NCBI GenBank assembly: GCA_009861545.1
Contig: VXME01000088.1
Span: 1 to 56,054, forward strand
Reading direction: 5' to 3'
Source: Acidobacteriota bacterium
GTDB taxonomy: Bacteria; Acidobacteriota; Vicinamibacteria; Vicinamibacterales; UBA8438
Length of the DNA stretch: 56,054 bases
The translations under genes were made by a program, and so were the position numbers. Positions 1 to 56,054 of this stretch are shown in pieces; positions within the stretch are counted from its first letter, which is position 1, and the number at the start of each line of letters is the position of its first letter. Under the pieces are notes generated by a model, which was not told where the DNA came from, did not search any database, and saw only the letters and a program-made list of their open reading frames with translations.

Positions 1-49
1 CGAGAGATATCCTGTAGAATCAACCACTTGCGGGGTTTTCTGTCGGACA
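1..49. other. Contig edge, possible end of a mobile element
   Basis: This is the stretch beyond the premature stop of the TonB receptor. On the minus strand it begins TGTCCGACAGAAAACC and is less GC-rich than the flanking gene. It does not continue the receptor reading frame in any obvious way. A boundary of an inserted element that also broke the assembly is a reasonable inference, but no transposase or inverted end is visible here. Confidence 0.3.
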
Positions 50-1486
50 CTAGTTCTCGAAGCAGGGGGTCGCGTGGCAGGGCAGCCAGCCCGCCGCCCG
101 GTCCTGCGTCAGATCCTGGCCCAGGGCGTTGACGCCGCCGGGCGGATCCTGCTGGTTCCAGTTCTCGACGTTGGTCGAATAGCCCGCCTCGAGCAGCAGG
201 CGGCTGCTGAGCGTCGACGTCCACTTGGCGCTGCCGGTGTAGTAGATCGGCGAGCCCTGCCAGCGGCCGGCGGTGGCGATGTCGTCGTTCGAGCCGTGGT
301 TGGCGTAGCGCTCCTTGAAGACCCGGTCGATGTGCGCCGAGAACTTGTTGTTCTGGCTCGCCTGGAAGGTCAGGCGGAGCAGGGCGCTCGAGATCGTGTT
401 CTCGTCGACGCCCGGGATCCGCTCGGTGCCGTTGGTGCCGTCCAGCTTCTGCGGGTCGGGGTCGAACCAGCGCGGGGCGGCATAGTACCAGTTGTTCGGA
501 ACCGACCCGTTCGGGTCGAAGCGCCAGAAGCTGTTCGTCACCTTCTTGTCGATCTGGAAGTTCCGGACGCTGCCGAAGTACCAGAACCGGTCGCGCACGA
601 GCGGCCCGCCGTGCACGAGGTTCATGTCGTACATCATCGAGATGCCCTCGGTAGAGGTGACGCCGCGGTTCTGCACCTCCTGCGAGAGGCTCTCGAGACC
701 GTCGCGCTGCAGGCTGTCGTGGCTGCCGCCGAACCAGAGCTGACCGCTCTGCTGGTTGCCTCCCTCGCGCGGGACCATGTTGATGCGCACGCCGCCGCCC
801 GAGGTCTCGGCGCTCATGCCGCTGGTCTCGTACACCATCTCCTGGTTCGCCAGGTGGTTGTGGTAGCTCTGGACGGCCCCGTCGCCGCCGATGCTGTTCA
901 TGTTCTGACCGTCGACCTGGATCGTCACCTGCGACGGGCTCATCCCGTGCACCGACATGTAGGTCTGCTGGGCCGCCGTCGTCAGCCCCACCTCCGGGCG
1001 GTTCATCTTGATGCCGGTGATGAGCTGCGCCGTCGACTGCAGCGTGTTGCCGGTCGGAATGGCGTCGAGGATCTCGCGGTCGAGCACCTCGGCCCGGGCC
1101 GTCGACTGGACGTCGACCAGCGGCGCCTGGCCGGAGACGGTGACCGTCTCCTCGAGCGCGCCCACCGACAGCTCGGCGTTGACGGTCGCCGTGAAGTCGG
1201 CCGGCAGGTCCTGCCCCTCGACCACGACGGTCGAGAAGCCCGGCAGGCTGAACGTCAGCGTGTAGACGCCCGGCCGCAGGTCGATCAGCGTGTACCGGCC
1301 CGCCCCGTCGCTGAACGCGATGCGGCTCCCTTCGATGAGCGCCGGGCTCGCCGCCTCGACGGTGACGCCGGGCAGGATGCCGCCGGTGTTGTCGGTCACC
1401 AGCCCGGTGATGGTCTGGGCCGTCGCCGTGCCCGCTCCCACCGACAGGGCCAGCAGCGCAGCGACGACCGTGCGTGAACGTCTCAT
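50..1486 (-). CDS. TonB-dependent receptor, N-terminal part only (truncated)
   Basis: Outer-membrane receptor of the CarboxypepD_reg/plug type that imports bulky substrates using TonB energy. The start at 1486 follows a GAGGAGG ribosome site and opens a clean signal peptide (residues 1-24, ending TATAQ). Residues about 25-110 are a carboxypeptidase-regulatory-like Ig fold (TGLVTDNTGGILPGVTVE), about 120-240 the plug (VTVSGQAPLVDVQ, IPTGNTLQ, VDGQNMNSIGG), and the rest the first barrel strands with alternating aromatic residues. Receptors of this class are usually 900-1100 residues; this one stops at 478 residues, a few bases from the window edge. It is therefore broken by an insertion or an assembly junction. 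Substrate unknown. Confidence 0.9.
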   Translation of the reverse strand: MRRSRTVVAALLALSVGAGTATAQTITGLVTDNTGGILPGVTVEAASPALIEGSRIAFSDGAGRYTLIDLRPGVYTLTFSLPGFSTVVVEGQDLPADFTATVNAELSVGALEETVTVSGQAPLVDVQSTARAEVLDREILDAIPTGNTLQSTAQLITGIKMNRPEVGLTTAAQQTYMSVHGMSPSQVTIQVDGQNMNSIGGDGAVQSYHNHLANQEMVYETSGMSAETSGGGVRINMVPREGGNQQSGQLWFGGSHDSLQRDGLESLSQEVQNRGVTSTEGISMMYDMNLVHGGPLVRDRFWYFGSVRNFQIDKKVTNSFWRFDPNGSVPNNWYYAAPRWFDPDPQKLDGTNGTERIPGVDENTISSALLRLTFQASQNNKFSAHIDRVFKERYANHGSNDDIATAGRWQGSPIYYTGSAKWTSTLSSRLLLEAGYSTNVENWNQQDPPGGVNALGQDLTQDRAAGWLPCHATPCFEN

Positions 1487-1850
1487 GGTTGTCCTCCTCG
1501 ACGCGGATGCGGAGAATTCAGGGCCGGAGACCTCGACGGCGCCGGCCCCTCTCGACCGCGCGGCCAACACCCGCACCGACCCGCCTCCCCACGCGGACCG
1601 GAACGCGCCGATGTCCCGCATCCCGACATCGTCGTCCGCGGCGGCCTGCCATCGCCTTGCGGGTTAGCAAGGACGATGCCACCCGGGCGCAGATCGGCGC
1701 CGGGTCGCTTCGGCGCCGCCGCAGTGAGCCCTTACTTCGCCTGGTGCGCTTCTCGCGCGCACTGTGGCGTCGTGTCGGCGCCGTTCGGATCCAATGCGTG
1801 GTAGCGGGGGATCCAAGAATCGGTAGGAACGGGCCGGACGCCGTCGCGCG
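1487..1850. other. Gap upstream of the TonB receptor
   Basis: 364 bases between the stop of the acyltransferase fusion and the start of the receptor, both on the minus strand. It should contain the receptor promoter. I see no convincing gene here. The only clear structure is a hairpin at 1650-1678, listed separately. Confidence 0.5.
1650..1678 (-). terminator. Hairpin downstream of the cNMP/acyltransferase gene
   Basis: CATCGCCTTGC, loop GGGTTA, then GCAAGG-A-CGATG: an 11-bp stem with one bulged base. It lies about 170 bases after the stop at 1851 and before the receptor start, so it could end the upstream transcript. It has no clear U-tract, so terminator function is uncertain. Confidence 0.35.
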
Positions 1851-3863
1851 TCACGACCCGGCCGCCGCACCCGCGAGCCGCCGGGCCTCCTCGACCCAGC
1901 CGTGGTAGGTCTTCCGCAGGTCGACGAGGAAGGCCCGCACCCGCTCCCGATCGCGGGGGTCGGGCAGGACGTCGGACACCCTGAACGGACGCTTGATCAC
2001 CGCCGCGCAGACCGTCGAGTGAATCCGCCGGTCGAAGTGCGCGACGGCGACGGGCACGATCAGCGGCTCGGGCTCCACGCTCGCGGCCAGACGGAAGGCG
2101 CCCGGCTTGAACGGGCCCGGCGAGTCTTCGGTCCAGTAGCTCGTCCCCTCCGGGCTGAGAATCAGGTTGGTGCCGGCCCGCAGGTAGCCGCCCGCGGTCT
2201 CGAAGAACTCGTTCTGGCGCGTCTGGCGCTCCTCCGGCGTCTCCTCGATCCGGTCGGACTCGTGCGTGTAGACGGCGATGTGCCCCAGCCGGTCGTAGTA
2301 CGCCTGGTGGCCGTACTCCGAGCCGCGGCTGTGGCGGACCACGCGGATGCCGCCGTCGCCGTAGCGCCGGTCGAGGATCATCGCGCTGACGAAGTGCGAG
2401 TCCAGCGTGAGCTGGAAGTTGTTGGGCAGCGTGTTGTGCTCGTGGTTCTTCAGGTGGTTGAAGATGAAGATCTGGCCGGCGGCCGGCGGCAGGTTCTCCT
2501 CTCCTTCGACGACATAGCGCACGCGGCGGAACGCCTGCTGGAACCCGCGCGCGCAGAGCTTGCGGACGTCGCGGGCCGGCATCTGCTCGGGCGCGGTCAC
2601 CACGGCGTGATAGACGCGGCGCAGCGCCTCGAAGAACTCGTGCTCGCGCCTCACGTCGCGCAGCATCTCCTGGCACAGCTCCGCCAGGCTGCGCTCGAGG
2701 GCGTCGCCGCGGCCCGCCATGCGTTCGATGATCGCGAAGGCCTCGCCCACGGTGAGCTGGCTCCCGAGCAGGTGCGGCACGGTGTGCAGGGGCGAGTGGA
2801 CGCTCAGTTGCGTGCAACTCTGCTCGAGCAGGTTGCCGACGGCCAGCCGCTCTTTCTCGAAGCGGCGCGAGATGAACAGGGCGCGCGCGGCGCGCAGATG
2901 CATGGACGCCAGCCACAGCACGCGGCGCACCAGCGCCAGAGCCAGCGACGGATCGTCCCGCAGGACCTGACCCAACCGCTCGGTATCGATGCGATAGACG
3001 GTGCAGTCGCGCGTCGCGACCACGGACGCGCCGTGCGCATCCACCCCCGGCAGCCCCGCTATCGCGACGACCGAGCCGGGCTCGGAGATCGTTCGCAACG
3101 CGAACGCCTCGTCCGTCGAGGGCGGGCTGTAGTTCAACGCGACGCGGCCGGTGGCCAGCACCCACAGGCCGGACTCGGGACTCCCCTGCTGCACTATCGG
3201 CTCGCCGCGGCAGAAATAGCGGCTCTCGACGGCGCCGGCGAACAGCCGCAACTGCTCCTCGTCGAGCGGGGCGAAGAAGGCCGACCGTCGCAGCAGCTCG
3301 ATCAGTGGGGGCGGGGCCCGGTTGTAGGCCTCCTCTTCTCCTTCATCCTGCAGCGCCCGCGCGAAGTTCACCGGCGTCTGCGAGTAGGCGGTCAGCCGCG
3401 CCCGCATGTCGGCCAGACGCTCGAAGCACTGGCGGAGAATCCCCTCGAGAAAGACGACGCCCAACCGCGGCTCCTCCTCGAAGAGCGCGGCGAGGGGCCC
3501 GTGCTCGAAGCGCAGCGTGCGGCAGGCCCGGGTGCAGACCACCGTCGTCGCGTAGCGCCGCAGGTCGCGGAACCCGGACCAGCCGACCGCCGTCCAGGGC
3601 GTCGATCGCTCCCCGACGTCCAGATCCTCGTTGCCTTCCTCGAGGCGAAGCTGGAACCGGACGGTCCCTTCGGCCACCAGGAAAAGGTGCCGGGCGGGCG
3701 CGAACTGCCGCGTCAGGACGCCGTCGGCGGCGAAGCGCCGCTCTTCGGCCAGTGCGGCCAGACGGTCCCACGGCAGCTCGCCGTCCCCGTCGAGCCACGA
3801 CGACCGCGCCCGAACGGAAGCGATACACTCTCGTGTCGCGTTCGTCACACTCGTCACGTCCAT
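1851..3863 (-). CDS. Double cyclic-nucleotide-binding domain / PlsC-like acyltransferase fusion
   Basis: 670-residue three-part protein. Residues about 25-130 and 185-305 are two cNMP-binding beta-barrels; the second is clear (FFAPLDEEQLRLFAGAVE, IVQQGSPESGLWVLATGRV). Residues about 420-620 resemble PlsC/LPLAT glycerolipid acyltransferases: an NHLKNHEHN stretch near 467 stands where NHxxxxD is expected, and SPEGTSYW near 572 matches the EGT glycerophosphate-binding block. The family uses acyl-CoA or acyl-ACP to acylate lysophospholipid; here activity would be gated by cyclic nucleotide. The Asp of HX4D is not obvious, so catalysis is unproven. The ATG at 3861-3863 (minus) overlaps the ATG of the divergent esterase. 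Confidence 0.8.
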   Translation of the reverse strand: MDVTSVTNATRECIASVRARSSWLDGDGELPWDRLAALAEERRFAADGVLTRQFAPARHLFLVAEGTVRFQLRLEEGNEDLDVGERSTPWTAVGWSGFRDLRRYATTVVCTRACRTLRFEHGPLAALFEEEPRLGVVFLEGILRQCFERLADMRARLTAYSQTPVNFARALQDEGEEEAYNRAPPPLIELLRRSAFFAPLDEEQLRLFAGAVESRYFCRGEPIVQQGSPESGLWVLATGRVALNYSPPSTDEAFALRTISEPGSVVAIAGLPGVDAHGASVVATRDCTVYRIDTERLGQVLRDDPSLALALVRRVLWLASMHLRAARALFISRRFEKERLAVGNLLEQSCTQLSVHSPLHTVPHLLGSQLTVGEAFAIIERMAGRGDALERSLAELCQEMLRDVRREHEFFEALRRVYHAVVTAPEQMPARDVRKLCARGFQQAFRRVRYVVEGEENLPPAAGQIFIFNHLKNHEHNTLPNNFQLTLDSHFVSAMILDRRYGDGGIRVVRHSRGSEYGHQAYYDRLGHIAVYTHESDRIEETPEERQTRQNEFFETAGGYLRAGTNLILSPEGTSYWTEDSPGPFKPGAFRLAASVEPEPLIVPVAVAHFDRRIHSTVCAAVIKRPFRVSDVLPDPRDRERVRAFLVDLRKTYHGWVEEARRLAGAAAGS

Positions 3864-4848
3864 GCGCGCCTACGACGCTTCCGCGGTGCGGACGATCCGC
3901 CCGCCGCTGGCCAGACCCGACGGCTTCTTTCCATTCTGGCGGGACACGCTGGCGACCCTCGCCAGGGTTCCCGCGAACCCGCAGCTCGGACTCGCCGTCA
4001 CCTCGCCGGAAGGGGCGCGAATCGCCCCCGTGCGCTTCGCATCGTTCGGCGCCTGCGACATCCAGGGCTTCCTGATCACGCTCGACGACACGGACGACAC
4101 GGCGGCTCGGCGCCGGCCTGCCCGCCGGCCGCTGGTCGTCACCACGCACGGCTACAACGGCCAGTCTAATCCGGTGCTGGAAGCCCGCCACACCGCGACC
4201 TGCGGCGCCGACCTCTTCTGCTTCGACGTGCGCGGCTTCGGACTGTCCCGTGCCGCCTGTCCGGTCGACCCGCGCGGCTACATCCTGACCGGCCTGACCG
4301 ACCCGCGGACCTCCATCCTGCGCGGCGCCGTCTGCGACTACGTGCGGGCCGCCGAGGTGGCGCAACGGCTCGGCGCCGGCCGCGGCGGCGTGGTCTTCCA
4401 CGGACGAAGCTACGGCGGCGCGCTCGCGCTGCTGGCGCAGGGACTGACCTCGCGTGCGAAATACCTGGCCGTGGCGCTCCCGACCTTCGGCTGGCTCGAA
4501 GGACGCCGGCAACTGGTGACGCGCGGGTCCGGCCAGGAAGTCAACGAGCACCTGGCCCGGCACCCCCGCCTGGAAGCGGCGGCGACGGCGACGCTGCGCT
4601 ACTTCGACACCGTCAACATCGCCGACCGCATCGCCTGCCCCACGCTGATCGGCGTCGCGCGCCGTGACGACGTGGTTCCCGCGGCCACGGTGTACGCCAT
4701 CGCCAACCACATGGACCCGCCGCCGCAGATCGTCGAGCTGCCGGTCGGCCACTCCACCGACGAGGAGGAACGCCGGTGGGCGGACTTCGACGCGCGCTGG
4801 ACGGCGGCGGTGGCCGCGTTGGGTGCGCCGGAGTCCGTCACCCGCTAA
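3862..4848 (+). CDS. Acetyl-xylan-esterase-like alpha/beta hydrolase
   Basis: 328-residue alpha/beta hydrolase resembling the AXE1/cephalosporin-C deacetylase family, which removes acetyl groups from sugars or xylo-oligosaccharides. The N-terminal FFPFWRDTLATL block, the HGYNGQSN oxyanion region, the nucleophile elbow GRSYGG (Ser near 183), an acid in ARRDDVVP near 269 and His in VGHST near 296 make a complete triad. No signal peptide, so probably cytoplasmic. Its ATG overlaps the start codon of the minus-strand acyltransferase fusion by two bases, so its promoter must lie inside that gene. It is convergent with the next gene. Confidence 0.8.
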   Translation: MRAYDASAVRTIRPPLARPDGFFPFWRDTLATLARVPANPQLGLAVTSPEGARIAPVRFASFGACDIQGFLITLDDTDDTAARRRPARRPLVVTTHGYNGQSNPVLEARHTATCGADLFCFDVRGFGLSRAACPVDPRGYILTGLTDPRTSILRGAVCDYVRAAEVAQRLGAGRGGVVFHGRSYGGALALLAQGLTSRAKYLAVALPTFGWLEGRRQLVTRGSGQEVNEHLARHPRLEAAATATLRYFDTVNIADRIACPTLIGVARRDDVVPAATVYAIANHMDPPPQIVELPVGHSTDEEERRWADFDARWTAAVAALGAPESVTR

Positions 4849-4915
4849 TCCCGGACACCGGCCAGCGATGCGGACTACGGTTGTCGCAGGCGGCGCCCCC
4901 CGGTCGAGCCCGGCG

Positions 4916-5722
4916 TCAGTACTCGTCGTAGCCTTCGGTCAACTCGATGTAGGTGCCGGCCGGGTCGGTCAGGAACGCGTTCTTCAGCCCTTTGCCCTCG
5001 ACCTCGCGGTACTCGACGTCGAACTCGACTCCCTTCGCCTTCAGCCTCTCGGAGAACGCCTTCAGGTCGTCCACCTCGAAGCCGATGCGATCGAGGGCGC
5101 GGCCGCGGGTCGGCGCGGTCGCCTCGTCCGTTCCCGCGAAGCTCATGTTCATCCCGGGCACGTCGGTCGTCGTCTGAATCCGGCCGCGCGGGCGTATGCG
5201 AAGGTCGAACACCTCAGAGTACCAGGCGAGCAGCTCCTCGTGCTCCGGCGTCCAGAAGTGGATGTGATAGCCGGCGATCGGAACGTGCAGGGACGGATCT
5301 TCCTGCAGCTCCACCCAGACGCCGTCGGGGGCCATGACGTAGGCGTTCGGCATCCCCTCCGCGCCGGTGAAGATGTTCCCCGCCTCCATCCCGGCGCCGG
5401 TCCAGCGTTCGACGAACTCGGCGGTGTTGCGCACCTTGAAGCCGAAGTGGTCCATGACCGAGCCCTGGGTGGGTCCGGTCGGCTCCTGCTCGGTCAGCAC
5501 GATCAGGAAGTTCGGCAGCCTGATGGCGGTCAGCAGCCCCTTCTGGACGACCTCGCCGCCGAACCACTCGACCCAGATCTTCTTGTGCGCCTCGATGTCG
5601 GTCACGTTCAGGTTGACGTGGCCGAAAGTGATGCCGTTGGCGTTCGGCGTCGCGAGCTGGGCCTCGGCGGGGGGCGCGGCGGCGAGCGCAAGAACCAGGG
5701 TGGACGTCAGCAGCAGCCTCAT
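4916..5722 (-). CDS. Exported protein with two VOC (glyoxalase-fold) domains
   Basis: 268 residues with a signal peptide (1-21, LVLALAAAPPAEA) followed by two vicinal-oxygen-chelate modules (about 27-140 and 150-265). The modules show the repeating pattern FGHVNLNVTD ... GTYIELTEGYDEY, where the final Glu is a usual metal ligand. VOC proteins include dioxygenases, isomerases and resistance proteins, so the substrate cannot be assigned. The start at 5722 has a strong AAGGAGA site seven bases upstream. It stands alone, and a dispersed repeat (5773-5882) separates it from the divergent NHL gene. Confidence 0.8.
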   Translation of the reverse strand: MRLLLTSTLVLALAAAPPAEAQLATPNANGITFGHVNLNVTDIEAHKKIWVEWFGGEVVQKGLLTAIRLPNFLIVLTEQEPTGPTQGSVMDHFGFKVRNTAEFVERWTGAGMEAGNIFTGAEGMPNAYVMAPDGVWVELQEDPSLHVPIAGYHIHFWTPEHEELLAWYSEVFDLRIRPRGRIQTTTDVPGMNMSFAGTDEATAPTRGRALDRIGFEVDDLKAFSERLKAKGVEFDVEYREVEGKGLKNAFLTDPAGTYIELTEGYDEY

Positions 5723-5772
5723 GGTCGGTTCTCCTTTGGCGGCGCGGCGCGCGGAGCGGGAACGCCGCGGAG

Positions 5773-5882
5773 TTCGCCGAGTCTCACGGTCACCTGGCCC
5801 GACAACCGTCGCCTGCGGCTCCGCTTGCCGCCCGGCCGGGCCGGACCAGGAGTGTGCACCGTTCTACGGCGCAGGCTCCTAG
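5773..5882 (-). repeat. Dispersed hairpin repeat, copy A
   Basis: Read on the minus strand it starts CTAGGAGCCTGCGCCGT, loop AGA, ACGGTGCACAC, then CTGGTCCGGCCCGGCCGGGCGGCAA, and ends with a GGGCCAG...GACTCGGCGAA block. The same order of blocks recurs in the copy at 24517-24631, and the first half in those at 23392 and 56001. It lies in the gap between two divergent genes. Confidence 0.7.
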
Positions 5883-5935
5883 TGTATCGTGCTCGTGAGC
5901 GGCGGGGCACCGGCCGGGCCACGGGAGGGAACGAC

Positions 5936-7081
5936 ATGACTGACAGCAGGAACGGACGCGTGCGGCAGGTTGCGGCGACGCTCGGCGCGGCGGCGGTGTG
6001 GACGGTCCTGGCGGGCGCAAGTGCGCCGGCCGCGCCGTCCGGCGCACCGGAGGCCGCCGGGCAGGCCGAACAAGCGGCGGACATCCCGCAATTCCGCGTC
6101 GATCCCTTCTGGCCATCGCTGCCGGACGACTGGATGCTGGGCCAGGCGGCCGGTGTGGCGGTCGACGCCGACGACCACATCTGGCTCCTCCATCGGCCGC
6201 TGACTCTGGACGCGCGCCAGCGCGGCGAGGAAGGCATGTGCTGCACGCCGGCCCCGCCGGTCATCGAGTTCGCGCAGGACGGCTCCGTGCTCCGCTCGTG
6301 GGGCGGTCCCGGAGAGGGCTACGACTGGCCGGCGGGCGAGCACGGCATCCACATCGACCACGAGGGTCACGTCTGGATCGGCGGCAACGCGGCCGACGAC
6401 GCGCACATCCTGAAGTTCACCGCCGACGGCGAGTTCCTGATGCAGATCGGGAGTCCCGGCGAGAGCCGCGGCAGCAACGACACCGAGAACCTGGGCCGGC
6501 CGGCCGGAATTCGCGTTGACCCGGAAGCCAACGAGGTATACGTCGCCGACGGCTACGGCAACCGGCGGATCATCGTCTTCGACGCCGACAGCGGCGAGTA
6601 CAAGCGCCACTGGGGCGCCTACGGCGAGCGCCCCGACGACACGGAGCTGCCGCCGTACGATCCGCAAGCCGAGCCGATCCGCCACTACCGGAGCCCGGTG
6701 CACGACGTGACGATCGCCGCCGACGGCCTCGTCTACGTGGCGGACCGGACCAACGATCGCCTGCAGGTCTTCCTGAAGGACGGCACGTTCGTGCGCGAGG
6801 CGTTCATCCGGCCCGAGACGCTGGGCAGCGGCTCGGCCTCCGGCGTCACGCTGTCCGTCGACCCCGACCAGCGCTGGCTGTTCGTTCCCGACGGCACGAA
6901 CAACGTGGTCTGGATCCTCGACCGCGCCTCGTTGACCGTGGTCGACCACTTCGGCCGGCTGGGCAAGTACGCCGGCGAGTTCTACCGGCTGCACAACGTA
7001 GCCATCGACTCGGCCGGCAACCTCTATACGACGGAGGTGAACGTCGGACAGCGGATCCAGAAATTCGACCGCCTCAACTAG
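5936..7081 (+). CDS. Exported NHL-repeat beta-propeller protein
   Basis: 381 residues. The start at 5936 has a GGGAGGGA ribosome site and gives a signal-like N-terminus (AAAVWTVLAGASAPAA). The mature part contains successive NHL blades with the usual GIHIDHEGHVWIG, GIRVDPEANEVYVADG and VHDVTIAADGLVYVADR cores, as in peptidyl-alpha-hydroxyglycine amidating lyases and YncE-like propellers. Lyase catalytic residues cannot be confirmed by eye, so a binding or scaffold role is equally possible. The stop codon TAG is the first part of a CTAGGAGTCTGC repeat end. A strong hairpin follows at 7108. Confidence 0.8.
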   Translation: MTDSRNGRVRQVAATLGAAAVWTVLAGASAPAAPSGAPEAAGQAEQAADIPQFRVDPFWPSLPDDWMLGQAAGVAVDADDHIWLLHRPLTLDARQRGEEGMCCTPAPPVIEFAQDGSVLRSWGGPGEGYDWPAGEHGIHIDHEGHVWIGGNAADDAHILKFTADGEFLMQIGSPGESRGSNDTENLGRPAGIRVDPEANEVYVADGYGNRRIIVFDADSGEYKRHWGAYGERPDDTELPPYDPQAEPIRHYRSPVHDVTIAADGLVYVADRTNDRLQVFLKDGTFVREAFIRPETLGSGSASGVTLSVDPDQRWLFVPDGTNNVVWILDRASLTVVDHFGRLGKYAGEFYRLHNVAIDSAGNLYTTEVNVGQRIQKFDRLN

Positions 7082-7094
7082 GAGTCTGCCCAGG
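7078..7094 (+). repeat. Dispersed hairpin repeat, fragment F
   Basis: CTAGGAGTCTGCCCAGG matches the CTAG end of the repeat family for the first 12 bases and then diverges. The CTAG contains the stop codon of the NHL gene. Confidence 0.45.
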
Positions 7095-7107
7095 GCATCC
7101 GCCGCAA

Positions 7108-7131
7108 GGAGTTTCGCCCCGGCGAAACTCC
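7108..7131. terminator. Perfect 11-bp hairpin between convergent genes
   Basis: GGAGTTTCGCC, CC, GGCGAAACTCC is a perfect inverted repeat with a two-base centre. It lies between the NHL gene (ending 7081) and the small membrane protein (ending 7154 on the minus strand). It probably works as a bidirectional terminator, although neither side has a long T-run. Confidence 0.55.
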
Positions 7132-7153
7132 CAACGCGCCCGCGAGGGCGCGC

Positions 7154-7276
7154 TCAATCGTCGTGGTGCTCGCGGTCGTACCGCAGGACGAACCACAGGG
7201 CGAAGGCCGCGAAGCCCACGACGACGCAGACGGCCGTGGCCGGCACGACCCAGCCGAAGGAGGCGCCTGTTTCCAT
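7154..7276 (-). CDS. Very small single-helix membrane protein
   Basis: 40 residues from the ATG at 7276: METGASF, then one hydrophobic helix (WVVPATAVCVVVGFAAFALWFVL) and a charged tail RYDREHHDD. The layout of one helix followed by a basic then acidic tail resembles small accessory subunits of membrane complexes, but no family is recognised. The ribosome site is weak. A longer start at 7345 would add 23 residues. It is divergent from hspQ, with 58 bases between starts. Confidence 0.45.
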   Translation of the reverse strand: METGASFGWVVPATAVCVVVGFAAFALWFVLRYDREHHDD

Positions 7277-7334
7277 CGTGTCGACTATCCTACCCGGAAC
7301 GAACCGGGAACTTCGCATCCCGAGCAGCACGAAG

Positions 7335-7658
7335 ATGAGCGACATCGAGCGGACCGCCAGGTTCTTCGTCGGCCAGATCGTCCATCACGTCCGGTTCGAC
7401 TACCGGGGCGTGGTGTTCGACGTCGACGCTAGCTTTCAGGGCAGCGAGGAATGGTACGAGCAGGTGGCCCGCTCGCGCCCGCCGAAGGACCGTCCCTGGT
7501 ACCACGTCCTGGTGGACGGCGCGCAGCACACGACGTACGTGGCGGAACGGCACCTGGAGCCGGACGCCGAGGGCAGGCCCGTCCGCCACCCGCTCGTGCA
7601 TGCGCTCTGCGGCGCCTGGCGCGAGGGGCGCTACCTGCCGCGCGACGCCGTGCAGTAG
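7335..7658 (+). CDS. hspQ: Heat shock protein HspQ / YccV-like
   Basis: 107 residues matching the HspQ family over its whole length: FVGQIVHHVRFDYRGVVFDVDASF, SEEWYEQVARSRPPKDRPWYHVLVDG and TYVAERHLEPD. HspQ is a small beta-barrel protein; in enterobacteria it helps Lon-mediated proteolysis and binds hemimethylated oriC DNA. The ATG at 7335 is chosen because family members start a few residues before the FxxGQ block; longer starts only add unrelated sequence. The next gene begins 36 bases downstream, so they may share a transcript. Confidence 0.88.
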   Translation: MSDIERTARFFVGQIVHHVRFDYRGVVFDVDASFQGSEEWYEQVARSRPPKDRPWYHVLVDGAQHTTYVAERHLEPDAEGRPVRHPLVHALCGAWREGRYLPRDAVQ

Positions 7659-7694
7659 GCCGCGCAGTCCGCCCGGCCGCCCAACTGCCGACCG

Positions 7695-9314
7695 ATGCCT
7701 GCCGCCCGCCGCCGCGCCCGCCCCAGGGACCGCCGCTCCGGCGCGCCCGTCCCGGCGCCGCATCGCGCTCCCGGCCTCGCCGCACCGCCGGCCAGCGTCT
7801 TCGGCATCCCGCTGGCGCTGGCGCTCGCGCTGCTGCCGATCTCCCTGGTCCCGCGGATCCAGGCGCATCCGGTGCTCGCCCAGTCCTTCTGGAGCGCCGC
7901 GGCCGCGCTGCTGGCATGGCAGGCGGTACTCTTCCTGCTGCGCCGGCGGGAAGAGACCCGGCCCGCGATCGACACGGTCCTGCGCCCGCAGCACTACGTC
8001 CAGGCGGCGGTGCAGCTCTCGGTATTCGCCTACTGGGGCTGGTACTGGCGGCCGGTCTACGACCACGCCTGGCTCCTGGCCGGGCAGCTCGTCTTCGCCT
8101 ACGCCTTCGACCTGCTGCTCGCCTGGTCGCGCCGCGAGCGGTACACGCTGGGCTTCGGACCGTTCCCCATCATCTTCAGCACGAACCTGTTCCTCTGGTT
8201 CCGCGACGACTGGTTCCACCTGCAGTTCCTGATGATCGCGGTGGGGTTCCTCGGCAAGGCGTTCGTGCGGTGGGAGCGCGACGGGCGACGCGTGCACATC
8301 TTCAACCCGTCCGCGTTCTCGCTCGGGCTCTTCTCGGTGGTGCTGATCGCGACCGGCACGACGCCGCTCACCTGGGGCGAGGACATCGCTACGACACTCA
8401 CCCTGGCGCCGCGGATCTACGTGTTCCTCTTCCTCGCGGGCCTGGTCGTGATGTACCGCTTCGCGATCACCCTGGTGGCCGGATCGGCGGCGGTGGTGCT
8501 GTTCGGCCTGAGCGCGCTCTACGCGGCGGCCACCGGAGTGCCCTACTTCATCGACTCCGAGATCCCGACCGCCGTCTTTCTCGGCCTGCACCTGCTGGTC
8601 ACGGACCCGTCCACCTCGCCCCGGACGCCGGTGGGCAAGACCATCTTCGGCGTCCTGTACGGTGTGGGGGTCTTCGTCCTCTATACCCTGCTGGGTGCGT
8701 TCGGGGCGCCCACGTTCTACGACAAGCTGCTGTCCGTACCGCTTCTCAACCTGAGCGTGCGCCGGATAGACCGGGTGGCGGCGGCGCTCGAGACGCGCGC
8801 GTCGCTCGGACGCATCGCCGGGCGCCTGGCGCGGCCGAACGCCAACCTGGCGCAGATGGCGGTCTGGATCGCCTTCTTCGTCGTGATGACCCTGATCGGC
8901 GCCACCGACGGCCGTCATCGGGGCGACACCGTGCCGTTCTGGGAGCAGGCGTGCGCGGAAGGACGGCCGCAGGCCTGCGAGCGGCTCCTGCAGATCGAGG
9001 CATCCTACTGCGTGGACGCCTCGGCCTGGGCCTGCAACGAGCTGGGGCGGCACTACACCGACGGCGCGATCGTCGCGGCGGACGCGGCCTTGGGGCTCGA
9101 CTACTTCTCGCGGGCGTGCGAGCTGCGCTTTCGGCCGGCCTGCCTCAACCTCCTGGCGGAGGTCAGCGCGTACCGGGCGCCGCCGAAGACGCTCGACCTG
9201 CGGCTCCTGTTGCGGGAGGGCGGAAGCAACCTGATGGAGATGTCCGAGGCGGAGTTGCAGACCCGGGCATGCGCGCACGGCTGGACGTTCGCCTGCGACG
9301 AGGCGAGGCGATAG
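7695..9314 (+). CDS. RnfD/NqrB-like membrane protein with Sel1-like C-terminal tail
   Basis: 539 residues. About ten membrane segments span residues 35-400. The core carries the NqrB/RnfD hallmarks HIFNPSAFSLGLFSV and LVTDPSTSPRTPVGKTIFGVLYG, which in the family surround the flavin and quinone sites. After the last helix the protein continues with about 150 cysteine-rich residues made of Sel1-like units (FWEQACAEGRPQACERL, DYFSRACELRFRPACLNL), a mode not found in ordinary RnfD. No other Rnf or Nqr subunit is nearby, so this is a stand-alone homologue. It is followed four bases later by the FGE-like lipoprotein, with which it is probably cotranscribed. Confidence 0.75.
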   Translation: MPAARRRARPRDRRSGAPVPAPHRAPGLAAPPASVFGIPLALALALLPISLVPRIQAHPVLAQSFWSAAAALLAWQAVLFLLRRREETRPAIDTVLRPQHYVQAAVQLSVFAYWGWYWRPVYDHAWLLAGQLVFAYAFDLLLAWSRRERYTLGFGPFPIIFSTNLFLWFRDDWFHLQFLMIAVGFLGKAFVRWERDGRRVHIFNPSAFSLGLFSVVLIATGTTPLTWGEDIATTLTLAPRIYVFLFLAGLVVMYRFAITLVAGSAAVVLFGLSALYAAATGVPYFIDSEIPTAVFLGLHLLVTDPSTSPRTPVGKTIFGVLYGVGVFVLYTLLGAFGAPTFYDKLLSVPLLNLSVRRIDRVAAALETRASLGRIAGRLARPNANLAQMAVWIAFFVVMTLIGATDGRHRGDTVPFWEQACAEGRPQACERLLQIEASYCVDASAWACNELGRHYTDGAIVAADAALGLDYFSRACELRFRPACLNLLAEVSAYRAPPKTLDLRLLLREGGSNLMEMSEAELQTRACAHGWTFACDEARR

Positions 9315-9318
9315 ACAG

Positions 9319-10281
9319 GTGCGCAACCCACTTCACGCGAGCCGGCGCAAGCTCGCCGCAGCGCTGGCGCTCGTCCTCGCCGCGGCCGTCCTCACCGCCG
9401 CCGCGGCCTGCGAACGGCGACCGTCGGGATCGCCTGGCGGGCCGTTGCCGGCGCTGCCGGAGTCACTCGGCGGCTTCCGCGCCGACGCGTGGTTCCTCCC
9501 GGACGACGATCTGCTCGGTTTCGTCGAGATCCCCGCCGGACCGTTCACCATGGGCAGCGACCCGGCCGTCGACCCGCGGGCGTTCGAGAACGAGCGCTGG
9601 TCGACCGGCCGGGCCCAGGGCGCCGTCGATCTTCCCGCGTTCGCCATCGGGCGCTACGAGGTCACCGTGGCGCAGTTCCGCGCCTTCGCCGACGCCGCCG
9701 GCGCCGCGTTCGCGCCGGAAACGCCGCGCGGCTCCCCCGACCACCCGGTCGGTTCCGTCTCCTGGCCCGATGCGCTGGCCTACTGCCGGTGGCTGGAGGC
9801 GACGCTCCAGGAGTGGCCCGACACGCCAGCGGTCCTGCGGCGATGGCTCGACGCCGGTTGGCGCATCACGCTTCCGAGCGAGGCGGAGTGGGAAAAGGCG
9901 GCTCGCGGCGCCGACGGGCGCGTCTACCCGTGGGGCGAGGTCCCGCGACGCGACCGGGCCAACTTCGGCGGCGCGGCCGGCCCGACGCCGGTTGACAGCT
10001 TCGACTGCCCGGAGTGCCCGTTCGGACTCAGCGACATGAGCGGCAACGTTTGGGAGCTCACGCGGAGCCCGTACCAACCCTACCCCTACGACGAGGCAAA
10101 CGACGACGCCGACCTCGCGGCCGATGCGCTCTTCGTCATGCGCGGCGGCTCCTTCATGGAGCCGGAGGGCAACGTACGGGCTGCCGTGCGGGGCGGCGCC
10201 GATCCCGGCGTGCGCCGGCCGTTCATCGGCTTCCGCATCGTCATCACGCCGGCGCCCCGACGGACTCACGGAGCCTCGTAG
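9319..10281 (+). CDS. Formylglycine-generating-enzyme-like (SUMF1/FGE) lipoprotein
   Basis: 320 residues from a GTG start. Residues 1-31 are a hydrophobic leader ending LTAAAAC, a plausible lipobox, so the protein is likely anchored and periplasmic. The rest is the FGE-sulfatase fold: GFVEIPAGPFTMGSDP, YEVTVAQFRAFADAAG, PSEAEWEKAARGADGRVYPWG, GLSDMSGNVWELT and VMRGGSF. Members include sulfatase-activating enzymes, EgtB and non-catalytic partners; the two active-site Cys of true FGE are not evident. The gene starts four bases after the RnfD-like gene, so a joint membrane function is likely. Confidence 0.8.
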   Translation: MRNPLHASRRKLAAALALVLAAAVLTAAAACERRPSGSPGGPLPALPESLGGFRADAWFLPDDDLLGFVEIPAGPFTMGSDPAVDPRAFENERWSTGRAQGAVDLPAFAIGRYEVTVAQFRAFADAAGAAFAPETPRGSPDHPVGSVSWPDALAYCRWLEATLQEWPDTPAVLRRWLDAGWRITLPSEAEWEKAARGADGRVYPWGEVPRRDRANFGGAAGPTPVDSFDCPECPFGLSDMSGNVWELTRSPYQPYPYDEANDDADLAADALFVMRGGSFMEPEGNVRAAVRGGADPGVRRPFIGFRIVITPAPRRTHGAS

Positions 10282-10326
10282 CACTGCGGCGCGCGAGCAC
10301 TCCCATCCATATCGACGACGTCCGGA

Positions 10327-10647
10327 TCATCGCGCGCCGTCGAGAGCAGACGACTGGTCCCGTTCTTCCTGGCGGCCGCGCAACACGCCGACATCGTCGG
10401 AAAGACCGGCGACTCGAGTGTCGAGCCTCCCAACCTGTACTTCGAGCGCCGCAACTCGGGTGTCGAGCCCGGCCACCTTGGCAACGAGGTCCGTAACCGT
10501 GTTGGCGACCCCGCTGACCTTGGCGTCGAGCGCAGTGACCTTGGTATCGAGCCCCTTCACCGTAATCACGAGCCACACGAGCGCCACCAGCATGCCGGCC
10601 CCAACCACCTGGCCGTCGAGGGTCAGCATCCGGAACAGATCCGCCAT
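10327..10647 (-). CDS. Membrane-anchored coiled-coil protein
   Basis: 106 residues from ATG 10647 (a GTG at 10683 would add 12). One N-terminal membrane helix (VVGAGMLVALVWLVITV) is followed by about 70 residues of near-perfect heptads: LDTKVTALDAKVSGVANTV, LDTRVAALEVQVGRLDTRV. The repeated LDxKV/LDxRV units suggest expansion by duplication. Such short anchored coiled coils are common and have no assigned role. It lies just downstream of the PEGA lipoprotein pair on the same strand but 69 or more bases away. Confidence 0.6.
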   Translation of the reverse strand: MADLFRMLTLDGQVVGAGMLVALVWLVITVKGLDTKVTALDAKVSGVANTVTDLVAKVAGLDTRVAALEVQVGRLDTRVAGLSDDVGVLRGRQEERDQSSALDGAR

Positions 10648-10715
10648 GTCTTCACGATAGCGTAAAACCGTGCCGCCAGTCACGTGCTGCTCGAGCGCTC
10701 ATCAATCCCAGCCGG

Positions 10716-11336
10716 TCAGGCGACGGACCCTGTCCGCATGCTGCCTCGGTATGAGCCGGTTGCGTGACCCGGGTTTCGTAGTCGTCGGCGCGCCGGCGGG
10801 ACGCGCCCACGGGTCACGTCCTGGTTCGGCGCTCTCCTCATTCGCGGCCCGGATGGGAGTAAGCCTTGTACGTACCAGACTTGGTCGCTTGTAGCCGCCA
10901 CCGGACCCGACGTCCTGCAACCACCCCAGAACCCCGTACATCGCCATGGCGCCATCGCCATGGCGCCGACCCACTGCCCGACCCCGTAGTCATTGAACGG
11001 GACGCCCGCCAACAGCACGTTGCCGGCAATCCAACCGCTGCGCGAGCGCTCCAGCGGCAGCGTGGCCGGCTCGTAGCCGTCCTTCTCCAATCGCAGCTCG
11101 AGGTCTGGATCGCGGCGCGGAACGTCGACGAAGGCGGGCGTCACACCCACCGGGGCATCGTTCACGTACAACTGCGCTCCGGGCGGCTCCGACGCGACAG
11201 CCACGCGCTGCGTCGAGCCGTTGATGACGGTGGCGCACCCGGAGGAGGCCAGGCAGGCCGCCAGCAGCACGCACGACACGCGGCAAGGCACCGCCGACGC
11301 TATGAGCCAAGCGTTCGGCGGCAGATTCGAATCCAT
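10716..11336 (-). CDS. PEGA-domain lipoprotein with shifted C-terminus
   Basis: 206 residues as read. The start at 11336 has AGGAGG upstream. The leader ends LASSGC, a lipobox. One PEGA module follows (VASEPPGAQLYVNDAPVGVTP ... LRLEKDGYEPATLPL). After residue about 125 the frame changes character: a perfect 14-bp tandem duplication at 10940-10967 displaces the frame. Removing one unit gives a continuation ending LQDVGSGGGYKRPS, which parallels TDLGTGAAWKFPE in the neighbouring paralogue; the stop would then be at 10702. The present C-terminus, rich in Arg and Pro, is probably an artefact of that mutation. It lies 14 bases after its paralogue, in one operon. Confidence 0.65.
   Translation of the reverse strand: MDSNLPPNAWLIASAVPCRVSCVLLAACLASSGCATVINGSTQRVAVASEPPGAQLYVNDAPVGVTPAFVDVPRRDPDLELRLEKDGYEPATLPLERSRSGWIAGNVLLAGVPFNDYGVGQWVGAMAMAPWRCTGFWGGCRTSGPVAATSDQVWYVQGLLPSGPRMRRAPNQDVTRGRVPPARRRLRNPGHATGSYRGSMRTGSVA
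10940..10967. repeat. Perfect 14-bp tandem duplication
   Basis: ATCGCCATGGCGCC occurs twice without a gap. Fourteen is not a multiple of three, so gain or loss of one unit changes the frame of the PEGA lipoprotein. Comparison with the paralogue favours the one-unit state as ancestral. Confidence 0.85.
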
Positions 11337-11350
11337 CTCGACATACCTCC

Positions 11351-11890
11351 TCAGGGCTCTACTTCCACTTCGCCGTTCACACCGACCAGAGCGTGAGCCG
11401 CGACTTCGGCCGCGGGCTCGAGCGCGGCCCCTGCTCTTTCCGGGAACTTCCAGGCCGCGCCCGTTCCGAGGTCGGTAACAATGGTCAGAATCGCCCCCGA
11501 CAACCAGTACGAGCCTGCAACGACAAAAGGGGCCGCCAACAGCAAGCTGCCGGCCAGCCAGGCGCTAGGCCCGCGCGGCATCCGAACTTCCTCGGAATGA
11601 AAGCCGCTCTTCTCGAGCCGAAGCACCGTGCCGCCGCGGTTCACAGTCACGACATCCGGAGTAACACCCACGGGTTCATCGTTGGCGAAGATTTGCGCCC
11701 CGGGCGGCTCCGACGTCACGATCACGTGTTGCGTGCGTCCGTGATGCATGCTCGCGCATCCGACAGAGGAGACAAGCACCACCGCGAGCAACGCCGCACG
11801 TCCGAGTGCACGAGTCGCGAGAACCCGGAGCGCGTGCCATGTCTGCCCACCGCCCGCCGGTCTCACCTCGAGCAACCGATGTCGGCTCAT
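11351..11890 (-). CDS. PEGA-domain lipoprotein (intact paralogue)
   Basis: 179 residues from ATG 11890 (ATG 11902 is also possible). A hydrophobic leader ends LVSSVGC, a lipobox. The PEGA module follows (VTSEPPGAQIFANDEPVGVTPDVV, LRLEKSGFHSEEVRM), then two hydrophobic stretches and the motif VTDLGTGAAWKFPE near the end. PEGA domains are surface or periplasmic beta-sandwiches, often with a carbohydrate or cell-envelope role. The next gene, 14 bases downstream, is a degraded copy of the same layout. Confidence 0.75.
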   Translation of the reverse strand: MSRHRLLEVRPAGGGQTWHALRVLATRALGRAALLAVVLVSSVGCASMHHGRTQHVIVTSEPPGAQIFANDEPVGVTPDVVTVNRGGTVLRLEKSGFHSEEVRMPRGPSAWLAGSLLLAAPFVVAGSYWLSGAILTIVTDLGTGAAWKFPERAGAALEPAAEVAAHALVGVNGEVEVEP

Positions 11891-12265
11891 CTCACACCCC
11901 ATACACGTCCAGTCCGATTCCCACTGGCGCCATGTCGCCAGCCAGTTCCACCGCCGTCCCATCTGTGCCTCCACATTGCCGATTCGAACAAACGAGGCAG
12001 CATGCACGATGCCAAGCGCACGGTGGCGGATACAAGTAACTCCATTTACATGGGTTACAGGATTTCGTCGCGGATGAGGCGGTGCCGAGTGATCGTGTGT
12101 TGATCTACACAACGGACATGTAATGTGCGCCCATCGTCATTCTGCGTACATCTGTATCAGCGCCCCCGAACGAGCGGGTCGCCAAGGGCGTCAAGCGCCT
12201 GCGGGTGTCGGCGACTGGATCGGACCTGGAAATCCGGGGGCAGCTCCGCGGTCAGGAGGTCGTGG
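11891..12265. other. Gap with comparatively low GC
   Basis: No convincing gene on either strand. The stretch is visibly richer in A and T than the flanks and should hold the promoter of the PEGA pair. An imperfect inverted repeat (GTAAC-TCCATTTACATGG-GTTAC, 12036-12058) could be a regulator site. Promoter boxes cannot be placed with confidence. Confidence 0.4.
12036..12058. promoter_or_regulatory. Imperfect inverted repeat upstream of the PEGA operon
   Basis: GTAACTCCAT, TTAC, ATGGGTTAC: arms of ten and nine bases with one bulge, in an AT-richer stretch 146 bases before the lipoprotein start. Possible operator; no regulator can be tied to it. Confidence 0.3.
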
Positions 12266-13813
12266 TCAGGCCGATGTCTTGGACGGGTCCGTCAGCCGCG
12301 CGAGCAGCTCGGGGTCGATGTGCCGCTTGATTGTCCGGCGGTCCAGCTCCAGACGGCGCGCCGTCTCCTGGTAGCTGCCGGTGCGCGCGTAGACGATGGT
12401 GCAGTAGCGCCGCAGGACCTCCTCTGCGGTGAGTCTTCCGTCACCCAACTGCGCCGCGAGATCGTCGGCCGGCCCGCGCGAGGGCGCCGCGGGCGGGCGG
12501 TACTCCTTGCGCACCAGCACGTTGCGGACGCACTGCTCCAGCTCGCGGACGTTGCCGGGCCACGCGTAGTCGGGGCCGAGGTCGCGCGCGACGCACACCA
12601 GCACCTCATCGGCGAGCTCGGCGGCGCCGTCGGGACCGACCACGCGCTCGCTGACGAACACCACCAGGTTGCGCAGCTCATCGGGCGCGTCGTGAAGCTG
12701 CTCCCGCAGCGACGGGGTGACGATCAGATCCGCGCAGAGACGGTAGTAGAGGTCCTCGCGGAACCGGCCGGCTTGCATCTCGGCCGCCAGGTCGCGGTTG
12801 GTGGCGGCGATCAGCCTGCCCTGGAAGGCACGCGGCGCGGTCTCGCCGATACGCGCGAACTCGCGGGTCTGCAAGACGCGCAGCAGCTTGACCTGGATCG
12901 CGGCGTCGATCTCCCCCACCTCGTCGAGCAGCACCGCGCCGAACGGCGGGCACGCCTCGAGCCAGCCGACGCGATCCTGGACCGCACCCGTGAAGGCGCC
13001 CCTGCGGTGGCCGAACAGCTCCGATTCGATGATCGTGGGCGACAGCGCCGACACGTTCAGGGCGTGGAACGCCCCGTCGAGGGTCGCCGTGAACGTCTCC
13101 CGCTCGGGGTCGAACGGGATGTAGCGCGACAGGCCGATCGCCCGCGCGACAAGCTCCTTGCCGGTCCCTGACGGGCCGGTGATCAGCGTCGTCACGTCGT
13201 GCATCCGGTCGTAGAGCCAGCGCCAGTACCGCCGCATGTCGTGGGTGAAGATCGATTGCCATACGGCGGCGCGCAGACGGGCCGCGGGCGCGGAGGCTCC
13301 GACGATGTGCCGGTGGATGAGGTGAAAGGCGCGCCGGACCTGGTAGAAGCAGGCGAACAGGTGCGCAGGATCGACGCGCTGCGGCAGGGACAGCCGATCC
13401 GCGAGGAGGAAGTGATCGAGATCACGCCGGAACGCCCGGTAGCACGCCACCCGCCGTTTGGCCCGTTCCGGGTCGAGGTGGAGCTCGTGCAGCGGCTCGG
13501 CGTAACGCTGGTACAGGGTAAAGATGACAAGCGACGCATAGAGGCGCAGCTCGTCGGTGGTCGCGGACGGACGGCGCAGCAGGCGCTCCCGGGCGTCGCG
13601 CGCCGCTCGCTCGGCGACCACGCCGACGCTCTCCAGACCGGAGCTCACCGTCCCCGGCTCCGTGCGCAGGCTCCAGACCGCGCCGGCGGGAGCGTGGTCG
13701 GGACCGAGAATCTCCCGTTCGCCCTCGACGAAGGCCGGCGAGAACGGGTTGCAGTCGGCGAGCCGCGCCAGCGACTCGATGGCGCGGCGTTCCTCGGTTC
13801 GGAAAAGCGGCAT
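12266..13813 (-). CDS. Sigma-54-dependent transcription activator with unrecognised N-terminal domain
   Basis: 515 residues. Residues 1-200 are mostly helical and match no receiver, PAS, GAF or ACT pattern I know. The AAA+ domain follows: Walker A GPSGTGKELVA near 213, GHRRGAFTGAV near 268 (the sigma-54-contacting loop), Walker B AVLLDEVGEID, and AATNRDLAAEM. The C-terminus has a Fis-type helix-turn-helix (YQETARRLELDRRTIKRHI, about 480-500). It is therefore an enhancer-binding activator, sensing an unknown signal through the N-terminus. It lies downstream of lldP on the same strand, 269 bases away. I found no -24/-12 promoter in front of lldP, so the target is unclear. Confidence 0.85.
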   Translation of the reverse strand: MPLFRTEERRAIESLARLADCNPFSPAFVEGEREILGPDHAPAGAVWSLRTEPGTVSSGLESVGVVAERAARDARERLLRRPSATTDELRLYASLVIFTLYQRYAEPLHELHLDPERAKRRVACYRAFRRDLDHFLLADRLSLPQRVDPAHLFACFYQVRRAFHLIHRHIVGASAPAARLRAAVWQSIFTHDMRRYWRWLYDRMHDVTTLITGPSGTGKELVARAIGLSRYIPFDPERETFTATLDGAFHALNVSALSPTIIESELFGHRRGAFTGAVQDRVGWLEACPPFGAVLLDEVGEIDAAIQVKLLRVLQTREFARIGETAPRAFQGRLIAATNRDLAAEMQAGRFREDLYYRLCADLIVTPSLREQLHDAPDELRNLVVFVSERVVGPDGAAELADEVLVCVARDLGPDYAWPGNVRELEQCVRNVLVRKEYRPPAAPSRGPADDLAAQLGDGRLTAEEVLRRYCTIVYARTGSYQETARRLELDRRTIKRHIDPELLARLTDPSKTSA

Positions 13814-14017
13814 GATGCGGGGAACCGACCGGCTACGGGGCAGGCGGCGCCAACCGCCCTGCCCCGCAGCCGCGATGCGCACGGACCGGCTGCCCGGAGA
13901 CCGTTCCCTTCCGGACCCGCTCTCCGCCCAGCCAGCGCCCCGAAACGCCTCTCCGGTTAGGCGTTTCGGCCCATCCCCTCCGCCCCATGACCTTGCGTCG
14001 TAGAACTTCGCTTCGCT

Positions 14018-14041
14018 GCGTTCTGCGGCGCAAGCTCCCAG
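14018..14041 (-). repeat. Dispersed hairpin repeat, fragment G
   Basis: GCGTTCTGCGGCGCAAGCTCCCAG resembles the CTAG-proximal hairpin arm of the repeat family with several substitutions. With GCGTCGTAGAAC at 13996-14007 it can form an imperfect stem. It lies in the 269-base gap between lldP and the sigma-54 activator. Confidence 0.35.
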
Positions 14042-14082
14042 CCCTTCGCCCGCAGTCCTGACCCGTTCCGGGCGGCAGCCGA

Positions 14083-15714
14083 CTACGGCATCGGCACGAG
14101 CTGCGGCAGCACGTAGGCGAACATCATCGTCACGATCCCCATGAACACGGCGAGGATGATGCTGTGCCGAAGCGTGATCCGGAACAGCCGGCCCTCCTCG
14201 GACGACGCCATGCCGGTGGCGGCCACCGCCACCGCGATGCTCTGCAGCGAGATCATCTTGCCCATGACCCCGGTGGCCGAGTTGGTCGAGGCGGTGAGGA
14301 TCGGATTCAGCTCGAGCGTGTTGGCGGTCACCGTCTGCAGCGTGCCGAAGAGCGCGTTCGACGCGGTGTCGCTGCCGGTCAGGAAGACCCCCGTCCAGCC
14401 GAGCATCGCGCTGAAGAACGGGAACACCGCCCCGGTGGCCGCGAAGGCGAGCCCGAGGGTGGTGGTCATGCCGGCGTAGTTCATGACGTAGGCCACCGCC
14501 AGCACGGACGCGATGGTCAGCAGCGGCATCCGCAACTGCGTCAGCACCGCCTTGACGATCTCGACGAAGCGGGCCGGCGACATGCCGAGGACGAGAGACG
14601 CCGCGAACGCGGCCAGGAAGCAGGACGTTCCGGCAGCCGAGAGCCAGTTGAAATTGTAGGACGCCGCGTACGGCAACGCCTCCGGGGTCAGCGGCGGCAG
14701 GCGCATGATCGTGTTGTGCAGCCCCGGCACGTCGAACTGCACGCTGACCAGGTTCAGCACGCCCTGGATCGGCGGATAGCGCCACGCCAGGACGAAGACG
14801 ACGAGCAGGATGTACGGCACCCACGCCCCGACGAGCTGGCCGGCGGTGTAGGTCTTGTGCTGCTTGACGACCTCGACGTCGCCCTCCAGCCGGAACACCT
14901 GCGCCGGCTTCCAGGCCTTCATCACGAGCACCATCGCCACCAGGGCGGCGATCGCGGCCAGGATGGCCGCCACTTCCGGCCCGACGGTGTTGGACACCAG
15001 GATCAGCACGCCCGCGAAAGCGAGCGAGCAGGCCGCGATGGGCGGCAGCACCTCGGCCGAGCGCTTCACGCCGGACATGACGACGACCATGTAGGCCGGG
15101 ATGACGATGGCGATCAGGCCGCACAGCCGTCCGGTCATCGAGCTCAACGCGGCCTCCGGCAGACCGGTGACGTTGGCCAACGTGACGACGGGGATACCGA
15201 GGGACCCGAAGGCGACCGGCGCGGTGTTGGCGAGCAGGCAGATGAACGCCGCGTAGAACGGGGGGAATCCGAGCCCGGTCAGCATCGCCGCGGCTACCGC
15301 CACCGGGGTGCCGAACCCGGCCGCCCCCTCGATGAAGGCGCCGAAGGCGAAGCCGATCAGCACCGCCTGCAGGCGGCGGTCATCGGACAGGGCGCCGATG
15401 GAGTCCTTGATGATCTCGAACTTGCCGGTATCCAGGGTCACCCGGTAGAGAATCAGCGACGCAATGACGATCCAGCCGATGGGAAACAGCCCGAACGCGG
15501 CGCCGTGGACCATCGACGCGGCGGCCTGCGGAACGGGCATGCCGTACACGCCGATCGCCAGCACGAGCGCGGCGCCGAGCCCGCTCAGGCCGGCTACCCA
15601 ACTGGGTTTCCGCCTGACCCCCAGCAGGTAGAAGAGAACGCCCAGCGGAATGGCCGAGATGAGCGTCGAGTAGACGAGGCTTTCAGCGACCGGCGTGTAG
15701 TTGTGTTCCCACAT
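14083..15714 (-). CDS. lldP: L-lactate permease
   Basis: 543 residues, the normal length for LctP/LldP proton/lactate symporters (also glycolate). About 13 membrane helices are present, with family blocks GFAFGAFIEGAAGFGTPVAV, LLANTAPVAFGSLGIPV, FPFFSAMLGWTGVFLTGSDTASN and NSATGVMGKMISLQSIAVA. ATG 15714 (MWEHNYTP) is chosen since family members begin just before the first helix. No lactate dehydrogenase or lldR lies next to it. The nearest regulator is the sigma-54 activator downstream, and a functional link between them is only a guess. Confidence 0.93.
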   Translation of the reverse strand: MWEHNYTPVAESLVYSTLISAIPLGVLFYLLGVRRKPSWVAGLSGLGAALVLAIGVYGMPVPQAAASMVHGAAFGLFPIGWIVIASLILYRVTLDTGKFEIIKDSIGALSDDRRLQAVLIGFAFGAFIEGAAGFGTPVAVAAAMLTGLGFPPFYAAFICLLANTAPVAFGSLGIPVVTLANVTGLPEAALSSMTGRLCGLIAIVIPAYMVVVMSGVKRSAEVLPPIAACSLAFAGVLILVSNTVGPEVAAILAAIAALVAMVLVMKAWKPAQVFRLEGDVEVVKQHKTYTAGQLVGAWVPYILLVVFVLAWRYPPIQGVLNLVSVQFDVPGLHNTIMRLPPLTPEALPYAASYNFNWLSAAGTSCFLAAFAASLVLGMSPARFVEIVKAVLTQLRMPLLTIASVLAVAYVMNYAGMTTTLGLAFAATGAVFPFFSAMLGWTGVFLTGSDTASNALFGTLQTVTANTLELNPILTASTNSATGVMGKMISLQSIAVAVAATGMASSEEGRLFRITLRHSIILAVFMGIVTMMFAYVLPQLVPMP

Positions 15715-15876
15715 GCGGCGAGACTGTAGCACACGAACGCCGCCGCGCCGCCCACAATCGCCGACCGCGAACGGCCCCGCGCCCGCGACCGAACGCGTAC
15801 GACGGCGCGAACGCCGCTGCTCCCGCCGGACGGAGGGCTGCTATCCTACTCACGTTTCTTCCCCGGAGCTTCAGGA

Positions 15877-16350
15877 ATGCCCCAACGCCACTGGTTGATG
15901 AAATGCGAGCCGGCCGCCTACGCGATAGACGACCTGGAACGCGACGGCCGGACCTGCTGGGAAGGGGTGCGCAACTTCCAGGCGCGCAACTTCATGCGCG
16001 ACGTGATGCAGGAGGGTGACGGCGTCCTGTTCTACGCGTCGAACGCGGACCCGTCGGGGGTCAGCGGGCTCGCCTCGATCTGCCGCACCGGCTACCCCGA
16101 CCACTACGCGTGGCAGGCCGGCCACAAGTACTTCGACGCCCGCAGCACGGAGGCCAAGCCGGTCTGGTACATGGTGGACGTCGCGTTCGTCGAGCGGTTC
16201 CCCGCCACCATCTCCCTCGCGACCCTGAAGAAGACGCCGGGCCTCGAGGAGATGATGGTGACGAAGAAAGGCAGCCGCCTCTCCGTCCAGCCGGTCACGC
16301 CGGCCGAGTACGACATCGTCGCCGCGCTCGGCCGGCGCAAATCGGCGTGA
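15877..16350 (+). CDS. EVE-domain protein
   Basis: 157 residues forming one complete EVE domain, as in thymocyte nuclear protein 1: HWLMKCEPAAYAIDDLER, WEGVRNFQARNFMRDVMQEGDGVLFYASN, GLASI, AWYMVDVAFVE-like strand and LSVQPVTPAEYDIVAAL. EVE is a PUA-like fold that binds modified bases in DNA or RNA; stand-alone housekeeping versions are common. The ATG at 15877 has AGGA just upstream, and a TATCCT -10-like box precedes it by about 30 bases. It is divergent from lldP and converges on the serine hydrolase, with 12 bases between stops. Confidence 0.88.
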   Translation: MPQRHWLMKCEPAAYAIDDLERDGRTCWEGVRNFQARNFMRDVMQEGDGVLFYASNADPSGVSGLASICRTGYPDHYAWQAGHKYFDARSTEAKPVWYMVDVAFVERFPATISLATLKKTPGLEEMMVTKKGSRLSVQPVTPAEYDIVAALGRRKSA

Positions 16351-16362
16351 GGCGCCGATCGG

Positions 16363-17823
16363 TCAGTTGCCGTTCGCTTCCTGGGTCGGCGGCGTGCCGA
16401 TCGCCTCGAGCACCTCGCTGGTCAGGCTCCAGCGGTCGAAACCCTGGCGCCCGTAGTCGAGCCCGCGCCGCACGATGACGAGGTCGTGCGTCGGCACGAT
16501 GACCACGTACTGCCCGCGGTTGCCGGAGGTCGAGTACGCGGACTTCGGCACGTCGGTGCGCCCGTCCGGCACCAGCCAGAACTGCCCGCCGTAGAAGTTG
16601 CCGGTCGCGGCGGTTGCGGGGGCCGGGGTGCGGACGAAGTCGATCCAGTCCTCGGAGACGAGCCGCTCGCCGTTCCAGACGCCGCCCTGCAGGTAGAGCA
16701 GCCCGAAGCGGGCCAGGTCGCGCGCGTTCGTGTAGACCTGGCTGCTCAGGATGAAATCGCCGAAGCGGTCCGTGCTGACCAGCGTGTTGCGCATCCCGAT
16801 CTTGTCCAGCAGCCGCCGCCGCGGAAACTCGCGGTAGGCCATGTCGCTGCCCAGGGCGCGCTTCATGGCATAGACGCCGAGCAGCGTGTCGTAGTTCTCG
16901 TAGTCCCAGTTGGTCCCGGGCTCGCGGATGGCGCCGCGGCTGCGCGCGCCGATCACCGAGCTGGTCCCGGCCCAGTACGACAGCCCCGACCCGATGGCGT
17001 ACTCGCGCCCGGAGTTGTCGACCGGCTCCAGACCGCTCGACATGTTGAGCACGTGCCGGAGGGTGATCTCCGAGCGGGGATCCTGGTCCGGCGCCGCCGC
17101 CGCGGGGAAGAAGTCGTAGCCGAGCGGCGCGTCGAGCTTCAGCTTCCCTTCGTCGACCAGCATCCCCATCAGCGTCGAGGCGATGCTCTTGGCCGTCGAC
17201 CAGGTCCGCGTCCGCGTCGTCATGTCGAAGCCCGGCGCGTAGCGCTCGTGGATGATCTCGCCCTGGTGGACGACCAGCAGGCTCAGCGTCACCTGCTCGG
17301 GCGACTCGCGGTCGAACGCCCAGTCGGAAGCCGCCTGCAGGGCCGCCGCGTCGACGTGGGCCGGGAGCGGCCGCTGCTCGACCTTGTCGCCATCCGGCCA
17401 GGCGATCCCGGCCGCATCGCCCGCGGGGTACGGCAACTCCAGGATCGGCAGGCCGTCGATGTCGTCCAGCGTCTGGTCGGGCGCGAGGATCACGCAGCCG
17501 ACGCCCTCGCGGAACGCGGCCCGCATCTTCGGCGCGCCGTGCCCGCTGCCGATCACGACCGCCTTGCGCGCGGTGTCGACCACGTAGTCGCCGCCCTCGG
17601 GCGTCCCGACCGGCTCCGGCAGAAAGGCGAGCTCCTGCGCGAAGACCTGCTCGAGCGTCCGGTTCGAGGTGAACAGGCCGTTGCACATGAAGATGGCCTG
17701 CTGCCCCTGGCGGACCATCCGCCGCTGCTGCTCCCAGTAATCGTAGGTTTCCATCTGCTGCGCGCCGGCGACGCCGCCGAACAGCAGCGTGCCCGCGATC
17801 GCCGTGGCCAGAACGTTTCTCAT
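16363..17823 (-). CDS. Exported serine hydrolase, beta-lactamase/PBP-like fold
   Basis: 486 residues. The start at 17823 follows GGAGG by seven bases and opens a signal peptide ending VAGAQ. After about 190 residues of an unassigned N-terminal part comes a class-C beta-lactamase-related domain. It has catalytic WSTAKSIAST (Ser near 209, Lys three further), YENYD as the YxN motif near 308, and NMSSGLEPVDNSG. This family includes esterases, D-aminopeptidases and 6-aminohexanoate hydrolases, so a true beta-lactamase is unlikely. It acts in the periplasm or outside the cell. Confidence 0.85.
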   Translation of the reverse strand: MRNVLATAIAGTLLFGGVAGAQQMETYDYWEQQRRMVRQGQQAIFMCNGLFTSNRTLEQVFAQELAFLPEPVGTPEGGDYVVDTARKAVVIGSGHGAPKMRAAFREGVGCVILAPDQTLDDIDGLPILELPYPAGDAAGIAWPDGDKVEQRPLPAHVDAAALQAASDWAFDRESPEQVTLSLLVVHQGEIIHERYAPGFDMTTRTRTWSTAKSIASTLMGMLVDEGKLKLDAPLGYDFFPAAAAPDQDPRSEITLRHVLNMSSGLEPVDNSGREYAIGSGLSYWAGTSSVIGARSRGAIREPGTNWDYENYDTLLGVYAMKRALGSDMAYREFPRRRLLDKIGMRNTLVSTDRFGDFILSSQVYTNARDLARFGLLYLQGGVWNGERLVSEDWIDFVRTPAPATAATGNFYGGQFWLVPDGRTDVPKSAYSTSGNRGQYVVIVPTHDLVIVRRGLDYGRQGFDRWSLTSEVLEAIGTPPTQEANGN

Positions 17824-18133
17824 CGAAGCCTCCATACAGGCGGCGCCGCGGCGGCCTTGCGGCCGCCGGACCCGCTCGCGTTGCCGGTCCTTCATCGTGC
17901 GTTCGTCCCGCCCATTCTACGCCGTGCCGCCCGGGTGCGTGCATCCGAACGGGGGGCCGTCACCGGCCGGTCTTGCGCAGTGTCTCGCGCAAGGTGAGGA
18001 CCGTGAAACGGCTCGTCGCGCACGTGGCGACAGGTGGGGCGTCCGGTCCTGCGGACCACGCTACCCGGTTGAATGTGCACGTGCCATCAGTTACTCTGAA
18101 TCGCTCCCTGCCCCCCACCCGAAGGAGAGAACG

Positions 18134-19186
18134 ATGCCCCGCCCGGCGGATGCCGAGACCGTCACCTGCGATTCCCCATATGACCAGAGCGCGCGAAGAG
18201 GAGGCGGCGCAGGCGGCGGCCGGCCGGCGTCTTCAATCCGCCCGTCGGCGGAGCCGGAGTTCCCCGGCTGCCGTCCGTTTCGCTTGACGAAGGAGGATGT
18301 CGAGGCATACGAGGGCCGGTTCGAGTATTGGAGCGCCGACACCGAAACCGCCTGGAAGATGTGCGAGCCGACCAGCCGCACGCACGAGCAGCCGTCGCAG
18401 CGGCTCGCCGCCCTGGGCCAGGTGATTGCCGCCGTCCGGGGCGCCCCCATCGAGTGCTACGGCAGCATGGACCTGATCCTGCGCAACGAACGGGGCGAGA
18501 AGTGGCGCATTCTCCAGGCTGACCAGGTGGCGTACCTGTATCCGGGTCGCGCCCGGCTGCCGGTTCACGACCTGGTCATCGGCGAGCACGACCTGCCGGA
18601 CGTCGTGGTCGAGGTGGATCACACCACGGACGTGCGGCGCGGCAAGCTCGGCCTCTACGAAGCGTGGGGCTTCCCGGAGATGTGGGTGGACGTCCCCGAC
18701 CAGACGTCGCCGAGCCGCCCGGCGGGCCGTACGCCCGGGCTGACCATCCACCTGCTCGACGGCGATCGCTTCCGGACAACCAACGTCAGCCGTGCCTTCC
18801 CCGGCTGGACCGCGGCGGAGATCCACACCGCCATGAACGAGCGTCTGCCCTCGGCGGCCACCACCCGGGTCCTCGAGCGCGTCGGCCGGACACTGGGCGC
18901 GCGCGACGGCACCGGCCCCGACGACACGCCGTGGCTGCGCCGGCAGCGTGCCGAAGGGCGTGCGGCGGGACGGAAGGAAGGAATCGCCGAGGGCCGCGCC
19001 CGGCTTCTGAACGTCGTCATTCGGAAGACGCTGGCTTCGCGTGGTATCCCCGCCGGCGACACCACGCTCGACGCTGTCGATCTGGTGAGGCTGACGGACG
19101 AGGACGTTATGGACGCCTTGACGGATTGCCGGGACGTGATGGACTTCCGCGTCCAGTTGAGATCCCGGCACAGCCGAGACGACTGA
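18134..19186 (+). CDS. Uma2-family (DUF820) putative nuclease, long form
   Basis: 350 residues; start at 18134 with AAGGAGAGA upstream. The central part (about 65-240) matches Uma2, a PD-(D/E)xK-fold family: DLPDVVVEVDHTTDVRRGKLGLYEAWGFPEMWVDVPD has the Asp-Glu-Asp and Lys positions of the active site. The C-terminal 100 residues add an RKEGIAEGRARLL helix and a helical tail, as in Uma2 proteins that are longer than the usual 190 residues. Uma2 genes are often multicopy and of unproven function, with transposon-linked or restriction-like roles suggested. A second, short copy lies at 31672-32301. Confidence 0.75.
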   Translation: MPRPADAETVTCDSPYDQSARRGGGAGGGRPASSIRPSAEPEFPGCRPFRLTKEDVEAYEGRFEYWSADTETAWKMCEPTSRTHEQPSQRLAALGQVIAAVRGAPIECYGSMDLILRNERGEKWRILQADQVAYLYPGRARLPVHDLVIGEHDLPDVVVEVDHTTDVRRGKLGLYEAWGFPEMWVDVPDQTSPSRPAGRTPGLTIHLLDGDRFRTTNVSRAFPGWTAAEIHTAMNERLPSAATTRVLERVGRTLGARDGTGPDDTPWLRRQRAEGRAAGRKEGIAEGRARLLNVVIRKTLASRGIPAGDTTLDAVDLVRLTDEDVMDALTDCRDVMDFRVQLRSRHSRDD

Positions 19187-19253
19187 CTGAACGCCCTCCG
19201 GCAGACCGGTTCCCTCCGCGAGCCGATCAGGCGTGGGTGATACAGTAACCACC

Positions 19254-19508
19254 ATGGAAGTCGATCCTAAAGAGCGTCTGCATCGCCTGGTCGACCACCT
19301 GCCGGAAGCAGAGGTCCACGCGGCCGCGCGGTATCTGGAATACCTGAGTGAATGCGGCGACCCGTTGGTCCGAATCGCGACGGCCGCCCCGGAAGAGGAC
19401 GAGGAGTTGAGCGAACGAGGACGCCGATTCCTGGACGAGGGACGGGAGGACCTGGCGGCCGGCCGAACCCACACCTTGGACGAGGTGAAGCGGGAGCTCG
19501 ACCTCTGA
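19254..19508 (+). CDS. Antitoxin of a RelBE/ParDE-like pair
   Basis: 84 residues, strongly acidic: KERLHRLVDHLPEAEVHAAARYLEYL, then an acidic linker and RRFLDEGREDLAAGRTHTLDEVKREL, a tail typical of antitoxins. The ATG at 19254 is preferred, although a GTG at 19233 is possible. Its stop TGA shares bases with the toxin's apparent CTG start (CTGA). The antitoxin would neutralise the toxin by wrapping it with the C-terminal helix, and probably represses the pair. Confidence 0.75.
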   Translation: MEVDPKERLHRLVDHLPEAEVHAAARYLEYLSECGDPLVRIATAAPEEDEELSERGRRFLDEGREDLAAGRTHTLDEVKRELDL

Positions 19509-19759
19509 CCTGGACCGTAGAGTTCTCGAGTCGAGCCGTCCGCGATCTGAAGCAACTGGATCGGCCGACGCGCGCCCGCGTCGTTGACGCCATCGAACGA
19601 CACGCGAGCACCGGTGCCGGCGATATCAAGCGCCTTCGGGACCGTGACGCTGAATGGCGGCTCCGTGTCGGCGACTGGCGCATTCTCATTTCCTATCGAT
19701 TCGGGTTGAGAAAAGTCGAGATTCTCCGAGTCCTGCACCGCAAGGATGCGTATCGCTGA
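19505..19759 (+). CDS. RelE/ParE-type toxin with apparent CTG start
   Basis: 84 residues of the RelE/ParE fold: TWTVEFSSRAVRDLKQLDRPTRARVVDAIE, LRDRDAEWRLRVGDWRILISYRF and VEILRVLHRKDAYR, covering the whole family. RelE toxins cut mRNA on the ribosome; ParE toxins poison gyrase. The ending is RelE-like. No ATG, GTG or TTG lies in frame near the start of homology; the codon just before TWTVEF is CTG, which overlaps the antitoxin stop as CTGA. A rare start would keep toxin below antitoxin. A sequencing error is the alternative. Confidence 0.75.
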   Translation: MTWTVEFSSRAVRDLKQLDRPTRARVVDAIERHASTGAGDIKRLRDRDAEWRLRVGDWRILISYRFGLRKVEILRVLHRKDAYR

Positions 19760-19953
19760 GGCCACGTTCCCGAACGGTCGCCCACCTGCTTCGCGGCTAC
19801 CGCCGCCGACTTTCGGGCACGCCTTCGTAAGGACGCCACTGAGAAACGCCCTTTTCCGGCTGCGCGGAGTTGCCGCCCAAGCTCAGAGCCGATGACGAGA
19901 AGGAATAGGCGTCCGGTCGTTGTCGATTGTGCTGCCGGGTAGCAATGTTGCGA

Positions 19954-20730
19954 TCAATAGTTCGAGTGAAGCAGCTCGACACTCTGCCCACTGAGCCACT
20001 TCAGAAACCTGTCGGGCCTGCTGAATGACGGTGGCGTAGCACTTCGCTCAATCCAGCCGTCGTGCACGGAGAGGCCGCCCCACGACTCGAGAAGTTCCGA
20101 CAAGACTCGATACGCCGGACCGGGTCTCCGGCTGGGACTCTCCGGCCGTGGCCTCCCGACTCGCCGGTTTCCGATGGGCAGACATCTCGAATACCCACCA
20201 CTACGCTCGGGTGCAGCGCGAAGAATCACATCCGAGGGTTCATAAGTTCCCGGGACGCAGCGGGTGTGCGCATTCTCATGCAACCTAGGCCCTGAGACTT
20301 CCCTGGCTCGAAGGACTTCCTTGACAAACATCTGGCCTATGAGGGCGTACAATAGATTGTCGTCTGTGGGGCGTACAGGGCGCAGACCCTCATAGAATGC
20401 GACAAAGTCCCCGGGTTTCATTGCCGCAATCTTCTTCCCGCGTTTCACGTCGTCGCCATAGGTCAGGCACTCGAAATCTGGATCGAGGTGCGTACTCATG
20501 CGCGCGAGTCGTTCAGGCATCCTCGGCCAGCCCGTCAGGGCGGCCTCGAACGCCCGATAAGACGTCTCCATCCCGGAGCGTTGGTTGTTGGCATATTCAG
20601 AAATGGGGACGTACACGAACGACCAGTCGTCCGGGTCTACCGGTGCGTTCCAACCGCCGTACGTTCCGTCAACACCGACGCGAACCAGAAGCCCCGTTAT
20701 CCCGCGTTCATCATGTACCGAGGAAGTCAT
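19954..20730 (-). CDS. Nmad3-like protein (nucleotide modification associated domain 3)
   Basis: 258 residues with the layout I associate with Nmad3: LLVRVGVDGTYGGWNAPVDPD, FVYVPISEYA, the strongly conserved HLDPDFECLTYGD, MKPGDFVAFYEGLRPV, LYALIGQMFV, and a C-terminal WGGLSVHDGWIERSA. The domain was described by comparative genomics near enzymes that modify DNA or nucleotides; its biochemical role is unproven, possibly recognition of modified bases. Start at 20730 with GGGAG upstream. No partner modification enzyme is visible here: the PQQ propeller upstream and the toxin pair downstream look unrelated. The name rests on motif memory, not a search. Confidence 0.6.
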   Translation of the reverse strand: MTSSVHDERGITGLLVRVGVDGTYGGWNAPVDPDDWSFVYVPISEYANNQRSGMETSYRAFEAALTGWPRMPERLARMSTHLDPDFECLTYGDDVKRGKKIAAMKPGDFVAFYEGLRPVRPTDDNLLYALIGQMFVKEVLRAREVSGPRLHENAHTRCVPGTYEPSDVILRAAPERSGGYSRCLPIGNRRVGRPRPESPSRRPGPAYRVLSELLESWGGLSVHDGWIERSATPPSFSRPDRFLKWLSGQSVELLHSNY

Positions 20731-20762
20731 ATCGGCATCGTAGGCACTCCCGGCCAGCCGCG

Positions 20763-22118
20763 TCAGTAGTCCTCGGCCCGTAGCGAGGCGCGGATGATCT
20801 CCCGGTCGTTGCGGTGTACGATGTGGCCGTTCGCGTAGGCGGGATGCGACCAGTTGATCACCCGGGACGCGATGCGGCCGTGCGGCGTCCGGGTGCCGGA
20901 GCTGCCCGTCGGCTCGATCAGCCGCGTGCGGCTCAGCTCGACGTAGCCCGCCGGCGTGAACTGCGCGATCATCAGGAAGCCGTCGTCGTTGTTGACGAAG
21001 TAGCGGTCCTCGTGGCGCACCAGGAACGCGGTGGCCCAGCGCGCCTGCGCGGTCATGTCCGGGCTCATCCACAGCCGTTCGCCGGTCCGTGCGTCGAGCG
21101 CCCGCAGCTCCCCGTAGCTGTCGACCCCGTAGACGTAGTCGCCGATGATGATCGGGGTCGTCACCATCGCGTGGATGGTGTCGGTATCGCCCGGCAGCTC
21201 GCTGCGGCTCTGCCCCTGCCACAGATGGGTCGCGGCCGGCCGGTCCTGGCTGAGCCGCATCATCATCGAGCCGTTGAAGAACTGCGAGACCAGCAGGTAG
21301 TCGCCGCTGCGCACCGGGGTGGCCACCGTCACGCCCATCGACACGTCCCACGGCTGCTCCCAGTAGACCTCGCCGGTCTCCGGGTCGAGCGACGCCAGCG
21401 CAAGAGGATGCCAGACGATCAGTTGGCGGACCCCGCCCGCCTCGTAGATGACCGGCTGCGCGTAGCCCATCTCGGAGCCCGTCTCGATGGCCCGCCAGAT
21501 CTCCTCGCCGGTGTGCTTGTCGAACGCCATGACCAGCGCGTCGGGCTCGCCGCCGACCACCGTGATGAGCCGATCGCCGTCGACCAGCGGCGCGCTGACG
21601 ATGCCCCAGACCGGCACGCTGGTGTCGTACTCGGCGACGTAGTCCTTCTCCCAGAGCACGCGGCCGGTCTCGACGTCGAAGCAGAACAGCCGCCCGGTCC
21701 CGCCGACGACGTAGACGCGGTCTCCGTCTACCGTCGGGGTGGCGCGCGGACCCACGGCATAGGCGACCGACAGCATCCGGTAGCTGGTCTGCCACTCGTG
21801 CGTCCAGAGCACCTCGCCGGTTTCCTCGTCGAGAGCCAGCGCGCGCTCGGTGCCGTCGAGGGTGCGCGACGCCGGATCCTCCATCCAGTCGGTGATGAAG
21901 ATGCGCCCGTCAGCGACGGCCGGACCGGAGTACCCCGACCGGACGGGTGTGCGCCACGCGACGCGCAACTCCGCCGGCAGTTGTTCGACGATGCCGGTCT
22001 CGTTCCAGACCGCGAGGCGGTCCGCGCCGCGCCACTGCGGCCAGTCCTCCGCCGAGACGATCTCGACGGCTGCTGCCGCGATCACCATTGCACCCACGAG
22101 ACTCAGGATCTTGCGCAC
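20763..22118 (-). CDS. Exported PQQ-like beta-propeller protein
   Basis: 451 residues from a GTG at 22118, chosen because GGAGGAG stands six bases before it; an in-frame GTG at 22139 lacks this. A signal peptide (ILSLVGAMVIAAAAVEIVSA) precedes WPQWRG, the typical opening of PQQ-like eight-blade propellers. Blades repeat VDGDRVYVVGGTGRLFCFDVETGRVLWEKDY-like strands. These proteins resemble outer-membrane protein BamB and quinoprotein dehydrogenases; no dehydrogenase Asp or Cys pair is evident, so a structural role is more likely. Periplasmic. It starts a minus-strand run with the WEGDTLVV family upstream. Confidence 0.82.
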   Translation of the reverse strand: MRKILSLVGAMVIAAAAVEIVSAEDWPQWRGADRLAVWNETGIVEQLPAELRVAWRTPVRSGYSGPAVADGRIFITDWMEDPASRTLDGTERALALDEETGEVLWTHEWQTSYRMLSVAYAVGPRATPTVDGDRVYVVGGTGRLFCFDVETGRVLWEKDYVAEYDTSVPVWGIVSAPLVDGDRLITVVGGEPDALVMAFDKHTGEEIWRAIETGSEMGYAQPVIYEAGGVRQLIVWHPLALASLDPETGEVYWEQPWDVSMGVTVATPVRSGDYLLVSQFFNGSMMMRLSQDRPAATHLWQGQSRSELPGDTDTIHAMVTTPIIIGDYVYGVDSYGELRALDARTGERLWMSPDMTAQARWATAFLVRHEDRYFVNNDDGFLMIAQFTPAGYVELSRTRLIEPTGSSGTRTPHGRIASRVINWSHPAYANGHIVHRNDREIIRASLRAEDY

Positions 22119-22203
22119 GGGATCTCCTCCGTCCTCCACGGACCGTGTCGGCGCTGTTGCCTCACCCTACCGGCCGGGCAAGGATGATCCGGTCGCCCGC
22201 GAA

Positions 22204-23328
22204 TCACTTGCGGCCGCCCTCAACCTCGGCCGCCGCGCGGGCGTCCTGCTCGAGAATTCGCGCCCCGCCGAGGATGCCGCGGAACGAGTAGTTCGCTTCG
22301 TGACAGGCGTACTCGTAGACCCGATCGTCCGTGGCCGGCCAGACGTACTCGCCGCTCCAGGGCGCGGTCCAGACCGTCGGGTCGTCGACGGTGAACTCGT
22401 AGAGCAGCGCATCCGGAGCGATGCGCGTGAACCGTTCCACCACGTGCAGGTTGCGCGACGCGCCGCCGAGGGCCGGCGTGTCGTTGAAGTTGGTGGTGTC
22501 GACGACGAGCGTGTCGCCCTCCCATTGGCCCACCGAGTCGCCGAGCCAGCTCCGGATTTCGGGCGGCGCGTGCTCCTGGTTCATCCGCACGATGCGCGCG
22601 TCGTGCACCATCTCGACGTGGATCAGCACGTGGTGCTCGGTCTGCACGATCTTCTTCAGGTTGTTGTAGAGCACGGGCAGCATCGGCGGACCACCCACCG
22701 ATCCGAACCCGAGAAGGCAGCGCTCGGCGAGCGGACGAATCTCGGGATCGTCGTAGGGGCCGGGCGCGTCCAGATCGTCCTCGAGCCACCAAGCGGTCCC
22801 GCTGTTGGGGCGGAAGAAACGCGCCCGTTGCGCCGCGCGCGCCTGCGCCGCGGCAGTCAGGGGCGGACGACGGCCATCCGGCGGATCGGTGATGATCGAC
22901 GTACGCCACTCACCGTCGATCCGGAAGACACCGGTGCCGCGATCGACCCAGAACGTGTTGTAGCCACCGACGTTGCCAGCCGCGCCGGCCGAGCCGTCAC
23001 CGCCCACAGGCGGCGCCACCTGCTCCGCCTCCTGCTCACCCGTCTCGGCGATACGGGCTTCGCGACGCTCGTCGGACCCGCTCGGCGCGATGCTGTACAG
23101 CGTCCTGAGCGCCCCGGGATCCGACTCGATGAGTGCCGCCTCCTCCGCCGTCAAGGTCCCCCGCGTGCCGAAACGCGGCGGGCGCTGCAGGGGCGTGAGC
23201 GTCGCGGTGTCGTAGGTACCCGACAGGTCGGGCTTGCCGCCCGGCGTGCGCGGAATCCCGTCCTGCCCCGCCGCCGCCGGCAACGCCAGCCCCAGGGCGA
23301 GACACGCAACGACGAATCGACTGGTCAT
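22204..23328 (-). CDS. Secreted WEGDTLVV-family protein, paralogue 1
   Basis: 374 residues. The start at 23328 has GGGAGGAG upstream and gives a signal peptide (FVVACLALGLALPAAAGQ). It begins its mature part with GKPDLSGTYDTATLTPLQRPPRFG and carries WLGDSVGQWEGDTLVVDTTNFN, LHVVERFTRIAPDALLYEFTVDD, and YEYACHEANYSF. These blocks recur in four other genes of this window. I do not recognise a named enzyme; the family is of unknown function and apparently exported. The invariant Asp, Glu and His within GDSxGxWEGDT and ACHExNY would be candidates for a metal or active site. Confidence 0.75.
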   Translation of the reverse strand: MTSRFVVACLALGLALPAAAGQDGIPRTPGGKPDLSGTYDTATLTPLQRPPRFGTRGTLTAEEAALIESDPGALRTLYSIAPSGSDERREARIAETGEQEAEQVAPPVGGDGSAGAAGNVGGYNTFWVDRGTGVFRIDGEWRTSIITDPPDGRRPPLTAAAQARAAQRARFFRPNSGTAWWLEDDLDAPGPYDDPEIRPLAERCLLGFGSVGGPPMLPVLYNNLKKIVQTEHHVLIHVEMVHDARIVRMNQEHAPPEIRSWLGDSVGQWEGDTLVVDTTNFNDTPALGGASRNLHVVERFTRIAPDALLYEFTVDDPTVWTAPWSGEYVWPATDDRVYEYACHEANYSFRGILGGARILEQDARAAAEVEGGRK

Positions 23329-23391
23329 CGTCTCCTCCCGCACTCGAAACGGGCGCACCGCGGACTGCGCGGCGCGCCCCTCCTCCATCCG

Positions 23392-23461
23392 CCGGCGACG
23401 ATTGCCGCCCAACCGGGCCCGGCCAGAGGGTCTACGCCGTTTCGGCGGCGCAGACTCCTAG
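23392..23461 (-). repeat. Dispersed hairpin repeat, copy B
   Basis: On the minus strand: CTAGGAGTCTGCGCCG, CCGAA, CGGCGTAGAC, then CTGGCCGGGCCCGGTTGGGCGGCAATCGTCGCC. It is nearly identical to the copy that closes the contig at 56001-56054. Its CTAG supplies the stop codon of the gene ending at 23458, so the repeat begins inside that stop. Confidence 0.75.
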
Positions 23462-24474
23462 CGGCCGGCCGCCGCGGCCTCGGCCGCCAACTCCTTCTCG
23501 AGCGCCCCGGCCATGATGTTGTAGAGGCCGTAGTTCCCCTCGTGGCAGGCGTACTCGAAGATCGGCTGATCGTTCTTCGTCATCGGGATCCGGTAGGTCC
23601 ACGGCCGGTCCCAGGCGTTCGGATCCTCGACCGTCACGTCGTACAACAACGTCCCCTCGGAAACCCGCGTGAAGCGCTCGACGAGGTTCAACGCCGCGGT
23701 GGTGACGCCGCGGCGGAAGCTGGTCTCGCGCAGGAAGTTCCGGGTCTCGACGACCAGCGTGTCGCCTTCCCAGTGCCCGCGCGAATCGCCCATCCACTGC
23801 CGCAGACCATCCGGCAGATGCGAGCGTCCGTCGAGCGGGATCACGCGCGAGCTGTGGACCATCTCGTTCAGCAGCACGACGTGGTCCTCGGTCTGGAACA
23901 ACTGCACGTTCTGGTTGTAGCCTCCCGGCGTCATCGGCGGCCCGGAGTTGAAGCCGAGGATGCAGCGGACCGCGAACATCCCGGAGCCGAGCGTGTCGAG
24001 GAAGCCGCCGGGGGTCGGCTCGTGGCGATTGACGCCTTCGCGCGCCAGCATCTCCGCGTCCAGCTTCGCCTGCGCGATGTCGTTGAGCGGCGGAACGCGG
24101 CCGCTGGGCGGGTCGATGACCAGCGACGTCTGGTTGGTCGCGGCCACCGTATCTCCCGGATCGAACCAGAACTGGTTGTAGTTGCCCACCCCGTCCGCGG
24201 GCTCGATGGTGTCCCGGATCTCGAAGGCGGCCAGACGGTCGGCCTCGAACTGTGCGGCCTGCTCCTCGGTGAAGAACGCCTGATCCGCCAGATCCTCCGG
24301 CCGCTCGAACGGCGTGAGCGTGCGGAAGTCCCAGACGCCGTTCAGATCCGGAGCGCCCCATGCGGTGCGCGGCGGAGCATCCTCTGCCACGTCCTGGGCG
24401 TGCGCCGCGGGCGCGGGCGCCAAAACCAGGGCGACGACGACCGCGAACGACGACGCGAGCATTCGATTGGCCAC
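23458..24474 (-). CDS. Secreted WEGDTLVV-family protein, paralogue 2
   Basis: 338 residues from GTG 24474 with AAAGGAAGG upstream; signal peptide ends PAAHAQ. Blocks: GAPDLNGVWDFRTLTPFERP, WMGDSRGHWEGDTLVVETRNF, LNLVERFTRVSEGTLLYDVTVEDPNAWDRPWTY, and FEYACHEGNYGLYNIM. It is 130 bases from paralogue 1 but separated from it by hairpin repeat B, and its stop TAG lies within the repeat's CTAG end. Function unknown; probably periplasmic or extracellular. Confidence 0.75.
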   Translation of the reverse strand: MANRMLASSFAVVVALVLAPAPAAHAQDVAEDAPPRTAWGAPDLNGVWDFRTLTPFERPEDLADQAFFTEEQAAQFEADRLAAFEIRDTIEPADGVGNYNQFWFDPGDTVAATNQTSLVIDPPSGRVPPLNDIAQAKLDAEMLAREGVNRHEPTPGGFLDTLGSGMFAVRCILGFNSGPPMTPGGYNQNVQLFQTEDHVVLLNEMVHSSRVIPLDGRSHLPDGLRQWMGDSRGHWEGDTLVVETRNFLRETSFRRGVTTAALNLVERFTRVSEGTLLYDVTVEDPNAWDRPWTYRIPMTKNDQPIFEYACHEGNYGLYNIMAGALEKELAAEAAAAGR

Positions 24475-24516
24475 GGTGGACCTTCCTTTCTGCGACCCGC
24501 CCGAGTCCGGGTCATT

Positions 24517-24631
24517 CGTTTCGCCGAGTCGTGCAATCCTGGCCCGGCAATCGTCGCCGAACGCGACCGCGGCGGTCGCGCCGCAGCTTCCGATCGCCGC
24601 CCAAGCAGGCCTGACCAGAAGTCTACGCCCT
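24517..24631 (-). repeat. Dispersed hairpin repeat, copy C
   Basis: It contains the blocks GTAGACTTCTGGTCAGGCCTG, GGGCGGCGATCG, GGCGACGATTGCCGGGCCAGGATTGCACGACTCGGCGAAACG (minus strand). These match copy A in order, but the first arm CTAGGAGTCTGCGCC is missing and replaced by the duplicated 3' end of the metallo-hydrolase gene. The pair GGCAATCGTCGCC/GGCGACGATTGCC seen between copies B and C shows that the unit itself contains an inverted repeat. Confidence 0.65.
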
Positions 24632-24669
24632 GGTGCTACTGTCCGTCGAAGACGTACTGCACCACCGAC
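24632..24669. repeat. 38-bp direct repeat, outer copy
   Basis: Identical to 24705-24742, 73 bases away. It is a displaced copy of the last codons and stop of the MBL-fold gene, lying just beyond that gene and abutting hairpin repeat C. Confidence 0.85.
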
Positions 24670-24704
24670 GACTCGGTGACGTCCTCGATGGGCGACGCCG
24701 AGCG

Positions 24705-24742
24705 GGTGCTACTGTCCGTCGAAGACGTACTGCACCACCGAC
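24705..24742. repeat. 38-bp direct repeat, inner copy (3' end of MBL gene)
   Basis: This copy encodes the true C-terminus VVQYVFDGQ and stop of the metallo-beta-lactamase-fold gene. Its duplicate at 24632-24669 is not in a useful frame. Confidence 0.85.
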
Positions 24743-25644
24743 TGGAGCCGGCCCGGCTCCGCCGCAAAGTCCCTGAGCTGCACCGGCACCGAATACCCGC
24801 CGACCACGTCCTCGACCGACTGTCCGGCCGCCTGGCCCGCCTTGGCCGCGTCGACGATGCCGTTGTAGAACGTGCTGTAGTTCACGAGATCGTCCCACAC
24901 CAGCGTCTCGTCGTTGTGGCCCGGGATGATGATGTCCACGTCCGGGATCCCGGCGACGGCCTTCCGCAGGGTCTCGCCGAACTCGAGCGCGCTGCCGTTG
25001 CCGTTCGCCACGTCGAGGAAAGGCAGACCCTTGCGTGCGAACATGTCGCCGGTGTGCAGGGTGCGTGCGCCGCGGAAGACGATCCAGGTGTCGCCGTCGG
25101 TGTGCCCGCGGCCGAAGTAGTAGAGGTCGATCGCGTCCGGGCCGCCGAACAGCGTCATCCGGTCCGCGAACGTGGTCTGCGGCAGGTACTTGGCGTTGTC
25201 GCCCTTGAACGCGTCGCAGTTGGTCACCGGCTCGCAGGTCTCGCGCGACATCTGCGCCGCGGTGTTCTCGTGCACCACGATGTTCACCGAGTCGGAGAAC
25301 TCGACGTTGCCGCCGCTGTGATCGTAGTGGGTGTGCGTATTGATGATGGTCGTCACCGGCTTCGGCGTGATCTTCGCGATCTCGGCCAGGATGTCCTGCC
25401 CGTAGCCGTAGATCTTCGTGTCGACCAGGGTCACGCCGGACGCGGTGAGGAAGATGGCCGTGTTGCCGCCGCTGCGCATGCCCTGCTCGGCCGGATCGTT
25501 GGCGAGCATGTAGAGGTTGTGCGCCACCTCGTGCAGCACGAGGTTGGCGCGCGGCTCCTCGGCCGGCTCCTGCGCCACGTTGGCGGCGGCCGTCGCCAGG
25601 ACGCCCACCGCGGTCACGACTCCGAGACAGACCATGCGTAGCAT
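24709..25644 (-). CDS. Exported metallo-beta-lactamase-fold hydrolase
   Basis: 311 residues. ATG 25644 is chosen since GGAGG lies six bases upstream; a signal peptide ends TAAANVAQ. The metal-binding motif THTHYDHSGG (HxHxDH, near 103-108), FGRGHTDGD and IPGHNDETL complete the MBL-fold site. GNTAIFLTASGVTLVDTK is the usual first strand pair. The fold covers lactonases, thiolesterases and true class-B beta-lactamases; context gives no substrate. The 3' end has been copied 73 bases downstream, next to hairpin repeat C. Confidence 0.85.
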   Translation of the reverse strand: MLRMVCLGVVTAVGVLATAAANVAQEPAEEPRANLVLHEVAHNLYMLANDPAEQGMRSGGNTAIFLTASGVTLVDTKIYGYGQDILAEIAKITPKPVTTIINTHTHYDHSGGNVEFSDSVNIVVHENTAAQMSRETCEPVTNCDAFKGDNAKYLPQTTFADRMTLFGGPDAIDLYYFGRGHTDGDTWIVFRGARTLHTGDMFARKGLPFLDVANGNGSALEFGETLRKAVAGIPDVDIIIPGHNDETLVWDDLVNYSTFYNGIVDAAKAGQAAGQSVEDVVGGYSVPVQLRDFAAEPGRLQSVVQYVFDGQ

Positions 25645-25870
25645 CGCTCCCTCCATCGGCTCGCTCACGGATCCGCTTCGACTCTCGCTGTCGTCCCCCT
25701 CCAGCGGACCGGTCGTGACAGGCGACCGACCGTTGTGACCAGATCCTACCGCCCGCGGCCGGCGGACGCTATCCCTTCCGGCTGCCTCTCCCATCCCGCC
25801 GCGCGACCGGTTCGGCGCCGGATCCGCGGCACGGACGATGCGTCCGGGCGCCGCCGCCCGGCTTCTCGGC

Positions 25871-25876
25871 TATAGT
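25871..25876 (+). promoter_or_regulatory. -10-like box TATAGT
   Basis: TATAGT, 32 bases before the ATG of the linalool-dehydratase-like gene, which has GGGAGG in the leader. No good -35 box is visible. Confidence 0.35.
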
Positions 25877-25907
25877 GCGGAAAGTGCGGCGTTCTCGGGA
25901 GGCTGGC

Positions 25908-27713
25908 ATGACGACAGGCAATGGACAGTCGCGGCGTGCGTTCGTCAAGCAGGTGGGCGCCGCCGCCGGCGCGGTAGCCCTTTCGTCCACCGCCATGGCC
26001 GCGGCGGGCCGGCCGGTCCCCCAGCTTCCCGCGGAGACGCCACGGTCCGTGCATCCGACGCTCAACCGCAGGGCGCGCGGCTGGCTCCGCTTCCTGTGGG
26101 AGAAGGCGACCACGCCCGACGACTGGAGCGCCGACGGCGTCCCGCACATGTGGTGGGACCGCTACTCGAACCCGGTCGTCACCAGCTACGGGCGCTTCGA
26201 CCTGCACAACTCCTCGTACGCCCTGCTGCTCATGGCCGACGAGACGCCGGCGTGGCGCGAGGTCTACACGCGGATCGCGGACGGACTCGCCAGCCGCTAC
26301 CCCACCTACTGGGGCGCCATCGACTGGCTGACGCAGATCGGCGACGACCCGCGGCGGGCGAACTATCCCCCGCACGTCATGCAGATGATCCCCGAACGTC
26401 TCCGGGGCAACTACAACCGCATCGGCTGGACGGCGAACGGCATCGAGCCCTGGGGCCTCGCGCGCGATCCGATCGGCGCGGAGGGCAACCTCTTCTTCCG
26501 GGGCTGGTTCAACCTCGTGCTGGGCATCTACCGCTACATCTCGGGCGACGACAAGTACGAGCGGCCGTTCGGGGTCACCGGCTACGGCGACGAAGTGTTC
26601 GAGTGGGACCAGCACGGCATCGCGGCGCTGCTCGAGCGGCAGTACCGCGAGCGCCCGGAAGGACCGCAGTGCGAGAACACCAAGATCTGGTTCCCGTGCA
26701 ACGCGGCCGCCGGGCTCGGCATGTACCTGTACGACAGCATCCACGGCCGCTCGACGCACCGGCCCGTGCAGGGCTGGCTGGAGTACGCGCGGGAGAACTT
26801 CCTGGGGATCGGTAACGACGGCAGGCTGGAATGGGTCACCAGCTACTACGACCCGATCGTCAATCACAAGGCCAACGGCGGCCCCGGAGCGGGGGTCGGA
26901 ACCGCGTTCCTGCTGCTGCCGCAGGACCGGGAGCTGGCCACGTTTCTCTACGAGTCGGCGGCGAACGCCCTGGGCTGGAACGACCCGCGGGTCGAGATCC
27001 GCGCGTCGCAACCGGGGCTGGTGATGGCGCGCGAGCTCGGCGACCACACCGCGGTGGCGCGGCTCCGGGCGGCGGCCGAGCGGGAGTACGATCCCCGCTT
27101 CTTCGGCGACGACGACGAGATGTTCGGCTGGTGGTTCGGCTTCGACGAGGCATACCCGCGGGGGCAGCGCAGCGCCAGCATGATGGTGTCCGAGGTCGGT
27201 CTGGGCGACGCCTGGTACCGGGCCTTCGAGGCCCCGCATCTGGACAAGTTCGCGGCCCCGACCGTGGAGGGCGTCGACTTTCCTTCGCTCGGCATCTACC
27301 AAGCGTGGAACGACACCGGGAGCGGCGCGCTTCACGTCGGCACCTACGCCGCCGCGTCCGACCGCCGCGGCCTGGATACCACGTGGCGGGTCACCAACCT
27401 GCCGAGCACCGACGACGTCTTCATCCTCTGCGACGGCGAACCGTTCCGGCGGTTCAGCGTCGACGGGCCGAACGCCATCCGCCTGGATACGACCATCGAC
27501 ATGCGGCACTACCAGATCTTCACCGGCTATCGGGGACCGGGAGAACGGATCGCCGAAGCCCGCCGGCGGGAACGGCCGGCTCACGGCGCAACGGCAGCGG
27601 GGCCGGGCGCGGCGGCGGAAGGCCCGACGACGAGCCGGCCGGCGCCGAACGCAAGCAACGCCACGAGCAGCCTCTCCCCGAGCGGACCGAGCTGTGCCTG
27701 CTGCGTTGCGTAG
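25908..27713 (+). CDS. Tat-exported linalool dehydratase/isomerase-like protein
   Basis: 601 residues; ATG 25908 with GGGAGG. The N-terminus is a twin-arginine signal ([18 protein letters not shown]). The body resembles the linalool dehydratase/isomerase (LinD) family, an alpha/alpha-barrel: [59 protein letters not shown], and TSYYDPIV. LinD itself interconverts linalool, geraniol and myrcene; a Cys is present in the FPCNAA block, where the family has a catalytic one. The substrate here is unknown. The last 55 residues are low-complexity (Ala, Pro, Ser, ending CACCVA) and look unlike the family; a frameshift near 27550 is possible. Confidence 0.7.
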
Positions 27714-27886
27714 GCAGAGCCCGACGGACGCACCACAGACCCGACGCGGAACGGCAACCACGCGGCGGCCATCCCATCTTGCGCGGGGCCGAGGGCGTGC
27801 CCCCGAAGCGTCCTCCGGGCATCCTCCCGGGGGCAACTGAACCGTGCGCGCCGCTTTCGCGTCCATATCGATCAGGAGGCGCACGC

Positions 27887-28207
27887 ATGATTCTGACCAC
27901 CACGCCCGGCATCGAAGGCAGGTCCATCCGCGACTACCGGGGCATCGTCACCGGAGAGGCCATCGTCGGGGCGAACATCTTCAAGGACTTTTTCGCGGGC
28001 ATCCGGGACATCGTCGGCGGTCGCTCCGCCGCCTACGAGCAGGAGTTGCAGAAGGCGCGCGACCTCGCCTTCCGGGAACTGGAGGACGCGGCGCGGCGAC
28101 AGGGCGCGCACGCCGTCATCGGGATCGACCTCGACTACGAAGTGGTCGGGCAGGGCGGGAGCATGCTCATGGTGACAGTCAGCGGCACCGCGGTCACGCT
28201 CGGCTGA
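27887..28207 (+). CDS. YbjQ-family (UPF0145) heavy-metal-binding-like protein
   Basis: 106 residues covering the complete YbjQ/DUF74 domain: [76 protein letters not shown]. These small proteins form pentameric rings and are of unknown role. Start at 27887 with AGGAGG seven bases before. It stands 170 bases after the previous gene. Confidence 0.88.
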
Positions 28208-28321
28208 CGCTTTCCGTACCCGCCGCCGGCACGCGACCGGCCGGTTGGAGGTAGCGACGCCGAAGCCGAACGCCGATCCGGATTCGACGACAACGCGCTA
28301 CACTCCGCGTCGGCCACCACG

Positions 28322-28894
28322 ATGCGGAGTCGCGTGAACCTCCCGGTCGTGTTGTTCGGCATCCTCGTCGCGTTGTGCCTCGTGACGGCCGTCGCGTTCG
28401 TCATCGAGGAAACGCCGTACGAGGACGTGCCGGCTTCCGGCGGCGGGGTCCAGCGCGTCCGCGCCGGGCACGGGGTGACGCACCCGGCGTTCGCGTCGAT
28501 GGATCACGGCGGATCCGGCGCCGAGCGCCACGCACCGATCCTGTGGCTCGCCTGGGCCTTCGGACTGCTGCAGCTCGCCCTGATCGTCGGCTGCCTGATG
28601 CTCGGCCTGGCCCCGGCCGGCCGAGCCCGATACCGGCTCGCGGCGTGCGGCGTCCTGCTCGGCGTCCTCTTCACGATGATGGTGGCCACCTATCGCGGCT
28701 ACCTCGACACCGCCGCGCCGCTGCCGTTCCTCGCGCTGCCGGCGCCGACCGCGTGGTTTCTGTACGGCTTCTGGCCGGCGCAGTTCCTCGTCGTGGCGCT
28801 CTACGCCCGCATCTTCCGCCGCGCGGTGCTGACCGGCGAGCAGTCGGCGCGGTTCCGCGCGATCCTGGCCGAAGCCCGCCGCCGCCAGGACTGA
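28322..28894 (+). CDS. Membrane protein paired with sodium/solute symporter
   Basis: 190 residues with about five membrane helices (residues 8-27, 74-95, 104-124, 134-150, 155-172) and a short cytoplasmic tail rich in Arg. A histidine-bearing loop (HPAFASMDHGG) follows helix 1. Its stop is five bases before the symporter start, so the two genes are cotranscribed and may form a complex, much as DUF4212 small subunits accompany some symporters. The sequence is not recognisably DUF4212. No named family. Confidence 0.65.
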   Translation: MRSRVNLPVVLFGILVALCLVTAVAFVIEETPYEDVPASGGGVQRVRAGHGVTHPAFASMDHGGSGAERHAPILWLAWAFGLLQLALIVGCLMLGLAPAGRARYRLAACGVLLGVLFTMMVATYRGYLDTAAPLPFLALPAPTAWFLYGFWPAQFLVVALYARIFRRAVLTGEQSARFRAILAEARRRQD

Positions 28895-28899
28895 CGACG

Positions 28900-30387
28900 A
28901 TGGACGAGACCCGCTCCCTCGTCACGTTCCTGTGCATCGCCGCCTATTTCGCCGTCTGCATCGGGGTCGGGGTCTGGGCGTTGCGGCGCACCACGTCGAC
29001 GCGCGACTTCTTCATGGCGGGCCGGGACCTCGGCATCCTCGTGACCGGCCTGGCGATCTTCTCCAGCCAGATGAGCGGATTCGGCTTCGTCGGCGGACCG
29101 GGGCTGGTCTATCGCATGGGGCTGAGCTCGGCCTGGATGACGGTCATCGCCCCGCTCGCCTTCAGTTGCTCGTTCTACCTGCTGGCCACCCGGCTGCGTA
29201 TGGTGGCGGAGCTGCGCGACACCATCTCCCTGCCGGATGCGGTGGCGGCCCGCTACCGCAGCGAGCAGGCGCGCCTGCTCACGGCGATCGCGATTCTCCT
29301 CGGCGTGGTCGGCTACCTGGGCACGCAGATTCTGGCGATGGCGACGGTGCTGCGCGACGTGCTGAACAACGTGTCGTTCCTACCGGAAGTGTCCCTCGCG
29401 GCCTGCATGGCGATCGCCTGCGCGGTGCTGGTGTTCTACTGCGTGACCGGCGGCATCCTGGCGTCGGTGTACACCGACCTCGTGCAGGGCGGCATCATGA
29501 TCGTGGCCGCGATCTTCGTGTTCGTCGCCGCGCTGAACGCCGTCGACGGCGGACTGCCCGGTCTCGTGACCACGCTGATCGCCGACGACCCGGAGGCGAT
29601 CTCCCCCTGGGGCACGCTGGGCATGCTGGGCTCCCTGTCCTGGTTCCTGGTCTTCGTGCTCGGCAGCGCCGGTCAGCCGCATGTCATCACCAAGTTCATG
29701 ATGAACCGCCGCGTCGAGGACGCGCGCCGCACGTTGCCGGTCAGCGCCGCCGGCTACGTGTTGTGCTCGCTCCTGTGGCTCGGCATCGGGTTGTCGATGC
29801 GGGCGCTCGTCGTTCAGGGAGGCCATCCCGAACTGGCGAATCCGGACGAGGCGGCGCCGCAGTTCCTGCAGTTCCACGCCGGCCCGATGCTGGCCGGCAT
29901 CGTCTTCGCAGGTCTCTTCGCCGCGATCATGTCGACCGCGGACAGCTTTCTGAACCTCGGCGCCGCCGCCGTCGTGCACGACATCCCGCGGGCGCTGACC
30001 GGGCGGCCGCTGTCGAACCAGTTGTTCTGGGCGCGCGTGGCAACGGCCGGGCTGGCGGTCGGATCGGCCGTCTTCGTGCTCCATTCGCGGCAGGATCTCG
30101 TGGCGCTGCTCGGCGCCTTCGGATGGGGGACGTTCGCCGCCGCGCTGGTGCCGGCGGTCGCCATCGGGTTCAACTGGAAACGCGCCACCGCGGCGGCCGC
30201 CAACGTGGCCATCGCGAGCAGTCTCGTCGTGAACTTCGGGATCGAGTTGTTCGGGGTGGCGCTCCCCTACGGCATCAACGGCGGATTCGTCGCGCTGCTG
30301 CTGTCGATGACGCTGTTCTTCGGCATCTCGCTGGCGTCGCCGCCGCCGCGGATCGACCCCGACATCGAGGCGGTCATGGACCTGTAG
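28900..30387 (+). CDS. Sodium:solute symporter (SSS/PutP family)
   Basis: 495 residues, about 13 helices, normal for SSS transporters. Blocks include FFMAGRDLGILVTGLAIFSSQMSGFGFVGGPGLVY, DAVAARYRS, YCVTGGILASVYTDLVQG (the family signature region), and FAGLFAAIMSTADSFLNLGAAAVVHDI, which holds the conserved STADS sodium-site segment. The substrate (proline, pantothenate, sugar, other acid) cannot be read from sequence. Start at 28900 is close-coupled to the preceding membrane protein. Confidence 0.88.
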   Translation: MDETRSLVTFLCIAAYFAVCIGVGVWALRRTTSTRDFFMAGRDLGILVTGLAIFSSQMSGFGFVGGPGLVYRMGLSSAWMTVIAPLAFSCSFYLLATRLRMVAELRDTISLPDAVAARYRSEQARLLTAIAILLGVVGYLGTQILAMATVLRDVLNNVSFLPEVSLAACMAIACAVLVFYCVTGGILASVYTDLVQGGIMIVAAIFVFVAALNAVDGGLPGLVTTLIADDPEAISPWGTLGMLGSLSWFLVFVLGSAGQPHVITKFMMNRRVEDARRTLPVSAAGYVLCSLLWLGIGLSMRALVVQGGHPELANPDEAAPQFLQFHAGPMLAGIVFAGLFAAIMSTADSFLNLGAAAVVHDIPRALTGRPLSNQLFWARVATAGLAVGSAVFVLHSRQDLVALLGAFGWGTFAAALVPAVAIGFNWKRATAAAANVAIASSLVVNFGIELFGVALPYGINGGFVALLLSMTLFFGISLASPPPRIDPDIEAVMDL

Positions 30388-30503
30388 CGCCCCTAAAACG
30401 CGTCGCGGGCCTGGCGCTTCGACCCGTCCCCCCGGCTCCGTGACCTTGCGCACGGCGGGCTGAATCGACAGCGTCATTCCCGTGTTCTACACTAATCCGG
30501 GAA

Positions 30504-30526
30504 TCGTTCCACGGCGCAGACTCCCA
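30504..30526 (-). repeat. Dispersed hairpin repeat, fragment D
   Basis: CGTTCCACGGCGCAGACTCCCAG matches the CTAG-proximal arm of copies A and B with three or four changes. It lies in the gap before the YjbQ-fusion gene. Confidence 0.4.
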
Positions 30527-30549
30527 GGCAACAACCCTGACGACAGCCG

Positions 30550-31656
30550 ATGATCCTGGCGAATCGGCACATCGACGCCGGCGACGAGCCCTTCCACGCC
30601 ACGCTGCGCATCCAGCCCGCGTCCCGCATCGACCTCATCGACGTCCGGGGCACCTTGCGCGAGAGGTTCGGGTCCGAGTTCACGCGTTATCCGAAGGCGT
30701 TCTACATCTCGGACCACACCACCGCCGGCTACCTGGACCGGCGTCTCGCGGAGGTGCTCGATCACGACGGGGACAACATCCAGGACTATCTGCAGGTCTT
30801 CCAGAAGCTCTTTCCTCCCGGCGCGGGCTACGTCCACGACGAGCTGCACCTGCGCACGGAGCTGTCCGACGAGCAGCGCGCCAGCGAGCCCCGCAACGCC
30901 GATTCCCATCTGACGTTCATGGGCGGCGGGCTGCGCAACTGCGTCTCCTACGCGCAGCAGGGCGACGAGCCGGTATGGTTCGTGGAGCTGGACGGCGTCC
31001 ACGTCGGCGGCACCCGCCAGCGGCGCACGACGGTAATCGCCTACAATCGCGAGGAAGATGTCGTCCGTCTGCAGGTGCAGCTACCTGCATCGTCGCATTC
31101 CATCGACGCCCAGAACCTGCGCGACCCGCGGCTCGGCTTCATCGACCAGTTGCAGAACCTGGCGCGGAAGCATGCAGTGACGTTCGGGCGCTTCGACGTC
31201 TCCCTGCCTGCCGAAGAACGCCACGCCGGGCTGACGGTGAACGAGTACGAGACCCTGCTGATGAACCACGACCTGCGCGAGGTCATCGGCAACCCGCTGC
31301 GCTTCATGGTGCAGATGGGCAAGATGGGCAGGGAGGCGCTCCAGGCGCCGCTGACCATCCCCGCCCGGGCGCTCAACTACGCCCAGTACGACGCCGTCCA
31401 GTTGTTCAACGAGCTCATGGATCGGGTCGGCGTGCGCCGCTCGGTGGTGGAGCGCCTGGTGAACCGCGCCCTGGCTCTTCCGGTCTCGCACTTCCTGCGC
31501 ATGAAGCGCGGAATCAGCCTGCCGATTCTGGACCGCCGCGGAGACGGGTTCGGCGAGATCGGTTGGGGCACCTACCAGAGCCCGATCCTGGTCCAGTGGA
31601 AGGGAACCGAGGATCCGACCCGGACCCTCAACGTGCGGCTCGTCCGGTTCGTGTAG
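30550..31656 (+). CDS. YjbQ (UPF0047) domain fused to a conserved C-terminal domain
   Basis: 368 residues. About 30-165 fit the YjbQ/UPF0047 fold: RIDLIDVRGTLRERF, FYISDHTTAGYLD, NADSHLTFMGGGLRNCV and VWFVELDGVHVGGTRQRRTTVI. The conserved HTTAG and DSHL/GGGL features resemble the secondary thiamine-phosphate synthase active site. Ordinary YjbQ is about 135 residues; here a further 200-residue part follows (DPRLGFIDQLQNLARKHA, GNPLRFMVQMGKMGREALQAP, GWGTYQSPILVQWKG), which I do not recognise. No thiamine gene is near, so the role may differ. Confidence 0.65.
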   Translation: MILANRHIDAGDEPFHATLRIQPASRIDLIDVRGTLRERFGSEFTRYPKAFYISDHTTAGYLDRRLAEVLDHDGDNIQDYLQVFQKLFPPGAGYVHDELHLRTELSDEQRASEPRNADSHLTFMGGGLRNCVSYAQQGDEPVWFVELDGVHVGGTRQRRTTVIAYNREEDVVRLQVQLPASSHSIDAQNLRDPRLGFIDQLQNLARKHAVTFGRFDVSLPAEERHAGLTVNEYETLLMNHDLREVIGNPLRFMVQMGKMGREALQAPLTIPARALNYAQYDAVQLFNELMDRVGVRRSVVERLVNRALALPVSHFLRMKRGISLPILDRRGDGFGEIGWGTYQSPILVQWKGTEDPTRTLNVRLVRFV

Positions 31657-31671
31657 GTCCAGCCGCCGCGG

Positions 31672-32301
31672 CTACCCTTCTCGCGACCCGTATCCCGGCA
31701 ACACGGCGAGGGTCGCCGCAATCGACGGCAGGTTCTCCGGATCGAGCCACTCCCGCCGGACGAAGAAGCCCGTCACGACACGCGTATCTATCCGCTCCGC
31801 GCCGGCGGCGTACTCCACGAGCAACTCCCCCTGCCGCCGGTAGAAGCGATGGGCGAGCGTAGCCGGATCCAGAATCCAGTACTCCTCGACCCCGTGCTGC
31901 TCGTACTCGGCGAACTTCGGCCCCACGTCGCGGTCCGCGGTGCGCGGGCTCAGGACCTCCACGACGAAGTCCGGCGCTCCTTCGACATGCGTGTCCCGAA
32001 TCTGGCGCCGGCGGCCGGCGCGGTAGAACGCCAGGTCGGGAAGGAACACGTTCCGCGAGCTCAGCCGTACGGCGACTGCTTCCCGGTAGAGAAAGCCGAG
32101 GTCGCGGCGGTCGACGTACGCCCGCAGGATCCCGTCGAGGAAATTCAGGAGATCCGCGTGCCGAATGGACACCGCCGAATGCACGAAGATCTCCCCGTCG
32201 ATGAGATCGGCGAACCGCTCCGTGTCGAGCCACCCGAAGAAGTCCTCCGCGGTGAGCAGCTCGCGATCGAAGCCTGCCGCGACCGACACGGTTGTCGGCA
32301 T
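31672..32301 (-). CDS. Uma2-family (DUF820) putative nuclease
   Basis: 209 residues, full-length standard Uma2: LLTAEDFFGWLDTERFADLIDGEIFVHS, FLPDLAFYRAG, APDFVVEVLSPRTADRDVGPKFAEYEQHGVEEYWILDP. The active-site series (Asp in LPDLAF, Asp-Glu in PDFVVEVLSP, Lys in GPKFAEYE) of the PD-(D/E)xK fold is intact. It lies between a mini GIY-YIG gene and the YjbQ fusion, with a strong hairpin 34 bases before its start. It is the second Uma2 in the window. Confidence 0.82.
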   Translation of the reverse strand: MPTTVSVAAGFDRELLTAEDFFGWLDTERFADLIDGEIFVHSAVSIRHADLLNFLDGILRAYVDRRDLGFLYREAVAVRLSSRNVFLPDLAFYRAGRRRQIRDTHVEGAPDFVVEVLSPRTADRDVGPKFAEYEQHGVEEYWILDPATLAHRFYRRQGELLVEYAAGAERIDTRVVTGFFVRREWLDPENLPSIAATLAVLPGYGSREG

Positions 32302-32334
32302 GACTGCACTGTAACACGCGGGTACGGAAGAAAC

Positions 32335-32367
32335 CGCCGGCAGGATCGGCTAGCGATCCTGCCGGCG
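32335..32367 (-). terminator. Perfect 14-bp hairpin terminator
   Basis: CGCCGGCAGGATCG and CGATCCTGCCGGCG, five-base loop. On the minus strand it is followed by GGTTTCTTCC, a short T-rich tract, and it lies 89 bases after the GIY-YIG stop. It is therefore a likely intrinsic terminator of that transcript, insulating the Uma2 gene. Confidence 0.65.
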
Positions 32368-32455
32368 CTGGATCCTGCGCCAATGCGGGCGGTCAGTCGA
32401 TCCTTCGTGGGTCGTGTACGCTCCGATTCCGACTCCGGAACTCCGCAACGGACCT

Positions 32456-32677
32456 CTACGGGCCCGTCGGCTTGCCCTTCTCTCTCTGTTCGTTCTCCCA
32501 TTCCCGTGCGGCGGCCCGGGTGGTCCGGTTGCCGACCTGGAAGATGTGCCCCTTCTCCCAGCCAGACTTCTGCTGGTGTTCGGCCTCTCGGCGATCGATA
32601 TCACCGGTGATCCCGGTGTGGACGATCCTGTTTCCCAACTTGAAGTGGTACTTGTACGCGGTTCTGCTGGTCGGCAT
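32456..32677 (-). CDS. Small GIY-YIG-like protein
   Basis: 73 residues: YKYHFKLGNRIVHTGITGDIDRREAEHQQ, then GHIFQVGNRTTRAAAREWENEQ. The pattern of a short first strand, GITxDxxRRExEH and an Arg/Glu helix resembles the N-terminal half of GIY-YIG nucleases (Arg and Glu as catalytic residues), reduced to minimal size. Function unknown. Start at 32677 without a strong ribosome site. It follows the VOC gene on the same strand by 17 bases, so they may share a transcript. Confidence 0.65.
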   Translation of the reverse strand: MPTSRTAYKYHFKLGNRIVHTGITGDIDRREAEHQQKSGWEKGHIFQVGNRTTRAAAREWENEQREKGKPTGP

Positions 32678-32694
32678 GCCGCGGGTTCTCGAGC

Positions 32695-33780
32695 CTACGC
32701 GCAGACGTCGCCGAGATACCCGCCGCCGCCGCAGTAGCGAACGTCCTGAATCTGCAGCAGGATGCCGTCCGGGTCCGTGAAGTACAGCTCCGGCGTGCCC
32801 TCCGGCGCGCCGCCGCGGTCCGGCATCCGCATCGTCACGTAGGACGTAAGCGGCCCGGGCGGTCCCTGCGCGCCAGCGGCCCGGGGGCGGATGCCGAATT
32901 CCTCGAGCGTGGCCATCACCTCTTCGTGCTGGAAGTTCTCCATCGACATGCTCGCGTGGTGGATACGGGCAGGCCCTGGCCCCTGCGCGAGAGCCAGGAA
33001 CTGTCGGCCGGAGCCGACCGACAGGAGCGGCAGCGCCCCCTGCGAGCGGGTGATCGGCATCCCGAACAGCCCCTGGTAGAAGTCGATGGACCGTTGCTGG
33101 TCCGAGACGAACACGGTGAAATGGTTGATGTCGTGGAGCGCGATCAAGCCGGCGCCCGGCGGCGGCTCGGGCGTCTCGCAGAGCTCGCCGAGCAGCCCTT
33201 CACCGCCGCAGTAGGTAACGTCCTGGAGCTGGCCCACGACGCCGTCGGGATCACCGAAGTAGAGCTCGGGAGTGCCTTCCGGCGCCCCGCCGAACTCGGC
33301 CCCGCGCATCCGGATGCGCACGCGCCGCGGTGCGTTCCCGCCCCCCGGTTCGGCCGGGGCGACCCCGTTCTCCCCCAGGATCCTGACCAGCCGGGCGTCG
33401 TCGAAGTCGTCCACCGTCAGGCAGAAGTGGCTGATGCGGGGCTGCACGTCGGGTCTTCCGCCGCCCAGGGCGAGGAACTGCGGGCCGTTCCCGATCCGCA
33501 GGACGAGCGTCCGCGCCTGGCGCGCGGCGATCGTCATCCCGAACAGGCCCTGGTAGAACTCCCGCGACCGCCCGATATCGGTGACGGTCAACGTGAGGTG
33601 GTTCCAGGAACGCACCGGTATCGGCGGTCCGCTCGCCTGTCCGGCCGCCAGACCGGTCCGCGGCAGGACGGCCGGCGCCGCCGCCAATGCGGCCAGCGAT
33701 CCCATGAACGACCGGCGCGTCAGGCGTGAGTCGCCATCCCTGCGCCGAACGTCGTCGGCGGCGGCGAGGATATCGTGCAT
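32695..33780 (-). CDS. Tat-exported double VOC-domain protein
   Basis: 361 residues. A twin-arginine leader (LTRRSFMGSLAALAAAPAVLP) precedes two VOC domains (about 57-190 and 215-355). Both share the pattern NHLTLTVTDIGRSREFYQGLFGM / NHFTVFVSDQQRSIDFYQGLFGM and end APEGTPELYFGDPDG / APEGTPELYFTDPDG, with similar cysteines, so they arose by internal duplication. Tat export suggests a metal or cofactor is bound before export. Substrate unknown. AGGAG precedes the ATG at 33780, and a TATAAT box stands 46 bases upstream. Confidence 0.82.
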   Translation of the reverse strand: MHDILAAADDVRRRDGDSRLTRRSFMGSLAALAAAPAVLPRTGLAAGQASGPPIPVRSWNHLTLTVTDIGRSREFYQGLFGMTIAARQARTLVLRIGNGPQFLALGGGRPDVQPRISHFCLTVDDFDDARLVRILGENGVAPAEPGGGNAPRRVRIRMRGAEFGGAPEGTPELYFGDPDGVVGQLQDVTYCGGEGLLGELCETPEPPPGAGLIALHDINHFTVFVSDQQRSIDFYQGLFGMPITRSQGALPLLSVGSGRQFLALAQGPGPARIHHASMSMENFQHEEVMATLEEFGIRPRAAGAQGPPGPLTSYVTMRMPDRGGAPEGTPELYFTDPDGILLQIQDVRYCGGGGYLGDVCA

Positions 33781-33825
33781 GGCTCGGCTCCTGTCGAAAG
33801 GGGGGACCCGGTGGCGTGGCGGTAC

Positions 33826-33831
33826 ATTATA
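33826..33831 (-). promoter_or_regulatory. -10 box TATAAT for the VOC gene
   Basis: On the minus strand ACTATAATG contains a perfect TATAAT 46 bases before the ATG at 33780, giving a leader of about 40 bases with an AGGAG site. The -35 region is weak. Confidence 0.5.
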
Positions 33832-34036
33832 GTCGCCTCACCCGTGTCGCCCTCGCGGAAGACTTGGCAGGGTTGGTTTCGCTGCCCGCGTCCGGATCGG
33901 CGGGCGTCGCGTGTCATCCTCGCCTCACGACGTCGAGCCGGCGAGGGCGAACCGGGGCGACCGGACCGGCCGGCATCGAGCGCAGGCACGCTGCGCCGGA
34001 CACGCGACGAGACGGTCCACACGCTGGGGAGTTCAC

Positions 34037-35890
34037 ATGGCGCCCGCGTTCACTCCACCACCGGCCACGGTATCCGAGGCGCTCTCGCTTCTGCCCGGCG
34101 ACGCGCTTCATCCGCTGATGCGTCTGCTGCCGATAGACAGACCACTACCCACGCGCAAGGCGGACATGGTGGCCGCTATCGAGCGCCACCTGTCCGACAA
34201 CTCCCTGCGGGAACTCTGGAACCGGCTCGACGAGACCCAGCAGCTCGCGGTCAGCGAAGCCCTGAGCACCCCGCACTCCATCTTCCATCCACACGCGTTC
34301 AAGGCGAAGTACGGCAAATTGCCCTTCGGCTTCGACCCGGACGCTTCACGGACGAAAGCCCCCGTGCTGCGCTTGTTCCTCTATGCAAGCCACCGCTACG
34401 AGACCCCGACCATCATCCCGCCCGACCTGGCGCAGCGCCTGCGAGCGTTCGTCCCGCCGCCGCCGGAGACCGAGCTCGCCGCCGACGACGACCTGCCCGA
34501 CACGGTGCAGCAGCCCCGGTTCCGATACCTCCACCGCGGCCAGAAGCAGGAGTTCGATCCGGTGGCGCTGACCCGGCGCGACATGGAACGGGCCGCCCAC
34601 CACGACCTGTTCGCGGTACTGCGACTCATCGACGGCGGCCGGGTCGCGGTGAGCGCCAAGACGCGGCGGCCGTCAGCGGCGGCGAGCCGGTCCATCGCCG
34701 CGGTGCTCGAAGGGGGCGACTTCCTGGAGCCGGCGGCGGGCGAGACGCCGGAACGGGAGCAGGAAATCGGTCCGATCAGAGCGTTCGCCTGGCCGTGCCT
34801 GATGCAGGCGGCCAGACTGGCCGAGTTGCGTGGGTCCCGGCTCGCGCTGACGAAGTCGGGTCGCGCAGCTCTCGCGGCGCCAGCGGCGGAGACGTTGCGC
34901 CGTCTCTGGAAGCGCTGGCTCGGAACCACGCTGCTGGACGAGTTCAGCAGGGTCGAAGCCATCAAGGGCCAGTCCCGCGGCAGGGGCCGCCGATCGTTGA
35001 CCGCCGCGTCGGGTCGCCGGCCGGTGGTCGCCGACGCGCTGGCGGAATGCCCGGTCGGCCGGTGGGTGCGCTTCGACGACTTCTCGGAGTTCATGCAGGC
35101 GGCGTCCTTCCGTTTCGACGTGACCCGCGACCCCTGGCATCTGTACCTCTCGGAGCCGGAGTACGGCAGCCTGGGATACAACGGCTCTCACGATTGGCAC
35201 ATTCTCCAGGGCCGGTACCTCCTCTGCCTGCTGTTAGAGTACGCCGCCACCCTGGGACTGATCGACGTCGCCTACACCGATCCGGCCGATGCGCGGCCGG
35301 ACTTCACGCACATGTGGGGCGCCGACGACCTTGCGTACCTGAGCCGCTACGACGGCCTGCAGTATTTCCGGCTGAATCCACTGGGCGCATATTGCCTGGG
35401 TCTCGCCGAGGTCTACGAGCCGAGCGTACCGCCGGCGCGGGCGGCCCTGACCGTCTATCCCGGTCTCTGGCTGCAGGCGGCCGCCGCGTTGTCGCCCGAC
35501 GAGCGGCTGATGCTGGAGACCTACGCGGACGAGGCAGAGGACGGCGTCTGGCGTCTGGATGGAGACAAGGCGCTGTCCGCCATCGAGAACGGCCACGACC
35601 CGGAAGCGTTCCGCCAGTTCCTCGCCGCGCGCGACGATCAGCCCCTGCCGGAAACCGTCGACGGGTTCCTGCGCGACGCCGAGCGCGGCGCCCGCGCCCT
35701 CAGAATGCAGGGCACGGCGTTGCTCGTCGAATGCGCGGACGCGAAGATCGCCGCCCGGCTCGCCACGGACGCGCGCACGTCCAGGCTGTGCCAACGCGCC
35801 GGCGAGCGCCAGCTCGTCGTGCGAACCGCCTCCGAGAAGGCGTTCCGCAAGGCGGCCCGCGCGCTCGGCTACGGCATGCCGCCGGGGTGA
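34037..35890 (+). CDS. Helicase-associated (XPB/Ssl2-like) domain protein without motor
   Basis: 617 residues. The last 200 residues (LTVYPGLWLQAAAALSPDERLMLETYADEAEDGVWRLDG, PLPETVDGFLRDAERGARALRMQGTALLVECAD, FRKAARALGYGM) fit the Helicase_C_3 / XPB-associated domain that precedes XPB helicases in other bacteria. The N-terminal part contains SAP-like and winged-helix-like stretches (LPTRKADMVAAIERHL). There is no Walker A or DEAD box, and no helicase gene next to it. It probably binds DNA or acts as a specificity factor. GGGGAG precedes ATG 34037. Transcribed alone, divergent from the VOC gene. Confidence 0.6.
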   Translation: MAPAFTPPPATVSEALSLLPGDALHPLMRLLPIDRPLPTRKADMVAAIERHLSDNSLRELWNRLDETQQLAVSEALSTPHSIFHPHAFKAKYGKLPFGFDPDASRTKAPVLRLFLYASHRYETPTIIPPDLAQRLRAFVPPPPETELAADDDLPDTVQQPRFRYLHRGQKQEFDPVALTRRDMERAAHHDLFAVLRLIDGGRVAVSAKTRRPSAAASRSIAAVLEGGDFLEPAAGETPEREQEIGPIRAFAWPCLMQAARLAELRGSRLALTKSGRAALAAPAAETLRRLWKRWLGTTLLDEFSRVEAIKGQSRGRGRRSLTAASGRRPVVADALAECPVGRWVRFDDFSEFMQAASFRFDVTRDPWHLYLSEPEYGSLGYNGSHDWHILQGRYLLCLLLEYAATLGLIDVAYTDPADARPDFTHMWGADDLAYLSRYDGLQYFRLNPLGAYCLGLAEVYEPSVPPARAALTVYPGLWLQAAAALSPDERLMLETYADEAEDGVWRLDGDKALSAIENGHDPEAFRQFLAARDDQPLPETVDGFLRDAERGARALRMQGTALLVECADAKIAARLATDARTSRLCQRAGERQLVVRTASEKAFRKAARALGYGMPPG

Positions 35891-35930
35891 CGCCCTCCGG
35901 TCGCGCCAGGCCGCGCGCCGGGCGCCGCGC

Positions 35931-36443
35931 CTATTCGTAGTAGCGCTTGTACATCCCGCGCCGGAACAGGAACCCGCCGAGCGGTCCGAGCCAACCGAGG
36001 ACGTGGTACTTGTAGCCGAGGTCCATCAACTCGATCAGGTTGCCGTCCATGTCCTTCGCGAAGAAGAACGAGTGGCCGCGCGGGGAGCGCTCCGGCCGGC
36101 TGACGACCTCGACCCCCTTGCTCACGAGGTAGTCGTACCACTTCTGCGTGTTGCGGACGTCGAAGGCGATGTGGGTCAGCCCGACCCGGTTCCACGGGAT
36201 GTCGACCGCCGGCTGGCGGGGCCGGAACTCGAAGATCTCCAGCACCGCCCCGCCCGGCACCCGGACCCAGCCCACCTTGCAGCTCGGCGTCTCGGCGTCG
36301 ACGCCGAAGAAGCTCCGCACGCGGTCCGGCGGCTGGTCGGCGACGCCCACGAGCGGACAGCGAAAGACGTCCCAGTAGAACTTCACCGCCCGGTTGAAGT
36401 CGGAAACGGTGATGCCGGCGTGGCTGAAGGATCGGGCTCTCAC
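35931..36443 (-). CDS. VOC-family protein
   Basis: 170 residues, one glyoxalase-like unit: SFSHAGITVSDFNRAVKFYWDVFRCPLVG, VGLTHIAFDVRNTQKWYDYLVSKGVEVVSRPE, FFFAKDMDGNLIELMDLGYKYH. His, His and Glu at the expected metal positions are present. The GTG start at 36443 overlaps the stop of the GMC gene as GTGA and has GAGGAG before it, so translation is coupled. Last gene of a three-gene operon with GMC and Gfo/Idh/MocA oxidoreductases; probably an isomerase or lyase step on the same substrate. Confidence 0.82.
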   Translation of the reverse strand: MRARSFSHAGITVSDFNRAVKFYWDVFRCPLVGVADQPPDRVRSFFGVDAETPSCKVGWVRVPGGAVLEIFEFRPRQPAVDIPWNRVGLTHIAFDVRNTQKWYDYLVSKGVEVVSRPERSPRGHSFFFAKDMDGNLIELMDLGYKYHVLGWLGPLGGFLFRRGMYKRYYE

Positions 36444-37975
36444 GACAGGCTCCTCAGATCGGTCTCGGCGATGTGGTCGGCCACGCGCAGCGCCTGCGCC
36501 GCGATGGTCAGGCCCGGATTGACGGCGGCGGACGACGGAAAGAAAGACGCGTCGACGGCGAACAGGTTCTCGACGTCGTGCGACCGGCAGAACGGATCGA
36601 GCACGGACGTGCGCGGGTCGGTCCCAAAGCACAGCGTTCCGCACTGGTGCGTGGTGTTCTTCGTCTTGTGCGAATGGGTCATGACGAGCCAGTAACCCAG
36701 CCGGCGCAGTATCCGCCGCATCTTCCGCACCAGGCGCCGGTGCGCGCCGGCGTTGTTCGGACGGTACTCGAGCCGGATGCGGCCGTCCGCCCCCACGGTG
36801 ACGCGGTTGTCCGGGCGCGGAAGGTCCTCGGACAGGGCGAGCCAGTCGCTGCCGCGGGCCATCCAGACATCGTACGCCCCGACGGGCACCCACGAGACGA
36901 CGGTCTGCCCCATCACGCCGTGCGTCCGGCCCTGCGACTGGATCTGGCCGAGCGGGTAGCGCGTCTGCGAGCCGGCGAAGTAGAAGTCGTTGATCCCCAC
37001 CGTCTTCTGGAATACCGCGTGGTTCAGCCGGAAGGGATGAAACCCCTGCATCATGGTCGCCAGGTGCGCCATGTAGCGGCGGCCGACCAGCCCCGACGAG
37101 TTCGCCAGCCCGTCCGGATGCCGCTCGCCGGCGGACCGCAGGAGCAGGGCGGCGGAGTTGACGGCCCCGCAGGCGACCACGACGAGTGGCGCCTCGACCC
37201 GCAGCCTCTCTCCGTCGCGCTCGACCTCCACCGCTTCGACGCGCCGGCCGCCCGGGTCGCTGAGCAGACGCCGGGCGAAGGCGCGCGTCCAGAGCGTGAC
37301 GTTCTCCTTCCCGGTCGCCGGCCGGATGCAGCAGACCTCGGCCTCGCTCTTGGCATGACGCCGGCACGGGAAGGAGTTGCAGGTGTCGCACAGGATGCAG
37401 CCGTCCGGCGCGCCCGGGTCGATCAGCCCGAGCGGGAGCGGCGACGGATGCAGGCCCTGGGCGCGAAGCGCTTCCACCGCCTCGGCGATCTCGGGCGCGT
37501 GTGGAATCGGCGGGTGCGGATACGGCCCGCGCGGCGGCTCGGTCGGGTCGTGCCCCGCCTCGCCGTGCACCTGGTAGAGCCGCTCGGCCCGCTCGTAGTA
37601 CGGCTCCAGCGTCGCGTAGTCGATGGGCCACGCCGGCGAAACCCCGTCGACGTGCTCCACGGCATCGAAGTCCTCCTTCCGCAGCCGGTAGAGCACGCTG
37701 CCCCAGAACTTCGTGTTGCCGCCGACGCAGTAGTGGGTGTACGGCAGGAACGGCCGGCCGTTGCGGTCGAGCCAGGTCTCGGTCGTTCGGTAGCGCAGGT
37801 GCTTCCAGACCGCGGTGGGATCCCAGTTCTCGGGCTCGCGCGGCACGAACCCGCCCCGCTCGACGATGAGGATGCTCGCACCGGTGGACGCCAGCGCCCG
37901 CGCCACGGTGCCGCCGCCGGCGCCGCTGCCGATGATGACGATGTCGAAGCGCTGTGGCATGGGGCTGGCCGTCAC
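36440..37975 (-). CDS. GMC-family FAD-dependent oxidoreductase
   Basis: 511 residues from GTG 37975, which overlaps the previous stop as GTGA; ATG 37960 is the alternative. The FAD-binding start is DIVIIGSGAGGGTVARAL and GMC blocks follow: YCVGGNTKFWGSVLYR, VACGAVNSAALLLRSAG, and C-terminal SVLDPFCRSHDVENLFAVDASFFPSSAAVNPGLTIAAQALR. THSHKTKNTTHQCGT holds the usual His pair near the active site. A Cys-rich segment (CILCDTC, FPCRRHAKSEAEVCC) near 190-215 is notable and could bind a metal or cluster. Oxidises an alcohol or sugar; acts with its two neighbours. Confidence 0.87.
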   Translation of the reverse strand: MTASPMPQRFDIVIIGSGAGGGTVARALASTGASILIVERGGFVPREPENWDPTAVWKHLRYRTTETWLDRNGRPFLPYTHYCVGGNTKFWGSVLYRLRKEDFDAVEHVDGVSPAWPIDYATLEPYYERAERLYQVHGEAGHDPTEPPRGPYPHPPIPHAPEIAEAVEALRAQGLHPSPLPLGLIDPGAPDGCILCDTCNSFPCRRHAKSEAEVCCIRPATGKENVTLWTRAFARRLLSDPGGRRVEAVEVERDGERLRVEAPLVVVACGAVNSAALLLRSAGERHPDGLANSSGLVGRRYMAHLATMMQGFHPFRLNHAVFQKTVGINDFYFAGSQTRYPLGQIQSQGRTHGVMGQTVVSWVPVGAYDVWMARGSDWLALSEDLPRPDNRVTVGADGRIRLEYRPNNAGAHRRLVRKMRRILRRLGYWLVMTHSHKTKNTTHQCGTLCFGTDPRTSVLDPFCRSHDVENLFAVDASFFPSSAAVNPGLTIAAQALRVADHIAETDLRSLS

Positions 37976-38958
37976 TCGCCGGCGGTAGCGTAGATCCGTT
38001 CCATCAGGCGCTGATCCGCCATCGCCGCCTCCAGGCTCATCTCGGGAGGAACGCCGGTGCGGATCGACCGGGCGAAGTCCCGGTACATCGCCTGGTAGCC
38101 GCGGATGTCGCGGAATCCGGGCAACAGCACTTCCGGCCACGCGCGCGCGCGCCCGCGCACCACGACGAACCCGCCGTTCGACTCGAAGGTGATGATGCCG
38201 TCGCGGCCGAACAGCTTCGACAGGCGTACGCCGCGCAACAGCGACGGCACCTCGCGCGAGTAGTACAGCGACCCGGCCGCGCCGTTGTCGTAGCGGAATG
38301 CCGCCAGCATCGTCTTGGCGCGCGCGTCCGGACCGCTCCGCGCCGGCGGCGGCCGGAAGCCGTGAATGGAGTCGATTGCCGGTCCGAGGCTGTTGGCGAT
38401 GTGCAGCCAGTGAATCCCCTCCTCGAAGAACGCGTCGCCGCCGGCCATCGACTCGTCGTTCCGCCAGTCTCCGGCTCCCTTGAACTTGCGCACCAGCGTC
38501 GTGAAGTGGGCCAGGATCAGCTCGCCTATCGCGCCGTCCGCCAACAGCCGGCGCAGGCAGACGGCCAGCGGCTTGTAGTGATCGTTCTCGCCCACCAGCA
38601 CGACCCGGCCCGCGCGGTCGCGCGCCTCGCGGACCCGCTCGTAGTCGGCCATCCGCGGGAACGCCGGCTTCTCCACCAGTACATGCTTCCCGGCGGCCAG
38701 CGCCCGGAGCGTCAGGTCGAGATGGAACCGCGGCGGCACCGCAACCACGACGGCGTCGACGCCCGGATCGTCGATGGCGCCGCGATAGTCGGGGTAGCTC
38801 CGGACTCCCCCGTGCCGTACCCGGTACGCCTCCGCCCTGGCGCCGTCACGGCTGGCGTAGCTCGGCGCGATGTCGTCCGCGAGCCGCCGCAGGTGTCCGC
38901 TGTGGACCCCCGTGATGAAGCCGCAACCGAGAAACGCGAGGTGGACGGGCGTCGGCAC
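37972..38958 (-). CDS. Gfo/Idh/MocA-family oxidoreductase
   Basis: 328 residues. Rossmann start HLAFLGCGFITGVHSGHLRRL and the family signature AAGKHVLVEKPAF (Lys of EKP is catalytic). The C-terminal part holds GENDHYKPLAV and FEEGIHWLHIANSL with the catalytic His. Such enzymes use NAD(P) to oxidise sugar, inositol or amino-sugar hydroxyls. GTG 38958 is the only sensible start. First gene of an operon whose members overlap by GTGA, followed by GMC and VOC genes; this suggests a small sugar- or polyol-conversion pathway. Confidence 0.87.
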   Translation of the reverse strand: MPTPVHLAFLGCGFITGVHSGHLRRLADDIAPSYASRDGARAEAYRVRHGGVRSYPDYRGAIDDPGVDAVVVAVPPRFHLDLTLRALAAGKHVLVEKPAFPRMADYERVREARDRAGRVVLVGENDHYKPLAVCLRRLLADGAIGELILAHFTTLVRKFKGAGDWRNDESMAGGDAFFEEGIHWLHIANSLGPAIDSIHGFRPPPARSGPDARAKTMLAAFRYDNGAAGSLYYSREVPSLLRGVRLSKLFGRDGIITFESNGGFVVVRGRARAWPEVLLPGFRDIRGYQAMYRDFARSIRTGVPPEMSLEAAMADQRLMERIYATAGE

Positions 38959-39224
38959 GGCGCCATTATCCGGTACCCGCCAATCCGGACGAGGCAACCG
39001 CGCTCCACCCGGTCCGGGAACGAACCGCCGGCATCGGCGATCCGTGCGGACACCTGTCCTGCCGGGTGGACACCCAGGTCGCCGATGCGTGACACCTGGA
39101 CCGCCGCCGCGCCCGCGCGGCGCCCGCGCAGTGCCCGTCACCGGCATTGTTTCGGAAATCGATTCCCGGAACGGCCCTTGCATTCCAGATGCCAGCGTCC
39201 TGCCCTCGTCGCTTGGAGGTCGAG

Positions 39225-40106
39225 ATGAAAACAACGCGTCGTCTTTCCACCGTCATCCTGATGACTGCCGTCATCGGCGCCGGTGTCGCAGCGGTTCCGG
39301 CCGCGGCGGAGTCCCAGGAACGCCGCCCGTCCGCAAGACCCTCGGGGCGCGCGGCAGCGCGTCCGCCGGGCCCCGGAGCACGCCCGATCCGCGCCGTGAT
39401 TCCGGCCCGCTCACCGTTCGTGGTCGGCCGCTTCTACCGCCCGTACGGTCTGTACGCCGGTTTCCACGATCCGTTCTTCGGACCGTATCCCTTCCCGTAC
39501 GGCTATGCGCCGCATCTCTCCCCGTACTACGGCGGCTACGCCTACAGCAGCGCGGTCCGGCTCGAAGTCGAGCCGGAAGAGACGGAGGTCTACGTCGACG
39601 GGTACTACACGGGGATCGTCGACAGCTACGACGGGTTCCTGCAACGCCTGCGCCTGTCTCCCGGCGAGCACGAGATCGAGCTCTACCTGGACGGCTACGA
39701 GAGCATCCGGCAGACGCTCTACCTGGCGCCCGGCGAGACCTACCGGATCCGCCACGAGATGCAGCCGCTGCAGGACGGTGCACAGCAACCGCCGCGGCCC
39801 GAGCCGGTCGCGCCGCTGCCGACCGGCGGCAGTCAGGCGCCCGCCCCGCTGGTGCAGCCCGCCGGCGTCGAGGAGTTCGGGATGCTGGTGGTGCGCTTCC
39901 GCCCGCTCGATGCCGTTCTGACCGTCGACGGCGAGCGCTGGGTGGGACACGAGGGGCTCGGGGAGCTCGTCCTCGATCTGGGCGCCGGGATTCACGACCT
40001 GGAAGTCGCACGGGACGGTCACCGCACCTATCGCGCCGACGTGGAGGTGCTGCCGGGCGAGCAGACGGTCATCAACGTGAGTCTGCCCCGAACGGAGGAA
40101 GAGTAG
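39225..40106 (+). CDS. Exported protein with two PEGA domains
   Basis: 293 residues, ATG 39225 with GGAGG seven bases before. A signal peptide (ends PAAAESQ) is followed by a Pro/Arg-rich linker, a Tyr/Pro/Gly-rich stretch (FYRPYGLYAGFHDPFFGPY), then PEGA units at about 108-180 (LEVEPEETEVYVDGYYTGIV ... HEIELYLDGYESI) and 220-290 (VRFRPLDAVLTVDGERW ... DLEVARDGHRTYRADVEV). No lipobox. Envelope-associated, role unknown. The next gene begins on the base after its stop. Confidence 0.78.
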   Translation: MKTTRRLSTVILMTAVIGAGVAAVPAAAESQERRPSARPSGRAAARPPGPGARPIRAVIPARSPFVVGRFYRPYGLYAGFHDPFFGPYPFPYGYAPHLSPYYGGYAYSSAVRLEVEPEETEVYVDGYYTGIVDSYDGFLQRLRLSPGEHEIELYLDGYESIRQTLYLAPGETYRIRHEMQPLQDGAQQPPRPEPVAPLPTGGSQAPAPLVQPAGVEEFGMLVVRFRPLDAVLTVDGERWVGHEGLGELVLDLGAGIHDLEVARDGHRTYRADVEVLPGEQTVINVSLPRTEEE

Positions 40107-40913
40107 ATGCCGGGTCCGGGTGTAGAGATGGAGGAGACGCTGCGGTGCAGCGCGCGGATTGACGGCAAGAAACGGCGGGATGGTCGACAGGTGCGGCTGC
40201 GGCGGGCGCGGCGATGGCCTGGAGCCGTCTTCGCGATCCTGGCGTTGGTCGGATTACTCGGCGGCGTCACGGCGTCGGCGCAGGAGCCGGCGGCCGAGAG
40301 TCGCCTGACGGTCGAGAGGATTCGCAGCGGATTCATCGTCGCGCCGGACCTGAAGCTCACCAGCATCGACGGAGGCTCCGGGGCGTTGGCGGGACTCTAC
40401 GGGGGATTCATCACGGACCGCCGGCTGCTCGTCGGCGCCGGCGCCTACTGGTTGACGGGCGAATCGGCCGGCGTCGACATGGCGTACGGCGGAGGCCTCG
40501 TCGAGTGGTTCGCGAACCCCGGCGGGCGGGTGGATTTCAGCCTGCGCAGCCTGTTCGGGTTCGGTCGGGCAACGCTCTCTTCGACGTTCGAGATACCCAT
40601 CTTCCACCCTTTGCACGGCCATGCGGCCCGTCTGTCGTACAGCGGACCTCGCCACGGCCGGCACCGGGGCGGGTGGTCCCCCAAAGGCCACCGGGCGTGG
40701 AACGACAACTTCGAATGGCCGAGCTCGTTCACGTATCGCTACCGCGAGGACTTCCTGATTGCGGACCCGCAACTCTCCGTGCACCTGAACGTGACCGACT
40801 GGCTGCGGATCGGGGGCGGCGCCGGCTACCGCTTCGTCGGGCGTGCAGGCGCCGAGGGTGACCGGCTGCGGGGGTTCACCGCGAGCGCAGGCCTGCAGTT
40901 GGGCCCTCCGTAG
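40107..40913 (+). CDS. Exported probable outer-membrane beta-barrel protein
   Basis: 268 residues. A positively charged N-terminus and a hydrophobic leader (AVFAILALVGLLGGVTASAQ) precede alternating beta strands with Gly and aromatics: GALAGLYGGFITDRRLLVGAGAYWL, MAYGGGLVEWFANPGGRVDFSLRSLFGFG, and a closing strand FTASAGLQLG. This is the look of a small 8-10-strand barrel; no family name is certain. ATG 40107 directly follows the TAG of the PEGA gene, with GGAGG in that gene's end, so they are coupled. Confidence 0.65.
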   Translation: MPGPGVEMEETLRCSARIDGKKRRDGRQVRLRRARRWPGAVFAILALVGLLGGVTASAQEPAAESRLTVERIRSGFIVAPDLKLTSIDGGSGALAGLYGGFITDRRLLVGAGAYWLTGESAGVDMAYGGGLVEWFANPGGRVDFSLRSLFGFGRATLSSTFEIPIFHPLHGHAARLSYSGPRHGRHRGGWSPKGHRAWNDNFEWPSSFTYRYREDFLIADPQLSVHLNVTDWLRIGGGAGYRFVGRAGAEGDRLRGFTASAGLQLGPP

Positions 40914-40918
40914 GAGCG

Positions 40919-40950
40919 CGGGAGCCCGCGTGGACGAGCGCGGGCTCCCG
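40919..40950. terminator. 12-bp hairpin between convergent genes
   Basis: CGGGAGCCCGCG, loop of eight, CGCGGGCTCCCG: perfect arms, six bases after the barrel-protein stop and 18 before the stop of the convergent WEGDTLVV gene. A likely bidirectional terminator. Confidence 0.65.
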
Positions 40951-40967
40951 ACGCAAGGGGCCGCGGG

Positions 40968-41984
40968 CTACTGTTCCTGGCCGGCCTCCCGCTCCTCGAC
41001 CCGGTGACCGCCGAGAATGCCTTCCATCGCGATGTTGCCTTCGTGGCACGCGAACTCGAACACGGGATCGTCGCTCTTCTTCAGCGCGATCAACGCGGTC
41101 CACGGGCGCGTCCAGTGGGTGGAATCGCTGAAGGTCAGCTCCCAATTCAGGGTGTCGGGCCCCACGCGGGTAAAGCGCTCCTCGAGGCGAAAGTGCTCGG
41201 CCGAGCCCATGAAGTTGCTCTTCTCCGAATAGTTCGTCGTCTCCACGACCAGCGTATCGCCCTCCCAACGCGCGCGGGAGTCACCCATCCACTGCCGGAT
41301 CCGGTCATCCAGGTGCGGCTGTCCGCCGATCGGGATGATGCGGATGTCGTGGATCAGCTCCTTCAGGATCGCGAGGTGATCGGGCGTCTGCACGAACTGG
41401 AAGTAGCTGTTGTAGCCGGCCCGAATCCGGGGGACGCCGTAGGTTATGCACCGGTCGGAGTTGTTCCTGTCGGTATAGGAGTCAGCCGGATGGTCGCGTC
41501 GATACGCGCGCGCGGCGTCCGTTCGCGCCTGGGCGGCGTCGGTGAGCGGCGGCACGCGCCCGTCCGGCGGATCGACGATGAGGGAAGTGCGGTTCTCGAA
41601 GTCCCGATCGACCAGCCAGAACTGGTTGTAGTTGCCGGTTCCCGCATCGGACGAGCTGAAACCCTGCTCCTGCGCCAGCGCTGCATTGAACACGCTGTCC
41701 CCGAACGCCGCATCCGTCTCGCCGTTGAAGAGCTCGCGCGCGTGCTGCGTCAGCGCGGCGACCTCCTCGTCGCTCAACTCGTTGCGGTCAGCCAGCGACC
41801 CGGGCCGCTCCAGCGGGGTCGCGGCGTTGTTCGCCCACACCCCCTGGAGGTCGGGACGCCCGTCGGGCATCCGCGGCACGCTCCACTCCGCCCCGTCCGC
41901 CGACGCGGTCTGACCGGCCGCCGGCGCCGCGCCTATCAGAACAACACACATCGCCATCGCCAATACCACCCCATGGTGCTTCAT
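40968..41984 (-). CDS. Secreted WEGDTLVV-family protein, paralogue 3
   Basis: 338 residues; ATG 41984 with GGAGG upstream and a signal peptide ending AAPAAGQ. Blocks: GRPDLQGVWANNAATPLERP, GNYNQFWLVDRDFENRTSLIVDPPDGRVPPL, WMGDSRARWEGDTLVVETTNYS, FRLEERFTRVGPDTLNWELTFSDSTHWTRPW and FEFACHEGNIAMEGIL. It is closest in layout to paralogue 2, sharing the GNYNQFW and SLIVDPPxGRVPPL segments. Function unknown. 144 bases separate it from paralogue 4 upstream on the same strand. Confidence 0.77.
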   Translation of the reverse strand: MKHHGVVLAMAMCVVLIGAAPAAGQTASADGAEWSVPRMPDGRPDLQGVWANNAATPLERPGSLADRNELSDEEVAALTQHARELFNGETDAAFGDSVFNAALAQEQGFSSSDAGTGNYNQFWLVDRDFENRTSLIVDPPDGRVPPLTDAAQARTDAARAYRRDHPADSYTDRNNSDRCITYGVPRIRAGYNSYFQFVQTPDHLAILKELIHDIRIIPIGGQPHLDDRIRQWMGDSRARWEGDTLVVETTNYSEKSNFMGSAEHFRLEERFTRVGPDTLNWELTFSDSTHWTRPWTALIALKKSDDPVFEFACHEGNIAMEGILGGHRVEEREAGQEQ

Positions 41985-42128
41985 CTCTTCCTCCATCATG
42001 GCAGGCGCCGGACGCCTGCAAGTTGGGCGTGAACTACATCGTCTCCCATGCGAATCATCAGGCGTGTCGCACTGCCTGCTGTCCAGCGAGCGCTCGCACG
42101 CGGTCACCGAGCCGACCGTCGAGCACAC

Positions 42129-43100
42129 TCAACGCGAGTACCACTCGTAGAACGCGTCCCCCTCCGGAATCTTCCGCGTGACCTCGATGTCCATCGTGGC
42201 GCTTTCCCAGCGGGTGACCAGCGGCTCCTTGCGCAGATGGCCGTACATGAACTCTTCGGCGAACTCCTGGCAGCGGAACTCGAGGAGCTGCATGTTCGGT
42301 TCCATCCGGCGATAGAGGGGCATGGCGATCCGCCACGGACGCGTGAAGGTGTTCGGATCGTCGATCGTCACGGCGTAGTCGATGACGTTCGGCGTCACCA
42401 GCGTGAAGCGTTCCTCGAGGCGCAGCGCTGCGCTGTGGTGATTGCCGGCGCGGTCGAACCAGCCGTTGTCGTGGAAGTTGTCCACCGCGACCACCAGCGT
42501 GTCCCCCTCCCAGCGGCCGACCGAGTGGCCCATCCAGGTGAAGTCGGGCGGCAGCTCCACGTCGTCCATGTGAATCGTGCGGGCGGTCGCGCTGTAGGCG
42601 AACGCCATGTGAATCTTGTTCGTGCTCTGGGTGATTTCGAACGGGTACGGCATGTACATGGCGCGCGGAATGCCCGGGAGGTAACACCGAATCTCCGGAT
42701 CCCGGTCGACCCAGTTCTCCGCGTTCTCCCGCTTCCGGGCCAGCCCCTCCGGCGTGTAGGGGATCCGCCCGTCACCCTGGACGACCCCGAGCGAACCCGG
42801 AACCGAAGCCACCACGCCGAGTGCGACGACCGGCGGCGCCGGCAGTCGGGCGTACTCGTAGGGATAGACGCCGGGCTGGGTGATCATCGCCGGCCGGGCG
42901 GCATGGGATTCCAGGTCCCAGTTGGCCTCGTTGTTGGCCTGCCAGATGCCGCTGAGATTCGGACGCCCTTCGATCCGCTCGGGACGCTCCGGCCGGCTGG
43001 TCTGGCCCGCAATCCGGCCGATGGACAACGTGAATGTCCCGCCCACGACCGCCGCCCCGAGGGCGACGGCGGTCAACGTACCGGCATGGCGATAACGCAT
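42129..43100 (-). CDS. Secreted WEGDTLVV-family protein, paralogue 4 (divergent)
   Basis: 323 residues; ATG 43100 with GGGAGG. The signal region (TLTAVALGAAVVGGTFTLSIG) is followed by GRPNLSGIWQANNEANWDLE. The core MGHSVGRWEGDTLVVAVDNFH replaces GDS by GHS, and the C-terminal ACHExNY block is changed to FRCQEFAEEFMYG, so His of the ACHE motif is lost. RCYLPGIPRAMYMPYPFEI resembles the GxPxxxxxxY block of related proteins. A different subtype, possibly with altered activity. Unknown function. Confidence 0.72.
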   Translation of the reverse strand: MRYRHAGTLTAVALGAAVVGGTFTLSIGRIAGQTSRPERPERIEGRPNLSGIWQANNEANWDLESHAARPAMITQPGVYPYEYARLPAPPVVALGVVASVPGSLGVVQGDGRIPYTPEGLARKRENAENWVDRDPEIRCYLPGIPRAMYMPYPFEITQSTNKIHMAFAYSATARTIHMDDVELPPDFTWMGHSVGRWEGDTLVVAVDNFHDNGWFDRAGNHHSAALRLEERFTLVTPNVIDYAVTIDDPNTFTRPWRIAMPLYRRMEPNMQLLEFRCQEFAEEFMYGHLRKEPLVTRWESATMDIEVTRKIPEGDAFYEWYSR

Positions 43101-43450
43101 GTCGACCTCCCGGGCCGCAGTCCCGCCGGAAGAGCGTCCGCGTGGCAAAGCGCAGTGTCGACAGTCGTTTACGCCACCGCGGAAGCCCTCGCGCGATAAC
43201 CGACACGATATCATGGCCCCTCGCCTTGCGGAGATGCTCGAGAAGCCGCCGACCGCCCTGTTGGACCGCCCGCAGGCCGGTGCCGACGGCAGCGTCGTTC
43301 GGTCCCCGGCGAACCACGGACCCGCGCCGGCCGTGAACGACAGCGACCCGCCAACCTACGCAGAGCCGCGTCGAAGGGCTGGCGGCGGCTTCGCGTTCGG
43401 AGTAGTCTGAGGTTCGACGAGCCAAACCTGGTCGGAGTGGGAGGCGCCAA

Positions 43451-44659
43451 ATGCGCGTGCGAGAGTACGTTCGGCTGGCGAGCACGGTCCTGGCGGTGTC
43501 TTTCGGGTTGTCGGCAGTGATCGGGATTGCCCTCCTGGGACAGACGGCGTCCCGGTCCGAACCGTCACCGCGCACTCCCTGGGGCGAGCCCGACCTCCAG
43601 GGGATCTGGACCGAAGAGTTCGACATCCCGCTCCAGCGGGCGGAGCGCTACGGGAACCGCGAGCTCCTGACGGACGAGGAGTACGCCGAGATCGACCAGC
43701 GCCGCGCCGCGGCCCTCGACAACCAGCAGCAGGCGGATGGCGACCGCAGGAATGCGCGCGGCAGCGAGCGGGACGTCGCCGGCGCGTACAGCGATGCGTT
43801 CCTGTCGTTCAAGCACATGGGCCGGCGCACGTCCCTGATCGTCGACCCGCCGAACGGCCGCATTCCTCCTCTGACCGAGGAGGCCCGGGCGCGGGCCGCG
43901 GCGGAGCGCGAGTTTCGCCTCGAGCTGCTCCGCTCCACCGAGACCTGCCGGAACGAGCTCGCGCCATGCGCCGGGGGCACATATGACCCGACCCCTTCAC
44001 CCCGCCGGTCGGAGCCGCCTCCCCGGTACAACACGACCCGGATGAATCGACACGACCATCCCGAGGACGGGGCGCTCGGGGACCGCTGCATGGCCGGGCA
44101 GATTCCCGAGTTCGGCACGGCGTTCGGCGGCAGTTTCCGGCGCATCGTGCAGACCCCCGGCGGGATCTCCATCTTCTACGACGTCGGCCAGGGGCAGGGC
44201 TTCCAGCGCAACATCGTCATGAACGGCAGCCCGCACCTCCCCGACCATATTCGCCAGTGGTGGGGCGACTCGCGCGGCCACTGGGAAGGGGACACGCTGG
44301 TCGTCGACGTCACCAATTTCAGCCCGCAACGGGACTTCCGCGGATCCCGCGAGAACCTGCATCTGGTCGAGCGCTGGACGCGAACCGGCCCGGACACGCT
44401 GGAGTACGAGGTGACCATCGAGGACCCGACCGTCTGGGTCAGCCCCTGGACGGTGCGGCAGGAGTTCCGCAAGCAGAGCGACGAGCTGAACCGCATCTAC
44501 TACGAGCCGCGGTGTCACGAGGGCAACTACGGCTTTCCGGCGCTGCTCCGCGCGGCGCGCATCGCGGACCAGCGGTACGAGGAAGGAACGGGACCGCACC
44601 CGGCGACCTTCGACAACGCCTCGGGAGCGGGGATCGAACGATTCCTGGGTGTCCCCTAG
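43451..44659 (+). CDS. Secreted WEGDTLVV-family protein, paralogue 5
   Basis: 402 residues, ATG 43451 with GGGAGG. A hydrophobic leader (VLAVSFGLSAVIGIALLGQ) precedes GEPDLQGIWTEEFDIPLQRA, SLIVDPPNGRIPPL, WWGDSRGHWEGDTLVVDVTNFS, LHLVERWTRTGPDTLEYEVTIEDPTVWVSPW and PRCHEGNYGFPALL. A Pro/Arg insert at about 165-200 makes it the longest copy. It is divergent from paralogue 4, so both could share a control region of about 350 bases in which no operator is obvious. Confidence 0.77.
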   Translation: MRVREYVRLASTVLAVSFGLSAVIGIALLGQTASRSEPSPRTPWGEPDLQGIWTEEFDIPLQRAERYGNRELLTDEEYAEIDQRRAAALDNQQQADGDRRNARGSERDVAGAYSDAFLSFKHMGRRTSLIVDPPNGRIPPLTEEARARAAAEREFRLELLRSTETCRNELAPCAGGTYDPTPSPRRSEPPPRYNTTRMNRHDHPEDGALGDRCMAGQIPEFGTAFGGSFRRIVQTPGGISIFYDVGQGQGFQRNIVMNGSPHLPDHIRQWWGDSRGHWEGDTLVVDVTNFSPQRDFRGSRENLHLVERWTRTGPDTLEYEVTIEDPTVWVSPWTVRQEFRKQSDELNRIYYEPRCHEGNYGFPALLRAARIADQRYEEGTGPHPATFDNASGAGIERFLGVP

Positions 44660-44733
44660 CCGCCAGCGGCTCCGGTTGTTTCCCGGCGGTTGCCCTCATC
44701 GCTCCCGAGGCGTGAGGCCGGGTCGGAAGGCAG

Positions 44734-45210
44734 ATGCCCGAACGGCCCAGCAACGAAGGTCTACCGCGGATGTCGGCCGCGCCGCGTTGGTCGCACCGGG
44801 ATCCGGTGGAAGGCGGCAATCCGTTTCCCGCGGGTGATCTCCGTCACACGCGTTGGGAAGAGGCGACTGCCCACGCGAGGGCCGCGCTCCGGCGCTACGA
44901 CGACGAGTCCGCCGCCGCCAGCGCGGATGCTCCGACTTCAGAGTCGTACGCACATCGTTGGCTCGACCTCGCCACGATGCGGTTCGACACCTGGGCGCGG
45001 CGGGGACTTGCGGCCGTGGACAATACGCTCGCGCGACGGGAGTATGCAGCGTGGCTCAAGACCTACGTCGCCAACTGGCGCGTCTACGTCGCGGAGACCT
45101 GCCCGCACGTCGCCGGCGACGTGCGGGCAGAACTCGCCTCGCGCCTCCAGGCTCGGGCCGAACACTGGGTCGATGAGGCCCGTCACCTGCTCCACAACGG
45201 GTTGCGGTAA
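44734..45210 (+). CDS. Hypothetical alpha-helical protein
   Basis: 158 residues with no recognised family. After a proline-rich start it is mostly helical: TRWEEATAHARAALRRYDDE, YAHRWLDLATMRFDTWARRGLAAVD, REYAAWLKTYVANWRVYVAETC. No signal peptide or membrane helix. An internal ATG at 44770 is a possible start. The coding-like composition and clear helices favour a real gene, but nothing more can be said. Confidence 0.45.
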   Translation: MPERPSNEGLPRMSAAPRWSHRDPVEGGNPFPAGDLRHTRWEEATAHARAALRRYDDESAAASADAPTSESYAHRWLDLATMRFDTWARRGLAAVDNTLARREYAAWLKTYVANWRVYVAETCPHVAGDVRAELASRLQARAEHWVDEARHLLHNGLR

Positions 45211-45217
45211 CTGGCCG

Positions 45218-45410
45218 TCACACCGCTCGCTGGCGTCTCACGATCGGCGCCAGCGCCCGAAGCGCCCGATTGACGGCGACACTCGTCAGGAGACACGTCG
45301 AGGACGTCCGGCGAGATGGCGACCACATCGGCTCCCTCCTCATATCGGCGAGCGGTCACCCCGCGCCTACCACCCGAGAAGTCGTACTCGGGTCGTATCG
45401 TGTCCTTCAT
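45218..45410 (-). pseudogene. Frameshifted antitoxin-like small gene
   Basis: From ATG 45410 the frame reads MKDTIRPEYDFSGGRRGV, then RYEEGADVVAISPDVLDVSPD, a pattern I know from small CopG/antitoxin-like proteins (YDFSxGxRGK). After the Asp codon at 45287-45285 one extra G (45284) shifts the frame; skipping it gives SVAVNRALRALAPIVRRQRAV and a stop at 45218, which is how this family normally ends. So the gene has a +1 frameshift, either a true lesion or a base-calling error. No toxin partner is visible beside it. Confidence 0.6.
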
Positions 45411-45470
45411 CCGCGAACCCGCATCCCGCCTGTCGTCCTCATGGCTCAGGTAGACATCCGATGCGCGCCA

Positions 45471-47621
45471 TCAGTTCAGCCCGCGGCGCATCAGCAGCGG
45501 ACGCACGTCCGGGTCCGCGCCCCTGAAGTCGCGGAACAGCGTCATCGCGTCGACGCTGCCGCCCCTCGACAGCAGGGTCCGCCGGAAGTGGTCGCCGTTG
45601 TCGCGCAGCAGGCCGCCGTTCTCCTTGAACCACTCGACGGAGTCGGCGTCGAGCACCTCGCTCCAGATGTAGGAGTAGTAGCCGGCCGAGTAGCCGCTGC
45701 TCCAGATGTGCGAGAAGTAGGTGCTGCGGTAGCGCGGCGGCACGGCGTCGAGCGCCACGCCGGAGGCCTCGAGCGCATCCGCCTCGAACGCCTCGACATC
45801 GGCCGCGGCCGGGACCTCGTCGGCCGTGATCTGGTGCCACGCCTGGTCGAGCAGCGACGCGGCGAGGTACTCGGTGGTGGCGAAGCCCTGGTTGAACTGC
45901 TGCGTCGCCAGCACCCGCTCCAGCAGGTCGGCCGGCATCGGCTCGCCGGTCTCGTAATGGACCGCGTAGTTCTCCAGGACCTCCGGCCAGGTGGCCCACA
46001 TCTCGTTGACCTGCGACGGATACTCGACGAAGTCGCGCGGCACCGCGGTTCCGGCGAAATAGGGGTACTCCACGTTCGAGAAGAAGCCGTGCAGGGCGTG
46101 GCCGAACTCGTGGAACGCCGTGGTCACCTCGTCGAAGGTCAGCAGCGTCGGCTCGCCGGCCGGCGGTTTCGGCACGTTGAGGTGGTTGCCCACCACCGGC
46201 AAGGTACCGAGCATGTGCGACTGCGAGACGTAGGCGTTCATCCAGGCCCCGCCGCGCTTGGACGGCCGGGCGTAGAAGTCTCCCAGGAACAGCCCCAGCG
46301 GCTCGCCGTCGACGTCGAACACCTCCCAGACGCGCACGTCGGGGTGGTAAACCGGCAGTTCCGGCCGCTCCTCGAAGGTCAGTCCGTAGAGCCGGGTGGC
46401 GGCGAAGAAGACGCCGTCCTCGAGGACGTTGTTCATCTCGAAGTAGGGGCGGAGCTGCGACGCGTCGAACGCGTAGCGGTCGGCCCGCACCTTCTCGGTG
46501 TAGTAGGACCAGTCCCAGGCGGCCAACTCCAGGTCGGCGCCTTCCGCGTTGGCCATCGCCTGCAGATCGGCCGCCTCCCGCTCGGCGTTCGCCACCGCCG
46601 GCGGGGCCAGGCTCGCGAGCCGCTCGTTGACCGCCTCGACGGTCTGCGCGGTCTGCCGCTCGAGAATGTAGGCGGCGTGGTTCGGGTAGCCGAGCATCGC
46701 GGCCCGCTCGGCCCGCAGCCGCGCCATCGTGGTGATCACCTCGCGGTTGTCGTACTCGCCGCCCTGGCTGCCGCGGGCCAGAGACTCCCGGGCGATGCGC
46801 TCGCGCAGGTCGCGGTTTTCCAGCGACGCCAGCGCCGGCTGGCCGCTGGTGTTGAGCAGGGGGATGACGTACCGGTTCTCCAGGCCGCGCGCGGCGGCGG
46901 CGGCGGCCGCGGATGCGATCTCGTTCTCCGACAGGCCGGCCAGCTCCTCCTCGGTCTCCACCACCACCGCCGAGGCGTTGACCTCGTCCAGCACGTTCTG
47001 CGTGAAGCGGCTCCCCAACGCCGCGAGCTCCGCGTTGATCTCCTGCATCCGCTCCTTCTGCGACTCGGAGAGCCGCGCGCCGGCCCGCACGAAGTCGACG
47101 TAGTACTGCTCGACGAGCCGCCGCGCCTCGTCGTCGAGCCCCAGCGTCTCGCGCTGGTCGTAGAGGGCCTGCACCCGCGCGAACAGGTCCGCGTTCAGCA
47201 ACATCGCGTCGGTGTGCGCGGCCAGCCGCGGCGCCATCTCGTTACGGGTCGCGTTGATGGCGTCGTTCGTATGTGCGCTGGCGAGGCTGAAGAACGTCCG
47301 GGCGACGCGATCGAGCGTCCGGCCGGAGCGTTCCAGCGGGATGATCGTGTTCTCGAAGGTCGGCGGCTCCGATTGGGCGGCAATGGCCTCGATCTCTTCG
47401 ATCTGCTCGGCCATCCCGCGCTCGAACGCCGGACTGTAGTGCGCATTGTCGATCCGGTCGAAGGGCGGCAACCGGTACGGCAGCGTACTCTCGGTGAAGA
47501 ACGGATTCTCGGTCATCTCCTGCTGCCCGGCGGCTTCGATCGCGCCGCCATCGAACGGGACGCCGGAGCCGAGCATCAGCGCCACGACCGCCGCCGCCAA
47601 TCCCAGGGACTTGCCTCTCAT
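45471..47621 (-). CDS. dcp: M3-family zinc peptidase (peptidyl-dipeptidase Dcp-like), exported
   Basis: 716 residues, the normal size for Dcp/oligopeptidase A. The zinc motif TAFHEFGHALHGF (HExxH near 504) and the downstream Glu in PSQVNEMWA complete the site. FENTIIPLERSGRTLDRVARTFFSL and YFSHIWSSGYSAGYYSYIWSEVLDAD are typical family blocks. A signal-like N-terminus (LAAAVVALMLGSGV) suggests periplasmic location, as for Dcp. It removes dipeptides from the C-terminus of short peptides. Divergent from typA. Confidence 0.9.
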   Translation of the reverse strand: MRGKSLGLAAAVVALMLGSGVPFDGGAIEAAGQQEMTENPFFTESTLPYRLPPFDRIDNAHYSPAFERGMAEQIEEIEAIAAQSEPPTFENTIIPLERSGRTLDRVARTFFSLASAHTNDAINATRNEMAPRLAAHTDAMLLNADLFARVQALYDQRETLGLDDEARRLVEQYYVDFVRAGARLSESQKERMQEINAELAALGSRFTQNVLDEVNASAVVVETEEELAGLSENEIASAAAAAAARGLENRYVIPLLNTSGQPALASLENRDLRERIARESLARGSQGGEYDNREVITTMARLRAERAAMLGYPNHAAYILERQTAQTVEAVNERLASLAPPAVANAEREAADLQAMANAEGADLELAAWDWSYYTEKVRADRYAFDASQLRPYFEMNNVLEDGVFFAATRLYGLTFEERPELPVYHPDVRVWEVFDVDGEPLGLFLGDFYARPSKRGGAWMNAYVSQSHMLGTLPVVGNHLNVPKPPAGEPTLLTFDEVTTAFHEFGHALHGFFSNVEYPYFAGTAVPRDFVEYPSQVNEMWATWPEVLENYAVHYETGEPMPADLLERVLATQQFNQGFATTEYLAASLLDQAWHQITADEVPAAADVEAFEADALEASGVALDAVPPRYRSTYFSHIWSSGYSAGYYSYIWSEVLDADSVEWFKENGGLLRDNGDHFRRTLLSRGGSVDAMTLFRDFRGADPDVRPLLMRRGLN

Positions 47622-47749
47622 GCCAACACCCTCCCGACAGAAAACTGTTCCGCAACCGTCAACGATAGCAGCTTTGGGGCCAACCCGCGGCGGCGGGAGA
47701 TGCCGTGAGATAATGCAGGTGTGACCGTTTCGTCGGGGCGCTCCGCCCC

Positions 47750-49582
47750 ATGAGGGCGCCCGCCGGCATCGGCGTCGCCAACCCCCTCCGCCGCAACATC
47801 GCGATCATCGCCCACGTGGACCACGGCAAGACCACGCTGGTCGACGCCATGCTGCACCAGAGCGGCGTGTTCCGCGAGCACGAACGGGTGGAGGAGCGCG
47901 CCCTCGACAACATCGACCTCGAGCGCGAGCGCGGCATCACGATCATGGCCAAGAACACGGCCATCCGCTATCGCGACCTGATCATCAACATCGTCGACAC
48001 GCCGGGCCACGCCGACTTCGGCGGCGAGGTCGAACGCACCCTGACCATGGTCGACGGCGTGCTGCTGCTCGTCGACGCGTCCGAGGGTCCCCTGCCCCAG
48101 ACCCGCTTCGTGCTGCGCAAGGCGCTCGAGCAGGGTCTGCCGCCGGTCGTAGTCATCAACAAGATGGACCGGCCGGACGCGCGGCCGGCCGAGGTGCTCG
48201 ACGAGATCTACGACCTGTTCATCGACCTCGACGCGAGCGAGGAGCAGATCGAGTTCCCGGTGTTGTACGCCAACGCCAGGGCGGGTACGGCCAGTACCGA
48301 GCCCGCCGAGCCGGGACGCGACCTGCGGCCCCTGCTCGACGCCATCGCCGAGCGGATGCCGCCGCCGGCCGGCGATCCCGACACCTCGCTGCAGGTGCTG
48401 GTGGCCAACCTGGACGCGAGCGATTACCTGGGCCGGATTGCCATCGGCCGCATCGTCAACGGCCGGGTGGCGACGGGCGACGAGATAGCGGTCTCGAAGC
48501 TGGACGGCGCAGTCGCGCGGACCCGCGTCACGAAGCTCTACGTCTTCAACGGCCTGGAACGGATGGAGGTCGCGCAGGCGGCGGCGGGCGACGTCATCTG
48601 CCTGGCCGGAATCGACGACATCACCATCGGGGAGACCATCACCAGCCCGGACGACCCGCGGCCGATTCCCCCGATGCACGTCGACGAGCCCACGGTCTCG
48701 ATGGTCTTCGGCGTGAACACCTCGCCCATGTCGGGGCGTGACGGCCGGTACGTCACCTCGCGCAATCTCCGCGACCGTCTGGCGCGGGAGCTGGTCGGCA
48801 ACGTCTCGATCCGGGTCGAGGACACCGACTCGCCGGAGCAGTTGAAGGTGATCGGCCGCGGCGAGCTGCAGTTGTCGATCCTCATCGAGATGATGCGCCG
48901 CGAGGGCTACGAGCTGCAGGTCTCGCGGCCCCGGATCGTCACCCGCAAGAGGAAGGGCCGCACCGAGGAGCCGGTCGAGGAACTGGTCATCGACGTGGCC
49001 GAGGACTACCAGGGGGTCGTCATCGCGCAGCTCGGCAACCGCAAGGCCACGATGACCCGGATGGTGAACCACGGCAGCGGCCGGATCCGGCTGGAGTTCC
49101 GGATTCCGACGCGCGGGCTCATCGGCTTCCGCTCGCAGTTCCTCACCGACACGCGCGGCACCGGCATCATGAACCACCTGTTCGCCGGCTGGGAGCCGTG
49201 GAACGGCCCGATTCCCGGCCGCCCCTCCGGGGCGCTGGTGGCCGACCGCGCCGGCAAGGCGACCGCCTACGCGATCTACAACCTGCAGGAGCGCGGCGAG
49301 ATCTTCCTCGACGCCGGCACGCCGGTCTACGAAGGGATGATCATCGGCGAGAACGCGCGGCCGGCCGACCTCGACGTCAACGTGACGAAGGAGAAGAAGC
49401 TCACCAACATGCGCTCTTCCACCGCCGAGGAGGCCATCCGCCTCGTCCCGCCGCGGCTGCTGAACCTGGAGCAGGCGATCGAGTTCATCAACGACGACGA
49501 GCTGGTGGAGATCACGCCCGGCAGCATCCGGCTGCGCAAGGAGGTCCTGGCCACGAACATGCGGCCGAAGAAGGAGCCGTAG
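47750..49582 (+). CDS. typA: Ribosome-associated GTPase TypA/BipA
   Basis: 610 residues, full length. GTPase motifs: [10 protein letters not shown] (G1, near 20-29), RGITI (G2), DTPGHADF (G3) and NKMDRPDA (G4). Domain II, an EF-G-like domain III/V and the BipA-specific C-terminal domain ([22 protein letters not shown]) follow. BipA helps ribosome assembly and adaptation to stress and low temperature. The ATG at 47750 leaves 13 residues before [11 protein letters not shown]. Best housekeeping marker in the window for phylogeny. Confidence 0.96.
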
Positions 49583-49653
49583 CGCGGCAATCGGAGGCCG
49601 CAGCGCCGCCCTGTGGTTGCGTTCGGCGATGATTGTCGGGCTACGATCCCGCC

Positions 49654-50565
49654 ATGACGCAGGACACGCCGGAAGTCATCGAGTTGCGGGCCGGTTCGAC
49701 GCGCCTCGCCGTGGCGCCGGAAGTCGGCGGCTCCATCACCCGTTACGCATCGGAGCGCGGCGGAACCACCATCGAGTGGATGCGCCCCTCGCCGGCCGAC
49801 GCCATCGCCAACCGCTCGGCCGGCGGCACGTCGAGCTTCCCGATGGTGCCGTTCTCGAACCGCATCCGCAACGCCGCGTTTGGCTTCCAGGGGCGGACCA
49901 TCCAGCTCCCGCAGAACTTCCGGCCCGAACCGCATGCCATCCACGGGCACGCCTGGCGCGAGCCGTGGGCCGTCCTCTCGCAGTCGGACGCGACCCTGAC
50001 GCTGGAGTACCGTCACCCGGCCGACGCGTGGCCCTGGACCTACACGGCGCAGCAGGCGTTCGATCTCACCGAAGAACGCCTCCGCGTCCGGTTCACGGTG
50101 ACCAACGAGGCGTCGGCGCCGATGCCGGTCGGCTTCGGCCTCCATCCCTACTTCGTCCGCACGCCCCGCGCTACCGTGCGCGCCGACGTCGGCCAGATGT
50201 GGCAGGCCGACGCCGGCCTCATGCCGGTCAACCTCGTGCCGCCGCCCCCGCAACTCCTGCTCGACGGCGCCGGCCTGAACCCGGACGCCACCCCGCTCGA
50301 CAACAACTTCGTCGGCTTCGGCGGGCGGGCGATCATCGCCTGGCCCGAGTGGAACGCCCGGCTGCGGATCGATGCCGACCCGGCCTATGCCTGCCTGGTC
50401 GTCTACACGCCGGCGGGCCAGGACTTCTTCTGCGTGGAGCCGGCAACCAACTGTATCGACGGCTTCAACCTGGCCGACGCCGGCCGAACGGACACCGGCA
50501 TCATCGTGCTGGCGCCGGGCGAGACCGCCGCCGGGGATGTGACGTTCACGCCGGAGTTGGCGTGA
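49654..50565 (+). CDS. Aldose 1-epimerase (galactose mutarotase)-like
   Basis: 303 residues of the GalM-type beta-sandwich. Residues of the site: SNRIRNAAFGFQGR, HAIHGHAWREPW (His), VGFGLHPYF (His) and FFCVEPATN (Glu). It interconverts alpha and beta anomers of aldoses, and may be a broader hexose-6-phosphate epimerase-like protein. ATG 49654 is preferred to one at 49633. It is followed by a membrane protein whose GTG overlaps its stop as GTGA, so the two form an operon. Confidence 0.87.
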   Translation: MTQDTPEVIELRAGSTRLAVAPEVGGSITRYASERGGTTIEWMRPSPADAIANRSAGGTSSFPMVPFSNRIRNAAFGFQGRTIQLPQNFRPEPHAIHGHAWREPWAVLSQSDATLTLEYRHPADAWPWTYTAQQAFDLTEERLRVRFTVTNEASAPMPVGFGLHPYFVRTPRATVRADVGQMWQADAGLMPVNLVPPPPQLLLDGAGLNPDATPLDNNFVGFGGRAIIAWPEWNARLRIDADPAYACLVVYTPAGQDFFCVEPATNCIDGFNLADAGRTDTGIIVLAPGETAAGDVTFTPELA

Positions 50566-51023
50566 CCAGCCGAATACCGGTTCCTGCATCCGACACACCC
50601 ATCACGCCACCACCGAGTCCTGCCCTGCCTGCACGCAAAGACATCGCCAGGCCCTGGTTCGCCATCGGCTGGTTCCTGATCTGGGGTCTGTTCCAGACGT
50701 TCGCCGTCGTATCGGTGCTCGACGGCACCTGGGAGCGCCCGGCGGCGTTCCCGGCCGGGGTCTACGAGACGCTGATCTGGCCGGACATGTTCTTCGTTCC
50801 CCTCTACGTGGCGACGGCCGCCCTGCTCTGGAGGCGGCACTGGCTCGGGAACGTGCTCGCGTTCGTGGCCGGCGGCGGCATCATCTACGTGATGATCTAC
50901 CTGCTGGCGCTGTCGGGACTCTCCGGGGCCGTCAACGTCGTCGCGGACGGCCTGTTCCTCGTCTTCACGCTCGTGTCGCTGTGGCAGGTCGGGGTTCGAG
51001 CCCGCCGGCGCGCCGCGGGCTGA
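50562..51023 (+). CDS. Four-helix membrane protein coupled to the epimerase
   Basis: 153 residues from GTG 50562 (GTGA overlap). After a proline-rich leader there are four membrane helices (PWFAIGWFLIWGLFQTFAVV, LIWPDMFFVPLYVATAALLW, GNVLAFVAGGGIIYVMIYLLAL, NVVADGLFLVFTLVSLWQVG) and an Arg-rich end. No named family; translationally coupled to the epimerase, but a role with it is only inferred. Confidence 0.65.
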   Translation: MTSRIPVPASDTPITPPPSPALPARKDIARPWFAIGWFLIWGLFQTFAVVSVLDGTWERPAAFPAGVYETLIWPDMFFVPLYVATAALLWRRHWLGNVLAFVAGGGIIYVMIYLLALSGLSGAVNVVADGLFLVFTLVSLWQVGVRARRRAAG

Positions 51024-51161
51024 ATGCCGCCTCGCCTTGCCGCGCCGCGCGCTGATGGCCGCCTCAGCCTTGTTGCGCCGCGCCCGGCCGTGCATTTGCA
51101 GATCGCTTTCAACCCTGAATGGCAGCGCGTCGACCGACTGTTCGGGGATGCTCCCCTCGAG

Positions 51162-51185
51162 CATTGACAAATAGTTTTGTCAATG
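51162..51185. promoter_or_regulatory. Perfect inverted-repeat operator
   Basis: CATTGACAAA, TAGT, TTTGTCAATG: perfect 10-bp arms around a four-base centre in an AT-rich island of this GC-rich sequence. It covers the -35 box and spacer of the promoter in front of the ArsR-type regulator, so binding would block RNA polymerase. Likely autoregulatory site of that regulator. Confidence 0.75.
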
Positions 51186-51192
51186 GTTCAAT
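51164..51192 (+). promoter_or_regulatory. Sigma-70-type promoter of the ArsR-type regulator
   Basis: TTGACA (51164-51169), 17-base spacer, TTCAAT (51187-51192). The predicted start of transcription is about 51199-51201, which falls on the ATG at 51201, so the message may be leaderless. Confidence 0.6.
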
Positions 51193-51200
51193 GGCCGCGC

Positions 51201-51809
51201 ATGCTCGACGTCGAGGTCATCGATGATCCGGCCGCCGCGATGACGACCCTGGACCCGAAGCGGGCCCGCTTGCTGGCGGAGATGGCCGAGCCGATCTCGG
51301 CCGCGACGCTGGCCGCCCGGGTCGGCCTGGCCCGGCAGAAGGTCAACTACCACCTGCGCGCGCTGGAAAGGCACGGCCTGGTGGAGGAGGCGGAACGGCG
51401 CAGGTGGGGAGGACTGACCGAGCGCCTGCTGGTAGCCAGGGCGGCCTCGTATGTCGTCTCGCCGGCGGCGCTGGGCCCGATCGCGAGCGACCCGGCCCGA
51501 ACGCGCGATCGGCTGTCCGCCGGCTACCTGATCGCGTTGGGGGCACGAATCGTCCAGGAAACGAGCCAGCTCCTGCGGCGGTCGCGAGAGGCCGGGAAGC
51601 GCCTGGCGACGCTGTCTATCGACACCGAGATCCGTTTCCGTTCCGCGGCCGAGCGCGCCGCGTGCAGTCGGGAGCTCGCCGCGACGGTGGCCCGGCTCGT
51701 CGCGCGCTACCACGACGAGACGGCGCCGGGGGGCCGCCGGCATCGCCTGGTGGTCGTCGCGCATGCCAGACCGGCCACGCCGAAACCAACCACCGAGGAG
51801 ACACCATGA
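51201..51809 (+). CDS. ArsR-type winged-helix transcription regulator
   Basis: 202 residues from ATG 51201. The HTH is classic: DPKRARLLAEMAEPISAATLAARVGLARQKVNYHLRALERHGLVEEAERRRWGG. The C-terminal half is helical and lacks ArsR metal-binding Cys. ATG 51201 is chosen because the promoter places transcription start at about that base; an in-frame ATG at 51183 lies within the operator. The stop overlaps the SRPBCC gene as ATGA, a typical pairing in which the regulator controls the AHSA1-like partner. Expected to repress its own operon through the inverted repeat at 51162. Confidence 0.85.
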   Translation: MLDVEVIDDPAAAMTTLDPKRARLLAEMAEPISAATLAARVGLARQKVNYHLRALERHGLVEEAERRRWGGLTERLLVARAASYVVSPAALGPIASDPARTRDRLSAGYLIALGARIVQETSQLLRRSREAGKRLATLSIDTEIRFRSAAERAACSRELAATVARLVARYHDETAPGGRRHRLVVVAHARPATPKPTTEETP

Positions 51810-52630
51810 CCGTGAAACGCAGCGCGTCCGGCCGCCGGTCCATCGAGCTCGAAGTGGAGGTCCCGGGCACGCCCGAGGAGGTCTGGCAGGCGATCGCCAC
51901 CGGACCCGGCATCTCCGCCTGGTTCTTTCCGGCGGAGGTGGAAGAGCGCCCCGGAGGACGCATCGTCTGGCACATGGAGCCGGGCGTGGACGCCCCGGGC
52001 ACGGTCACTGCCTGGGAACCGCCGCGCCGGTTGGGCATCGAAGAACCGCCAGATTGGCGACCGGGAGCCGCGGCGCTCGCCACCGAGTGGACGATCGAGC
52101 CGCGCGCCGGCGGCACCTGCGTGGTGCGTCTCGTCCACAGCCTCTTCGCCGACACCGGCGACTGGGACGACGAGCTCGAGGGCATCGAGGCCAACTGGCC
52201 CTGCTTCTTCGGTATCCTGCAGCTTTACCTCAAGCACTTCCGCGGGCAGTCCGCCGCGATCATCCGCGTGACGGGAACCGCCTCGGGGACCGCGCGCGAC
52301 GCGTGGAGGGCGTTGCTCGATGCGCTCGGTCTCGCCGGCGCCGCCGAGGGGCAATCCTGGCGCACGCCGTCCGACGGCGCGCCGCCGCTGTCCGGGGCCG
52401 TCGAGCGCATCGTGGAGGGGACGTCGCCGCACGCGCTGCTCCGGCTCGACCACCCGCTGCCCGGCATCGCAGCACCCACCGTGTACACGATGGACGACCA
52501 GGTGATGACGTCGTTCGGCATCCATCTGTACGGCGACGCGGCGGCCGCCGTCGCTGCTAGTGAGGAGCCGGCGTGGCAGGCGTGGATGAAGCGGCGGTTC
52601 CCGGCGCCGGAACAGAGGGACACGACCTGA
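51806..52630 (+). CDS. SRPBCC/AHSA1-domain protein
   Basis: 274 residues. The first 150 match the AHSA1-like SRPBCC fold: IELEVEVPGTPEEVWQAIATGPGISAWFFPAEVE, GRIVWHMEPGV, VRLVHSLFADTGDWDDELEGIEANWPCFFGILQLYLKHF. A further 110 residues (RDAWRALLDALGL ... VYTMDDQVMTSFGIHLYGDAA) look like a second, degenerate half. The fold has a hydrophobic pocket for lipids or other small ligands. It overlaps the ArsR-type regulator by four bases. Confidence 0.85.
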   Translation: MTVKRSASGRRSIELEVEVPGTPEEVWQAIATGPGISAWFFPAEVEERPGGRIVWHMEPGVDAPGTVTAWEPPRRLGIEEPPDWRPGAAALATEWTIEPRAGGTCVVRLVHSLFADTGDWDDELEGIEANWPCFFGILQLYLKHFRGQSAAIIRVTGTASGTARDAWRALLDALGLAGAAEGQSWRTPSDGAPPLSGAVERIVEGTSPHALLRLDHPLPGIAAPTVYTMDDQVMTSFGIHLYGDAAAAVAASEEPAWQAWMKRRFPAPEQRDTT

Positions 52631-52752
52631 CGATCGGACGCGATAAACCCTGAGATCGAGAAACGCGGTGGGGCGGCTCCCGCCGGGTCGCAGGGGGCCC
52701 GGGCACGAACGCCGACGGCGACGGCACCGCCTACGATCCGCCGCGCCGGGAG

Positions 52753-53559
52753 CTACCTTCCGCGACTGGTCTCGCGCAATCGCCGAATCTGCCGCACCGC
52801 CGCGTCGATCTGCAGCTCCATGATCTGCTCGCCGTACTCGGCGGTCGCGCGTGTCGGGTTCCCGGACACGCCGCTGCCGTCGCCGCGCGTGCCGGGCGCC
52901 ATCTGGTCGATGCGCAGCAGTGACGGCTCGAGGAACAGCAGGGTCGACGTGTCGTGCATGCCGGCGTGCGAGCCGACGTCCTCCTCGCGCTCGCCCTGCG
53001 CGACGAGCCACTCGTCTCCCGGCCCCGGGTAGTAGTCGGTCAGGTGGTGCACGCGCGCCGATGCGCCCGCCCACTCTGCGTTGAGCCGCTCGGCCACCGC
53101 CGCCTGCGACGCCTGGTTGCCGCCGCTGTCTCCCATCAGCGCGATGTCGACGAACCCGTGCTGCCGGAGGCTGCGCGCCGCGTACTCCAGGACCTGCTCG
53201 AACACCTCGGGCGGCGTCGTGATCGTGCCGGGAAAGCGCATGTGGCCGCTCGGCGGATCGACGTTCCCCTCGGGTACGTACGCCATCACCGGCGCCACCA
53301 GCGCGTCGCCCAGCCGCCGCGCCGCCTCGCCCGCCTTGTGCCGGACCAGGTAGTTGTGCTTGCCCAGCACCATGTGCGGCCCGTTCTGCTCGGTGCCGCC
53401 GGTCGGGATGATCACCGTCGTGACGCCTGCCGCGAGCTTGTCGCGCACTTCGGTCCAGGTGAGCTCTTCGAGGAACACCGTGTCGGGCGGCTGGGCCAGT
53501 GGGGTGACGGTCAGGCTGAGAATGGTCAGGCCGAGAATCAGAGCCGGTGCGAATCGCAT
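52753..53559 (-). CDS. Exported creatininase-family protein with altered metal ligands
   Basis: 268 residues; ATG 53559 with GGAGA upstream; signal peptide ends TVTPLAQ. Family blocks: IIPTGGTEQNGPHMVLGKHN, ALMGDSGGNQ, SHAGMHDTSTLLFL. In creatininase the first block is normally EQHGPHLP-GTD; here His is Asn in EQN and the Asp after G is replaced by KH, so two metal ligands look changed. The family covers creatinine amidohydrolase and MftE/formamide hydrolases. Activity may be altered or lost. Divergent from the CARF activator. Confidence 0.8.
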   Translation of the reverse strand: MRFAPALILGLTILSLTVTPLAQPPDTVFLEELTWTEVRDKLAAGVTTVIIPTGGTEQNGPHMVLGKHNYLVRHKAGEAARRLGDALVAPVMAYVPEGNVDPPSGHMRFPGTITTPPEVFEQVLEYAARSLRQHGFVDIALMGDSGGNQASQAAVAERLNAEWAGASARVHHLTDYYPGPGDEWLVAQGEREEDVGSHAGMHDTSTLLFLEPSLLRIDQMAPGTRGDGSGVSGNPTRATAEYGEQIMELQIDAAVRQIRRLRETSRGR

Positions 53560-53693
53560 GGATGTCTCCGTGATTGGGTGACGCTCGACTAGTCTACCGC
53601 TCGCCCGCTCGATCGGCTCGCTGCCGGCTCGTCTTCCATGCCGCATCACCCGTCGTGCTACATGAATTTCCCTCCCCATGACGCCAGAAACCT

Positions 53694-53699
53694 TATGAT
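53694..53699 (+). promoter_or_regulatory. -10 box TATGAT of the CARF activator
   Basis: TATGAT ends six bases before the GTG at 53706, so transcription would begin at or next to the start codon, implying a leaderless message. There is no ribosome site near this GTG, which fits. Confidence 0.45.
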
Positions 53700-53705
53700 C
53701 AACGC

Positions 53706-55226
53706 GTGACCGCCGTGCTCGCTGCCTGGATCGGCCAGACGGATCTGGACTGCGCGAACGGCAGAAGGCCCGGCCCCGGTCCCATCGGCAGCGTGGTAGC
53801 CGCCCGTTCCTTCGACGCACTCGTGTTGCTGTCGAACTACGAACCGCCGCAGAACCGCGCGTTCGTGGACTGGCTGGCCGAGATGGACGCACCCCCCGTC
53901 CATCTGAGACCGGAGCCGCTGGACGACCCGACCGACTATGGGGCCATCCACGCCGCCGCGGCTCGCGCGCTGGAGTATGCTCGCGAGACGTTTGCCCCGC
54001 AAGTCGATCTGTCCATCCACGTCAGCCCCGGCACCCCGGCCATGCAGGCAATCTGGGTGCTGCTCGCCAAGACCCGCTACCCCGCCGAGCTGATCCAGTC
54101 GCACGAGAAGACCGGCGTCCGGACCGTCTCCGTGCCGTTCGACATCGCAGCGGAGTACGTGCCGGCGCTGCTGCGCGAGACCGACGACAAGCTGACCCGC
54201 CTGACCGCCGGGCTGCCGCCCGAGTCGCCGGCGTTCGACCGGATCATCGGTCGCAGCCCGGCGCTGGGCCGCGCCCGCACGCGCGCCCGGCGCATCGCTC
54301 CGCACGACGTCACCGTGCTCATCGAAGGCGAGTCCGGCACCGGCAAGGAACTGTTCGCACGCGCGATTCACGCCGAGAGCCGCCGCCGCGGCGGACCGTT
54401 CGAGGAGGTCAACTGCGGCGCGCTGCCGGAGGGACTCGTCGAATCGCTGCTCTTCGGCCATGCCCGCGGCGCGTTCTCCGGCGCCGTTCGCCCGCACGCC
54501 GGTCACTTCGAAGCCGCCGGTGGCGGAACCCTCTTCCTGGACGAGATCGGGGAGCTCCCGCTGCCCGCGCAGGTCAAGATGCTCCGCGCGCTGCAGGAGA
54601 AGACCGTCCGGCGGCTCGGATCGGACAAGTCGATTGCCGTCGATGTCCGGATCATCGCCGCCACGAACCGTGACCTGCGGGCCGAGGTAGCGGCAGGTCG
54701 TTTCCGGGAGGATCTCTACTACCGCATCGCAACCGGCATCGTTCGACTCCCGCCGCTCCGCGAGCGCCAGGGAGACCTGACGCCGCTCATCGACCACTTC
54801 CTCGCTGCCGCGAACCGCAAGTTCGCCGATCAGCCTGGCGTCGAGCAGAAGACTCTTTCTCCCCCGGCAAGGAACCTTCTGTTGCGGCACCCCTGGCCCG
54901 GCAACGTGCGGGAACTCCAGGCGACCATCGACCGGCTGGCACTGTGGGCGCCCGGCGCGGCGGTCACCGCCGACGACGTCCGGGAAGAGCTGCTCAGGAC
55001 GGTTCAGGACGAACGGGGCAACCTGCTCGGCCGGCCGCTGGGCAACGGGCTGGAGCTGCCGACCCTGGTTGCCGATCTCGCCCGCCACTACCTCGAACGC
55101 GCGCTGGCCGAAGCCGACGGCAACAAGACCCGGGCGGCCGAGCTCGTCGGCCTGCCGAGCTACCAGACGCTCACGAACTGGATGAAGCGGTACGATGTGA
55201 CGCTTCCGGGCAGGGCGCGCCGCTGA
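53706..55226 (+). CDS. RtcR-like sigma-54 activator with N-terminal CARF-type sensor
   Basis: 506 residues, close to RtcR size. About 1-165 form a Rossmann-like domain: [12 protein letters not shown] opening, [11 protein letters not shown], a [16 protein letters not shown] helix, and [23 protein letters not shown], whose SPGTPxM loop resembles the ligand loop of CARF domains; [17 protein letters not shown] closes it. The AAA+ domain follows: [15 protein letters not shown] (Walker A near 210), [11 protein letters not shown] near 255 (Ser for the usual Thr in GAFTGA), [10 protein letters not shown] (Walker B), [12 protein letters not shown] Fis-like HTH ([21 protein letters not shown]) ends it. 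CARF domains bind cyclic oligonucleotides or RNA ends, so this is an induced enhancer-binding activator, probably of the operon that follows. Confidence 0.85.
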
Positions 55227-55229
55227 TGA

Positions 55230-55245
55230 TGGCACGCTCGTTGCT
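55230..55245 (+). promoter_or_regulatory. Sigma-54 (-24/-12) promoter
   Basis: TGGCACGCTCGTTGCT matches the consensus TGGCAC-N5-TTGCW at all key positions: GG at 55231-55232, GC at 55243-55244, correct spacing. It starts four bases after the stop of the CARF/sigma-54 activator and ends 16 bases before ATG 55262. Predicted transcription start is about 55255. Its position makes the downstream ATPase operon the obvious target of the activator. Confidence 0.8.
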
Positions 55246-55261
55246 TACTCGTTGGGACGAG

Positions 55262-56029
55262 ATGGCGGACAAGACCATGCCGGAAGAACGCAATGGACGC
55301 CCGGACACGGATGCCCCGGCTGCCGCCGGCGCGAGCGGCGACGCCTCCGTCGCCCGGACCTCCGATTCGGCAGTCGCCGCGTCGCAGGACGGAAACGAGC
55401 GTGTCGACGTGTCCGCGCCTCCCTTGGCGAAGGCGGCGGCCCCGCTGATCACCGCCGTCGAGATCGAGAACTTCAAGGGCATCGGACGCCCGATGCGGGT
55501 CGAGTTCCGGCCGATCACCCTGCTGTTCGGCAACAACAGCGCCGGCAAGAGCACCGTGCTCCACGCGCTCTGCTACGCGCACGAGATCCTGAGCCATCGC
55601 AACGTCGACGTTCACGAGACCGATATTGGAGGCGACCGGATCGACCTGGGCGGATTCCGCAACCTCGTCCACGCGCACGATCCCGCTCGGCCCGTGCGGC
55701 TCCGTTTCGACTTGAACCTCGAAGACTGGCGCATTCCCCAGGGGCTGGACGAAAAGCTCGCATCACCACTGGACGTGCGGAGCGGAAACGCCGACGGGTC
55801 AATGTTCCAAGGGTCCGAGAGACCCAGCTCCGGATGGATTGAGCTCCAGGCCAAGCTGACAGACGACGAGCAACCGGTGCTCTCCAGCTACGAGATCGGC
55901 GTCAACGACGCACGCGTCGGGCGTCTCCTCCCACGACAGCCGACCGGCGTGTCCCTGGAGTTCGACCCGACGCACCCCCTGCTCGAACGGAGTCTGCGAC
56001 CTAGGAGTCTGCGCCGTAGAACGGCGTAG
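55262..56029 (+). CDS. AAA/SMC-like ATPase, 3' truncated
   Basis: The partial frame gives 255 residues. ATG 55262 is chosen because it lies just downstream of the sigma-54 promoter; ATGs at 55226 and 55229 would lie in or before the promoter. After an Ala/Asp-rich tail of 65 residues, ITAVEIENFKGIGRPMRVEFRPITLLFGNNSAGKSTVLHALCYA is the N-terminal half of an AAA_15/OLD/PtuA-like ATPase (Walker A near 90-98). The signature and Walker B parts are missing. From 56001 the reading frame enters the hairpin repeat (SLRPRSLRRRTA) and stops. Such ATPases are common in anti-phage systems, usually with a nuclease partner, which would lie beyond the contig. Confidence 0.75.
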   Translation: MADKTMPEERNGRPDTDAPAAAGASGDASVARTSDSAVAASQDGNERVDVSAPPLAKAAAPLITAVEIENFKGIGRPMRVEFRPITLLFGNNSAGKSTVLHALCYAHEILSHRNVDVHETDIGGDRIDLGGFRNLVHAHDPARPVRLRFDLNLEDWRIPQGLDEKLASPLDVRSGNADGSMFQGSERPSSGWIELQAKLTDDEQPVLSSYEIGVNDARVGRLLPRQPTGVSLEFDPTHPLLERSLRPRSLRRRTA

Positions 56030-56054
56030 ACTTTCTAGTCAGGCCCGGTTGGGC
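56001..56054 (+). repeat. Dispersed hairpin repeat, copy E (contig end)
   Basis: CTAGGAGTCTGCGCCGT, AGA, ACGGCGTAGACTTTCTAG, TCAGGCCCGGTTGGGC. The 12-bp stem has one mismatch, and both ends carry CTAG. It matches copy B base for base over most of its length, and the contig stops where copy B continues GGCAATCGTCGCC. A GGAGTCTGCG doublet at 55989 and 56004 flanks the junction with the ATPase gene. Confidence 0.8.

What the first reader, a model, noticed from the sequence alone, without database searches (positions are those of the whole stretch)
55230..55245. Consensus sigma-54 promoter at the activator/ATPase junction
TGGCACG-N4-TTGCT has the invariant GG and GC at the right spacing and lies in the 35 bases between the activator stop and the ATPase ATG. 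A chance match to all these positions exactly there is unlikely. It fixes the ATPase start at 55262 and predicts that transcription is silent until the activator is triggered.
Basis: seen in the sequence. Interest (0 to 1): 0.75.

Follow-up and report, generated by a model that had tools for sequence, protein, structure and literature searches.

The report
Stop-codon promoter switch for phage defence
A sensor-activator gene carries, at its own stop codon and inside its own coding sequence, what look like the promoter and enhancer that switch on the neighbouring defence genes, an arrangement conserved across many bacterial phyla in front of different defence modules, so one gene may act as a portable on-switch.

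Summary
TGGCACG-CTCG-TTGCT lies exactly at 55230-55245, just after the activator stop codon. The genome has rpoN. In relatives from many phyla, 46 of 68 activators carry TGGYA within -12..+6 of the stop, and 37 of those 46 have the -12 element at exactly the sigma-54 spacing (one at any other spacing tested). This is almost certainly a sigma-54 promoter, and a family-wide one.

The activator is a CARF-AAA+-HTH enhancer-binding protein (PADLOC RtcR_PspF2). Two further cis features emerged. A paired motif, ACAAGA-N2-TCTTGT, lies just upstream of the activator start in most loci. The same pair is embedded in the activator's own codons (window 54847-54880), where synonymous codons are strongly constrained (z=25 over 62 genes; z=10 in the window's family). 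I read these as operator and intragenic enhancer.

Downstream genes vary: type I R-M, methylase+AAA, TerY-P-like genes, or (here) an AAA15 ATPase plus PLD-fold partner.

In this genome the ATPase appears interrupted by a dispersed repeat at the contig end. The principles are known; the compact, portable arrangement looks new.

The parts
53683..53699 (+). Weak copy of the operator motif (8 of 12 positions) ending in a TATGAT -10-like box, 6 bases before the activator GTG
   Evidence: Sequence and comparison with relatives; the sigma-70 consensus scan found nothing, so tentative
53706..55226 (+). CARF-AAA+-HTH enhancer-binding protein (RtcR_PspF2), 506 aa; CARF about 53706-54230, sigma-54 AAA+ domain 54243-54734, HTH_8 55083-55193
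   Evidence: Pfam, PADLOC 8.1e-189
54847..54860 (+). Embedded site A (AGAAGACTCTTTCT), proposed enhancer half of a pair inside the activator coding sequence
   Evidence: Synonymous-codon shuffle z=12.7 in 62 genes, 7.8 in the window family; coordinates
54867..54880 (+). Embedded site B (GCAAGGAACCTTCT), second half of the proposed intragenic enhancer pair
   Evidence: Synonymous-codon shuffle z=25.1 in 62 genes, 10.3 in the window family
55230..55245 (+). Sigma-54 -24/-12 promoter, TGGCACG-CTCG-TTGCT; expected +1 near 55256 (inferred)
   Evidence: conserved with exact spacing
55262..56002 (+). 5' part of an AAA15/AAA_23-type ATPase gene; start 55262 or 55277; homology to relatives ends at 56002
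56001..56054 (.). One end of a dispersed repeat that breaks the ATPase reading frame and ends the contig
   Evidence: 41 matches in the genome; other end on contig C162

Best explanation
The site is the sigma-54 promoter of a defence operon and part of a compact regulatory cassette carried by the activator gene. Proposed working: the activator (CARF sensor, AAA+ motor, Fis-type HTH) is made from its own promoter and binds as dimers to a pair of sites embedded in its own codons, about 365-385 bp before the sigma-54 promoter. When the CARF domain binds its ligand the activator oligomerises, loops to sigma-54 RNA polymerase waiting at the -24/-12 element at the activator's stop codon, and opens it; transcription starts about 12 nt after the -12 C, close to the effector start codon. 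A second copy of the binding-site pair over the activator's own promoter would give autoregulation. Shown by sequence: promoter position and spacing, rpoN, domain architecture, constrained embedded sites, upstream motif, differing downstream operons. Inferred: that the activator is what binds these sites, the looping, the ligand, the transcription start and autoregulation.
For: Site exact and alone in the window; rpoN in this genome and in 39 of 39 relatives' genomes; junction conservation with drifting spacer in the family; 42 of 64 activators with a site at most one mismatch off within -25..+60 of the stop, 29 with none, against 0.41% of control 200-nt windows and 0 of 11 generic enhancer-binding protein genes; 37 of 46 TGGYA-bearing junctions with the -12 half at the exact spacing. 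Where the element moves relative to the stop (-19 to +40) it keeps its consensus, so it is not a by-product of coding. Embedded pair: z=25.1 and 12.7, reproduced in subsets. Upstream pair 8.8 against 0.25 hits per kb. RtcR, a related CARF enhancer-binding protein, binds tRNA 5' fragments and oligomerises (PMC7790460).
Against: No transcription, binding or ligand data. About a third of activators lack a clear site at the stop, and some myxobacterial ones have TTGA in place of TTGC. The window's own upstream operator is weak (8 of 12). Plasmid loci keep the embedded site but no recognisable upstream pair. Loci without a stop-codon site have only modestly lower embedded-site scores (p about 0.03-0.04). 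In this genome the target operon appears damaged.
Confidence: 0.75

Rival explanations
1. A real sigma-54 promoter, but the adjacent activator reaches it from the upstream operator pair or from solution, and the embedded sites bind something else.
For: The upstream pair carries the better palindromes (up to 12 of 12); enhancers can act over more than 1 kb (general knowledge).
Against: The embedded pair repeats the upstream motif and its roughly 20-bp spacing and is the strongest synonymous constraint in the gene.
Confidence: 0.15
2. The promoter is real but driven by a different enhancer-binding protein; the neighbouring activator is not its main regulator.
For: The genomes encode many enhancer-binding proteins.
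Against: The element abuts this activator family's stop codon across phyla while the downstream genes change.
Confidence: 0.06
3. The constrained codons form an RNA structure in the activator message rather than a DNA binding site.
For: In single sequences site A can pair with site B (window and L096).
Against: Fold z-scores only -0.8 to -1.8; no consensus structure; the hairpin is paired in 56% of cells without covariation above shuffles; the same motif pair lies upstream over the promoter.
Confidence: 0.05
4. The match is chance or a coding by-product and not a promoter.
For: Exact matches in the genome are no more numerous than for the reversed pattern.
Against: Exact -24/-12 spacing in 37 of 46 junctions; position relative to the stop shifts while the consensus stays.
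Confidence: 0.02

Closest known systems
RtcR of the RNA repair operon (rtcBA / rsr-yrlBA-rtcBA)
   Same: CARF + AAA+ + HTH enhancer-binding protein acting with sigma-54; RtcR senses tRNA 5' fragments with cyclic phosphate (PMC7790460).
   Different: rtcR is divergent from its target operon (PMC7790460, PMC9879122); here the promoter is at the activator's stop codon, the genes are co-oriented and the targets are defence-type operons. Pfam RtcR score is below its cut-off.
CARF NtrC-like proteins linked to R-M systems (Makarova et al. 2014, PMC4012209)
   Same: Same protein class; association with restriction-modification and sigma-54 activation of downstream genes were predicted there.
   Different: The promoter location, the embedded site pair, the upstream operator and the ATPase+PLD-fold module were not found in the text searched.
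PspF / phage-shock regulation
   Same: sigma-54 enhancer-binding protein with paired upstream sites and autoregulation (general knowledge).
   Different: PspF has no sensor domain and acts on a divergent operon; here an enhancer-like pair lies inside the regulator's coding sequence.
Menshen defence system (NsnB ATPase)
   Same: ATPase of the L025 relative matches the NsnB profile (4.9e-41).
   Different: The partner protein has no PADLOC match.
RptR, repressor of restriction-modification systems (PMC12255303)
   Same: Dedicated regulator of R-M genes.
   Different: A repressor by its own title and abstract, not a sigma-54 activator; paper not read beyond that.

Membership tests
sigma-54 (RpoN) promoter | GG at -24 and GC at -12 with fixed spacing | tested here: met
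   family spacing test
sigma-54 (RpoN) promoter | rpoN in the genome | tested here: met
   PF04552 1.4e-64
sigma-54 (RpoN) promoter | Transcription start about 12 nt downstream and dependence on rpoN and an activator | not testable with these tools
   Needs RNA and mutants
CARF-AAA-HTH enhancer-binding protein (RtcR_PspF2) | Full-length profile match with sigma-54 AAA+ domain and Fis-type HTH | tested here: met
   626.7 bits over 2-480 of 481; Pfam domains; GAFSGA loop in the sequence
RtcR proper | Pfam RtcR domain above its curated cut-off | tested here: not met
   16.0 bits against 23.1
RtcR proper | Adjacent rtcB/rtcA RNA repair genes | tested here: inconclusive
   No RtcA or RtcB among the downstream representatives scanned; not every neighbour was scanned
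Menshen | NsnA and NsnC partners beside the NsnB ATPase | tested here: not met
   Partner proteins have no PADLOC match
Phospholipase D superfamily (partner protein) | PLD fold | tested here: met
   Foldseek 6.7e-5; VIA-align Z 10.6, rmsd 4.2, 169 aligned; well-modelled part only
Phospholipase D superfamily (partner protein) | HxK catalytic motif | tested here: not met
   Conserved motif is HxRY, H250 and R252 invariant in eight sequences; activity uncertain

The most novel reading that the evidence does not exclude
The activator gene is a self-contained, portable induction cassette: sensor, intragenic enhancer pair and output promoter in one roughly 1.6-kb unit that has been combined with unrelated defence operons (type I R-M, methylase+AAA, TerY-P-like, ATPase+PLD-fold) across bacterial phyla, making those systems, including whole restriction-modification operons, inducible by a CARF-sensed alarm, probably with very short effector leaders.
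Probability: 0.55. Interest if true: 0.85.

Novelty: new variant of a known kind. Interest (0 to 1): 0.72.

Why it matters
It predicts that a broad class of defence operons, including complete type I restriction-modification systems, is induced on demand by a CARF-sensed alarm through sigma-54, and it names the DNA elements to test. An enhancer pair conserved inside coding sequence from Acidobacteriota to Pseudomonadota would be unusual in bacteria, and promoter plus enhancer travelling within the regulator gene offers a simple explanation for how one regulator could be reused with many effectors. It also raises a testable puzzle: how a cell survives switching on restriction and methylation together.

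Tried and rejected
Genome-wide count of exact sites as evidence: uninformative (5 against 6 in the reversed control). Window scan at up to 2 mismatches: at chance level (13 against 15.2 expected). Plain synonymous identity in sliding windows over six family members: only a mild rise at codons 361-400; the motif-specific codon-shuffle test was needed. RNA hairpin instead of a DNA site: rejected. PADLOC family search over the phylum: every genome matches through generic enhancer-binding proteins, so not usable as a census. ATPase as Menshen: partner does not match. CARF domain in phage records: no match. Sigma-70 consensus scan of 53550-55500: no hit. Partner profile against solved structures by sequence: no relative. 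Papers on sigma-54-driven type I R-M with a CARF regulator: none found in the held library beyond Makarova 2014; the 2020 CARF classification paper is not held, so a prior description there cannot be excluded.

Full report
Observation. The element TGGCACGCTCGTTGCT is at 55230-55245 exactly as described, starting four bases past the activator stop (55224-55226) and ending 16 bases before ATG 55262. It is the only exact TGGCACN5TTGCW in the window; at window composition about 6e-6 are expected in a 35-base gap. Counting the motif over the whole genome shows no excess, so the case rests on place and conservation.

What the neighbours are. The 506-aa activator has a sigma-54 AAA+ domain, lid and Fis-type HTH and is a full-length match to PADLOC RtcR_PspF2, CARF-AAA-HTH; it carries GESGTGKE and GAFSGA, which fits contact with sigma-54. 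It scores below the cut-off for RtcR proper. rpoN is in the genome and in all 39 relatives' genomes checked. The downstream gene is an AAA-type ATPase. In relatives it is followed by a partner of about 320 aa, and the pair is often duplicated; the duplicate in L028 has its own sigma-54-like site. The partner has no clear Pfam or PADLOC match, but its C-terminal half has a PLD fold, Z about 10, with HxRY in place of HxK.

Conservation of the promoter. In the window's own family the element is kept at the junction with a changing spacer: identical in G185 and G183, TGGCACGGACGTTGCT in G160, TGGCATGGTCGTTGCA in G162, TGGCACGCGCCTTGCT in G168, and CGGCATGCGAATTGCT, displaced by 40 nt, in G166. Eighty loci found with the CARF alignment span many phyla. 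Of 64 complete activators, 42 have a site with at most one mismatch within -25..+60 of the stop, 29 of them with none; 0.41% of 200-nt control windows have one, and none of 11 generic enhancer-binding protein genes has one at its stop. The cleanest test conditions only on the -24 half: 46 of 68 activators have TGGYA near the stop, and 37 of those have the -12 half at the exact spacing, with one at any other spacing tested. I regard the promoter as established as far as sequence can do it.

Start of the effector. An ATG lies 27-33 nt from the first T of the element more often than chance (22 occurrences over 42 loci, about 4 expected from the background rate), close to the expected +1, which suggests very short 5' leaders. 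This is inference without RNA data, and the clustering was noticed by eye before it was counted. In the window ATG 55262 (shared with L034) and 55277 (homologous to the L039 start) both fit; the frame from ATG 55226 is closed by a stop in L034. No terminator-like site lies between the genes, so silence before activation is not secured.

The second cis feature. Upstream of the activator start, loci from many phyla share a block with copies of ACAAGA-N2-TCTTGT about 20 bp apart, at about -45 and -25; at least one copy is present in 49 of 73 loci, 8.8 hits per kb against 0.25 elsewhere. They overlap what looks like the activator's promoter. Scanning the same motif through the loci then showed hits inside the activator coding sequence at a fixed place, about -342 from the stop, with a partner about 20 bp earlier. 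Shuffling synonymous codons within each gene, which keeps protein and codon usage, gives z=25.1 and 12.7 at these positions against a background sd of 2.1 over all positions. The site B position is also the top one in the window's family (z=10.3, where CTT, TCT and GCA are rare, 7-9% of their amino acids' codons), in the type I R-M set (15.9) and in the other ATPase loci (7.6). The motif was taken from the upstream regions, by eye, before it was tested in the coding region. In the window the pair is at 54847-54860 and 54867-54880, 363-383 bp before the promoter. Five plasmid loci found afterwards act as a small held-out set: near-matches to the site B motif at -336 to -360 in four of five, a sigma-54-like site near the stop in four of five (with one or two mismatches), but no recognisable upstream pair. 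An RNA structure is not supported.

Modules. Genes after the cassette include type I R-M (HsdR, HsdM, HsdS), a methylase with AAA proteins, a PcfJ-like protein, an Eco57I-type methylase, the ATPase+PLD-fold pair, and on plasmids VWA/PP2C/kinase genes of TerY-P type. On a tree of 62 activators the module labels need at least six changes where two is the minimum, consistent with the cassette having been combined with different effectors more than once; deep branches are weak.

Mechanism and standing. I propose that the activator binds the embedded pair, senses a ligand with its CARF domain, and opens sigma-54 polymerase at its own stop codon. RtcR is known to bind 5' tRNA fragments ending in 2',3'-cyclic phosphate (PMC7790460); whether this family uses the same ligand is unknown. 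Makarova et al. 2014 (PMC4012209) already predicted sigma-54 activation of downstream genes by such proteins and noted the R-M link. The stop-codon promoter, the intragenic enhancer-like pair and the ATPase+PLD-fold module were not found in the papers available here, which do not include the 2020 CARF classification.

State in this genome. Homology of the ATPase gene to L039 stops at 56002, where a dispersed repeat begins (41 matches in the genome including this one); the remainder of the ATPase is on contig C162 behind the other end of such a repeat, and the partner gene after it is shortened. Either the gene is interrupted or the assembly broke in the repeat; intact copies exist in relatives.

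Noticed in passing
window 56001-56054; also L003-L011 and contig C162 (L150): A dispersed repeat with inverted ends (CTAGGAGTCTGCGCCG...CGGCGCAGACTCCTAG), 41 matches in the genome, sits at the contig end and appears to interrupt the ATPase gene; its class was not determined.
   Followed up: partly
G000:C111:7401-7416 (-), rpoN at C111:5895-6368: One of only five exact strong sigma-54 sites in the genome lies about 1 kb from rpoN itself.
   Followed up: no
Activator upstream regions, for example L108, L066, L056, L106: Activator genes often begin a few bases after a -10-like box, so the activator message may itself be leaderless.
   Followed up: partly
L036 4858-region duplicate (L028:4840): Tandem second copy of the ATPase+partner pair carries its own sigma-54-like site, TGGCGCGCCCTTTGCT, just before its start.
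   Followed up: partly
L089, L096, L099, L113 (several myxobacterial type I R-M loci): The -12 half reads TTGA instead of TTGC while the -24 half is perfect, a shared variant of unknown effect.
   Followed up: no
L156, L159 (plasmids of Rhodoferax antarcticus and Polaromonas naphthalenivorans): The same activator family stands before VWA/PP2C/protein kinase/AAA genes, a TerY-P-like set.
   Followed up: partly
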